The translations under genes were made by a program, and so were the position numbers. From the NCBI GenBank assembly GCA_016929695.1, contig JAFGII010000102.1:1-39875 (forward strand): 39,875 bases of DNA, written 5' to 3'. The notes under the pieces are model-generated. The model saw only the letters and a program-made list of their open reading frames with translations, was not told the DNA's origin and did no database searches. Every line of letters begins with the position of its first letter. The stretch's first letter is position 1. The DNA comes from Ignavibacteria bacterium (GTDB lineage Bacteria > Bacteroidota > Ignavibacteria > Tepidaquicellales > Tepidaquicellaceae). Shown piece by piece: positions 1 to 39,875 of this stretch.

Positions 1-370
1 GATTCCTTTATTACGTGAATTGGAATTTATCCCTATTTATCGTGATATTCCGACTTCGTCCTGTCTTCTGACTTCTGACTTCTGAATTCTGTCTCCTTAT
101 ATTAAATTTCTTTTCTGGTCCCGATTCACTCGGACATAATTTCTTTTCCTATCCCGGCTTGTAGTGAAATAATTCATAATTGTATCCCTGCTCTTAATGC
201 CCAAGTGGTAAAACAACATTCTGCATTTAATTCAAAATTCATTCCTTATAATCAAGTGTGTTTGAGGAGTCAATAAAAGAGTACTAAAGGTTTTGATTAA
301 GTTAATAATAATTCATATTTTTACAAATATTTTAATACTAATTGGTCTTTCATAATTAAACTCTAACAAT
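1..370. other. gene-free left edge with phrase-like repeat
   Basis: I see no gene in these 370 bases. Positions 61-96 carry a tandem of the 8-base unit acttctga followed by attctgtctcc. Positions 110-170 hold two loose copies of a tcccg-rich phrase. Both belong to the dispersed phrase-like repeats found throughout the window. The stretch from about 290 to 370 is AT-rich and must hold the promoter and leader of the peptide transporter at 371, but I cannot pick out a convincing -10/-35 or Shine-Dalgarno sequence. Confidence 0.6.
61..96. repeat. short tandem phrase (acttctga)n
   Basis: The unit acttctga is repeated about three times and then runs into attctgtctcc. Its complement begins ggagacag, the same start as the phrase that encodes the C-terminal tail of the EamA transporter at 21832-21871, so the two may belong to one repeat class. 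Confidence 0.6.
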
Positions 371-2062
371 ATGTTTAAAGGACATCCGAAAGGACTATAT
401 GTACTTGCACTGTCCAATATGGGGGAGCGTTTTGGCTACTACACGATGCTTGCAATTTTCACATTATTCATCGAAGCAAAACTGGGATTATCACAATCTG
501 ATATTGGTCAGGTCTGGGGGATATTTTTAGCGGCTGTATATGCATTACCGCTTATCGGAGGGTTTCTTGCCGACCGAATGGGGTACGGAAAGGTAGTAAT
601 AGCCGGTATAATCGTAATGTTTATCGGTTATATACTGCTCTCATATCCGCCGGCAAGCGTGGCTTTGCTTTTCACATCGCTCTTTATTATCGCGCTCGGA
701 ACGGGCTTATTCAAAGGCAATATGGTTGTTCTTCTCGGAAATCTTTACGAAGACCCCCAGTATAATAAACTGCAGGATAATGCTTTTAATATCTACTATA
801 TGGGTATTAACGTAGGTGCATTTTTTGCTCCGTTTGCTGCAGTTGGTATGCGGGATTTATTCCTTTCATTCGATAAATTTACATACGATGCAAATATACC
901 GAGAGCGGCACATAATTTTTTAAAAGACCCTGTAAACGGCGTTACGGGTGACGCTCTTGTTAAGTTTAAACAAATCGCTGCTGATATGACGGGTAATGCC
1001 GCAGTTGACTTAAAATTATTCAGCGAGCAGTATCTCGAATCCTTGAGTTCCGCGTACAATATGGGCTTTGCGGTTGCCGCCGCCGCAATTATTGTTTCAT
1101 TTATAATTTTTCTTGTTTTCAAGAAGCATTACAAACATGTAGACGTAATTCACAAGAAATCCGAAAGGGCAAAAACAACTGTTGAATTAACGCCTAAACA
1201 AACAAAGGACAGAATAATTGCATTAGTACTCGTTTTCATAACAGTAATTTTCTTCTGGATGGCATTCCATCAGAACGGACTTGTATTAACATACATTGCA
1301 AAAAATTACACAGTCGGTGCATTAAGTAAATTAAATTATGTTTTATTTGACCTTCCCGCATTGCTTTCACTAATCGCGGTAATTATGGGAACTATATTTT
1401 TGATTTTGAAAAGTTCCACGGCGCTAAGAAGGGGCATCGGAGCCGTTCTGGCAATCGCCGGTGTAATAATATTAGTAATGAGGTACAGCGGCTTCGATGC
1501 AATCAATAAAATCGGACCGGAAACATTTCAGGCATTCAATCCGATTTTCGTGGTATTTTTGACACCTATTGTAATCGCATTTTTTGCAATGATGACGAGG
1601 AAGGGAAAAGAAATTTCTTCGCCGAGAAAAATCGGATACGGAATGTTCATTGCGGCAATCGCATATATTATTCTTGTAGTTGCGGCATTAATCGGAAAGG
1701 ACGGCGGAATGCTGGACAGTCCAATGGCGATAGCAAAAACAGGAGGTTCGGTATCGGATGTTCTTCTCTCACCGTACTGGTTGATTTCGACTTATTTCAC
1801 TTTGACAATCGCAGAGTTATTCCTGTCACCGATGGGACTTTCGTTCGTGGCAAAAGTAGCACCGCCGAAAGTCAAAGGTTTAATGCAGGGCGGATGGCTT
1901 TTTGCGACAGCACTTGGAAATTATCTCTCCGGAGTTATTGCATATCCTTATGAGCATCTCGAATTATGGCAGACTTTTCTTATACTTGTGATAACTTCAT
2001 TAATATCAGGAATATTTATCTTTTCAGTAATCAGACGCCTTGAGGCGGCAACTAAATCATAA
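371..2062 (+). CDS. POT/PTR family proton-coupled peptide transporter
   Basis: This 563-aa inner-membrane protein belongs to the POT (PTR2) branch of the major facilitator superfamily, which imports di- and tripeptides with protons. The N-terminus has the family signature NMGERFGYYTM at residues 16-26, equivalent to the ExxERFxYY motif of TM1. About twelve or more hydrophobic segments follow, with charged loops near residues 250-280 and 400-420. The first glutamate of the signature is Asn16 here, while Glu19 and Arg20 are kept. It is followed after 22 bases by an OPT transporter and then by peptidase T, so peptide uptake is the likely role. Some POT members carry other substrates, so the substrate is inferred. 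Confidence 0.93.
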   Translation: MFKGHPKGLYVLALSNMGERFGYYTMLAIFTLFIEAKLGLSQSDIGQVWGIFLAAVYALPLIGGFLADRMGYGKVVIAGIIVMFIGYILLSYPPASVALLFTSLFIIALGTGLFKGNMVVLLGNLYEDPQYNKLQDNAFNIYYMGINVGAFFAPFAAVGMRDLFLSFDKFTYDANIPRAAHNFLKDPVNGVTGDALVKFKQIAADMTGNAAVDLKLFSEQYLESLSSAYNMGFAVAAAAIIVSFIIFLVFKKHYKHVDVIHKKSERAKTTVELTPKQTKDRIIALVLVFITVIFFWMAFHQNGLVLTYIAKNYTVGALSKLNYVLFDLPALLSLIAVIMGTIFLILKSSTALRRGIGAVLAIAGVIILVMRYSGFDAINKIGPETFQAFNPIFVVFLTPIVIAFFAMMTRKGKEISSPRKIGYGMFIAAIAYIILVVAALIGKDGGMLDSPMAIAKTGGSVSDVLLSPYWLISTYFTLTIAELFLSPMGLSFVAKVAPPKVKGLMQGGWLFATALGNYLSGVIAYPYEHLELWQTFLILVITSLISGIFIFSVIRRLEAATKS

Positions 2063-2070
2063 ATTTTAAA

Positions 2071-2076
2071 AAGGAG
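2071..2076 (+). promoter_or_regulatory. Shine-Dalgarno site of the OPT transporter
   Basis: The sequence aaggag lies 8 bases before the ATG at 2085. It is one of the few clear Shine-Dalgarno sites in the window; most other genes start after A/T-rich leaders without one. It fixes the start of the OPT gene. Confidence 0.7.
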
Positions 2077-2084
2077 CAAACATT

Positions 2085-4070
2085 ATGTCTCACGAACCAA
2101 CAGGTGCAGTAAAAGGTTTACCGGAAAATTCTTACCGTGAACTGAAAAAAGGAGAAGTTTATACTCCTATAATGTTACCTGACAAAAAATACCCTGAAAT
2201 TTCCGCATATTCGGTAATAATGGGACTTGTCATGGCAGTATTATTTTCAGCCGCAGCGGCATACCTCGGATTGAAAATCGGACAGGTATTTGAAGCGGCA
2301 ATACCGATTGCTATTATTGCGGTAGGTGCATCATTCCTGACGAAAAGGAAAAATGCTCTTGGTGAAAATATTATTATTCAGTCAATCGGAGCGAGTTCCG
2401 GACTGGTTGTAGCAGGTGCGATATTTACACTGCCCGCACTTTATATATTAGGACTTGAAGCGGAATACTATCAGGTATTTCTTGCATCATTATTCGGAGC
2501 AATACTCGGGATGCTGTTCCTAATACCGTTCAGAAAATATTTCGTAGCGGATATGCACGGCAAGTTACCGTTCCCTGAAGCGACTGCAACAACCGAGGTT
2601 CTTATATCAGGAGAAAAAGGCGGCGAGCAGGCAAAACTGCTTCTAATCGCAGGACTAATTGGCGGTATTTATGATTTTGTCATTGCTACATTCGGATGGT
2701 GGAGCGAAGTATTCACAACCAGGGTTATACCCTATGGAGAAGTACTTGCTGACAAATTAAAACTTGTATTTAAGATAAACGTTGGCTCGGCAGTTCTCGG
2801 ATTGGGATATATCGTTGGGTTGAAATACGCAGCAATCATAGCGGCAGGTTCATTTGTAGGATGGTATTTCGTGATTCCGATTGTCAGTCACTTTGCACCC
2901 GGATTAACAGCGCCGGTAGGAGCAGGTGTTACGACATTGGTCGGAGCAATGAGCGCAGAAGAAATATTTACAAATTACGTAAGACCAATCGGTATCGGTG
3001 GAATTGCGATGGCAGGCATAATCGGAATTATTAAGTCATCGAAAATTATAAAAGAAGCATTCGGACTTGCTATAACCGAAATAGCAGGTAAACGTGAAGT
3101 AAACAGGGAAGTAGCAAGAACGCAAAGAGATATTGCAATGAAAATTATTGTAATAGGACTGTTAGTTTGTGCAGTTTTAATATTTGTGTTTTTCCAGTTT
3201 GGAGTAGTACATAATTTATTACAGGCATTTGTAGGACTTTTAATTGTATTTATAATTGCATTTTTATTTACAACCGTTGCAGCAAATGCAATTGCAATTG
3301 TAGGCACGAATCCCGTATCCGGAATGACATTAATGACACTGATATTAACATCGGTTGTTATGGTATCAATAGGGCTATCGGGAACTACGGGAATGATAGC
3401 GGCGCTGATTATCGGCGGAGTTGTCTGCACGGCATTATCAATGGCAGGCGGAGCAATAACGGATTTAAAAATCGGATACTGGCTCGGCTCTACTCCCGCG
3501 AAACAGGAATCAATGAAGATGCTCGGAAGCGTGTTATCGGCGGCAACGGTCGGCGGTGTTATTATTATCTTAAATCAGACATACGGATTCACGGGAAAAG
3601 ATGCGCTTGTAGCGCCTCAGGCAAATGCTATGGCAGCGGTAATAGGACCGATGATGACAGGGCAGGCGGCACCGTGGATGCTTTATCTTGCCGGAGCGCT
3701 GATGTCTCTGATTTTGACGATGATTGGAGTGCCGGCACTTGCATTTGCTCTCGGGATGTTTATTCCGCTTCAACTCAACACACCGATTTTAATCGGCGGA
3801 ATAATTGCAAAAATAGTTGCTACAAGAAGCAAGGATGAAAAGATTAACAATGCAAGGAGAGAAAGAGGAACGTTAATTGCTTCGGGCTTCATTGCAGGCG
3901 GTGCGCTGATGGGTGTGCTGAGTGCGTTTTTAAGGTTCGGCGGAATTAATTTCGTGGATGAGCACTGGATAGAGTCGAATGCAGCGGAACTGCTGGCGCT
4001 GGTGATGTTTTGTGCGCTGATAGCGTATTTTGTATGGGATTCCCTCCGCGGAAAACCGGATGCAGACTAG
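2085..4070 (+). CDS. OPT family oligopeptide transporter
   Basis: This 661-aa polytopic membrane protein belongs to the OPT family of oligopeptide (and in plants metal-chelate) transporters. The N-terminal wording GLPENSYRELKKGEVYTP at residues 11-28 is typical of the bacterial OPT branch. It is followed by roughly 14-16 hydrophobic segments, including the glycine- and alanine-rich AAAAYLGLKIGQVFEAAIP around residues 56-74. The length matches bacterial family members. It sits 22 bases after the POT gene behind a good ribosome site, so both are probably co-transcribed. With the downstream peptidase T it points to growth on peptides. The exact substrate cannot be read from the sequence. Confidence 0.92.
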   Translation: MSHEPTGAVKGLPENSYRELKKGEVYTPIMLPDKKYPEISAYSVIMGLVMAVLFSAAAAYLGLKIGQVFEAAIPIAIIAVGASFLTKRKNALGENIIIQSIGASSGLVVAGAIFTLPALYILGLEAEYYQVFLASLFGAILGMLFLIPFRKYFVADMHGKLPFPEATATTEVLISGEKGGEQAKLLLIAGLIGGIYDFVIATFGWWSEVFTTRVIPYGEVLADKLKLVFKINVGSAVLGLGYIVGLKYAAIIAAGSFVGWYFVIPIVSHFAPGLTAPVGAGVTTLVGAMSAEEIFTNYVRPIGIGGIAMAGIIGIIKSSKIIKEAFGLAITEIAGKREVNREVARTQRDIAMKIIVIGLLVCAVLIFVFFQFGVVHNLLQAFVGLLIVFIIAFLFTTVAANAIAIVGTNPVSGMTLMTLILTSVVMVSIGLSGTTGMIAALIIGGVVCTALSMAGGAITDLKIGYWLGSTPAKQESMKMLGSVLSAATVGGVIIILNQTYGFTGKDALVAPQANAMAAVIGPMMTGQAAPWMLYLAGALMSLILTMIGVPALAFALGMFIPLQLNTPILIGGIIAKIVATRSKDEKINNARRERGTLIASGFIAGGALMGVLSAFLRFGGINFVDEHWIESNAAELLALVMFCALIAYFVWDSLRGKPDAD

Positions 4071-4076
4071 TTTTTT

Positions 4077-4190
4077 GCATCAGATACACGGATGGACACT
4101 GACTCGCCACGGCAAGCTGATAAATACTGAAAAAAATTATATTTGTGTTATTCAGTGTTATTCAGTGTAATCAGTGTATCGGATACGTTA
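4077..4190. repeat. inverted phrase-like repeat before the GxxExxY gene
   Basis: Positions 4077-4102 and 4161-4188 are near inverted copies of one phrase. The left arm read on the minus strand and the right arm both contain tcagtgt followed, after a few bases, by gtgtatc. Between them lie a gccacggc mini-palindrome (4105-4112) and a tandem ttcagtgtta unit (4151-4170). The right arm runs almost into the start of the downstream gene. The phrase matches the family that recurs at 6957-7001, 12990-13025 and 23659-23709. Confidence 0.7.
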
Positions 4191-4212
4191 CGAATGTATA
4201 AATATAAAAATA

Positions 4213-4611
4213 ATGATGCAGTTATTACATCAGAAACTGACAGAAAAAATTATAAAGGCGTTTTATGAAGTTCATCGTATTTTAGGATATGGATTTCTTG
4301 AGAAGGTTTACAAAAATGCATTATTTTACGAACTTACTTCAAACGGATTAAGTTGTGAAAAAGAGAAACAAATAAACGTATTATATAAAGATATTATTGC
4401 AGGAGATTATTTTGCAGATATTGTGGTAGAAAATAAAGTAATACTTGAATTAAAAGTTGGCGATAAAATACTTCCTGAATACGAATATCAGTTAATGAAT
4501 TATTTGAGAGCAAGCGAAATTGAAGTTGGTTACGTATTGTTATTCGGACAAAAAGCGTTGTATGACAGAAAAATTTATACAAACGATAAAAAAAAGTTTT
4601 TTAATAAATAA
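4213..4611 (+). CDS. GxxExxY family protein, PD-(D/E)XK nuclease-like
   Basis: This protein of about 132 aa carries the family signature GYGFLEKVY (GxxExxY) and, further on, FADIVVENKVILELKV. In the latter an aspartate is followed by E-L-K, the usual PD-(D/E)XK nuclease core (Pfam PDDEXK_3). The biochemical role of this family is not established. The open frame reaches back to a GTG at 4174, but that start lies in the upstream repeat. The adjacent ATGs at 4213 and 4216 before QLLHQKLTEKI fit the family better. The gene lies between the OPT transporter and pepT, flanked by repeats, which looks like an insertion into a peptide-use operon. Nuclease activity is inferred from the motif only. Confidence 0.85.
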   Translation: MMQLLHQKLTEKIIKAFYEVHRILGYGFLEKVYKNALFYELTSNGLSCEKEKQINVLYKDIIAGDYFADIVVENKVILELKVGDKILPEYEYQLMNYLRASEIEVGYVLLFGQKALYDRKIYTNDKKKFFNK

Positions 4612-4623
4612 ATAAATAATGCT

Positions 4624-5862
4624 ATGCGGAAAGAAGTATTAGAAAGGTTTCTGAGGTATATAAGCGTGGATACGCAGTCGGATGAGAATTCACCGACAAC
4701 ACCGAGTACATCAAAGCAATTTGATTTAGCGAAGATGCTGGTTAAAGAACTGAAGGAAATCGGTTTAAAAGATGCGGCAGTTGACGAGAACTGTTATGTA
4801 ATGGCGACACTGCCTGCAAACACTGACAAGAAGGTTCCGGTTATCGGATTCATATCACACATTGATACCAGTCCCGATATGAGCGGAGCAAACGTAAAGC
4901 CGCAGATAATCGAGGATTATCAGGGCGGAGATATCTTGTTAAATAAAGAGAACAACATCGTGCTATCACCGAAAGTATTTCCCGAACTCGAGCATCACAT
5001 TGGTCAGACATTAATCACGACTGATGGAACAACACTGCTCGGTGCAGACGACAAAGCCGGAATTGCTGAAATCATGACTGCAATTTCATATCTTGTAAAA
5101 CATCCGGAAATCAAGCACGGCACGATTAAGGTCGGATTCACGCCTGACGAAGAAATCGGCAGGGGCGTGGATAAATTCGACGTGAAAAAATTCGGTGCTG
5201 ATTATGCATACACGATTGACGGCGGTGAATTAGGCGAACTTGAATATGAAAATTTCAATGCAGCGAAGGCAACGATTAAAATTCAAGGCAGAAACGTTCA
5301 TCCCGGATATGCAAAACACAAAATGCAGAATGCGATTCTTATGGCAATGGAATTCAATGCAATGCTGCCTGTATTTGACAGACCTGAATTCACGCAGGAC
5401 TACGAAGGATTCTATCATTTAATCAAAATGGAAGGCACGGTGGAGAATTCGATGCTGGTTTATATCGTGCGTGACCACGACAGGAAAATATTTGAACAGC
5501 GAAAAATATTAATGGAGAAGACTGCAGAATATATGAATCACAGGTACGGCAAGGGTACATTTGACCTTGAACTTGTTGACCAGTATTTCAATATGCGAGA
5601 GATGGTAGAGCCGGTAAAATTCGTAGTTGACATTGCGGAAGAGGCAATGATACAGGCGGGCATAGAGCCGAAAATAATGCCGATTCGCGGTGGAACAGAC
5701 GGTTCGAGGTTGTCTTATATGGGCTTACCGTGTCCGAATATATTTGCAGGCGGAATAAATTTCCACGGGAAATTTGAATTCACATCGGTAGAGACGATGG
5801 AAAAAGCGGCGGAAACGATTGTGAAGATTGCGGAGATATACGGGAAGAGACCGGTAGCGTGA
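4624..5862 (+). CDS. pepT: peptidase T (tripeptide aminopeptidase)
   Basis: This 412-aa cytosolic zinc aminopeptidase of family M20B removes N-terminal residues from tripeptides. Visible M20 landmarks are SHIDTSPD at residues 78-85 (metal ligand His79 and catalytic Asp81), LGADDKAG at 139-146 (bridging Asp), PDEEIG at 174-179 (general base and metal-binding glutamates), the TIDGG segment at 197-201, and FHGKFE near the end (last His ligand). The length is normal. Its place after POT and OPT transporters suggests it degrades the imported peptides. It starts 12 bases after the GxxExxY gene with no clear ribosome site. Confidence 0.96.
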
Positions 5863-5869
5863 ATGATTT

Positions 5870-6115
5870 AATTATGAATTATGAATTAAAGATATAACCG
5901 CAACGGCGCAGCGAGCGCAGCGCATACGGGATGCATAAGGAACGCGGAAAACGCGGAACAGCGGAATATCGCGGAATACAAGTGTTACGCATCAGATACG
6001 CGGAACATATTTAATGTTAAATGATAAATTTTAAATGTTAAATGAGAAAATAACCGCAACGACGCAAAGGACGCAACGCATACGGGACGAGGACTTGCCG
6101 AGGCTAACGGAAGAT
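5870..6115. repeat. phrase-like intergenic repeat cluster
   Basis: This gap is almost entirely repeat modules. They are an AT-rich attatgaatta phrase (5870-5892), a GC-rich aaccgcaacg phrase ending in gcatacggg (5896-5930), a ggaacgcgga phrase (5939-6003), an atgttaaatg phrase (6011-6048) and a second aaccgcaacg phrase (6052-6087). The last shares an exact 16-base match (6067-6082) with 12955-12970. The two GC-rich copies lie in direct orientation about 156 bases apart. I see no terminator after pepT. Confidence 0.8.
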
Positions 6116-6124
6116 TTAAATATT

Positions 6125-6892
6125 TTATTTTTCGGTGATAATGAGCATTTCGAAATCTTCGGTTGTTAATTTGTCGTTGCGGGAATATGCTCCGAGTTTT
6201 GCACCGAATATATCTATTTTTTTAAATCCGAGCGATTTAAGAAGCCAGGTAATTTCGCACGGGACATAATATCTTTCATTACATTCGAGCGACATTTTAT
6301 TTCCGTCGTCGTCTTCAAATTCCGTGATATTATAGTCACGGAAAGTCATTAAATTAAATTTATTTTGATTACAAATGGAATTACCTTCCTCAGCATTTGA
6401 TTCGTAAAATTTTTCTACAGAGTGGTATAAAGGAAATAATCCGTTAAGTGTAGTGAAAATAAATTTGCAATGCCCTTTGAGCGATTTTGTAACGCTTTTA
6501 AGTATTTCAAAATTCATTTCGTCCGTTTCCATCAGCGGAAATCCGCCTTCACACAGCATCAATGCGGCATCGAATTCATTGTTGAACGGAAGGTCGCGGG
6601 CGTCGAGTTTCAGGAAATCGATTTTCAGATTGAGAGCCGCAGCTTTCTCCGATGCTCTTTTTATCTGGGCATCAGATAAATCTACGCCTGTAACATTGTA
6701 ACTCCGCTTTGAGAGTTCGATTGAATGTCTTCCGGTGCCGCAGCCTACATCGAGTATTCTTAATGATTTATCGTAGTTGAGTTCCTTTTCGATAAAATCG
6801 CATTCACCGAGAGTTCCCTGAGTGAAACTCTCGTTATCGTATTTTTGAGCGTAATTCTCAAAAAGTGATTCGTACCATTGTTTTTTGTTCAT
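6125..6892 (-). CDS. class I SAM-dependent methyltransferase
   Basis: This 255-aa protein has the Rossmann-type SAM-binding motif ILDVGCGTGR at residues 46-55. The acidic residue that holds the SAM ribose follows in VTGVDLS (Asp71), and a motif II region follows at KIDFLKLDARDLPF. This is the methyltransferase_25/11 type. The substrate cannot be told. The first residues (KKQWYESLFENYAQKYD) resemble small-molecule methyltransferases of this class. It is flanked on both sides by repeats and has no co-directional neighbour closer than about 340 bases, so it is probably a single-gene unit. Confidence 0.88.
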   Translation of the reverse strand: MNKKQWYESLFENYAQKYDNESFTQGTLGECDFIEKELNYDKSLRILDVGCGTGRHSIELSKRSYNVTGVDLSDAQIKRASEKAAALNLKIDFLKLDARDLPFNNEFDAALMLCEGGFPLMETDEMNFEILKSVTKSLKGHCKFIFTTLNGLFPLYHSVEKFYESNAEEGNSICNQNKFNLMTFRDYNITEFEDDDGNKMSLECNERYYVPCEITWLLKSLGFKKIDIFGAKLGAYSRNDKLTTEDFEMLIITEK

Positions 6893-7228
6893 TATTAATT
6901 ATTCCTTTAGTTTGTAAATTCTGTATAACATAGAAAAAATTATAAACATCATAACGCATTCGGCACACAGATGACACTGATTAGACAGATTTACACGGAT
7001 TCGATTAAAAAAGAAAAATTTTAATTTAAAACTATGCATGGCAAACATTATTTTCAATGTTATTAGTTTTTATCCGATACTACGATATTTTATTGCTGAC
7101 CTGAACAATTTCACGGGCAGATTATCTCTTAACACTAAAGGCACTAAATTATACAATGAAACCACTTAAGGGGTATTAAGATACGGAACTTTCTTAAATT
7201 GGAATAGCAAAATTGTGAAATGTTTGAT
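6893..7228. repeat. 336-base gap with composite repeat
   Basis: Positions 6906-7001 form a composite repeat of about 96 bases. It matches 23612-23709 over its whole length and in the same orientation, sharing blocks such as aaaaattataaac and acactgattagac. Positions 7131-7172 carry a phrase built on cactaaaggcactaa, related to copies at 12880-12896, 15041-15066 and 28888-28913. The remainder is AT-rich with no gene. The promoter of the methyltransferase must lie just right of 6892. Confidence 0.75.
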
Positions 7229-8017
7229 TTATAATTCGGAGGAGTGCTCTATATTAAAGGTAAGGTCTTTTAAAAATCTTACCATAGGTGCACCGTCAAT
7301 TACGTCGTGGTCAAATAATATTGTCATATTCAGAATTTCCCTGATTTTAATCACGTCGTTAATAACAACGGGTTTTTTGATAACGGAGCCGATTCCGAAA
7401 CAAACGGGATGAACGGATTTAGGAATGAACAAGCCGTTTATTTTTCCCATCATACCCAACGAAGTGATTACCGCGTTGCCCATATTCCTGAATGCGATTT
7501 TCGGATGTTTCAGCATAAATTTCCAGATATATCTGCGAAGGAATCCCGGGAGAATATAATAAAATCTTTCGTAGAATTTCGTTTGCTCATTCAGAACGAT
7601 ACCATCTGCCGACAGAGTCTGATTTTTTGCATTTTCTATTTCCTGTGTGATTTCCGAAACGGTTTTCTCATTTGTTTTTTTCAGCACCAAAGGGATAGGG
7701 ACTCTTTTATCATCAATTATTTTTTCCACAATAATTGAAATATTAATATCATCAAAAGTTATGAGTTTTTTCTTACTGCAAAGATACGCTGCGGCTTCCG
7801 GGTGCAGGCTTAGAGTTTTTCCGATTACTTTAATAATCCATGCATTGAAGGATACTTTATGTCCACTGCTTTTTAATTTTTTTAATTTTATTCTGCTTTC
7901 GGTAACGTCAAATTCGAGCAGGGCACTTATATGATGTTTCAGCATTCCGATTGACACAACATCGAAAGTAGCGATTCTCGATTTAGGGATTTTATGATAT
8001 TTATAATTCGAAGTCAT
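7229..8017 (-). CDS. stand-alone 2-oxoacid dehydrogenase E2/CAT-like acyltransferase
   Basis: This 262-aa protein resembles the catalytic domain of dihydrolipoamide acyltransferases and chloramphenicol acetyltransferase. It ends in FDHDVIDGAPMVRFL, in which His237 and the DG pair at 241-242 fit the HxxxDG active-site motif. The N-terminal segment (SIGMLKHHISALLEFDVT), SFNAWIIKVIGKTLSLHPE and NDVIKIREILNMTILFDHD also follow the E2 core. It has no lipoyl or subunit-binding domain, and no E1 or E3 gene is near. It may therefore be an acyltransferase for a small CoA-linked substrate rather than part of a dehydrogenase complex. The acceptor is unknown. Confidence 0.85.
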   Translation of the reverse strand: MTSNYKYHKIPKSRIATFDVVSIGMLKHHISALLEFDVTESRIKLKKLKSSGHKVSFNAWIIKVIGKTLSLHPEAAAYLCSKKKLITFDDINISIIVEKIIDDKRVPIPLVLKKTNEKTVSEITQEIENAKNQTLSADGIVLNEQTKFYERFYYILPGFLRRYIWKFMLKHPKIAFRNMGNAVITSLGMMGKINGLFIPKSVHPVCFGIGSVIKKPVVINDVIKIREILNMTILFDHDVIDGAPMVRFLKDLTFNIEHSSEL

Positions 8018-8241
8018 TATTGACGGGTTTAAATTCTTTACAACTTAGTAATTATATAGTAATTATGCAAATATGTTCAATTTATAGATTTTGAAAGAGT
8101 GAATTATATTACGTGATGAAATTCCGGAGTAAATAAAATTATATATTATAATAAAAGGATTTATGAAAATGATTTTTTAATCAGACTTTTTAAGTTTCTG
8201 AATTTACATAATGGTTTTTCGTGATTGTGAATTCGGCTTTG

Positions 8242-9093
8242 TTATTCAGCAATAACAGCAGTTGAGGCAGATACTTCTTTTTTTAAAGTTATCAGGCGGA
8301 AAATCAGGTCATTAATTTTATCGAGGCGCTCTTTAAGTTTATTTATGTCATTGTCTTTATCGAGGAGACTACGCGTCGGATGAGCGACTCTTATTCTTAT
8401 TTCATTTATGCTGTTCTGATTTTTCCACTGATTACCTGTGAAATTTAATTTATTATAAAGTTTGAAATCATTTATTAAATTAAAAAAGTCAACCAGATAG
8501 AAATGTTCCGTTAACTGATTTTCCAAATCAAGAGACATAAGTTTCCTGAAATTTTTCATCATAATGTAATATTTATCGGTGATAACTTTTGATTTGATTT
8601 TTGACTTAACCCAGTTTTCGATTTGACCTGCTGAAAGAAAGGAATTTATAAAGTCGCCGAGTTCTCTTTCAAGTTCACAGATTAAACTGAATATATAGAC
8701 CTGAACTTTCCTGCAGTTTAGGTTGCTCAGTGTAATTAAACCGGAAATATTTTTATTAAAAGACAGGAAGTAAAATGTTTTTCCGGTTTCCGCAAATTTC
8801 TCGATTATGTATTTAATATTTGTGTCAAGAGGAACAACATCATCATATTTTATTTTACAACGCTTAATTTTGCCGTAATCATTCGGGATTACTGTTTGAA
8901 AGTATTCGAGAACAAAATTATTTTTAGAAATGATGGGCAGATGGTCGAAGCGATTTGATTTCATTATCCGTACATGCAGATTATTTTTTAAAGCTTTTTC
9001 GTTTACGGAAGTCCATCTTTGTCTGCTGATTCCGACCGATGCAGCAGTAATTCCGACAATTCCTTCGTCTAAAAAATATATGTCTTCAGTCAT
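8242..9093 (-). CDS. probable CBS-domain / HEPN-like protein
   Basis: I do not recognise a named family for this 283-aa soluble protein. Residues about 35-75 (HVRIMKSNRFDHLPII) and 88-130 (VVPLDTNIKYIIEKF, then ISGLITLSNLN) look like two degenerate CBS motifs, the usual adenine-nucleotide-binding pair. The C-terminal half is helical and contains INEIRIRVAHP, where Arg233 and His238 form an Rx4H motif like that of HEPN ribonucleases. Helices QVYIFSLICELERELGDFI and LKERLDKINDLIFRLI flank it. If right, this is a ligand-sensing domain joined to a HEPN-type RNase or RNA-binding domain. Both domain calls rest on motif reading only. No partner toxin or antitoxin gene is adjacent. Confidence 0.6.
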   Translation of the reverse strand: MTEDIYFLDEGIVGITAASVGISRQRWTSVNEKALKNNLHVRIMKSNRFDHLPIISKNNFVLEYFQTVIPNDYGKIKRCKIKYDDVVPLDTNIKYIIEKFAETGKTFYFLSFNKNISGLITLSNLNCRKVQVYIFSLICELERELGDFINSFLSAGQIENWVKSKIKSKVITDKYYIMMKNFRKLMSLDLENQLTEHFYLVDFFNLINDFKLYNKLNFTGNQWKNQNSINEIRIRVAHPTRSLLDKDNDINKLKERLDKINDLIFRLITLKKEVSASTAVIAE

Positions 9094-9772
9094 AATTTAT
9101 ATAATTATTTATTCGTTAATATAATAAATTCCGGTTTTTTGTTCAATTTAGTAAGAATATTTATGAGCAATCGAATGTTCAATTAACATCTGATGTAAAA
9201 TTATAAATGTAAAATGTGCAAAATACTTATCGGAACGCAGAAGACACGGAATAATGGAATCTCGCTGAAATTGCATCAGGCAACAGGTTTACGGATAGAG
9301 GCGAAATAACACGGATTACAAAATATAATTTTGAATTATGAATTTAGAATTAATAAAACATAACCCAGACAAACCGGAACCAAACATTTCGAATTTCACG
9401 CAAAGAGGCAGAGACCGCAAAGAAATATATTATTTAAAATATTTTATTGTTTTTCTTGTAATATTTTAGAGTTTTTCGAGTTAAAAATGAGTAATGCATA
9501 TTTTTCTTTGCCGTTTTGCGCAGAATTTGAGAACTAATGGAATAACCGCAGCGACGCTACGGACGCAACTCATATGGACCGCTGAAAACGCGGAGCAACT
9601 GAATGTCGCGGAAAACAAACAGGACGCATTCGGAACACTGATTAAACAGATTGAAACAGAATTCGCCGCGGCGAACGGATTACACAATAAAATTTTAATT
9701 TTTGTACAGATAAAACGGTATTTAAAAGAAAAAATAAATGAAGGTTATATTAAAACGTTACTGTCAATAAAT
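9094..9772. repeat. 680-base gap packed with phrase-like repeats
   Basis: Modules in order: an AT-rich aaaatgtaaaat phrase (9190-9222); a ggaacgcaga phrase (9231-9290) with ggaatctcgctgaa at 9256-9269, also found exactly at 23811-23824; an aataacacggatta phrase (9305-9318), found exactly at 15019-15032; tgaattatgaatt (9330-9358); a cacgcaaagaggcag phrase (9397-9424); a phrase at 9521-9541 that is an exact 21-base inverted copy of 11198-11218; aaccgcagcgacgct (9543-9577); and cggaacactgatta (9622-9660). An open frame at 9494-9781 consists of these modules and is not called as a gene. Confidence 0.82.
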
Positions 9773-10606
9773 TTAATCTGATGTGTTATTTACATATTCC
9801 CTGAATTCCGAAATAAATTTTCCAAAATCGGTACTATAGATTTTCCGGAAAATTCTGTCGTTATCGGGATTGTCAATAAGTGCTTTCATATATGTCAGGA
9901 ATTTTTCTAATCCGTATTTTTGAATGAGATAATTCACTATGCAGGCAAATTCTGAATAAACAAATGCAATGCTGTTTTCAATATCGAGATTTATTTTATC
10001 TTCGTCATTTGTTCCATAGTATCCGGGGGGCATAAAATATCCTTTTCTGATTAATTCATAAGTTTTTTGTTTTGACGGATAAAAAGAAGTACCCATCTGA
10101 TTTGAACTATAGACTGCTATGCCTTCGAGAAGCCATTTGGGATATCTATACCCGTTAATAATTCCCGTGTGCTGATAGATTAACGAATGGGATAATTCGT
10201 GGCGAATATAGATTTCAAGGGAAATTTTATTTTCCGATGCTTCGCGCAATGCCCAGGGGGAAATAACCAGCCTGCCATTATAGAATACGCAGAATCTTGC
10301 TTTTGAGGGTGAACGTTGAATATAACTGCTGCTGTCTTTAAATATGAATATTTCGGGTTTGCGTATGAATTTCAACTGATGAAAATTTTCTACTGCGGGG
10401 ATTAGGGTGTCTACTCTTTCGAAGTCCGAAAATCCGGTTTCATTTTGTACATAGATAATCGTATTCTGCATTTCATATTTTGAGAAGCCGATTTTCAAGG
10501 GCGAATAAGGGAATAATTTTCCGTAAAGAAAAGAATAACTCAAAAGTATAATAATTATAACGAGAATTATAAATATTATCCGCTTAATTAAATTACTTTT
10601 GCTCAT
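9773..10606 (-). CDS. membrane-anchored MA-clan zinc metallopeptidase
   Basis: This 277-aa protein has an N-terminal hydrophobic anchor (residues 9-25, IIFIILVIIIILLSYSF), so the rest is probably periplasmic. The zinc signature HELSH is at residues 136-140 (HExxH). A third glutamate ligand follows at Glu161 in WLLEGIAVY, the gluzincin spacing of the peptidase_MA family. The region from about residue 55 to 130 fits the N-terminal part of that family. The substrate is unknown. It stands alone, with repeats downstream and a 176-base gap upstream. Confidence 0.85.
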   Translation of the reverse strand: MSKSNLIKRIIFIILVIIIILLSYSFLYGKLFPYSPLKIGFSKYEMQNTIIYVQNETGFSDFERVDTLIPAVENFHQLKFIRKPEIFIFKDSSSYIQRSPSKARFCVFYNGRLVISPWALREASENKISLEIYIRHELSHSLIYQHTGIINGYRYPKWLLEGIAVYSSNQMGTSFYPSKQKTYELIRKGYFMPPGYYGTNDEDKINLDIENSIAFVYSEFACIVNYLIQKYGLEKFLTYMKALIDNPDNDRIFRKIYSTDFGKFISEFREYVNNTSD

Positions 10607-10782
10607 AAAGTCTGTTTTTTTCTTATTACGTTGAAATCAGAATAATGTTTAATTTTGAATTTTTAATTATAAATAAAAAATGCAGGATTTTTGTGTATTA
10701 TGTTTAAAGCGGAGTTCAAGACTGATAAATGATTTTGTGGGTTTTGATTTATATATATATTCAATAATTTTTAAAAAAGATT

Positions 10783-11112
10783 ATGAGCGGGAAAGTAAAA
10801 CTGAAATACCATCATCTTGGGATACCGACAAACGAGCCGAGAGAGGGAGAAGTGTATCTCAAGGATTACAAGGTATATTATTGCGGATATGAGAACAGCG
10901 ATTACGGTATTGAATGGATGAGATATGAAAAGGATTGTGAATTACCTGAAATTGTAAAAACAAGACCACATCTTGCGTTTGAGGTTGATGATATATATGA
11001 AGCAATAAAAGGAAAGAAGGTGATAATAGAACCGAACAGTCCGTCCGAAGGCGTTGTTGTTGCGTTTATTGAGGAGGACGGAATGCCGATAGAGTTTCTG
11101 CAGATAGGATAG
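10783..11112 (+). CDS. small VOC/glyoxalase-like protein
   Basis: This 109-aa protein begins with KLKYHHLGIPTNEPREGE. It contains HLAFEVDDIYEAI and ends with VVVAFIEEDGMPIEFLQ. These are the two half-motifs of a vicinal oxygen chelate (VOC) fold, with His and Glu as candidate metal ligands. It matches a short, widely conserved bacterial family without an assigned reaction. It probably works as a dimer, as single-module VOC proteins usually do. The start chosen is the ATG before SGKVKLK. An overlapping frame at 10680-10892 has no family features. Confidence 0.8.
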   Translation: MSGKVKLKYHHLGIPTNEPREGEVYLKDYKVYYCGYENSDYGIEWMRYEKDCELPEIVKTRPHLAFEVDDIYEAIKGKKVIIEPNSPSEGVVVAFIEEDGMPIEFLQIG

Positions 11113-11133
11113 AAATTTGGATTTTAAAAAATC

Positions 11134-11240
11134 AACCGTCCGCCACGGCAAACGCAATGGACGCAGCGTATATGGAGGCGATTCAATTAAGAATTAATCC
11201 ATTAGTTCTCAAATTCTGTGTAAACCGGAAAAAATAATAG
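11134..11240. repeat. phrase-like intergenic repeats
   Basis: Positions 11134-11176 are a diverged copy of the aaccgcaacg...ggacgcagcg phrase with an inserted gccacggc mini-palindrome, the same eight bases as at 4105-4112. Positions 11191-11240 carry the phrase that recurs at 23602-23640. Its core 11198-11218 is exactly inverted at 9521-9541. Positions 11269-11310 hold a loose cactaaag phrase. No terminator is evident for the gene ending at 11112 or for rsgA, which converge here. Confidence 0.75.
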
Positions 11241-11364
11241 ATTCAAAATTTATATGCATTACTCATTGATAACACTAAAGTCAAAAAAATTTACATTAAG
11301 TCCACGAAAATATTTTAAGAAATATTTTTCTTTTTGGATTTTGCTGTCGGGAGTTTTTGTGTGT

Positions 11365-12411
11365 TCAGTATTTGTGTTTTTTGTATTTCATAACTTCTTT
11401 GACCATTTTGCCAAATTCCTTGTCTTTTTTTCTTTTGTCGGCAACGGTGGATTGGAAACGGATTTTTTCGCGTTCCATTTTCAGGAAATTTTTGTAGGAG
11501 GATTCGTCTATAATGCCTTTTCCGACGGCATCAATTACCGCACAGCCTTTCTCGCTTATATGTTTACAATCTGAAAATTTACAGTTTTTTGATATTTGAA
11601 TTATGGAATCAAATGTGATTTCAAGTCCGTCCGATGTATCTGCAATTCCGACTTCTCTCATTCCCGGATTATCAATTAATATGCTTCCGTTTTCAAGAAT
11701 AAATAATTCACGACGGCTGGTTGTGTGTTTTCCTTTGCCTGTGCTGCCGCTTATTGAACTTGTCTTAATTATTTCTTTTCCGAGCAGAATATTTATCAGC
11801 GTTGATTTCCCGACTCCCGATGAGCCGAGGAAACAATAAGTTTTATCTTTTTCCAGTAATGATTTCAATTCTTCGATTCCGTTATGTGTCTGACTGCTAA
11901 CAGAAATTATGGGAATATTACTTATTCTTGAATTGAAATCAGTGATTAACGATTCAAGTTCATTATTGTCTATAAGGTCGGTCTTGCTTAGAATTATAAA
12001 CGGTTTTACATTTGCGGAATTACATATCGTGAGATATCGCTCGATTCTGTTTATGTTGAAATCCCTGTCCACTGCTTGTGTTATAAATGCATAATCAATA
12101 TTTGCCGCAATGATTTGCATTTCTCCGAATTTTCCGACTGCCTGCCGGCGAAGCACCGATGTTCGTGGGAGAACTTTATGTATTACAGCAAAATCATTAT
12201 CGTAAATTGCAACCGAGACCCAATCACCTACGGCAGGAAAATCATCCCGGCTGTTCGCGGTATAACGCATATTTCCTGTAATTTCCGCGTCGTAAATTTC
12301 GTTATCTGTGCCGACGATATATCTTTTCTTATGCTCGGATATAACTCTTGCAGTTTCAAATTTATCCTGATTATTTTCAGCTTCGGGTTTTTCTATTTCA
12401 TTTTTTGTCAT
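11365..12411 (-). CDS. rsgA: ribosome small-subunit-dependent GTPase A
   Basis: This 348-aa circularly permuted GTPase helps mature the 30S ribosomal subunit. An OB-fold occupies about residues 25-85. The GTPase motifs then come in permuted order: G4 SKTD (142-145), G1 GSSGVGKS (196-203), G2 around HTTSRR (229-234) and G3 DNPG (247-250). A zinc finger follows with Cys277, Cys282, His284 and Cys290. The C-terminus is a basic helical tail. The start at MTKNEIEKPE leaves a short acidic leader before the OB fold. It is divergent from the YgbA-like gene across a 131-base AT-rich gap. Confidence 0.95.
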   Translation of the reverse strand: MTKNEIEKPEAENNQDKFETARVISEHKKRYIVGTDNEIYDAEITGNMRYTANSRDDFPAVGDWVSVAIYDNDFAVIHKVLPRTSVLRRQAVGKFGEMQIIAANIDYAFITQAVDRDFNINRIERYLTICNSANVKPFIILSKTDLIDNNELESLITDFNSRISNIPIISVSSQTHNGIEELKSLLEKDKTYCFLGSSGVGKSTLINILLGKEIIKTSSISGSTGKGKHTTSRRELFILENGSILIDNPGMREVGIADTSDGLEITFDSIIQISKNCKFSDCKHISEKGCAVIDAVGKGIIDESSYKNFLKMEREKIRFQSTVADKRKKDKEFGKMVKEVMKYKKHKY

Positions 12412-12542
12412 TTATCTCTGTTCCGATTTAAAATATTTTTATTGTATATTAATATAAGTATTACACAATATTTTTTAAATTCATATAAATAATTATGAAA
12501 AATTGAATGAATTTTTTTTTAATTATGTTATAATTTTAAGTA

Positions 12543-12896
12543 ATGGAAGAGTGTAAGAAAAATAACAAGGAAAACCGAAGAATCAGGAGGGAGAGGATAA
12601 CTGTTGAGAAGATGATAAAATTATATTGCGAAAAAAATCATTACAGAAGTGGTGTTTTATGCGGTGAATGTATGGCGTTGCTGGATTATGCAAGAGAGCG
12701 ATTGGAGAAGTGTACGTATAAGGATGATAAACCCGTTTGCACGAAATGTACAGTGCATTGTTACAAGCCGGAGATGAGAGATAGGGTGAGGGAAGTGATG
12801 AGGTTTTCGGGTCCGAGGATGATGTTCAGGCATCCGTATCTGGCGCTGATGCATTTAATTAATGAAAAAAATAGTATTACCACTAAGTACACTTAG
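12543..12896 (+). CDS. ygbA: YgbA-type nitrous oxide-stimulated promoter family protein
   Basis: This 117-aa protein matches the YgbA_NO family. It has the basic start RRIRRERITVEKMIKLYC, then seven cysteines in the family pattern (Cys29, Cys40, Cys43, Cys57, Cys66, Cys69, Cys73), then SGPRMMFRHPYLALMHLI. The cysteine pairs suggest a metal site. In Escherichia coli the homologous gene is induced by nitric oxide through NsrR and its protein helps growth after NO stress; whether that holds here is inference. The last residues and the stop codon (12880-12896) lie inside a copy of the cactaagtacacttag repeat, so the natural C-terminus has probably been altered. No NsrR gene is nearby. Confidence 0.85.
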   Translation: MEECKKNNKENRRIRRERITVEKMIKLYCEKNHYRSGVLCGECMALLDYARERLEKCTYKDDKPVCTKCTVHCYKPEMRDRVREVMRFSGPRMMFRHPYLALMHLINEKNSITTKYT

Positions 12897-13025
12897 AAAT
12901 TTTTGAGTCAAATATATAATTTGAAATTATTACCGTCCGCCTGGGCGAATCGCGAAGGACGCAACGCATAATTTAATGATAAGGAAGGCATAGAGAACAC
13001 GGATTAGACTGATGTACACGGATTT
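12880..13025. repeat. phrase-like repeats overlapping the ygbA 3' end
   Basis: Positions 12880-12897 are the phrase attaccactaagtacactt, which supplies the last codons and stop of the gene. Positions 12931-12970 are a GC-rich phrase with an exact 16-base match to 6067-6082 at 12955-12970. Positions 12990-13025 are gaacacggattagactgatg, the same family as 6957-7001 and 23659-23709. No open frame of note lies here. Confidence 0.75.
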
Positions 13026-13119
13026 ATTTTATTTTTAATTTTTGGGTGTTTGAGTTGAATTGTAATATATGAAAGTGTATCTTATAAAATAAATAATTTT
13101 TAGAATTTTAATATAATAA

Positions 13120-14925
13120 ATGTTCGATAAAAATAGATTACATTCGTTTCATATTCCCGTGATGGGGATAGGTTATACAATAGATACTCCAATAAAAGTA
13201 GCGCATCTGGGGATATCCTCAACAATTTCACTGGTAGATGATATACTGATAGAAAGAATGAGAGCGTATTATTCCGGTAAATACAATTTTGAATATCAGA
13301 CAATTCCGAGTTCCGATAAGGACCACAGGGCGAAGAGAATAACAGCATATTTAAATCTGGTAAACGAAATCGTAAAAGCAAAGTTCGAGAATCTCAAATC
13401 GCTGAAATATGAAAAGGGAAGCGAACTAAGAAAATATTTCGATATATTACCGAACGGCTCACCTTTAAAGAAAAAATTATTCAATGTTATTAACAACGAT
13501 TTAGAGAAAGAGGAATTCCGGGAATGGCTTGATAAAAATTTAATTACGGGAAGCGTGGATGTGAATATAATGACGAAACTTGACAGAGAGACATATTATA
13601 ACGATGAAAAGTTACCCGTCGAATTCAATGATGCACACGCTGCACTCAGGGGATATGCAAACAGCGACCTTGAATCATCAATTGTCTTTTCCGCGGGAAT
13701 GAATCCGAGATTATACGGTTACATGGAAAATTTTAACGATTTTTATCCCGATGAAACAGGCAGAATAAAAAAGAAAATCATTTTAAAAATCAGTGATTAC
13801 AGGTCTGCATTGATACAGGGAAAGTTCCTTGCAAAAAAAGGGTTATGGATTTCAGAGTACCGAGTGGAATCGGGGCTCAACTGCGGCGGACATGCATTTG
13901 CAACCGACGGGAATCTGATTGGTCCGATACTTGATGTACTGAAAAAAAACAGGGAAGAATTATTACAGACGATGCATAAATTATTTATTCAGGCATTGAA
14001 AGATAAGAATCGTTATTATCCCGAAGAGTGTCCTGAAGTTTTATTCACGGTTCAGGGTGGTGTAGGTACGGCGGAAGAACACAATTTTCTTCTCGGATAT
14101 TATAAACTCGATTCAATAGGCTGGGGCACACCATTTTTGCTCGTACCTGAAGTGACTAATGTTGAGGTTGAAACTTTGAAATTACTCGCGGGTGCGGAAG
14201 AAGTTGACCTTTATTTAAGCAATATATCACCGCTTGGGATACCATTTAACAGTCTGAGAAACAATACAATGGACATTGATAAAAACGGGTTAATCGAAAT
14301 CGGGAATCCCGGAAGTAACTGCACGAAAAAATTTGGTTCACTTAATTCCGAATTCACCGAGAGACCTATTTGTACGGGTTCACGTCAGTATCAGTATTTA
14401 AAAATTAAGGAACTGAATGCGAAAGACCTTCCCGAAAAAGAATATAAGAAAGAATATGAAAAAATAGTAGAGAAGGCTTGTATATGTGTCGGGCTGGGAA
14501 CTTCGGCATTGATGGTAAATAATATTCAAAACGGGACAGACGAAAAGGGTGTTTCGATATGTCCGGGTCCGAATATGGCTTACTTCTCGGAGGTAGTTTC
14601 ACTGAAGAAAATGATTGACCATATTTATGCAAGGCTGGATTTAATAAAAAGAAAAGACAGGCCGAATATATTTATAAAAGAAATTGGGTTGTATGTGGAT
14701 TATTTCAAGAAGATGATTGAAACATTTCCCGCAAACTTGTCCGAAATGCAGAATAAACAACTGCAGAGTTTCAGGAAAAATATTAATGAAGGAATTAATT
14801 ATTATAAAGATTTATTTTCGGAATTGAAATCGGATTTTGTGGAGATTAAGGAAAAAATGATTAGTGAACTTGAGGAATTCGAAAGAGAGATTAATGAACT
14901 TAGTCTTAATTTTGTAATTGCGTGA
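13120..14925 (+). CDS. conserved 601-aa protein of unknown function
   Basis: I recognise this as a long protein conserved in Bacteroidota/Ignavibacteria but know no assigned function. It opens with HIPVMGIGYTIDTPIKVAH and ISSTISLVDDILIERMR. The middle has KISDYRSALIQGKFLAKKG, GLNCGGHAFATDG (about 252-264), FTVQGGVGTAEEH and GTPFLLVPEVTNVE. Then come DLYLSNISPLGIPFNSLR and a cysteine-bearing block (SNCTKKF, RPICTGSRQY, ACICVGLGTSAL, SICPGPN). The GG and GVGT loops with alternating strands and helices recall an FMN-binding TIM barrel such as nitronate monooxygenase or PfaD, but that is only a resemblance. The tail is coiled-coil-like. No hydrophobic segments or signal peptide are seen, so it is cytosolic. 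It stands alone between repeat regions. Confidence 0.85.
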   Translation: MFDKNRLHSFHIPVMGIGYTIDTPIKVAHLGISSTISLVDDILIERMRAYYSGKYNFEYQTIPSSDKDHRAKRITAYLNLVNEIVKAKFENLKSLKYEKGSELRKYFDILPNGSPLKKKLFNVINNDLEKEEFREWLDKNLITGSVDVNIMTKLDRETYYNDEKLPVEFNDAHAALRGYANSDLESSIVFSAGMNPRLYGYMENFNDFYPDETGRIKKKIILKISDYRSALIQGKFLAKKGLWISEYRVESGLNCGGHAFATDGNLIGPILDVLKKNREELLQTMHKLFIQALKDKNRYYPEECPEVLFTVQGGVGTAEEHNFLLGYYKLDSIGWGTPFLLVPEVTNVEVETLKLLAGAEEVDLYLSNISPLGIPFNSLRNNTMDIDKNGLIEIGNPGSNCTKKFGSLNSEFTERPICTGSRQYQYLKIKELNAKDLPEKEYKKEYEKIVEKACICVGLGTSALMVNNIQNGTDEKGVSICPGPNMAYFSEVVSLKKMIDHIYARLDLIKRKDRPNIFIKEIGLYVDYFKKMIETFPANLSEMQNKQLQSFRKNINEGINYYKDLFSELKSDFVEIKEKMISELEEFEREINELSLNFVIA

Positions 14926-15220
14926 TTTATAATGATAGCGGGGGATGTTTTTTTATCGGAACATTGCTGAACAATTACAATGCATCCGAAATACAGGAAA
15001 AAAACGGATTAAACACGGAATAACACGGATTATATTTTACTACTTAGTGCACGAAGTACACTTGGACTTTTTATTTTTTGTTTTATCGTTTCGAGAGTTC
15101 AGTTTTTGGGGAAAGAACATTCAGGGGAAAATATAATGAATATTTATGAAATAGAAGCAGTTTTAATCTATGAATTTTGGAATTTTATTTATATTTTACT
15201 AAAAAATATTTATAAAAAAT
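14926..15220. repeat. 295-base gap with composite repeat
   Basis: Positions 15000-15066 carry gattaaacacggaataacac, then a cacttagtgcacgaagtaca phrase. The 48 bases 15019-15066 match 28866-28913 at 38 positions without a gap. A small open frame at 14945-15136 is made of this repeat and is rejected. The last 50 bases before 15221 are AT-rich and probably hold the leader of the icd gene. Confidence 0.78.
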
Positions 15221-16675
15221 ATGAGTGATTTAACACCAATAACGGTTGCTTATGGTAACGGTATAGGTCCTGAAATTATGGAAGCAACATTGAAAATTAT
15301 TAAGGCTGCCGGAGCAAAACTTGATATTGAAACGATTGTAATCGGAGAAGAAGTATATTTGAGAGGTAATAATGCAGGTATAGAACCCTCTTCTTGGGAT
15401 TCTCTGCGCCGTACAAAAGTATTTCTGAAATCACCTGTTACAACTCCGCAGGGCGGCGGATTTAAAAGCATGAATGTAACCATAAGAAAAACACTCGGGC
15501 TTTTTGCAAATGTGAGACCGTGTATTTCTTATTATCCGTATATAGAGACAAAACACACTTCTATGAATATGGTAATTATCCGTGAGAATGAAGAAGACCT
15601 TTACGGAGGGATTGAACACAGACAAACAATTGAAGTATATCAATGCCTGAAACTTATTACACGCCCGGGAAGCGAAAAAATTATCAGATATGCATTTGAG
15701 TTTGCACGTAATAATAACAGGAAAAAAATTTCATGTTTTGTGAAAGATAATATTATGAAAATGACTGACGGTCTTTTTCACAAATTATTCGATGAAATAG
15801 GCGAAGAATATCCCGAAATAGAAAAAGAAGTATTGATAGTAGATATTGGTGCAGCGAGAATGGCTACAAGCCCCGAAATTTTTGACGTAATTGTTCTTCA
15901 AAATCTGTACGGAGATATTTTATCCGATGTTGCGGCGATGATGACAGGTTCATTAGGGCTTGCGGGTTCGTCCAATATAGGAGATAATTTTGCTATGTTT
16001 GAAGCGATTCACGGCTCGGCGAAAGATTTAGCAGGTAAAAACGAAGCAAATCCTTCGGGATTATTGCTCGGTGCCGTTCTTATGCTGAATCACATTAAGC
16101 AGTACGACGTTGCAACTAATGTTCATAATGCATTACTGAAAACAATTGAAGACGGTATTCATACGTGTGATATATACAGAGAAGGAACAAGCAAACAAAA
16201 AGTTGGAACCAGGGAATATGCGGATGCAATTATAGCAAGATTAGGACAGAAACCTGAGACGTTAAAACCCGTTCTTTATAATGAAAAAATTATTACCATA
16301 AAGGAGAAACCCGAACCGAAATCAAAAATAAAATTTGTCAAGGAACTTGTCGGTGTTGATTTATTTATTGACTGGAATAACGGGACTCCAAATGACCTCG
16401 GCGATATGCTAAAGAGAATTCAAACTGCAAATCTAAAACTTGAGATGATTAGCAACAGAGGTACAAAAGTCTATCCGAACGGGTTTCCCGAAACTTTCTG
16501 CACCGACCACTGGCGATGCAGATATATAAAGAAGAATAAAACAGACAGAATTAAGCATCCTGAAATTATTGAATTGCTTGAAAAGGTATATGACCACGGA
16601 TTCGATTTTATTAAGATGGAATTGCTGTATTACTTCAACGGTGAGGCGGGATTTACGAAGGCACAGGGACAGTAG
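15221..16675 (+). CDS. icd: isocitrate dehydrogenase (NADP-type, long form)
   Basis: This 484-aa cytosolic enzyme oxidatively decarboxylates isocitrate to 2-oxoglutarate in the TCA cycle. Residues 1-340 are the isocitrate/isopropylmalate dehydrogenase fold. The substrate site is KSMNVTIRKTLGLFANVRP (82-100; Ser83, Asn85, Arg89, Arg99), followed by RENEEDLYGGIEHR. The metal-binding aspartates are in LYGDILSDVAAMMTG and the cofactor loop is EAIHGSAKDLAGKNEANPS. An extension of about 130 residues ends the protein, as in the Thermus/Rickettsia-type enzymes of about 480-500 aa. Cofactor choice is presumed NADP from the family. It is a single-gene unit between repeats. Confidence 0.94.
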   Translation: MSDLTPITVAYGNGIGPEIMEATLKIIKAAGAKLDIETIVIGEEVYLRGNNAGIEPSSWDSLRRTKVFLKSPVTTPQGGGFKSMNVTIRKTLGLFANVRPCISYYPYIETKHTSMNMVIIRENEEDLYGGIEHRQTIEVYQCLKLITRPGSEKIIRYAFEFARNNNRKKISCFVKDNIMKMTDGLFHKLFDEIGEEYPEIEKEVLIVDIGAARMATSPEIFDVIVLQNLYGDILSDVAAMMTGSLGLAGSSNIGDNFAMFEAIHGSAKDLAGKNEANPSGLLLGAVLMLNHIKQYDVATNVHNALLKTIEDGIHTCDIYREGTSKQKVGTREYADAIIARLGQKPETLKPVLYNEKIITIKEKPEPKSKIKFVKELVGVDLFIDWNNGTPNDLGDMLKRIQTANLKLEMISNRGTKVYPNGFPETFCTDHWRCRYIKKNKTDRIKHPEIIELLEKVYDHGFDFIKMELLYYFNGEAGFTKAQGQ

Positions 16676-16679
16676 TCAA

Positions 16680-16785
16680 TTAAGATTTAAAAATTAATAA
16701 TTAAGAATACGAACAGGACGCATACGGAACGCGGAATACACGGAACAAAGGAATCTCACGAAATACGAGTATTACGCACCAGAAA
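16680..16785. repeat. phrase-like intergenic repeats
   Basis: An AT-rich aaaattaataattaag phrase (16684-16708) is followed by aggacgcatacggaacgcgg and a long module to 16785. That module parallels 5939-6003 almost piece by piece, with ggaatctcacgaaatacgag and attacgcaccag in place of the corresponding pieces there. Confidence 0.75.
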
Positions 16786-16826
16786 TACTAATGGAAACAG
16801 AACTAATAATAATGAAAAAATAAAAA

Positions 16827-17105
16827 ATGAATAAAGAGAAAATAGAGGAGGAACTTAGAAAACTCAGGGGGTGGAAAAGAAAAGGGGACTCTATTGTAAA
16901 GGTGTTTAAGACGAGGGGGTATTCGCATACACTGGCGCTGTCGGTTGCGATTGGTTCCCTTTGCCAGCAATATGACCATCATCCTGATTATATGACTTTA
17001 AAATATTCTGAAATAGAAGTTTCATTTTCTACCCATTCTGAAGGCGGTATAACGGAAAAAGATATTAATATTGCTAAAGAAATAGAAACCCTGAATATTG
17101 CTTAA
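16827..17105 (+). CDS. phhB: 4a-hydroxytetrahydrobiopterin dehydratase
   Basis: This 92-aa pterin-4a-carbinolamine dehydratase recycles the pterin cofactor used by aromatic amino acid hydroxylases. The family motif is clear: QQYDHHPDYMTLKY (His51, His52, Pro53), then His70 in SFSTHS and Asp79. The length is typical. No phenylalanine hydroxylase gene is in the window, so it may serve a distant hydroxylase or have a regulatory (DCoH-like) or moonlighting role. Its stop codon overlaps the start of the chromate transporter gene by 8 bases, so the two are translated from one message. Confidence 0.93.
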   Translation: MNKEKIEEELRKLRGWKRKGDSIVKVFKTRGYSHTLALSVAIGSLCQQYDHHPDYMTLKYSEIEVSFSTHSEGGITEKDINIAKEIETLNIA

Positions 17106-18228
17106 AGAAATTTTTAAATATTTTCTTTATCTTGGATTTGCGGGATTCGGGGGACCTCTTGCAATAATTGAAATGATGAGGAAAGACCTTGTCGTTAAAA
17201 AGAAATGGATTAAGCCGGATGAATTTGAATCTATACTCGGTTATGTGCAGATAGCCCCGGGACCGTATTCATATCAGGTGGCGATGTACATTGCATTCAG
17301 AAAAGGAGGGTATATCGGCTCTCTGATTGCGGCTTTTCTGATTATATTCCCGTCCTTTCTGTTTGTTCTGATATTCTCTGTTTTTTATTCCGAATACAAG
17401 GATGTCACATACGTAATATATTCGTTATACGGTATAAGTCCCGTAATTGCCGCATTGATTTTTCAGTCGGGATTCAGTTTGGGTAAATCTATTTTCAAGA
17501 AAGATTTATTTCAGTATCTGATATTTTTCCTTTCACTCGGGCTGACGATATTTTCCAGAATCCATATAATATATATTATTATTTCTTCCGCTGTGATTGC
17601 ATTACTTTATTATTCTGTTACAAATAAGAAAAAATTATTCAGTATAGCAATAACGGTATTTATTCCTTTTTTTCTGCAAATCAGGGAAAACGTTTCAATA
17701 AAACTCGAAGAAGTTGGATTATTATTTCTTAAAGTAGGTGCATTAACATACGGAAGCGGATATGTAATCGTCGGGGTGTTGCGTCAGGAAGTGGTTGAAA
17801 GGTTACACTGGCTTAACGGACAGGAGTTCATTGACGGATTGGCAATAGGACAAATAACGCCGGGACCTGTTATCATTACATCAACATTCATAGGATATCT
17901 AACAAGTGGATTTATGGGGGCTGCTATTGCAACATTCTTCATCCTTTTTCCTTCGACAGTTATTGTCCTGATGCTTGTGAAAAACATTGACAGAATCAGA
18001 AACAATTTTTACGTAAAAGCACTTATCAAGGGTGCAAATGCAGCGGCAATAGGTGCGATACTTGCCACGGCTTATTTTATTGCACGGGATGCCGTTGTGG
18101 ATATTTACACATTGTGTTTTTTTCTGACGGGATTAGCTGTACTGATTTTGACGGATATAAAACCAATTTTCCTGTTGCTCTGTTTTGCAGCACTGGGTAT
18201 GTTTATTAAATATATTACACTTATATAG
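17098..18228 (+). CDS. chrA: chromate transporter, two-domain ChrA type
   Basis: This 376-aa inner-membrane protein of the CHR family has two homologous halves. The first begins LYLGFAGFGGPLAIIEMM and contains YVQIAPGPYSYQVAMYI. The second begins LFLKVGALTYGSGYVIVG and contains AIGQITPGPVIITSTFIGYL. Such proteins export chromate with proton coupling, but many homologues have untested substrates. The start is a TTG at 17098. It is needed because the conserved FGGP motif lies only 15 residues in, and the next ATG comes after it. It overlaps the pterin dehydratase gene by 8 bases. Its substrate in this organism is inferred. Confidence 0.9.
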   Translation: MLKEIFKYFLYLGFAGFGGPLAIIEMMRKDLVVKKKWIKPDEFESILGYVQIAPGPYSYQVAMYIAFRKGGYIGSLIAAFLIIFPSFLFVLIFSVFYSEYKDVTYVIYSLYGISPVIAALIFQSGFSLGKSIFKKDLFQYLIFFLSLGLTIFSRIHIIYIIISSAVIALLYYSVTNKKKLFSIAITVFIPFFLQIRENVSIKLEEVGLLFLKVGALTYGSGYVIVGVLRQEVVERLHWLNGQEFIDGLAIGQITPGPVIITSTFIGYLTSGFMGAAIATFFILFPSTVIVLMLVKNIDRIRNNFYVKALIKGANAAAIGAILATAYFIARDAVVDIYTLCFFLTGLAVLILTDIKPIFLLLCFAALGMFIKYITLI

Positions 18229-18302
18229 AGATTTGTTTAGAACTTATTACTGATATATATTGTTGTGTGTATATGTTAGTAGTTAAATTAAAATTAAACA
18301 AA

Positions 18303-19760
18303 ATGAAAAAATTATTTTTTATTGTTATTGCACTTTTTTTATTTTCCACAATTGCAAATGCTCAGTTTGATGATTTACTCAAAGAAGTCACAAAAAAGGT
18401 TACTGATGTGGAATTACTCGAAGAAAAAAATGTTACTACTTCTATAGAAGATGCTTTGCCGGTTGCATTCTGGTTGAAGGATTTACCGGAGATGATAGAC
18501 CCGGTCGAGCCGGAAAGTTATGATTTCAACCTTGAGCCGGGATATTATACTTTTAAATTGCAGTCGTATTGCCTGAAAGCGGGAACTCATGGACCGACTA
18601 AGGGATATGGTTATTTGCTTGCACCGTTACTCGGAAAGCGTTCCGACCTTGTTTACAATATTGTTTCGAAGTCTGTGAACCATCCCGAAATTGCTCAGCA
18701 GGATATACAGGTCTTATTATGGGGAATTATTTACGGAGCAAAATTCACGGATTACTCACTTGATTTTCAGAACAGGGTAAGACCGCTTTTAACAGCAGCG
18801 GAAATAGTGGATTTATCATTAGACCTCAAGAATATTCCTCTCGATATAATGCCGGACGATATTAAAGCAGCCGCACAATATTACAAAGATTTAAGAGGGA
18901 GGTTAACAAATCCGTCCTTGACATATGACGATATTTCAAGATATGCGATGGCACAGGGAATTGCCCCGCCGGAAGACCCGTTTTCAAAATATATTGAAAA
19001 AGGATTATGGGCTCATATAGGCAACGGATTTTATTCGAGGGCAATACCTGATGGATATCCTACGACAAACCTTGAACTGTACAGACCTGCTTACATATCG
19101 ACAAAGAAAGACAATATGGGGAGGATAACTTTACTGGAGAACAACGGATACAAAATTGAAATTTCGTACGACGACGAGCCGGGCAGGGATGCGATTACAT
19201 TTGACAACAATACTTATTATCCTGTATGGAGATACACAAGCATTAAATTATCCGGTGAAGGTGAAGAAATGGTTCTTGATAATCCCGGCTGGATGGTTAA
19301 AGGCAACGGCGAAGCTTTGAAAGAGAAACCTCAGATTCTTAACAACGAAGGCGGAGCGGTTAATGACCTGAATTCCGGTACAATAAATGATGACCCTGAC
19401 TTCGGTGAATACAAAGGAAGAATTGACAGGGGAAAGAAGACATTAAAAGATTTCGATGAATACAGGAAAGAGAAAAAACTTCAGGATTTGAAGAACAAAC
19501 AATCGGAGTACTGGGCTGATTATCACACAATGGAAGGACTGAAAGCAGCAACAAATCCGCTTAACAAGAAAGGACAGATGAACTGGATACAGAAGACGCT
19601 GAATATCGTAACCGACTGGTGGAACAGTTCATCGGGTGCACTTGCGGGAGACGAAGGCAGTATTGACAACGGAAAGAAGAAAGTAATTATTTCGAAGTTC
19701 CCTGCAGTACCGGCTACGAACGGGATGCAGAGGATAATTTCATCTGAAAGAAAGAAGTGA
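18303..19760 (+). CDS. exported protein of unknown function
   Basis: This protein of about 485 aa is secreted. It begins MKKLFFIVIALFLFSTIANA, a good Sec signal peptide cut before Gln21. The open frame reaches back to 18267, but the ATG at 18303 is the one that gives a signal peptide at the N-terminus. Residues about 75-200 describe a compact domain starting EPGYYTFKLQSYCLKAGTHG. A beta-rich middle (RITLLENNGYKIEISYDD) and a lysine-rich, probably helical tail from about 380 follow. No sorting domain, lipobox or enzyme motif is visible. I recognise no family. The transporter ahead of it ends 74 bases upstream. Confidence 0.85.
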   Translation: MKKLFFIVIALFLFSTIANAQFDDLLKEVTKKVTDVELLEEKNVTTSIEDALPVAFWLKDLPEMIDPVEPESYDFNLEPGYYTFKLQSYCLKAGTHGPTKGYGYLLAPLLGKRSDLVYNIVSKSVNHPEIAQQDIQVLLWGIIYGAKFTDYSLDFQNRVRPLLTAAEIVDLSLDLKNIPLDIMPDDIKAAAQYYKDLRGRLTNPSLTYDDISRYAMAQGIAPPEDPFSKYIEKGLWAHIGNGFYSRAIPDGYPTTNLELYRPAYISTKKDNMGRITLLENNGYKIEISYDDEPGRDAITFDNNTYYPVWRYTSIKLSGEGEEMVLDNPGWMVKGNGEALKEKPQILNNEGGAVNDLNSGTINDDPDFGEYKGRIDRGKKTLKDFDEYRKEKKLQDLKNKQSEYWADYHTMEGLKAATNPLNKKGQMNWIQKTLNIVTDWWNSSSGALAGDEGSIDNGKKKVIISKFPAVPATNGMQRIISSERKK

Positions 19761-19810
19761 TTAGTGGTTAGTGGATTAATGATTGAAATATTTTAGTTGT
19801 ACTTGTTTTT

Positions 19811-19900
19811 AAACGCGGAGCGTTTATATCTTTGAAGATAAATGGATTTTTCCACCCCTTGGACAATGAAAGATTTCATAGGATGAGGGGCGGGGAAAAA
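19811..19900. repeat. hairpin phrase and degenerate inverted repeat
   Basis: Positions 19811-19825 are a perfect small hairpin, aaacgc-gga-gcgttt. Positions 19847-19859 (tttttccacccct) and 19886-19900 (aggggcggggaaaaa) form an imperfect inverted repeat around a 26-base loop. Both look like members of the dispersed phrase family. They could also weaken transcription after the gene ending at 19760, but the expected U-run right after the stem is missing. Confidence 0.5.
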
Positions 19901-19957
19901 ATATGATTTCATTTTGCGGAACAAAAGTGTAATTTTAACTGTATAAAAAGAAAAAAT

Positions 19958-20761
19958 ATGAGAAGATACATATTTACACTTTTTTTTCTAATTTTTATCG
20001 TATCGGATTCCTATTCCCAGCGTTATAATATAGAGTATTATAATAAATACCCGAGGTTTTATATCGGATTGGGGACAGGCATACAGTCTTATATCGGCGG
20101 GGATTTCGGCAATACTTATGCATTAAGATATGAGAGCAATTATTACTACGACGATTACAGATACAACAATAATTATTATTATGATGATTATTACGACGAT
20201 AACGATGGTGCATTAAGTCCGATAGGAGTTGATGTATATGCGGGACTGCAGCTGAATGATTATCTTTCGGTTGAACTGGAATCATCATTCATCTGGCATT
20301 TGATAGGGAGACCTGACAGGCAGTATGAAACTGGATACGAAGGGGAAGAATATTATATTGACAGTTGGGATGATTCGTGGTTGTATGCAAATCCCATATT
20401 TCTCGGCTTGAAGTTCTATCCTGCCGGCAGGGAAGGATTACCTTTTTTCATATCCGCAGGTTTCGGTATGCAGTATACGAAGGAATCTATGGAAAGAATT
20501 CGTGAATATTACGATTACGGATATAATTACTATTATAACCCTGTTTATATACTTGGTTCATATTCATCTTCGAAATGGATGAAAGGATTCAAAGTCGGAG
20601 GCGGTTTTTCATATAATTTCTTTAATCTTTTTACGGCAGAGGCGGAACTGAGGTACACGAGTTTTTATCCTGAGCAGAATCTTAAAAGTCCGTTGCTGAT
20701 AAACAGGGTACCTCAGATAGGGAATCTGGCATTACTGACCAAGATTTATTTTGTGTTTTAA
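19958..20761 (+). CDS. outer-membrane beta-barrel protein with Tyr/Asp-rich loop
   Basis: This 267-aa protein has a signal peptide (MRRYIFTLFFLIFIVSDSYS, cut before Gln21). It then shows alternating strands typical of a small outer-membrane barrel: FYIGLGTGIQSYIGGDFG, IGVDVYAGLQLNDYLSVELE, NPIFLGLKFYPAG, PFFISAGFGMQYT, KGFKVGGGFSYNFFNLFTAE and a final strand ending KIYFVF with terminal Phe, as barrel proteins often have. Residues about 58-85 form a striking Tyr/Asp/Asn-rich stretch (YYYDDYRYNNNYYYDDYYDD), probably a surface loop. The role is unknown. Confidence 0.82.
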   Translation: MRRYIFTLFFLIFIVSDSYSQRYNIEYYNKYPRFYIGLGTGIQSYIGGDFGNTYALRYESNYYYDDYRYNNNYYYDDYYDDNDGALSPIGVDVYAGLQLNDYLSVELESSFIWHLIGRPDRQYETGYEGEEYYIDSWDDSWLYANPIFLGLKFYPAGREGLPFFISAGFGMQYTKESMERIREYYDYGYNYYYNPVYILGSYSSSKWMKGFKVGGGFSYNFFNLFTAEAELRYTSFYPEQNLKSPLLINRVPQIGNLALLTKIYFVF

Positions 20762-20783
20762 AATCAGAATCCGATATTTTTTT

Positions 20784-20902
20784 TAACACCAAGACCACTT
20801 AATTATTTTCCGCAAAATCGTTAATAAAAATTCAAGCAATACCACAAAAGTCTTTGCGGGTGTTATTCCGCGGGATTCTGTTATTCAGGACGTTCTGCGT
20901 TC
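20784..20902. repeat. phrase-like intergenic repeats, inverted
   Basis: Positions 20784-20805 hold aacaccaagaccacttaa, a diverged cactaag phrase. Positions 20845-20902 read tctttgcgggtgttattccg and onward, ending cgttctgcgttct; this is the aaccgcaaag and ggaacgcgg phrases on the opposite strand. Confidence 0.65.
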
Positions 20903-20972
20903 TAATTTTCTCGCAGTTGATATTCAATAATAATTTGGATATTTTGTGACAATTGAGGATAGAGATTAATGT

Positions 20973-21869
20973 ATGCTTAAGAAACTGAAGGAAAAAATAC
21001 CGGAACACAGACTGGGGTTGATTTATATTTCATTTACGGCGTTTTTATGGAGTACAAGCGGATTGTTTATAAAAATACTTTCGACCGAACCGTTTCAGAT
21101 TGCAATGTACCGTTCTCTGATTGCTTCTGTAACGGTGTTTTTCCTTGTATTGATAAAGGATAAAAAAGTAAAAATTGATACGGATATCATTTCGATATTG
21201 AGTTGGATTTCTTATGCGGGAATAATGATATTTTTTGTAGTTGCCAACAGGTTTACAAAAGCGGCGAACGTTATTTTCCTGCAGTTCACTGCTCCTATGT
21301 ATCTTCTTGTTCTTGAACCGTTGTTTTTAAAAATAAAATTCAGATTAAAAAACCTCATTACGATTTTAGTTACATTTACGGGGATGTCGCTTTTCTTTTT
21401 CGGGAAACTTGAACCGGGTGATATGAAAGGAAATATTATTGCAATTATGGCAGGTATTTGTTTTGCTTTCTTTTCACTTTTCATAAAATGGAAAAAGCAA
21501 CTTCACAAATCCGAGAATACAATAAGCAGTATTATAGCAGGAAATTTTCTCGTTTTTCTTATTTGTTTTCCTTTAGTTTTTAATGAACTGGGTTTGTCTG
21601 TCACGGATTTTTTTATCTTGTTATATATGGGTACAATTCAGATTGGAATAAGTTATACGATTTTCAATGCGGGATTGAAATATGTCAGTGCAACGGAGTC
21701 AATGATTATAGCGACTTTGGAGGCGGTATTTAATCCAGTATGGGTATTTTTCGGAGTTGGGGAAGTGCCGAATATTTATGCTCTTTTTGGAAGTTTAATT
21801 ATTGTATCTACAATACTGATTCATAGTTTTACGGGAGACAGGAAACAGGATACAGGGGACAGGAGATAG
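20973..21869 (+). CDS. EamA/DMT family transporter
   Basis: This 298-aa inner-membrane protein of the drug/metabolite transporter superfamily has two EamA repeats of five helices each. The first starts LIYISFTAFLWSTSGLFIKIL (with ANVIFLQFTAPMYLLVLEP) and the second starts IIAIMAGICFAFFSLFIKW (with SATESMIIATLEAVFNPVWVFF). The exported solute cannot be told. The final residues GDRKQDTGDRR are unusual: they are encoded by a ggagacagg-type repeat that also contains the stop codon. The original C-terminus has therefore probably been replaced or extended by repeat DNA. It converges with the gene at 21894 after a 24-base gap. Confidence 0.9.
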   Translation: MLKKLKEKIPEHRLGLIYISFTAFLWSTSGLFIKILSTEPFQIAMYRSLIASVTVFFLVLIKDKKVKIDTDIISILSWISYAGIMIFFVVANRFTKAANVIFLQFTAPMYLLVLEPLFLKIKFRLKNLITILVTFTGMSLFFFGKLEPGDMKGNIIAIMAGICFAFFSLFIKWKKQLHKSENTISSIIAGNFLVFLICFPLVFNELGLSVTDFFILLYMGTIQIGISYTIFNAGLKYVSATESMIIATLEAVFNPVWVFFGVGEVPNIYALFGSLIIVSTILIHSFTGDRKQDTGDRR

Positions 21870-21871
21870 GA
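21832..21871. repeat. ggagacagg-type repeat at the EamA 3' end
   Basis: This degenerate tandem (gggagacaggaaacaggata, then caggggacaggagatagg) is built on the unit ggagacagg. It codes the last 11 residues of the transporter and its stop. The complement of 61-96 begins with the same ggagacag. Confidence 0.65.
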
Positions 21872-21893
21872 GTAAGCAGTATGTGGGATTTTG

Positions 21894-22367
21894 TTAGTCG
21901 AAGAAGAGGAGGTACATTAGAGCGGCAAATGCTCCCTGCGTGAGGGCAAGGGTTACATAGAAATAAACTTCGTATTTTTTTGATTTGTCGTATTGATATT
22001 CGTCATTCGTCATTTTGTAATTATTGTAAGCCTCATTTGATATTTCCCTTAAGCGGAACGTTGAATACGTGCCGAGCAAAGTCAGTCCGCCTGCTATTCC
22101 GATTTTCCAGAAATTTCTTTCACTTTTGAAGTTTGTATTTCTGTTTTTATATACTTCAATGGGACTTTCGATAGTATCTTTTATGGAAAGCAGAAACGGG
22201 AATGCAAAAAGTTTATTAAAGACGGGATTGCCTGTTTCGCAGGGGTTACATTCATATGTTATTAGTGCGGAGTCGGAATGATTTACAAAATTACTATCCC
22301 GGGAAAAGCAATCCGAAAGAAAAATCAAGAACACAAGAAATGTAATATTTATGATTAATTTATTCAT
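21894..22367 (-). CDS. small membrane protein of unknown function
   Basis: This protein of about 157 aa starts at the ATG at 22367, two bases after the stop of the upstream lipoprotein gene. A longer frame from 22403 would overlap that gene and place the hydrophobic leader internally. It has an N-terminal hydrophobic segment (LIINITFLVFLIFL), possibly a signal or anchor. Cys19 follows Leu-Ser-Asp, a poor lipobox. A glycine-rich hydrophobic stretch (IGIAGGLTLLGTYSTF) and a C-terminal membrane segment (YFYVTLALTQGAFAALMYLL) come later. No family is recognised. Its tight spacing suggests co-expression with the propeller lipoprotein. Confidence 0.75.
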   Translation of the reverse strand: MNKLIINITFLVFLIFLSDCFSRDSNFVNHSDSALITYECNPCETGNPVFNKLFAFPFLLSIKDTIESPIEVYKNRNTNFKSERNFWKIGIAGGLTLLGTYSTFRLREISNEAYNNYKMTNDEYQYDKSKKYEVYFYVTLALTQGAFAALMYLLFFD

Positions 22368-22369
22368 AA

Positions 22370-23533
22370 CTATTGAAAACAATATATATATCTGTCTTCG
22401 CATGGAATAAGCAGATAATTTTCCCAGACGACTGCTGATGAACCTATTCTTCCGTCAAATTTTTTCCGCCAAAGCAAATCTCCCGTAGCCGCATCGAAGC
22501 AATAAAAATATTTATCATAAGAGCCAATGTAAATTTTACCGTTATGCAGAAGAGGGGGTGCCTTGATAGTTCCCGCTGTTGAAAGTTCCTTCTCAACTTT
22601 TCCGTCCATAATATTAACCATTAATAATTTACCTTCGACTGTGGGGACAAAAATTGTTTCATTGTAGTTTGTAAAAGATGATAAAACTTTATAGCCTGTT
22701 ACTGACCTCCAGATAATATCAAGCGTTGTATCGGTACAATACAGTTCTCCATTATTATTTGAAAATATAACACGGTTATTGAAAATGGATATATCTGAAT
22801 TTATTTTCGAATCGGTTTTAATTTTATTTATTATGTTTCCCGTTCTTATGTCGAATCCGTACAAACAGCCGTTATCATTCCCGATAAATATTTTGTCCCC
22901 CGACAGTGCAGGTGAGGAATAATAAGCGTTGAAAATTTCATTCCTATTATTTTTTTTTGAGTTCCAGATAAACGTTGAATCGTTTGTATTAACGCAAATC
23001 AGTTCCCCTTCAACTGTTGCTAAATATATTCGTCCTTCTTTAAATACAGGTGCTGTCTCTGAACGATTAATGGGCAGCATCCAGTTTTCTTCTCCTTTAA
23101 TCATGTTGAAACTGTATAGATAATTATTTTCAGGCCCGTTAGTTGAAAACAGCAGTTCATTGCCATTTATTATGGGAGCCGATGAAAGTGACTTTGCCTT
23201 TACTGATATTGAACCTGCTTTTGTCCCGTTCAAAATATCAAATGCATAAATCTTTCCTTCCAGTGTGGAAACGAAAGCGAGATAATCGCTTACCGTTACT
23301 GAATATACGGGGAATCCGGCATCTGTATTATAATTCCACAACTCATTAAGTTTGACTCGTAATTCTTGATTTGAAAGAGATATATTATTCCTTTCGGGAG
23401 TTCCGCCGGGAACGAGCCAGTCTCCGGATTGAGGTTTCAGAGGGGAAGAACTGAATTTAATTGTGGCGCACGAGGAAATGATGAGAGACAGAGATGCTAT
23501 CAGAATAATATTTGTTAAATTTATTTTACGCAT
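22370..23533 (-). CDS. PQQ-like beta-propeller lipoprotein (BamB-like)
   Basis: This 387-aa lipoprotein has the lipobox ISSC with Cys22 after a hydrophobic leader, so it is lipid-anchored in the envelope. The mature part is a string of PQQ/quinoprotein-type blades. Repeats of the form G-x-I-Y-x-F-D/N-x-x-x-G appear at GKIYAFDILNGTK, NYLYSFNMIKGEE, GCLYGFDIRTGNI, GKLLMVNIMDGKV and KYFYCFDAATGDLLW. BamB, the assembly factor for outer-membrane barrels, has this layout, but other propeller lipoproteins do too and no bam gene is near. It is followed after two bases by a small membrane protein gene. Confidence 0.86.
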   Translation of the reverse strand: MRKINLTNIILIASLSLIISSCATIKFSSSPLKPQSGDWLVPGGTPERNNISLSNQELRVKLNELWNYNTDAGFPVYSVTVSDYLAFVSTLEGKIYAFDILNGTKAGSISVKAKSLSSAPIINGNELLFSTNGPENNYLYSFNMIKGEENWMLPINRSETAPVFKEGRIYLATVEGELICVNTNDSTFIWNSKKNNRNEIFNAYYSSPALSGDKIFIGNDNGCLYGFDIRTGNIINKIKTDSKINSDISIFNNRVIFSNNNGELYCTDTTLDIIWRSVTGYKVLSSFTNYNETIFVPTVEGKLLMVNIMDGKVEKELSTAGTIKAPPLLHNGKIYIGSYDKYFYCFDAATGDLLWRKKFDGRIGSSAVVWENYLLIPCEDRYIYCFQ

Positions 23534-24093
23534 TACTGAGTAATATATAACTTTAATGTCAATTCCGAAATGAAATAATTAATTTACAACAGTTCGATTT
23601 ATAATTAATCATTTAGTTCTGAAATTCCGTGTAAAATGGTGAAAAATTATAAACCGGCATTACGAACTCGGAACACTGATAACACTGATTAGACTGATTT
23701 TAACGGATTTTTTTTAAAAATTTTAAAAACACTTTAATTCGGGTTTGAACGGGTTATGAATTAAGAATATTGAGGGAAGGTATTTCAGAGCGCGGAAAAC
23801 GCATAGAAGCGGAATCTCGCTGAATACTATAATTGCGATATTGGGAACAGTGAAAACGCTAACTGACTTGGAATTACACAGATTATTTTTTTTGAAAAAA
23901 TTAATCATACTTTGGTTCAGGTTTGAAATAGATGTGAATTTGGATAAAATGTTAATTCGTGAATATATAATAATAAAGTCAATAACGAAATGGAATAATT
24001 TATTTAACTTTTTGCGGGAATTATTTTTGCATAATATTTTACTTGACTTATAAAAAGTTTTTAGATAAATTTTTAAAGAATAAAAAATGAAAA
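23534..24093. repeat. 560-base gap with composite and other repeats
   Basis: Positions 23612-23709 are the second copy of the composite repeat seen at 6906-7001. It extends left into the phrase shared with 11201-11240. Positions 23786-23850 carry gagcgcggaaaacgcataga and ggaatctcgctgaa (23811-23824, an exact match to 9256-9269). From 23880 to 24060 the DNA is AT-rich with no recognisable phrase. Open frames here (23723-24100 minus, 23841-24053 plus) follow the repeats and show no family features. Confidence 0.8.
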
Positions 24094-25506
24094 ATGCCAA
24101 TAGATGATATAGAACAATTTAATTCTGAAGGTTTGACATCCGGCGACGGAGATACCAAGGATAAATATAGTTTTGAAAAATTTATAAATCAGCTCGGTAA
24201 TTCAGGAACTGAAATTAATTATGATTACGTAGAGGATTTAATTAATTTATTCCTTGATGAAGGCAGTTACGAAAAAGCACTCAAGTTATCAAATATACTC
24301 ATCGATAATTTTCCTTATACATCGGAAGCATATCACCAGAAAGCGATTGCGCTCGACGGACTTTCAAATTATCAGGAAGCAGTAGATTATTTTGAAAAAG
24401 CACTTTTATTCGACCCGACGAATGTCGAAATCTATATTAACAAGGGAATTACTTTTGATGCTATGAATTTATACAGGGACTCGTATAACAGTTTCAGAAA
24501 AGCCCTTGAAATCGAGCCCGACAGCATTGATGCGTTATTCAATCTCGGACTTACACTCGAAAAGCAGGATAAATATCAGGAAGCAATTGACTGTTTTCTG
24601 CAGGTAACGGAACTTGATGAATTTCATTCCGATTCTTATTATGAACTCGGATATTGTTATGATTTTTTGGAGGAAGGCAGGATTTCCGAGATGTATTACA
24701 GAATGCATCTTGACCTGAATCCCAATAATTTCAATGCGTGGTATAATCTTGGTATTGTTCTCAATAGACAGGGGAAATATTTAAAATCAATTGAGGCTTA
24801 CGATATATGTCTTGCAATCAGGAATGCATTTGCACCTGCATGGTACAATTGCGGTAATTCCTACGCTTCTCTCGGAAGGCTGATTAAAGCGATTGAATGT
24901 TACGAAAAGTCGCTGTCCATAAGAAATGACGATGCGAATACGTATCATAATTTAGGAAATGTTTATTCCGAACTCGGGGATTATAAAAATGCAATCAGGA
25001 ATTTTGATAATGCGATTAAATATGACCCCAACAACTGGGATTCATTTTATTCGAGGGGTAACTGCAGTTTATGTCTGGAAAATTTTGAAGAAGCGTTATC
25101 AGATTTTAAATCTGCTGTAATTCTTCAGCAGGATTTACCGGAAATCTGGCTCTCAAAAGCGGAAGCGGAAAAAAGCCTTGAAAAATTTTCCGATGCAGCA
25201 GAAAGTATGGAAAGAGTATTGCAGTTAGATTCGAAGGATGAAAATAACTGGTTTGATTATACCGAAATATTATTTGCCCTGCGGGATTACAAAAAAGTAA
25301 TAGCGGCATTCGATAACATTATAAAAATTTCATCGCGGCTGGCGGAGTCGTATTACGGCAAGGCGAAAGCATATTTCCTGATGAGGGATATAGAAAGAGG
25401 AATTGAAATGATTAAAAAGGGATTTGAAGTAAATCCCGAAGATGCATTTGAATTTGATTTCAGAAAAGACTGGAAAGAAGTAATAAATTTTCTTTGCATC
25501 CGTTGA
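24094..25506 (+). CDS. tetratricopeptide repeat protein
   Basis: This 470-aa soluble protein is made almost wholly of TPR units of 34 residues. Examples are SEAYHQKAIALDGLSNYQEA, IDALFNLGLTLEKQDKYQEA, FNAWYNLGIVLNRQGKYLKS, ANTYHNLGNVYSELGDYKNA and WDSFYSRGNCSLCLENFEEA. I count about eleven. There is no signal peptide; the N-terminus is acidic (MPIDDIEQFNSEG). TPR arrays bind other proteins, and nothing here shows which. It stands alone, converging with the ftsE-like operon. Confidence 0.92.
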   Translation: MPIDDIEQFNSEGLTSGDGDTKDKYSFEKFINQLGNSGTEINYDYVEDLINLFLDEGSYEKALKLSNILIDNFPYTSEAYHQKAIALDGLSNYQEAVDYFEKALLFDPTNVEIYINKGITFDAMNLYRDSYNSFRKALEIEPDSIDALFNLGLTLEKQDKYQEAIDCFLQVTELDEFHSDSYYELGYCYDFLEEGRISEMYYRMHLDLNPNNFNAWYNLGIVLNRQGKYLKSIEAYDICLAIRNAFAPAWYNCGNSYASLGRLIKAIECYEKSLSIRNDDANTYHNLGNVYSELGDYKNAIRNFDNAIKYDPNNWDSFYSRGNCSLCLENFEEALSDFKSAVILQQDLPEIWLSKAEAEKSLEKFSDAAESMERVLQLDSKDENNWFDYTEILFALRDYKKVIAAFDNIIKISSRLAESYYGKAKAYFLMRDIERGIEMIKKGFEVNPEDAFEFDFRKDWKEVINFLCIR

Positions 25507-25562
25507 TTGTTGAGGCTCAAATTTTGTAAAAACCAAAATCGTCAACGAATGTTAAAAGACCC

Positions 25563-25580
25563 CCCAAACCGGAGTTTGGG
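25563..25580 (-). terminator. perfect hairpin between convergent genes
   Basis: The arms cccaaac (25563-25569) and gtttggg (25574-25580) pair perfectly around the loop cgga. Read on the minus strand, the stem is followed by ggg and then tctttt, a weak U-run, which would fit a terminator for the ftsE-like operon ending at 25630. Similar palindromes occur as dispersed intergenic repeats in other bacteria, so it could be one of those instead. Confidence 0.45.
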
Positions 25581-25629
25581 AATGAGTATCTTAAAACCCT
25601 TTACGAACCGAAGCTAAGGAAAATACAAT

Positions 25630-26310
25630 TTAATTTTTAACACGGACATCGACTAGGGAGTGTTCTTTTATTTGGATTATTCTTCTGTTCTGGAATTTTT
25701 TTACAATTTCGAAGTTGTGTGTTGCAACTATGACTGTTGTTCCTTTCGTATTGACTTTCATCAGAAGTTTAATAATGTCCATAGCAATAAACGGGTCTAA
25801 ATTTCCCGTGGGTTCATCTGCAATCAGGAATAGGGGGTCGTTAACTATGGCGCGTGCTATGGCGACTCTTTGCTGTTCGCCGCCGGAAATATCGTAAGGC
25901 ATTTCATTTAACCTGTTCATCAAACCCACGAGTGAACCTACATCAAATACTTTCCGTCTGACGGCTTCACTTTTTTCTCCCAGTATGTAAAGAGGCAGTG
26001 CAATATTCTCAAATACGTTTCTGTCGTTCAGTAATTTAAAATCCTGAAACACAATTCCGATTTTCTGTCTGACTAAAGGAATATCAGTTCTGTCGAGAGT
26101 AACGGAATCAAACCTGTCGAATTTTACAGTGCCGTTAACCGGAAATAAATCGAAATAAATCAGTTTTAACAGCGTTGTTTTCCCCACACCGCTTTCCCCG
26201 ACCAGAAATATAAACTCGCCTTCTTTGATTTCGAGATTTGTTTTCTTGAAAATATTTTTTGCGTTGTAGTTGAAATCTACTTCCTTTAATTGTAAAATTG
26301 TATTATACAT
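25630..26310 (-). CDS. ABC transporter ATPase, FtsE/LolD-like
   Basis: This protein of about 226 aa has Walker A GESGVGKT, the Q-loop in GIVFQDFKLL, the signature ISGGEQQRVAIARAI, Walker B LFLIADEPTGNLD and the switch His in IVATHNFE. Its small size and the sequences VFENIALPLYILG and DPFIAMDIIKLL fit FtsE, the partner of FtsX in cell division. LolD-type ATPases are close relatives. The start taken is the ATG at 26310 (MYNTILQLKEV), 16 bases after the pdxA stop; a longer frame from 26355 would overlap pdxA. No ftsX gene lies next to it in this window, so the membrane partner is unknown. Confidence 0.85.
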   Translation of the reverse strand: MYNTILQLKEVDFNYNAKNIFKKTNLEIKEGEFIFLVGESGVGKTTLLKLIYFDLFPVNGTVKFDRFDSVTLDRTDIPLVRQKIGIVFQDFKLLNDRNVFENIALPLYILGEKSEAVRRKVFDVGSLVGLMNRLNEMPYDISGGEQQRVAIARAIVNDPLFLIADEPTGNLDPFIAMDIIKLLMKVNTKGTTVIVATHNFEIVKKFQNRRIIQIKEHSLVDVRVKN

Positions 26311-26326
26311 AAAAATAGTTATAAGT

Positions 26327-27277
26327 TTAATTATGTTTCGCCATTTTAACTGCAAGTTTCAGTGCCTCAATCGTGCTGTCTGTTTTAGCCATATTCATTC
26401 CCGCAATATCAAAAGCCGTTCCGTGTGCAGGGGAAGTTCTTATCAAGTCAATACCTGCCGTGTAATTAACGCCTTTGCCTCCAGATATAAGTTTGAACGG
26501 AATCATTATCTGGTCGTGATACATCCCGATAACTCCGTCGAATTTCTTATAAAGTTTGTTTCCGAAAAAGCCGTCGGAGGGGAAAGCACCTTTGATATTA
26601 TAACTTTTCTTTTTCAAATTATTTATTACGGGATTTATTAAAACATTTTCCTCACATCCAATTTCGCCCTCTTCGCCCGCATGGGGATTTAAAGATAAAA
26701 CGGCAAGTCGGGGTTTCCTTATTTTCTTCAGACTTTTTATAAATTCATTTAAATAATTTATCTTTGTAATCAGTAATTTCGTGTTAATAATTTTACTGAC
26801 TTTTTTCAGGGGGATGTGAGTTGTGACCGGCAGGCATATCAAATCCCTGTGATACATTATCATAGCATTATTTTTTTTATGCATTAAATATTCCAGGAAT
26901 TCCGTATGCCCATGAAAATTATAGCCACCGAGTATTAACGATTTTTTTGATATCGGCAGCGTGACAATTCCACTGCATAAATTATTCTTGTACATCTCAA
27001 CCGATTTTGTAATTGCATCACCGGAAATTTTTCCTGCGGTTTTATTTATCTTTCCGGGTTGAATTTTAAAACCGGTAGGGCAGGGGAGTTCAATCAGATA
27101 TTCAGGCGGAACGGGTTTTAACTTCAGTAAATCTGCATAAAAGTCTGTTACCTTAACCGGAGTGATTAATTTTAAATTGTACTTTGAAAAATAATTTGTT
27201 TGGTTGTAAATTTTGAGTATAATTTCCGGTCCTATACCGTTTGCATCCCCGATTGTAAATATAATTCCGGATTTCAT
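26327..27277 (-). CDS. pdxA: 4-hydroxythreonine-4-phosphate dehydrogenase
   Basis: This 316-aa enzyme of DXP-dependent vitamin B6 synthesis oxidises 4-phosphohydroxy-L-threonine. The N-terminus FTIGDANGIGPEIILKIY is typical. The divalent-metal histidines can be placed in NFHGHTEFLEYLM, VIGMYHDQIMIPFK and SPAHGTAFDIAG. GGKGVNYTAGIDLIRTSPAH is the family signature near the end. The length is slightly short of the usual 325-335 aa. It lies 5 bases after rsfS and 16 before the ftsE-like gene, in one operon. Confidence 0.95.
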   Translation of the reverse strand: MKSGIIFTIGDANGIGPEIILKIYNQTNYFSKYNLKLITPVKVTDFYADLLKLKPVPPEYLIELPCPTGFKIQPGKINKTAGKISGDAITKSVEMYKNNLCSGIVTLPISKKSLILGGYNFHGHTEFLEYLMHKKNNAMIMYHRDLICLPVTTHIPLKKVSKIINTKLLITKINYLNEFIKSLKKIRKPRLAVLSLNPHAGEEGEIGCEENVLINPVINNLKKKSYNIKGAFPSDGFFGNKLYKKFDGVIGMYHDQIMIPFKLISGGKGVNYTAGIDLIRTSPAHGTAFDIAGMNMAKTDSTIEALKLAVKMAKHN

Positions 27278-27282
27278 AACTT

Positions 27283-27648
27283 TTAATCTTCTATTGCCAA
27301 TATTTTTGCGTCTGCCCAGAGTCCCTCAAGATTATAAAACTTCCTTGTCTCCTGTAGGAATATATGCACAACCACGTCAACATAATCAAGCAGAACCCAG
27401 CTTAAGTTGCTGTAACCTTCATTATGCCACGGTTTGATTCCTTTCTTCTTAGATTCTAGAATGAGATTATCCGCAATTGCTTTTGCGTGAATACCGGAAG
27501 AAGCTGTGCAGATTATGAAAAAGTCCGATATCGAAGTTATTTCCCTTAAATCAAAAATCTTTATATCAATACCTTTTTTCTTTAAAATTAAATTTGCGAG
27601 AAAATCAGAAAGTGATTTTGGCTCGTCAAGATTCATTTTTCTCGGCAT
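27283..27648 (-). CDS. rsfS: ribosomal silencing factor RsfS
   Basis: This 121-aa protein of the RsfS/Iojap/DUF143 family binds ribosomal protein uL14 and keeps the subunits apart when nutrients are short. The family pattern is seen in DLREITSISDFFIICTASS, HAKAIADNLILESKKKG and the block ending SNLSWVLLDYVDVVVHIF, then the tail RKFYNLEGLWADA. An internal Met at residue 5 is an alternative start. It is the second gene of the operon led by the LytR_C protein. Confidence 0.95.
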   Translation of the reverse strand: MPRKMNLDEPKSLSDFLANLILKKKGIDIKIFDLREITSISDFFIICTASSGIHAKAIADNLILESKKKGIKPWHNEGYSNLSWVLLDYVDVVVHIFLQETRKFYNLEGLWADAKILAIED

Positions 27649-27663
27649 GTTGTGTTTTTAATT

Positions 27664-28155
27664 TTATAAATCCATTTTAAGTCTCCGGAAATCCTTTCCG
27701 ACAATTATTCTTACTTCCGCTTCCAGTTCATTGCCTTTAACAATATTGACCCTGCTTTCCTCAACCCCGATGATTTTTGCGATTTTATGTGCTTTCTGAA
27801 TATCTCCGTCCCGGGACTGAACTATCGTTTGCTGTATATCATCCGTTCTGAAGTTGTCATATTTCAGTACGTCAACTCCTGTTTGTCTTTTTAAAAATTC
27901 CGAAACCCTGTATGCAAGTTTGCTTTCGCCTGCACCGTTGAGGACTTCGACCGTAATGAATTTTGCTACTGTGGTATCTTGTGATGTTGTAACAGAAGTA
28001 TCTTTCGAAGTTTTAATTGTGATTTTTTCTTGTGAGTCTTTTTCTTTTGATGAAAACATTGAAAACAGGAAGTATGCAATAATAAAGACTAAAATTATGA
28101 TGAGAGTATTCAGTGCATAATTTAAAATTACTTTTGACTTATTTTTTTTATCCAT
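27664..28155 (-). CDS. LytR C-terminal domain protein, membrane-anchored
   Basis: This protein of about 163 aa starts MDKKNKSKVILNYALNTL. It has one membrane segment (TLIIILVFIIAYFLFSMF), a Ser/Thr/Lys-rich linker, and a LytR_C domain beginning ITVEVLNGAGESKLAYRVSE and ending EVRIIVGKDFRRLK. The domain is thought to act in the envelope near peptidoglycan, but its role is not settled. The longer frame from 28176 would run through a hairpin terminator, so the ATG at 28155 is chosen. It is probably the first gene of the operon with rsfS, pdxA and the ftsE-like gene. Confidence 0.87.
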   Translation of the reverse strand: MDKKNKSKVILNYALNTLIIILVFIIAYFLFSMFSSKEKDSQEKITIKTSKDTSVTTSQDTTVAKFITVEVLNGAGESKLAYRVSEFLKRQTGVDVLKYDNFRTDDIQQTIVQSRDGDIQKAHKIAKIIGVEESRVNIVKGNELEAEVRIIVGKDFRRLKMDL

Positions 28156-28160
28156 AAAAC

Positions 28161-28189
28161 AAAAACCGAAAGTCATTTAACTTCCGGTT
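28161..28189 (-). terminator. intrinsic terminator of the small exported protein gene
   Basis: Read on the minus strand, the arm aaccggaagt pairs with actttcggtt (28189-28180 with 28173-28164) with a single G-T pair, around a six-base loop. It is directly followed by ttttt. It lies 48 bases after the stop of the gene at 28237 and just before the start of the LytR_C gene, so it separates the two transcription units. Confidence 0.75.
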
Positions 28190-28236
28190 GATAAATTTTA
28201 ATATAATTAAAATAATAAATTTGAATCATTCCGTTT

Positions 28237-28737
28237 TTAACGCCAGTTGTCATAAAACCCGCTGTTGTTCATAAAATAATTGCCGTTATAATACGGGTCG
28301 TAATACGGATTATTTATATTTCTGTATTCCACTTTGAAAAATGCGTCGTCTGAAATTTTATAGTCAACTGAGAATCTTGAAAGGGAAATTCCGCTGTAAT
28401 CGTTCTGAAGCCCCAGTGCGTAACTCCTGCCGAATACCGAAGAAGCATAGGGTGAATACGACAGGGATATATCCGCCGAAACATTGAGTTTATCGGAAAA
28501 CTTATAACTCAGTGAATTTACATAGGAGGTTACGGATATATTACCGTAACGGCTGCCCAGATATGAAACCTGAAAAGAATGCTTCATTGAGAAATTGGCA
28601 GGATTGATAAATCCGAGAATCAAGTTTGTATTCTTATTCAAAGGATTATCTTTACCTGTTTTATACTGAGCAAATGTAATATCGCCGAATGAAAATATTA
28701 TAGTTATTATAAATATTGTTATTAGCAGTTTTTTCAT
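28237..28737 (-). CDS. small exported protein, possible beta-sheet fold
   Basis: This protein of about 166 aa starts at the ATG at 28737, which gives a signal peptide (MKKLLITIFIITIIFSFGDI, cut after TFA before Gln24). A frame from 28791 would bury it. The mature part alternates in a barrel-like way (SFQVSYLGSRYGNISVTSYV, KLNVSADISLSYSPYASS, LSRFSVDYKISDDAFFKVEY) and ends in an Asn/Tyr/Gly-rich tail. This resembles short outer-membrane or surface proteins of Ignavibacteria. No family is recognised. It ends before a clear terminator. Confidence 0.78.
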   Translation of the reverse strand: MKKLLITIFIITIIFSFGDITFAQYKTGKDNPLNKNTNLILGFINPANFSMKHSFQVSYLGSRYGNISVTSYVNSLSYKFSDKLNVSADISLSYSPYASSVFGRSYALGLQNDYSGISLSRFSVDYKISDDAFFKVEYRNINNPYYDPYYNGNYFMNNSGFYDNWR

Positions 28738-29449
28738 ATACCTGATTTTATTCAATATAAATATTTTAATTAAAAACAACAATGAAAACAATGCTCGGTG
28801 TTCAATGTGTAATGTACGAAATTAGAACACTGAAGATGCAGTATAGTTCTGTGTCCAAGAAACGAAATGACACGGTTTATATTTTACCTCTTGGGGCACC
28901 GAGGACACTTAGATTTTATATTATTTGCTTTTAATATATAACTCGGTGAAGCCGGAACTAAAAAATAATATATTTCATCCCGCGTCCAAGGGACAAAGAG
29001 TCAAAGACTGCAAAGAAAAATATTATTTTAAATATTTTTATGGACTTTGAAAATTTTAGTGTCTATACTGAAAAAAAGAGTAATGCGGGTCTATTTAATA
29101 ATTTAATTCTCTTGCTCCCGTGGGCACGGAATGCAGAATTTTGAGAGTAAATGAATATCCCTGACAATCCGGGACCAATTTTTTTAATCCGTGTTTTTAT
29201 GTGTCATTCCGCGTTCATCCGTGAATCTGATAGGTAATCATATTTTCCGTATGACTCCGCTATTCCGCCTCATTAGTGGATTGATAGTAAAATAATGTCG
29301 TTTTTCTCAGAATTTGCGGATTAATGAAATAAGTGTTCTTTGCGGTCTTTGCTCCTTTGCGGTTTTAGCGTGAAAAGAGTTAATGTTCAAGAAATAAGTA
29401 TATATTTTTTCCGTTTGAAAAAAGTTAATTTTGTTAAAAAAAGCGGATA
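28738..29449. repeat. 700-base repeat island
   Basis: This gap has no gene and is mostly phrase-like repeats. They are tgttcaatgtgtaatgt (28799-28815); the composite at 28866-28913, matching 15019-15066 at 38 of 48 bases; tcccgcgtccaagggacaaa and following (28978-29022); ttaatccgtgtttttatgtg with attccgcgttcatccgtg (29185-29232, opposite orientation to the 5.9 kb copies); and gttctttgcggtctttgctc with ctttgcggttttagcg (29336-29373, the aaccgcaaag phrase inverted). Copies in both orientations sit in one gap. Confidence 0.8.
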
Positions 29450-30559
29450 TTGAAAAAGAAAATTGCATACTTGTGTTTATCGAAAAGTTTGGGAGGGCTG
29501 GAATATCATTCTGTGAATCTTGTGAAATGGCTGAATGCAAGAGAGTGGGATATTACATTGATTATATCCGTAGAGTCAAGTGTGAAGTTAAAAATTGTTG
29601 AGTATTCGCTGCCTTATGTAGAAATTGAGAACCCGAAAAAATATTATGACATTTTCAAAGCGAAGAAAATAGCGAATTTTATACTGAAAAATAATATCGG
29701 AATTCTGATTTGCGGGGATAATAATGATTTGAATTTTGCGTCGCTGGTGAGAATGTTTTGCGGAAATAAAATCAAACTGATTTATCTTCAACAGATGCAA
29801 ATCGGAATTAAGAAAAAAGATTTGTTCCATAATATTACTCACTCGAAAGTTGATGAATGGGTAACTCCGCTTGAATATCTGAAAAAACAGGCACTGGAAA
29901 GAACAAATGTAAAATCGGAAAAAATTCATATAATAAGATACGGTATTGAATTTGAAAAATTTTTAGATATGAAGGACAAGACGGAAGCAAGGAAAATAAT
30001 GAAATTACCGGAGAAAAGTTTTATCATCGGAATGCTGGGAAGGATTGACAGATTGAAAGGACAGGGGTTTTTAATCGAGTATATGAATAATAAGGGGAGA
30101 AAAACCGGCGACGGATTATATCTTGTTATTTCCGGTGAACCGACAAAAAATGAACCGGAAACATATTTTAACGAGTTAAAAGAGAAAGTTTCAAAATATA
30201 ATTTAACGGACAGCATTATTTTTACGGGAAATTTGGATAATGTAACAGATTTTTTCTCGGCAATAGATTTATTTGTTATGGCTTCTGAGTCAGAAACTTA
30301 CGGACTGGTTACAATTGAAGCAATGATGTCGGGAACACCTGTTATAGGAACAAATGCGGGCGGAACTCCGGAATTACTTAAATTCGGAGAGTACGGAATT
30401 TTATATGAACCGGGGAATATGGAGGATTTTTCCGTTAAGATCCTGAATATTCTAAATGATTATAATTTTTATCTGGATAGGGCTGGAGAAGTGAGGGAGA
30501 AAGTTTTGGCTGAGTATTCATATCATCCTGAGTGTGAGAAACTGGAGAAATTGTTTTGA
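29450..30559 (+). CDS. GT4-family glycosyltransferase
   Basis: This 369-aa GT-B fold retaining glycosyltransferase has an N-terminal acceptor domain starting KKIAYLCLSKSLGGLEYHSV, with the GG loop of the family. The C-terminal donor domain contains IIGMLGRIDRLKGQGFLIEY, SIIFTGNLDNVTDFFSAIDL and MASESETYGLVTIEAM, the latter holding the EX7E motif. GTPVIGTNAGGTPELL follows. It transfers a sugar from a nucleotide donor, presumably to a cell-surface glycan or lipid. The specificity is unknown and no other glycan gene is adjacent. The start is a TTG at 29450 without a clear ribosome site, placed by the N-terminal strand. Confidence 0.9.
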   Translation: MKKKIAYLCLSKSLGGLEYHSVNLVKWLNAREWDITLIISVESSVKLKIVEYSLPYVEIENPKKYYDIFKAKKIANFILKNNIGILICGDNNDLNFASLVRMFCGNKIKLIYLQQMQIGIKKKDLFHNITHSKVDEWVTPLEYLKKQALERTNVKSEKIHIIRYGIEFEKFLDMKDKTEARKIMKLPEKSFIIGMLGRIDRLKGQGFLIEYMNNKGRKTGDGLYLVISGEPTKNEPETYFNELKEKVSKYNLTDSIIFTGNLDNVTDFFSAIDLFVMASESETYGLVTIEAMMSGTPVIGTNAGGTPELLKFGEYGILYEPGNMEDFSVKILNILNDYNFYLDRAGEVREKVLAEYSYHPECEKLEKLF

Positions 30560-30670
30560 TTTTTTCCTTTTTTTTAAAATGCAAGTGTCGTAAATCCTGA
30601 GAAAATATTTGGCAAAAAATATGTATCCACTTTATAAATTCCCTCGTAAAATATTCCTTAACAGTTATTT

Positions 30671-31861
30671 CTAATGAATTTGTCTTTTTTCGTATCCTCT
30701 TAAAATACTAATCATATTTATTATCGCTTCGTTGAAGATATCTGCGGGCAGAAGAAGGGAGAGGACGATTCTTGGAGAATTATCGAAATTATAAAAGTAG
30801 CCGGGATGGACAAAAATTTTATGCGTGCGTAAAAGATTTTCAGTGAAGTATTCTTCATCAACTTGTGAAGTGAGTTCCGGTATGGCATTCCAGCCTCCTT
30901 CGATATTGTATACCTGCGGATATTTCGTGTATAAATAATTATAATTATTCACTGTCCTTAGTTTTATCTGACTCTGAATTTCATTACGGAAATTCATTAC
31001 TTTCTCGAATGAATTTTGGATAATCGAGTTAACTGACAGGTAAGTATCGCAGACAATTTCGAGACTATCGTTAATTTTTTTTAAATATTTATCGGGTGAA
31101 TTTACAAGAATCCAGCCGAGTTTAAACTGCGGTGTCGCGGATATTTTTGACAATCCGTTGAGTATGAAAACGGGAAAATCAAATTCCGTATTAACGAAAT
31201 CCGCTTTGCCGTTAAGCGTTATTAGATTATAATCGTAGAAGACTTCATCGCATATAACGGGTATTCCTTTCTGCGAACATATTAGGGATAGTTTTTGCAG
31301 TTCCTGCAGGGTCAAATAATTTCCTGTGGGATTGTTCGGATTCACGATTATTATTGCTTTGACTTTGTCCGTGATAACGTTTTCAAGTGAATCAAAATCA
31401 ATTCTCCAGTTCCCGTCATATTTTAATCCGTAATATTTGTATTTAAGATAATTAATCCCTGCAAGCATTTCGAACAGGGGATATCCGGGTTTGGGAATAA
31501 GTATTTCATCTCCCGGATTGCATAATATTTTGAATATATGGGAATAAGATTCACTTGTACCGGATGTCAGAAATATATTTTCCGGGTTTATTTCCTGAGA
31601 AGGGAATCTGTTTTTCCTCCGGTTGTAATATTCCGCAATTTTTTCCCTTACTGCAAATAAACCTTTCGGCTCGGGCTGATACAGTAAATTATTTCCTGAG
31701 CGGAAGATATTATCTATATCGAGAGCCGAATAATCAAATCCGCATTTGGTAGGATTTGATTCCGATAAATCAAGAATCTCAAATTGCTGCTTCTGAAGTT
31801 CGTCTTTCATTAAAACCAGACGGTTCTGTCCGAATTTCTTGTTAAAATATTCAGAAAACAT
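30671..31861 (-). CDS. class I/II PLP-dependent aminotransferase
   Basis: This 396-aa fold-type I enzyme has the PLP-site features in place: LTSGTSESY (98-106), NPNNPTG (174-180), Asp205 in VICDEVFYD and the Schiff-base Lys239 in LNGLSKISATP. The N-terminus EILDLSESNPTKCGFDY and the LYQPEPKGLFAVREKIAEYY segment fit aspartate/alanine-type aminotransferases. The sequence does not fix the amino donor. It faces the DUF4783 gene across a 70-base AT-rich gap that must hold both promoters. Confidence 0.92.
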   Translation of the reverse strand: MFSEYFNKKFGQNRLVLMKDELQKQQFEILDLSESNPTKCGFDYSALDIDNIFRSGNNLLYQPEPKGLFAVREKIAEYYNRRKNRFPSQEINPENIFLTSGTSESYSHIFKILCNPGDEILIPKPGYPLFEMLAGINYLKYKYYGLKYDGNWRIDFDSLENVITDKVKAIIIVNPNNPTGNYLTLQELQKLSLICSQKGIPVICDEVFYDYNLITLNGKADFVNTEFDFPVFILNGLSKISATPQFKLGWILVNSPDKYLKKINDSLEIVCDTYLSVNSIIQNSFEKVMNFRNEIQSQIKLRTVNNYNYLYTKYPQVYNIEGGWNAIPELTSQVDEEYFTENLLRTHKIFVHPGYFYNFDNSPRIVLSLLLPADIFNEAIINMISILRGYEKRQIH

Positions 31862-31931
31862 ATAAATAAATATACGAATTATATTTAATTTATAAACTTT
31901 AAACTTTCATACCTTTTAATTAAATTTATAT

Positions 31932-32387
31932 ATGAGGACTCTTTGTATTGCTATATTATCGTTACTATTCGTTTCCTGTTCTTTCTCACAGCCTAAGTGG
32001 TGGACGGATAAGAAATATAGAACTGAAAAGCAAAAGATAATTTATACAGATTGCAAAATTACTTTTGAATCTGTTGCTGACGGATTTAACAGGGAAGATT
32101 TATCCAGAATAACAAAATATTTTGATGCTCAGGTTTATCTCGATTTATTGAATATTGATAAAGGTTATTACAGTGCCAATCAGGCAGAGCTGATTCTGCT
32201 CGACTTCTTGGATTATTATTCAGTTGATAATTTTTATTATACGGGTTCTCACGCAAAATCCGATTATGCTTTTGCAATCGGCTATTACATTTATTACAAA
32301 GGAAGTTCAAGAGTTAAACTCAATGCGTCGGTGAGTCTTTTCTATAAAGATGAATCGTGGTATATTGACCAAATTTCACTTCAATAA
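31932..32387 (+). CDS. exported DUF4783-family protein
   Basis: This 151-aa protein has a leader MRTLCIAILSLLFVSCSFSQ. It may be cut before Gln20 as an exported protein or lipidated at Cys16, since the residues before it make only a weak lipobox. The mature part (FNREDLSRITKYFDAQVYLD, YYSANQAELILLDFLDYY, then GSSRVKLNASVSLFYKDESW) matches DUF4783. This small NTF2-like family is common in Bacteroidota and has no known function. It is followed after 3 bases by the giant sensor kinase, so the two are surely co-transcribed and may act together at the envelope. Confidence 0.85.
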   Translation: MRTLCIAILSLLFVSCSFSQPKWWTDKKYRTEKQKIIYTDCKITFESVADGFNREDLSRITKYFDAQVYLDLLNIDKGYYSANQAELILLDFLDYYSVDNFYYTGSHAKSDYAFAIGYYIYYKGSSRVKLNASVSLFYKDESWYIDQISLQ

Positions 32388-32390
32388 AAA

Positions 32391-35300
32391 TTGTCTGTGG
32401 TAAAATATTTTGACAGGAAATCAGGAATATTAGTTATTGCGGTTTTTTTAATTATTATCTGGTTTATTGCTGTCCAAATAATTTCAAATTACGTTGCAGG
32501 GAATACGGATGATAACTGGGATGAAATTCTCGAAAATAATATCAGGTCATCTTCAGAAACCTGTATTTCTGTTTTTGAAAGGTATCAGAATAAACTGTCA
32601 GAAATATCTTCACGAATATCGGAAAATCCCGATGTGACGGCTCGTACTGAAAATGGAGACGGAACGGGTTTATATGAAATAATAAGAAAAATGCATCTCG
32701 ACGATGACGTTCCGTACGAGATATATGATAAAAGATTAAACCTTCTGGCGTTCAGAGGGAAACAGCTTAATCCTGATAATCTCCGTCTTCAAAAAGTAAT
32801 AAGCGGGAACAAATTTTCGGTCATTAAGGAAACAGGGTTCTATACGTATCTGATGATTTACTCGCCGGTATATCATCCGCAGAATATTGGCGAAGTATCG
32901 GGTGTAGCGGTTACTGCAAGTCTGATTGATGTCAAATCTGAAATAAGGAATAAATTCTTTTCGGGCTTTGGATTTACTGAAGAAGTCAGAAATAAAATTG
33001 ATGCTAATATTGATTTAATTTCTACAGACGGCTATTTCTCTTCGATAGCAGGGCAGAGTGATGTTCTTCAGTATAATTATTCGGTTGATTTAACGGGTAT
33101 TGATAATACCGTTATTGGAAGAATTGATGTTAAGGGATTTGACAGGGAAAGTTACAGATTAAAACTCGGTGAATTTACCTCAAAAATCAATGCTTCACTG
33201 TCTTTTCTGTTTGCCCTTTGTATTCTGGGTTTGTTCTTTTCTTTCAGCAGGAAAACCAAAGATAAGTATCTCTTTGTTAATGTAATTGTTTTTTCTGTGA
33301 TTTTGTTTTTAATCAGAATTCTTTGGCTTAAATTGTATTTTCCCTCAGGTTTGTTCGCAACTAATCTGTTCTCGCCAAAGCATTTTGCCTCTTCGGGTTT
33401 TCTGGGATTCGGGAAATCCGTTGGTGATTTATTCGTTTCGCTTATCCTCCTGCTTTTTATTATTATTTATTCCGCAAATATCTATTCGTCTAAAGAATTT
33501 ATATTCAATCCAAGAAGAATGGAAAAGACATATCAATCTGTGTCTTATATCGTTTCTTATCTTCTTATTGCTCTTGTTTTATTCTTTGCTGTTTTCCACG
33601 TTACGGGGACATTGTATGAAGGAATTATATCTGATTCGAATATTAACTTCCTTGACAAAACAAGCCTGCTTTCTTCGGAAGTTCTCTTCGTCATATTTGC
33701 CATTTTGCTTATAATTTCTTTTGCCTCACTTTTTTTCAATTGTTCGGTTTTAATTATTCTAATTTCTAAAATAAAAAATAAACTGACGAATTCTGCTCTG
33801 AAAAGATTTTCAATATTATTCCTTTTTATTATATTCACGGTTGTTAATTTTTCTCTGGATTATATTGCGGATTTTGAACTGTCTGTATTAACGAGGGAAA
33901 TTTTCATAATTTTCGTTTTTCTTTTTGCATATTACATCCACAGATTTTCGTTCCTGAAAAGAAATTTCAGATTGTTTACTTTCAGAAATTTTATGTTGAT
34001 TGCACTGATAAGTGTTTTTATTTCGCCTTTACTGATGCTTGAGAAATTATATGATAAAGAACCGGAGTTTCTTGAATTGCTCGGTAAAACATTGACAAAT
34101 CAGGAAGAGGACAGAGCGGTCTTTCTTATATCTAATGAACTGATAAATAACAGTCAGAATAAAAATTTGGAAGCGCTTATTAAGGATAAGAACAGCCTTC
34201 CGAAACTTGCATATCATTTATGGAGTGAGAGCAGAATAAGTTCGGAAAACTTTAATTCACTGTTTATTATTATTGATTCAAATAAAAAGGTATTATCGGA
34301 TTTTAATATAAATCCTTCAATGCTTTATACCGATAGTATCGTAAATTTTGTAACCGGGAAAATACTTAATAAACCTTATGATTTTGACATTTCAATTGAA
34401 TCTACCGATACACTTTATACGAATGAAAATTATGAAACTGAAGGTGATTTTGAATATTATCCGATTGCGTTTGAGAATGTCAGGATAATTAAAAATTCCA
34501 GAGATAAATATTATGTCGGCATTACTGCAATTGAAGGCAGCAGGTTAAAAGGAGGAATATCACATAGCCCCCTCGGTTTTGTTATGATTGTACTTCAGTC
34601 GGATATAAAAAATATTGTCCGGCAGTCTTCACAGCAGTTTTTTAAACCATACTCACAGGATAATTTGCTGACAAAGATTATTTCCAGACCGATATTAACG
34701 GAATTTATAAATAATGAAGTTGAATCCGCTTCTGAAGATGAAATTTCCAAGGAAGTTAAATTATATTTGAATGGATTTCTGCAGTACGTTGATTCAACCG
34801 GTAACCGCAGGATGTGGAAAGATATGGAATATGAAAATAAAAGATATAAAACTTTTTTTATCCTGTCTGAACCGGAAAATATTGAAGGCGATGCTTTTGA
34901 AAAAGGATTAAAAAGAATATACACTATCAGTGTGAAAAAATTTGATTTTTCCGTAGTCTCGTTTTTCTATCTTAAATATATATTACTTGGAATTCTGATT
35001 CTGTTCTTATTATATCTTATTTACGGTATTATCTTCGCTTATAAAATCAAAAACATTAAAATTAATTTCAGAAGCAAATTGCTGATTTCATTTCTGGCTA
35101 TTTCAGTTATACCAATTTTGATTCTTGGAGTTTATTCAAGGGCGTTTCTGATTAATAAAAACGACCAGAATACACGGGACCTTATTCATTCTGATTTGAA
35201 TTTAGTCAGCGAGCTTCTGAGAACTGCGGGAAAAACAGATGTGTCAAAACAGCAGACCTACAGTTTAAATGCAGGTTATGAAGTCCTTCTCGGTAAATAT

Positions 35301-36521
35301 TTCCTTAAAACAGATAAAAATTTCAACATATTTGTCAATAATAAACTTGTAACGACTACTAATGATGAATTATATACTTCCGATTTGCTCGATACAAGAA
35401 TTGATGCGGATGCCGAATACAATATTCTGAATTTACGGAAGGAGTATTTTATAAAAAACCAGTCTGCAGGAGACCTCACTTTTATAGAAGGATATAAACC
35501 GGTTCTTGACAATGAAAATAAAATAAAAGGCATTATATCCTCTCTGTCAGTGTACAGGGAAAATGAAATAAGTGAGGAACTGACGGAAACTTTAACGTAC
35601 ATTTTCAGTTCGTATATACTGGTGATTTTCTTTATACTCGGACTTGTCACTTTCTTTACGGAACGTTTGTCAAAACCCGTTCTTGAATTAAAAGAAGCCG
35701 CAGACAGGGTATCACGGGGAGAAAGCGACGTGGAAATAAAGATTAAGAACAGAACCGACGAAATCGGGAGTCTTGTTGATTCTTTCAATGATATGACCAA
35801 GAAACTTGAAAAGTCAAAAGAAGAGTTAAAACGGGCGGAGAGGGAAGCCGCCTGGCGGGATATTGCCAGAAGAGTTGCACACGAAATAAAAAATCCCCTG
35901 ACTCCGATGAAATTATCAATTCAGCATCTGAAGAAATCCTATAGAACAAAATCCCGCGAAGATTTTAACTCAATTCTCGATAAAACTGAACGGCTGATTA
36001 CAAATGAAATAGATAAACTCAACAGGATTGCAACTGAATTCTCAAATTTTGCAAAACTTCCTTCGAGAGATTATGAGCCGCTCAATGTAAATGAAATTCT
36101 TGAAGAAGTTATTTCTTTATATACCTCACATAAAAATATTGAATTCAAAAAAGAATTATCCGGTATAGAATTATCTGTTATGGCGGACAGGCAGGAAATA
36201 AACCGCGTATTCCATAACCTTCTTAAAAACTCCATACAGGCAATAGACGATAAAGGAATAATAATTGTTAAATCTTATGAAATGGGTGAATTCGCAATTG
36301 TAGAAATTTCTGATAACGGAGAAGGTATTGAGCCCGATATGTTAAAAAAACTTTTCGAACCCAATTTTTCGATTAAATCAAAAGGGATGGGTTTAGGTCT
36401 GGCGATAACAAAAAAATCACTTGATGATATGAAGGCTGAGATTCAGATACAGAGCAAATCCGGCAAAGGAACTAAAGTTTCCATCAGGTTTAATTTATAT
36501 AAGAGAGAAGATGAAGAATAA
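32391..36521 (+). CDS. giant NtrY-like sensor histidine kinase
   Basis: This 1376-aa membrane kinase starts at a TTG at 32391, 3 bases after the DUF4783 stop. A first membrane helix (about 12-32) is followed by a periplasmic domain to about 265, then a block of roughly eight helices (268-555). A second large periplasmic domain runs to about 860, then come two helices (863-888, 900-924), a third short outside domain and a last helix (about 1070-1090). HAMP follows at 1093-1145. The phospho-acceptor is His1164 in VAHEIKNPLTPMKLSIQHL, the NtrY-type H box. The ATPase shows HNLLKNSIQAI, ISDNGEGI (Asp1308) and KGMGLGLA (1331-1338). No response regulator is adjacent, so it is an orphan kinase. Confidence 0.93.
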   Translation: MSVVKYFDRKSGILVIAVFLIIIWFIAVQIISNYVAGNTDDNWDEILENNIRSSSETCISVFERYQNKLSEISSRISENPDVTARTENGDGTGLYEIIRKMHLDDDVPYEIYDKRLNLLAFRGKQLNPDNLRLQKVISGNKFSVIKETGFYTYLMIYSPVYHPQNIGEVSGVAVTASLIDVKSEIRNKFFSGFGFTEEVRNKIDANIDLISTDGYFSSIAGQSDVLQYNYSVDLTGIDNTVIGRIDVKGFDRESYRLKLGEFTSKINASLSFLFALCILGLFFSFSRKTKDKYLFVNVIVFSVILFLIRILWLKLYFPSGLFATNLFSPKHFASSGFLGFGKSVGDLFVSLILLLFIIIYSANIYSSKEFIFNPRRMEKTYQSVSYIVSYLLIALVLFFAVFHVTGTLYEGIISDSNINFLDKTSLLSSEVLFVIFAILLIISFASLFFNCSVLIILISKIKNKLTNSALKRFSILFLFIIFTVVNFSLDYIADFELSVLTREIFIIFVFLFAYYIHRFSFLKRNFRLFTFRNFMLIALISVFISPLLMLEKLYDKEPEFLELLGKTLTNQEEDRAVFLISNELINNSQNKNLEALIKDKNSLPKLAYHLWSESRISSENFNSLFIIIDSNKKVLSDFNINPSMLYTDSIVNFVTGKILNKPYDFDISIESTDTLYTNENYETEGDFEYYPIAFENVRIIKNSRDKYYVGITAIEGSRLKGGISHSPLGFVMIVLQSDIKNIVRQSSQQFFKPYSQDNLLTKIISRPILTEFINNEVESASEDEISKEVKLYLNGFLQYVDSTGNRRMWKDMEYENKRYKTFFILSEPENIEGDAFEKGLKRIYTISVKKFDFSVVSFFYLKYILLGILILFLLYLIYGIIFAYKIKNIKINFRSKLLISFLAISVIPILILGVYSRAFLINKNDQNTRDLIHSDLNLVSELLRTAGKTDVSKQQTYSLNAGYEVLLGKYFLKTDKNFNIFVNNKLVTTTNDELYTSDLLDTRIDADAEYNILNLRKEYFIKNQSAGDLTFIEGYKPVLDNENKIKGIISSLSVYRENEISEELTETLTYIFSSYILVIFFILGLVTFFTERLSKPVLELKEAADRVSRGESDVEIKIKNRTDEIGSLVDSFNDMTKKLEKSKEELKRAEREAAWRDIARRVAHEIKNPLTPMKLSIQHLKKSYRTKSREDFNSILDKTERLITNEIDKLNRIATEFSNFAKLPSRDYEPLNVNEILEEVISLYTSHKNIEFKKELSGIELSVMADRQEINRVFHNLLKNSIQAIDDKGIIIVKSYEMGEFAIVEISDNGEGIEPDMLKKLFEPNFSIKSKGMGLGLAITKKSLDDMKAEIQIQSKSGKGTKVSIRFNLYKREDEE

Positions 36522-37986
36522 ATTTATTTGTATAACTTATTTCCTTGTGCTTCTATTTGTGATGATTAATTCCTGTGCCGTGCAGCAGCCGCCCTCAGGA
36601 GGCGAGGATGATAAGATTCCTCCTGAAATTATAAAATTTTCACCGGCGAATAATACTTTGAATTTTAAAGGAAGAACAATTGAAATTGAATTTGATGAAT
36701 ATGTAGATAGAAGGTCTTTTAGGGATGCACTTGTTATTACTCCTAAACCGAAAGGGGAAGTTATATTCGGCTGGAGCGGAAAATCAGTTGAAATATCTAT
36801 CGTTGGAGGATTTGAACCGAACAGGACTTACGTTATTACTGTAGGAAAAAGTTTTAAAGACCTCAGAGGCGGGAATCAGATTACTGAACCTTTTTCTTTC
36901 GCTTTTGCAACCGGCTCCAAAATTGATAAGGGAAAACTTTCGGGAAAAGTATTTGACTTCAATAGAGCAGGTGAAATCGAAAATCCCTTCAGAGATGTTG
37001 TAATGACTGCGTATAAAGTTTATGACGAAGGAGATGTAAATCCTGAAACCGATGACCCGGATTTCATTCTGCCCGTGAACAGCGACGGTTCATTTGAATT
37101 TTTAAGTTTACCGGAAGGCAAATATATTGTTTTTGCACTGCTCGATGCAGACCGAAATTTTAAATACGATAAGACCTTTGAGTTTATATCATCATTCGAC
37201 AGTATTGTTACGATAATCGAAAATGAACCTCCTGCTTATGTGCAGTTTCTTATGGATATTAACCCTGACTATATCACACGTAATATTTACACCGTAGTTG
37301 ATACACAAAAAGTTAAGTACAGAAGTTCAAACTCAGGATTCGATTATTTATTAAAAAAATTAAAAACGGACACAGTTGATTATTTGTATTCATCACTTGC
37401 GGAAAATGAATCATCTGTAAATCTGAATCCCTGTATTATGTTTTATTTTAAAAATAATACTGTCCCTTTATTCGATATAGTTAATTCCATATCCCTTAGT
37501 CTTAAAGAAAGCAGGGAGAAAAGTTATTTAAATTTCAATTGGTATAATGATTCCTTGCTGGGAGTTACGGTTCAGAATTTTCTTCTTCCCGATAGGTCTT
37601 ATATCCTGACAGTTGATGTTAAATCTCAGTCGAAGGATTACTTTAAGGAAATTGAATTTAAAACTCAGGCGGAAAGGAAATTTGGAAATTTAAAAACCAT
37701 ACTTACCGGAACGGAAGAGGAAAAAAAATATATTATTCTGCTTATAAATAAAACTGACGAATTTGCATTTTTGAAAAGGGAACTCATAAATGAAAACAAA
37801 TGTGATTTTTTGAATTTATCTGAAGGTGATTATACTTTGTTCGCCTTTAAAGATGCTGATGAAGACGGTTATTATGATTTTGGTGCATATTCACCTTTTT
37901 CACCTTCCGAAAAATTTTTCTTCTATACTGATGACATTAAAATTAAGGGCGGCTGGACTGTAGAAAATTTCGGAATCACTTTCTGA
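36511..37986 (+). CDS. Big_5 Ig-like domain lipoprotein
   Basis: This 491-aa lipoprotein has the lipobox INSC with Cys22, then AVQQPPSGGEDDKIPPEI, a start very common in Bacteroidota envelope lipoproteins. Residues 37-133 are an Ig-like Big_5 domain (IIKFSPANNTLNFKG, TIEIEFDEYVD, RTYVITVGKSFKDLRG, PFSFAFATG). Then comes a carboxypeptidase-regulatory-like segment (SLPEGKYIVFALLDADRNFK) that recurs near the end (LSEGDYTLFAFKDADEDGYY). It overlaps the kinase gene by 11 bases, so the two are translationally coupled. Together with the DUF4783 gene this makes an operon devoted to the envelope. The exact role is unknown. Confidence 0.88.
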   Translation: MKNKFICITYFLVLLFVMINSCAVQQPPSGGEDDKIPPEIIKFSPANNTLNFKGRTIEIEFDEYVDRRSFRDALVITPKPKGEVIFGWSGKSVEISIVGGFEPNRTYVITVGKSFKDLRGGNQITEPFSFAFATGSKIDKGKLSGKVFDFNRAGEIENPFRDVVMTAYKVYDEGDVNPETDDPDFILPVNSDGSFEFLSLPEGKYIVFALLDADRNFKYDKTFEFISSFDSIVTIIENEPPAYVQFLMDINPDYITRNIYTVVDTQKVKYRSSNSGFDYLLKKLKTDTVDYLYSSLAENESSVNLNPCIMFYFKNNTVPLFDIVNSISLSLKESREKSYLNFNWYNDSLLGVTVQNFLLPDRSYILTVDVKSQSKDYFKEIEFKTQAERKFGNLKTILTGTEEEKKYIILLINKTDEFAFLKRELINENKCDFLNLSEGDYTLFAFKDADEDGYYDFGAYSPFSPSEKFFFYTDDIKIKGGWTVENFGITF

Positions 37987-38075
37987 AAATATTCCAACCT
38001 CATCCGGTAAGCTAAGTTCATCGGAGGAGAATTATGAATAACGTTGAGTAATTTACTGCGCTGCGATAAATGATA

Positions 38076-38104
38076 AACCGCAAAGACGCTATGGACGCAA
38101 AGAA
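38076..38104. repeat. single aaccgcaaagacgc phrase
   Basis: One isolated copy of the GC-rich phrase reads aaccgcaaagacgctatgga followed by cgcaaagaa. Its diverged relatives are at 5896-5930, 6052-6087, 9543-9577, 11134-11176 and, inverted, 29336-29373. Confidence 0.7.
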
Positions 38105-38485
38105 TTTTTCTTAGTCTGCGGTGTTGCTGTAAATTTGTTTTTTTTCCTCGTCCAATGAACGAATCATATCAAATGAGGTTTTCAAAAATTGTTTTGTTAA
38201 AATTTTATTCGTGTGTATTTTTCTTTCTGGATAATAAGGTTTACATCCTATGGACTTGGTTTTTTGAATGCAATAAATTTTTATTATATTCATTAAATTA
38301 AACGTTGTTTTTTTAAATTCAATGATTTATTTTAAAATTACGATTGAATTTATTGAGAATAGACTTTTTTAATTTAAGTTTACATTCCTATACAGGTATA
38401 AGATGATTTTTTAAAACTCAATTAACAGGTTTTATAAATATCTTCCTGACCGCTGCACTTACTGTACAGGGAGTAAAAAAAGAAA

Positions 38486-38507
38486 GTTATGAATATTTTT
38501 TCATAAC
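38486..38507. promoter_or_regulatory. perfect hairpin in the T9SS cargo leader
   Basis: The arms gttatgaa and ttcataac pair perfectly over eight bases around the loop tatttt. It ends 22 bases before the ATG at 38530. It could be an operator or an mRNA leader hairpin; which one cannot be told from the sequence. Confidence 0.4.
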
Positions 38508-38529
38508 GCAATCGAAGGACGGGTTTTAA

Positions 38530-39603
38530 ATGAGGAAATTGCTACTCCTTTCATTTTTCATTTTATTTATATCGGTTGAATCACCTGCTCAATTAAAATT
38601 CCGGAGCGGAAGATTTTTTCATCATTCGACCGGCGAATGCATCTGGGGTCCGAACGGCAGCAGTACGAGCGTGCCGCAGCAGATGACCATCTATAACAAT
38701 TCACACGGATATACGGGAACAAATGCGGTAACGATGAATGAAATGTGGTTTCCGGTTAATTACGATAACGAATGGCATCAATGGCATCAGATATTTGAAA
38801 CAAACACTCCCGAAAATATTTCGAGTTACTTCAGCGGAAACAGAATAATTATGATTAAATCCTGCTTCCCCTCTTCCGCACTTGAGGGAGTCGGCGAGCC
38901 AGCGGATACATTATATCCGGATTACAAAACCATTTATAATTACAAATGGCACTGGCGGCATATAATCAATAAAATGAAATTATATCCGCAGAATTTTTTT
39001 GTAATATGGACAAATGCTCCGCTTGTTCCTCTGGAAACAAATGCGAATGCCGCAATGTGGTCAAAGCGATTCTGCAAATGGGCTAAGGATACACTTGCGG
39101 CAGGACTTGACCCTGTATTCGGCGTCTTTCCGGCAAATGTATATGTCTTTGATTTCTTTTCGAAACTGACGGATGCAAACGGTTATATGCTCCTTATGTA
39201 TGCTTCAGACCCCCACGACAGCCATCCGAATGCGGCGGCAACAACACTCGTGGCTCCACAGTTTGTGAATGAAACATTTAATCATTCGATTGCCTATGAG
39301 ACAATTTACGGGATAAAGAAGATAAGCACTGAAATTCCTGATAAGTTTGCGCTTGAGCAGAATTACCCGAATCCCTTTAATCAATCTACAATGTTCAATG
39401 TGCAATGTTCAATGGCAGGGATGGTGAAGTTAAGTGTTTATGATATTACAGGGAAAGAAGTTGCGGTTCTTGTGAATGAATATCTGCAGGCGGGAACGTA
39501 TGTGGTTTCATTTAACGGAAGCGGATTAAATTCGGGAGTATATTTTTACAGGATGACAACTGACGGATTTAGTGATACTAAAAAATTTGTTCTTACCAAA
39601 TGA
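38530..39603 (+). CDS. SGNH-like secreted protein with T9SS sorting domain
   Basis: This 357-aa protein has a signal peptide (MRKLLLLSFFILFISVESPA, cut before Gln21). A domain of about 245 residues starts RFFHHSTGECIWGPNG. Ser33 in HHSTG, the Asn in IWTNAP and the late DSHPN block resemble the Ser, Asn and Asp-His pieces of SGNH hydrolases. That is inference from motifs. The last 85 or so residues are a type IX secretion sorting domain (FALEQNYPNPFNQST, KLSVYDITGKEVAVLV, GLNSGVYFYRMTTDG, ending KKFVLTK). The protein should be secreted or surface-bound through T9SS. Within that domain the usual strand TIKFSIPxAG is replaced by MFNVQCSMAG, encoded by a repeat (39389-39414). Confidence 0.85.
   Translation: MRKLLLLSFFILFISVESPAQLKFRSGRFFHHSTGECIWGPNGSSTSVPQQMTIYNNSHGYTGTNAVTMNEMWFPVNYDNEWHQWHQIFETNTPENISSYFSGNRIIMIKSCFPSSALEGVGEPADTLYPDYKTIYNYKWHWRHIINKMKLYPQNFFVIWTNAPLVPLETNANAAMWSKRFCKWAKDTLAAGLDPVFGVFPANVYVFDFFSKLTDANGYMLLMYASDPHDSHPNAAATTLVAPQFVNETFNHSIAYETIYGIKKISTEIPDKFALEQNYPNPFNQSTMFNVQCSMAGMVKLSVYDITGKEVAVLVNEYLQAGTYVVSFNGSGLNSGVYFYRMTTDGFSDTKKFVLTK
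39389..39414. repeat. intergenic-type repeat inside the sorting domain
   Basis: The sequence caatgttcaatgtgcaatgt followed by tcaatg is a phrase normally found between genes. Positions 39392-39408 match intergenic 28799-28815 at 16 of 17 bases. It stays in frame and keeps the length of the domain. Confidence 0.7.
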
Positions 39604-39622
39604 CAAGTTTGTAAAGTATAAA

Positions 39623-39669
39623 GGATTGGATGATTGGATGAATGGTGATTAGTGATTGAATGATTGGGT
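39623..39669. repeat. degenerate gattggatgaat tandem
   Basis: Loose tandem units of tgattgga / tgaatggtgattagtga follow the T9SS gene stop. They resemble the ttagtggttagtgga phrase after the exported protein gene at 19760. No function is evident. Confidence 0.5.
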
Positions 39670-39742
39670 GTGAATAAAAAGTACTGTTCTTTGAAATTTG
39701 AAAACTGAATTATATTGTTTCATAAACTTAAAATAAAAACTT

Positions 39743-39802
39743 ATGAAAAAAGTAAATTACATTTTATTGGGTCTTTTCATTTTTTTATTTAGGGTTTACT
39801 GA
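39743..39802 (+). pseudogene. signal-peptide-only fragment of an exported protein gene
   Basis: The ATG at 39743 opens MKKVNYILLGLFIFLF, a good signal-peptide start with the usual MKK and a long hydrophobic core, preceded by an A-rich leader like those of other exported genes here. The frame reads RVY and stops at 39800-39802, before any mature protein. The DNA from about 39790 on (gggtttactgaaaaagtagg) looks like the end of an insertion sequence, which would explain the break. The rest of the gene, if present, lies outside the window. Confidence 0.45.
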
Positions 39803-39875
39803 AAAAGTAGGGATATATTTGCTTTTGAAAAAATTATATTTTCAAACACAGAGATTTTTTTCAATAATTTTACTA

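Follow-up and report, generated by a model that had tools for sequence, protein, structure and literature searches.

The closest described system to the one analyzed here is the 23S rRNA IVS, which in Coxiella burnetii is a 428-nt element, inserted in a transcribed region, with an ORF for the ~14-kDa S23p protein in the loop of an inverted-repeat stem (28 bp, -143 kcal/mol) and with heptameric GACAGAT repeats ahead of the start codon; it has been called selfish (PMC4990558). The arrangement that we describe around genes of the GxxExxY family is like the IVS in size, plan and pre-start heptamers and, at most loci but not in the window, in its predicted stem. Its hosts, however, are protein-coding operons, its ORF encodes an unrelated PD-(D/E)XK nuclease, and each arm is a phrase of several degenerate units in a dialect that follows the subtype, with gene-less copies dispersed in the genome. 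The GxxExxY element in our window (the whole stretch of 39,875 nucleotides that was analyzed, from an Ignavibacteria bacterium) does not qualify as a 23S rRNA IVS because it has no Rfam match, is flanked by OPT and pepT genes and has an ORF that matches PF13366, not S23 (PF05635). By analogy, we consider that the GxxExxY element works like an IVS but should not be filed as one, and excision by RNase III is only inferred for it.

REP/RAYT systems likewise have dispersed intergenic palindromes tied to one small gene per genome. In the GxxExxY arrangement, however, the gene sits in the loop of the arms, the arms are degenerate units of period 9, and the associated protein is of the PD-(D/E)XK type and not an HUH (Y1) transposase, so that REP/RAYT membership was not met. 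Homing endonuclease genes, whether in group I introns or free-standing, are also small, sporadic nuclease ORFs in sense orientation with occupied and empty sites. The GxxExxY case differs from these in its repeated entry without a conserved coding target, in its dispersed gene-less arms and in the lack of a catalytic intron in the window, an Rfam search of which returned neither an RNA family nor such an intron.

In the literature searched, where PDDEXK_3, palindrome, IVS and the repeat sequences were also used, the GxxExxY name is mentioned in only two papers and no link between GxxExxY and repeats was found; preprints were not covered and prior work is not excluded. A CTCTGTGTTCTCTGTGGTG phrase does adjoin a described invertible promoter of Bacteroides fragilis, with primers at BF2782 (PMC3090145), which we judged incidental. 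What is shown here is that GxxExxY genes and their arms co-occur, are jointly absent at orthologous junctions, are matched in type and lie in sense between cistrons.

A GxxExxY gene splits the POT-OPT-pepT locus

The features of the window are as follows.

371..2062, + strand: peptide transporter of the POT family, with which the interrupted locus opens (profile searches)
2085..4070, + strand: OPT family oligopeptide transporter, upstream neighbor (profile searches)
4079..4102, + strand: forward phrase arm ATCAGATACACGGATGGACACTGA, pairing with 4162-4184 (0/500 shuffles as good)
4140..4195, - strand: reverse phrase of three CACTGA-type units, AT dialect, whose 4162-4184 portion pairs with the forward arm
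4213..4611, + strand: GxxExxY / PDDEXK_3 nuclease gene, GYG subtype, 132 aa from ATG 4213 (profile matches)
4624..5862, + strand: pepT, downstream neighbor, starting 12 nt past the nuclease stop codon (profile searches)
5907..6087, + strand: gene-less phrases after pepT, CGCAGCG / CGCGGAAAACGCGGAA type (repeat families D1-D4)
6966..7002, + strand: gene-less phrase CACAGATGACACTGATTAGACAGATTTACACGGATT, dialect as in the window arm (D5-D7)
9233..9663, + strand: gene-less phrases (D1, D2, D6)
12993..13031, + strand: gene-less phrase GAGAACACGGATTAGACTGATGTACACGGATTT (D6, D7)
16713..16783, + strand: gene-less phrase (D1, D2)
23674..23716, + strand: gene-less phrase CACTGATAACACTGATTAGACTGATTTTAACGGATTTTT (D5-D7)
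29180..29370, - strand: gene-less phrases (I18, I22)

The window gene is a member of TIGR04256/PF13366, as its protein exceeds both curated cut-offs in profile searches (TIGR04256 GxxExxY: E 7e-36, 123.1 bits against a cut-off of 35; PF13366: E 1e-34, 119.8 bits against 22). A sequence-only reading of the window had placed this gene beside inverted phrases and inside an interrupted POT-OPT-pepT locus, and had taken a longer frame from GTG to be translated repeat. Both claims held: the gene at 4213-4611 lies between OPT and pepT, splitting the locus, and the open frame from GTG (4174-4611, 145 aa) begins inside the reverse phrase. The start of the gene is likely ATG 4213, 17-25 nt past the inverted phrase pair. 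The pairing score of the arm at 4079-4102 with 4162-4184 on the opposite strand was reached by none of 500 shuffles, the RNA fold of 4071-4212 has a z of -2.3, and the best match to the arm elsewhere in the window falls within the region 6966..7002.

This local finding proves nothing by itself because a phrase pair is present in 8 of the 23 intergenic gaps of the window. Taken alone, the proximity of gene and phrases here is weak and not significant, and significance comes solely from the cross-genome tests. A downstream arm is absent at the window gene, whose inverted-flank score of 10 equals the control median of 10. As part of the selfish-element reading set out below, we are inclined to regard the window copy as an element that has an upstream hairpin and lacks its right arm.

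Elsewhere in the window, three long inverted-repeat pairs (72-84%) at 9399-9545 and 11194-11344 surround two genes, one Peptidase_MA-like (9773-10606) and one an unannotated ORF of 109 aa (10783-11112). These pairs could represent a larger bracket or an inversion scar.

Inverted flanks across genomes

Loci were chosen by protein match only, with flanks ignored, and the upstream 250 nt of each gene was compared with the reverse complement of its downstream 250 nt, a score of >=15 being counted as inverted flanks. The median score was 20 for GxxExxY loci compared with 10 for control ORFs from the same loci and 10 for mismatched pairs (p ~1e-35). Inverted flanks were present at 81 of 102 GxxExxY loci (79%) but at only 24 of 374 control ORFs (6%; p = 3e-49), and a phrase pair stood on both sides at 42/102 and 4/374, respectively (p = 2e-27). 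Among loci from many named phyla, the score was reached at 54 of 71. ParE toxin genes, which served as a control because they too are small and sporadic, had inverted flanks in none of 24 cases. No inverted bracket was seen at 21% of loci, the window gene included.

When the flanks were read, one recurring plan was seen across 32 loci, illustrated in gene orientation by L009, ACCACAGAGAACACAGAGTTGAGCACAGAG - gene - CTCTGAGTCCTCAGTGTGTACTCTGTGTCCTCTGTGGT. A further 80 loci agree with it, drawn from the Bacteroidota, Acidobacteriota, Planctomycetes, Chloroflexi, Deltaproteobacteria, Verrucomicrobia, Nitrospirae, Leptospiraceae and other groups. Terminal inverted repeats that would form one stem around the ORF are found at the 81 of 102 homologous loci and at L311, and are absent at the window locus; the RNA of L311 is predicted to fold at -130 kcal/mol (z -6.9) into a long stem with the ORF in its loop.

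The gene agrees in orientation with co-oriented neighbors in 75 of 76 cases, as against 177 of 221 for control middle genes (p = 1e-5). Probably the element depends on transcription by the host, or else its entry or its selection takes place in the sense direction. The sequence-only reading had further stated that many database GxxExxY proteins carry mis-called N-terminal extensions made of translated repeats. This was partly borne out: an upstream start >=25 codons away exists at 19 of 176 loci, and the extension holds a translated phrase in 9 of these (e.g., EPQRHRGHREKRG, TRIDTDETERHR).

At L015, L021, L347 and L349 whole phrase hairpins form tandem arrays that directly adjoin GxxExxY genes, possibly pointing to slippage or repeated conversion. 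At L153 and L001 (G000:C107 29191-30870), an IVP element, a long TAACCACTAATCACTAACC array and then the other GxxExxY gene of genome G000 follow one another ~1 kb apart, an arrangement that we read as elements clustering at one site.

Other bracketed gene families

S23/IVP (PF05635) genes in the relatives have inverted flanks in 17 of 22 cases (77%), with a different phrase grammar. We had to reject S23/IVP as a negative control, as it is itself a second bracketed family; since this bracketing occurs in the same relatives, the parallel with the IVS is therefore stronger. These four-helix-bundle genes lie in protein operons (L143-L172, e.g., L151, L153, L156 and L162) with arms such as GTATTGAGTATTG, TAGTGATTAGTGGTTAG and GAGTAACGAGTAACG. 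GIY-YIG genes, which we set aside, have inverted flanks in just 11 of 26 cases, direct repeats or tRNA 3' ends being more frequent. The small GIY-YIG genes that we observed (L281-L310) often adjoin the 3' end of a tRNA, accompanied by a second copy of its 3' portion, or are surrounded by TCATCCTGAGCGAAGCGAAGGA-type repeats, and they may be a third bracketed or repeat-linked family.

Subtype, dialect and fold

GPG-type proteins have CRCNRAG arms by 52 to 4, and GYG-type proteins, which include that of the window, have CRCNRAT arms by 55 to 1 (p = 1e-25). Genomes G029, G036 and G041 hold both subtypes, each with its own dialect. This match fits recognition of the arms by the protein, although lineages that inherited both parts together would look alike, and with no binding data recognition stays a possibility. 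GPG-type genes at L341 and L342 (genus g85) are surrounded by yet another dialect, CATATAAGACATTTAAGGTCATATAAG, whose arms fall outside the CRCNRAK grammar.

The AlphaFold2 model of the window protein has a pLDDT of 92, and its nearest Foldseek matches are Cas4 SSO0001 (4ic1), lambda exonuclease and Hjc. The family motifs are GxxE, D, ExK and QxxxY, with catalytic residues invariant in alignment A1, and they are intact at 172 of 176 loci. By predicted fold and residues we place the protein in the RecB/Cas4 branch of the PD-(D/E)XK superfamily; its activity is inferred. Though Cas4/RecB nucleases, lambda exonuclease and Hjc have the predicted fold and motifs in common with GxxExxY, the latter is about 125 aa long and, in the window, has neither the four-cysteine FeS site nor the CRISPR context of Cas4. 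Cas4 identity was rejected for the window protein, which has at most one Cys and OPT/pepT neighbors with no cas genes. By analogy with these enzymes, which act on DNA ends and junctions, a hairpin or cruciform would suit as substrate.

Filled and empty orthologous junctions

Orthologous junctions are mostly in one of two states, filled (gene and phrases) or empty (neither). At nuoE-nuoF, gene and phrases are present in four species of genus g8, the junction is short and clean in one g8 species and about 22 other genomes, and a lone right arm is left in G006. Between G009 and G028, nuoE is 94% identical but the inserted genes are merely 55% identical, and therefore the nuoE-nuoF junction was entered, or its element exchanged, more than once. 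At carA-carB in g17, two species have GxxExxY elements and two others S23/IVP elements.

The MetAP-X junction was compared across 30 species of one genus: 11 have a GKG-type gene with CACGAATT arms (AT dialect), 9 a GPG gene with AG arms, 4 are in another state, and 6 are empty and phrase-free. At least 13 state changes are required on the tree of the downstream gene. L362 and L365 are a near-identical filled/empty sister pair at this junction. Neither a target-site duplication nor an exact junction was found there, the spacer having been replaced and not simply interrupted; by the criterion of a target-site duplication at both ends, this pair does not fit a classical TIR transposon. Arms at orthologous sites showed no significant covariation (21 versus 17, p = 0.087).

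At OPT-pepT, the junction of our window gene, both gene and phrases are absent from G001, G002 (both of the window's genus), G006 and G007. All five g8 species hold a GxxExxY-derived gene there that is free of phrases and has lost its GxxE and ExK residues, and the four exceptions to motif conservation noted above are g8 OPT-pepT copies (L037, L039, L042 and L043). Loss of the active site and loss of the arms thus coincide, in a single lineage only, and the derived gene may have been domesticated.

Phrase load and gene number

The phrase pattern CRCDRAK x3 has its own backward control, and this control is near zero in most genomes; after use on 99 relatives the pattern was fixed and then applied to 149 genomes that belong to the phylum but not to the class. 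GxxExxY is carried by 77 of the 99 relatives, in 1-12 copies each. In a sample of 198 genomes from the phylum, 101 have it, with a maximum of 12 copies in one genome. In the relatives, phrase number follows GxxExxY number with a rho of 0.66 (median 26 phrases with the gene, 1 without; within-family permutation p = 0.0006), and the partial correlation is 0.57 for GxxExxY once genome size, IVP and ParE are accounted for, compared with -0.12 for IVP. In the 149 genomes rho is 0.68 (median 7 versus 0 phrases; within-family p = 0.0024) and changes little, to 0.66, without one large gut-type family.

In the window's genus, the gene is missing from G001 and G002, whose phrase counts are 0-1; G000 has 29 phrases. 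Most phrases are away from the gene, and none of the 29 in G000 is within 1.5 kb of its two GxxExxY genes. Phrases without the gene occur in 3 of the 99 relatives and in 5 genomes outside the class (such exceptions include G066, G068, G042, G227 and G236).

The central claim of the sequence-only reading, that enzyme and repeats are linked, would have been refuted by a lack of enrichment around GxxExxY genes or by a lack of correlation between gene and repeat presence. Neither came true: enrichment in other genomes was strongly positive, for inverted flanks and for phrase pairs on both sides, and the presence correlation was positive in both genome sets, gene-less genomes having a median of 0-1 phrases.

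Discussion

A major question arising from these observations is "What moves the gene and its arms?" The explanation towards which we lean is that they make up a selfish element of ~0.5 kb, like a 23S rRNA IVS, that encodes a nuclease of RecB/Cas4 fold. Its unit would consist of a left arm with 3-6 degenerate units of 7 nt at a spacing of about 9 nt, a nuclease ORF of ~125 aa and a right arm that is an inverted copy of the left. The ORF would be transcribed by the host operon. Modeling predicts that the transcript forms a single long stem, its loop occupied by the ORF; this stem may let the insert be tolerated in, or excised from, the mRNA, as RNase III does for the IVS. What the nuclease recognizes may be its own arms in hairpin, cruciform or RNA-DNA form, although there are no binding or cleavage data, and it may start copying or conversion by which elements are inserted, swapped and homogenized. 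The scattered gene-less phrases would be non-autonomous or decayed copies. That the nuclease drives movement is an inference, as nothing shows its contact with the arms.

Could the nuclease instead be a passenger? Gene and arms might be one unit that is moved by other machinery, such as host recombination or gene conversion between phrases, reverse transcription or replication slippage, with the nuclease as cargo that serves, for example, in defense or RNA processing. This is possible: S23/IVP proteins have no nuclease fold and are bracketed likewise, the tandem hairpin arrays suggest slippage or conversion, and two gene types swap at the MetAP-X junction. Against it, dialect tracks nuclease subtype even inside single genomes, each ORF family has its own grammar, and the phrase load of a genome tracks GxxExxY and not IVP number. 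The sequence-only reading had offered both alternatives, that the nuclease mobilizes the phrases or travels with them, and between these the matter is undecided.

A different reading is that the phrases are independent REP-like hairpins and GxxExxY a homing-type gene that enters the loop of a hairpin of the right dialect. Gene-less hairpins are indeed numerous, and the match of subtype and dialect is equally expected from target preference. However, genomes without the gene are nearly phrase-free, and the empty junctions are entirely so (nuoE-nuoF in ~22 genomes, MetAP-X in 6 species, and OPT-pepT in G001, G002, G006 and G007); because of these empty junctions we dropped the pre-existing target, which we regard as unlikely. 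Least probable of all is that there is no link, intergenic space simply tolerating phrases and a promiscuous small gene alike. The phrase pairs in so many gaps of the window would agree with this, but it is contradicted by the control ORFs, the ParE genes, the mismatched flanks, the orientation bias and the subtype-dialect match, and random permissive sites were considered and dropped.

The selfish-element reading has a bolder form. These would be minimal mobile elements of a class that has not been described before and that spans phyla; in them, a ~125-aa PD-(D/E)XK nuclease would recognize as its own the degenerate 7-nt arms specific to its subtype, and would copy the whole arm-ORF-arm unit sense-wise into operon junctions. 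We would expect this form to fail slightly more readily than to hold.

GxxExxY is a widespread family with no known role, and a dispersed repeat class of its own gives it a testable function. The tie between gene and repeats explains mis-called protein starts in databases and offers an origin for repeats scattered through many genomes, and with it the long-unexplained 23S rRNA IVS elements become members of a broader class, that of small ORF elements bracketed by repeats within operons. If the bolder form is true, it would explain an orphan nuclease family that ranks among the commonest, together with a large part of the CACAGAG/CACGGAT/CGCAAAG repeats dispersed in bacterial genomes.
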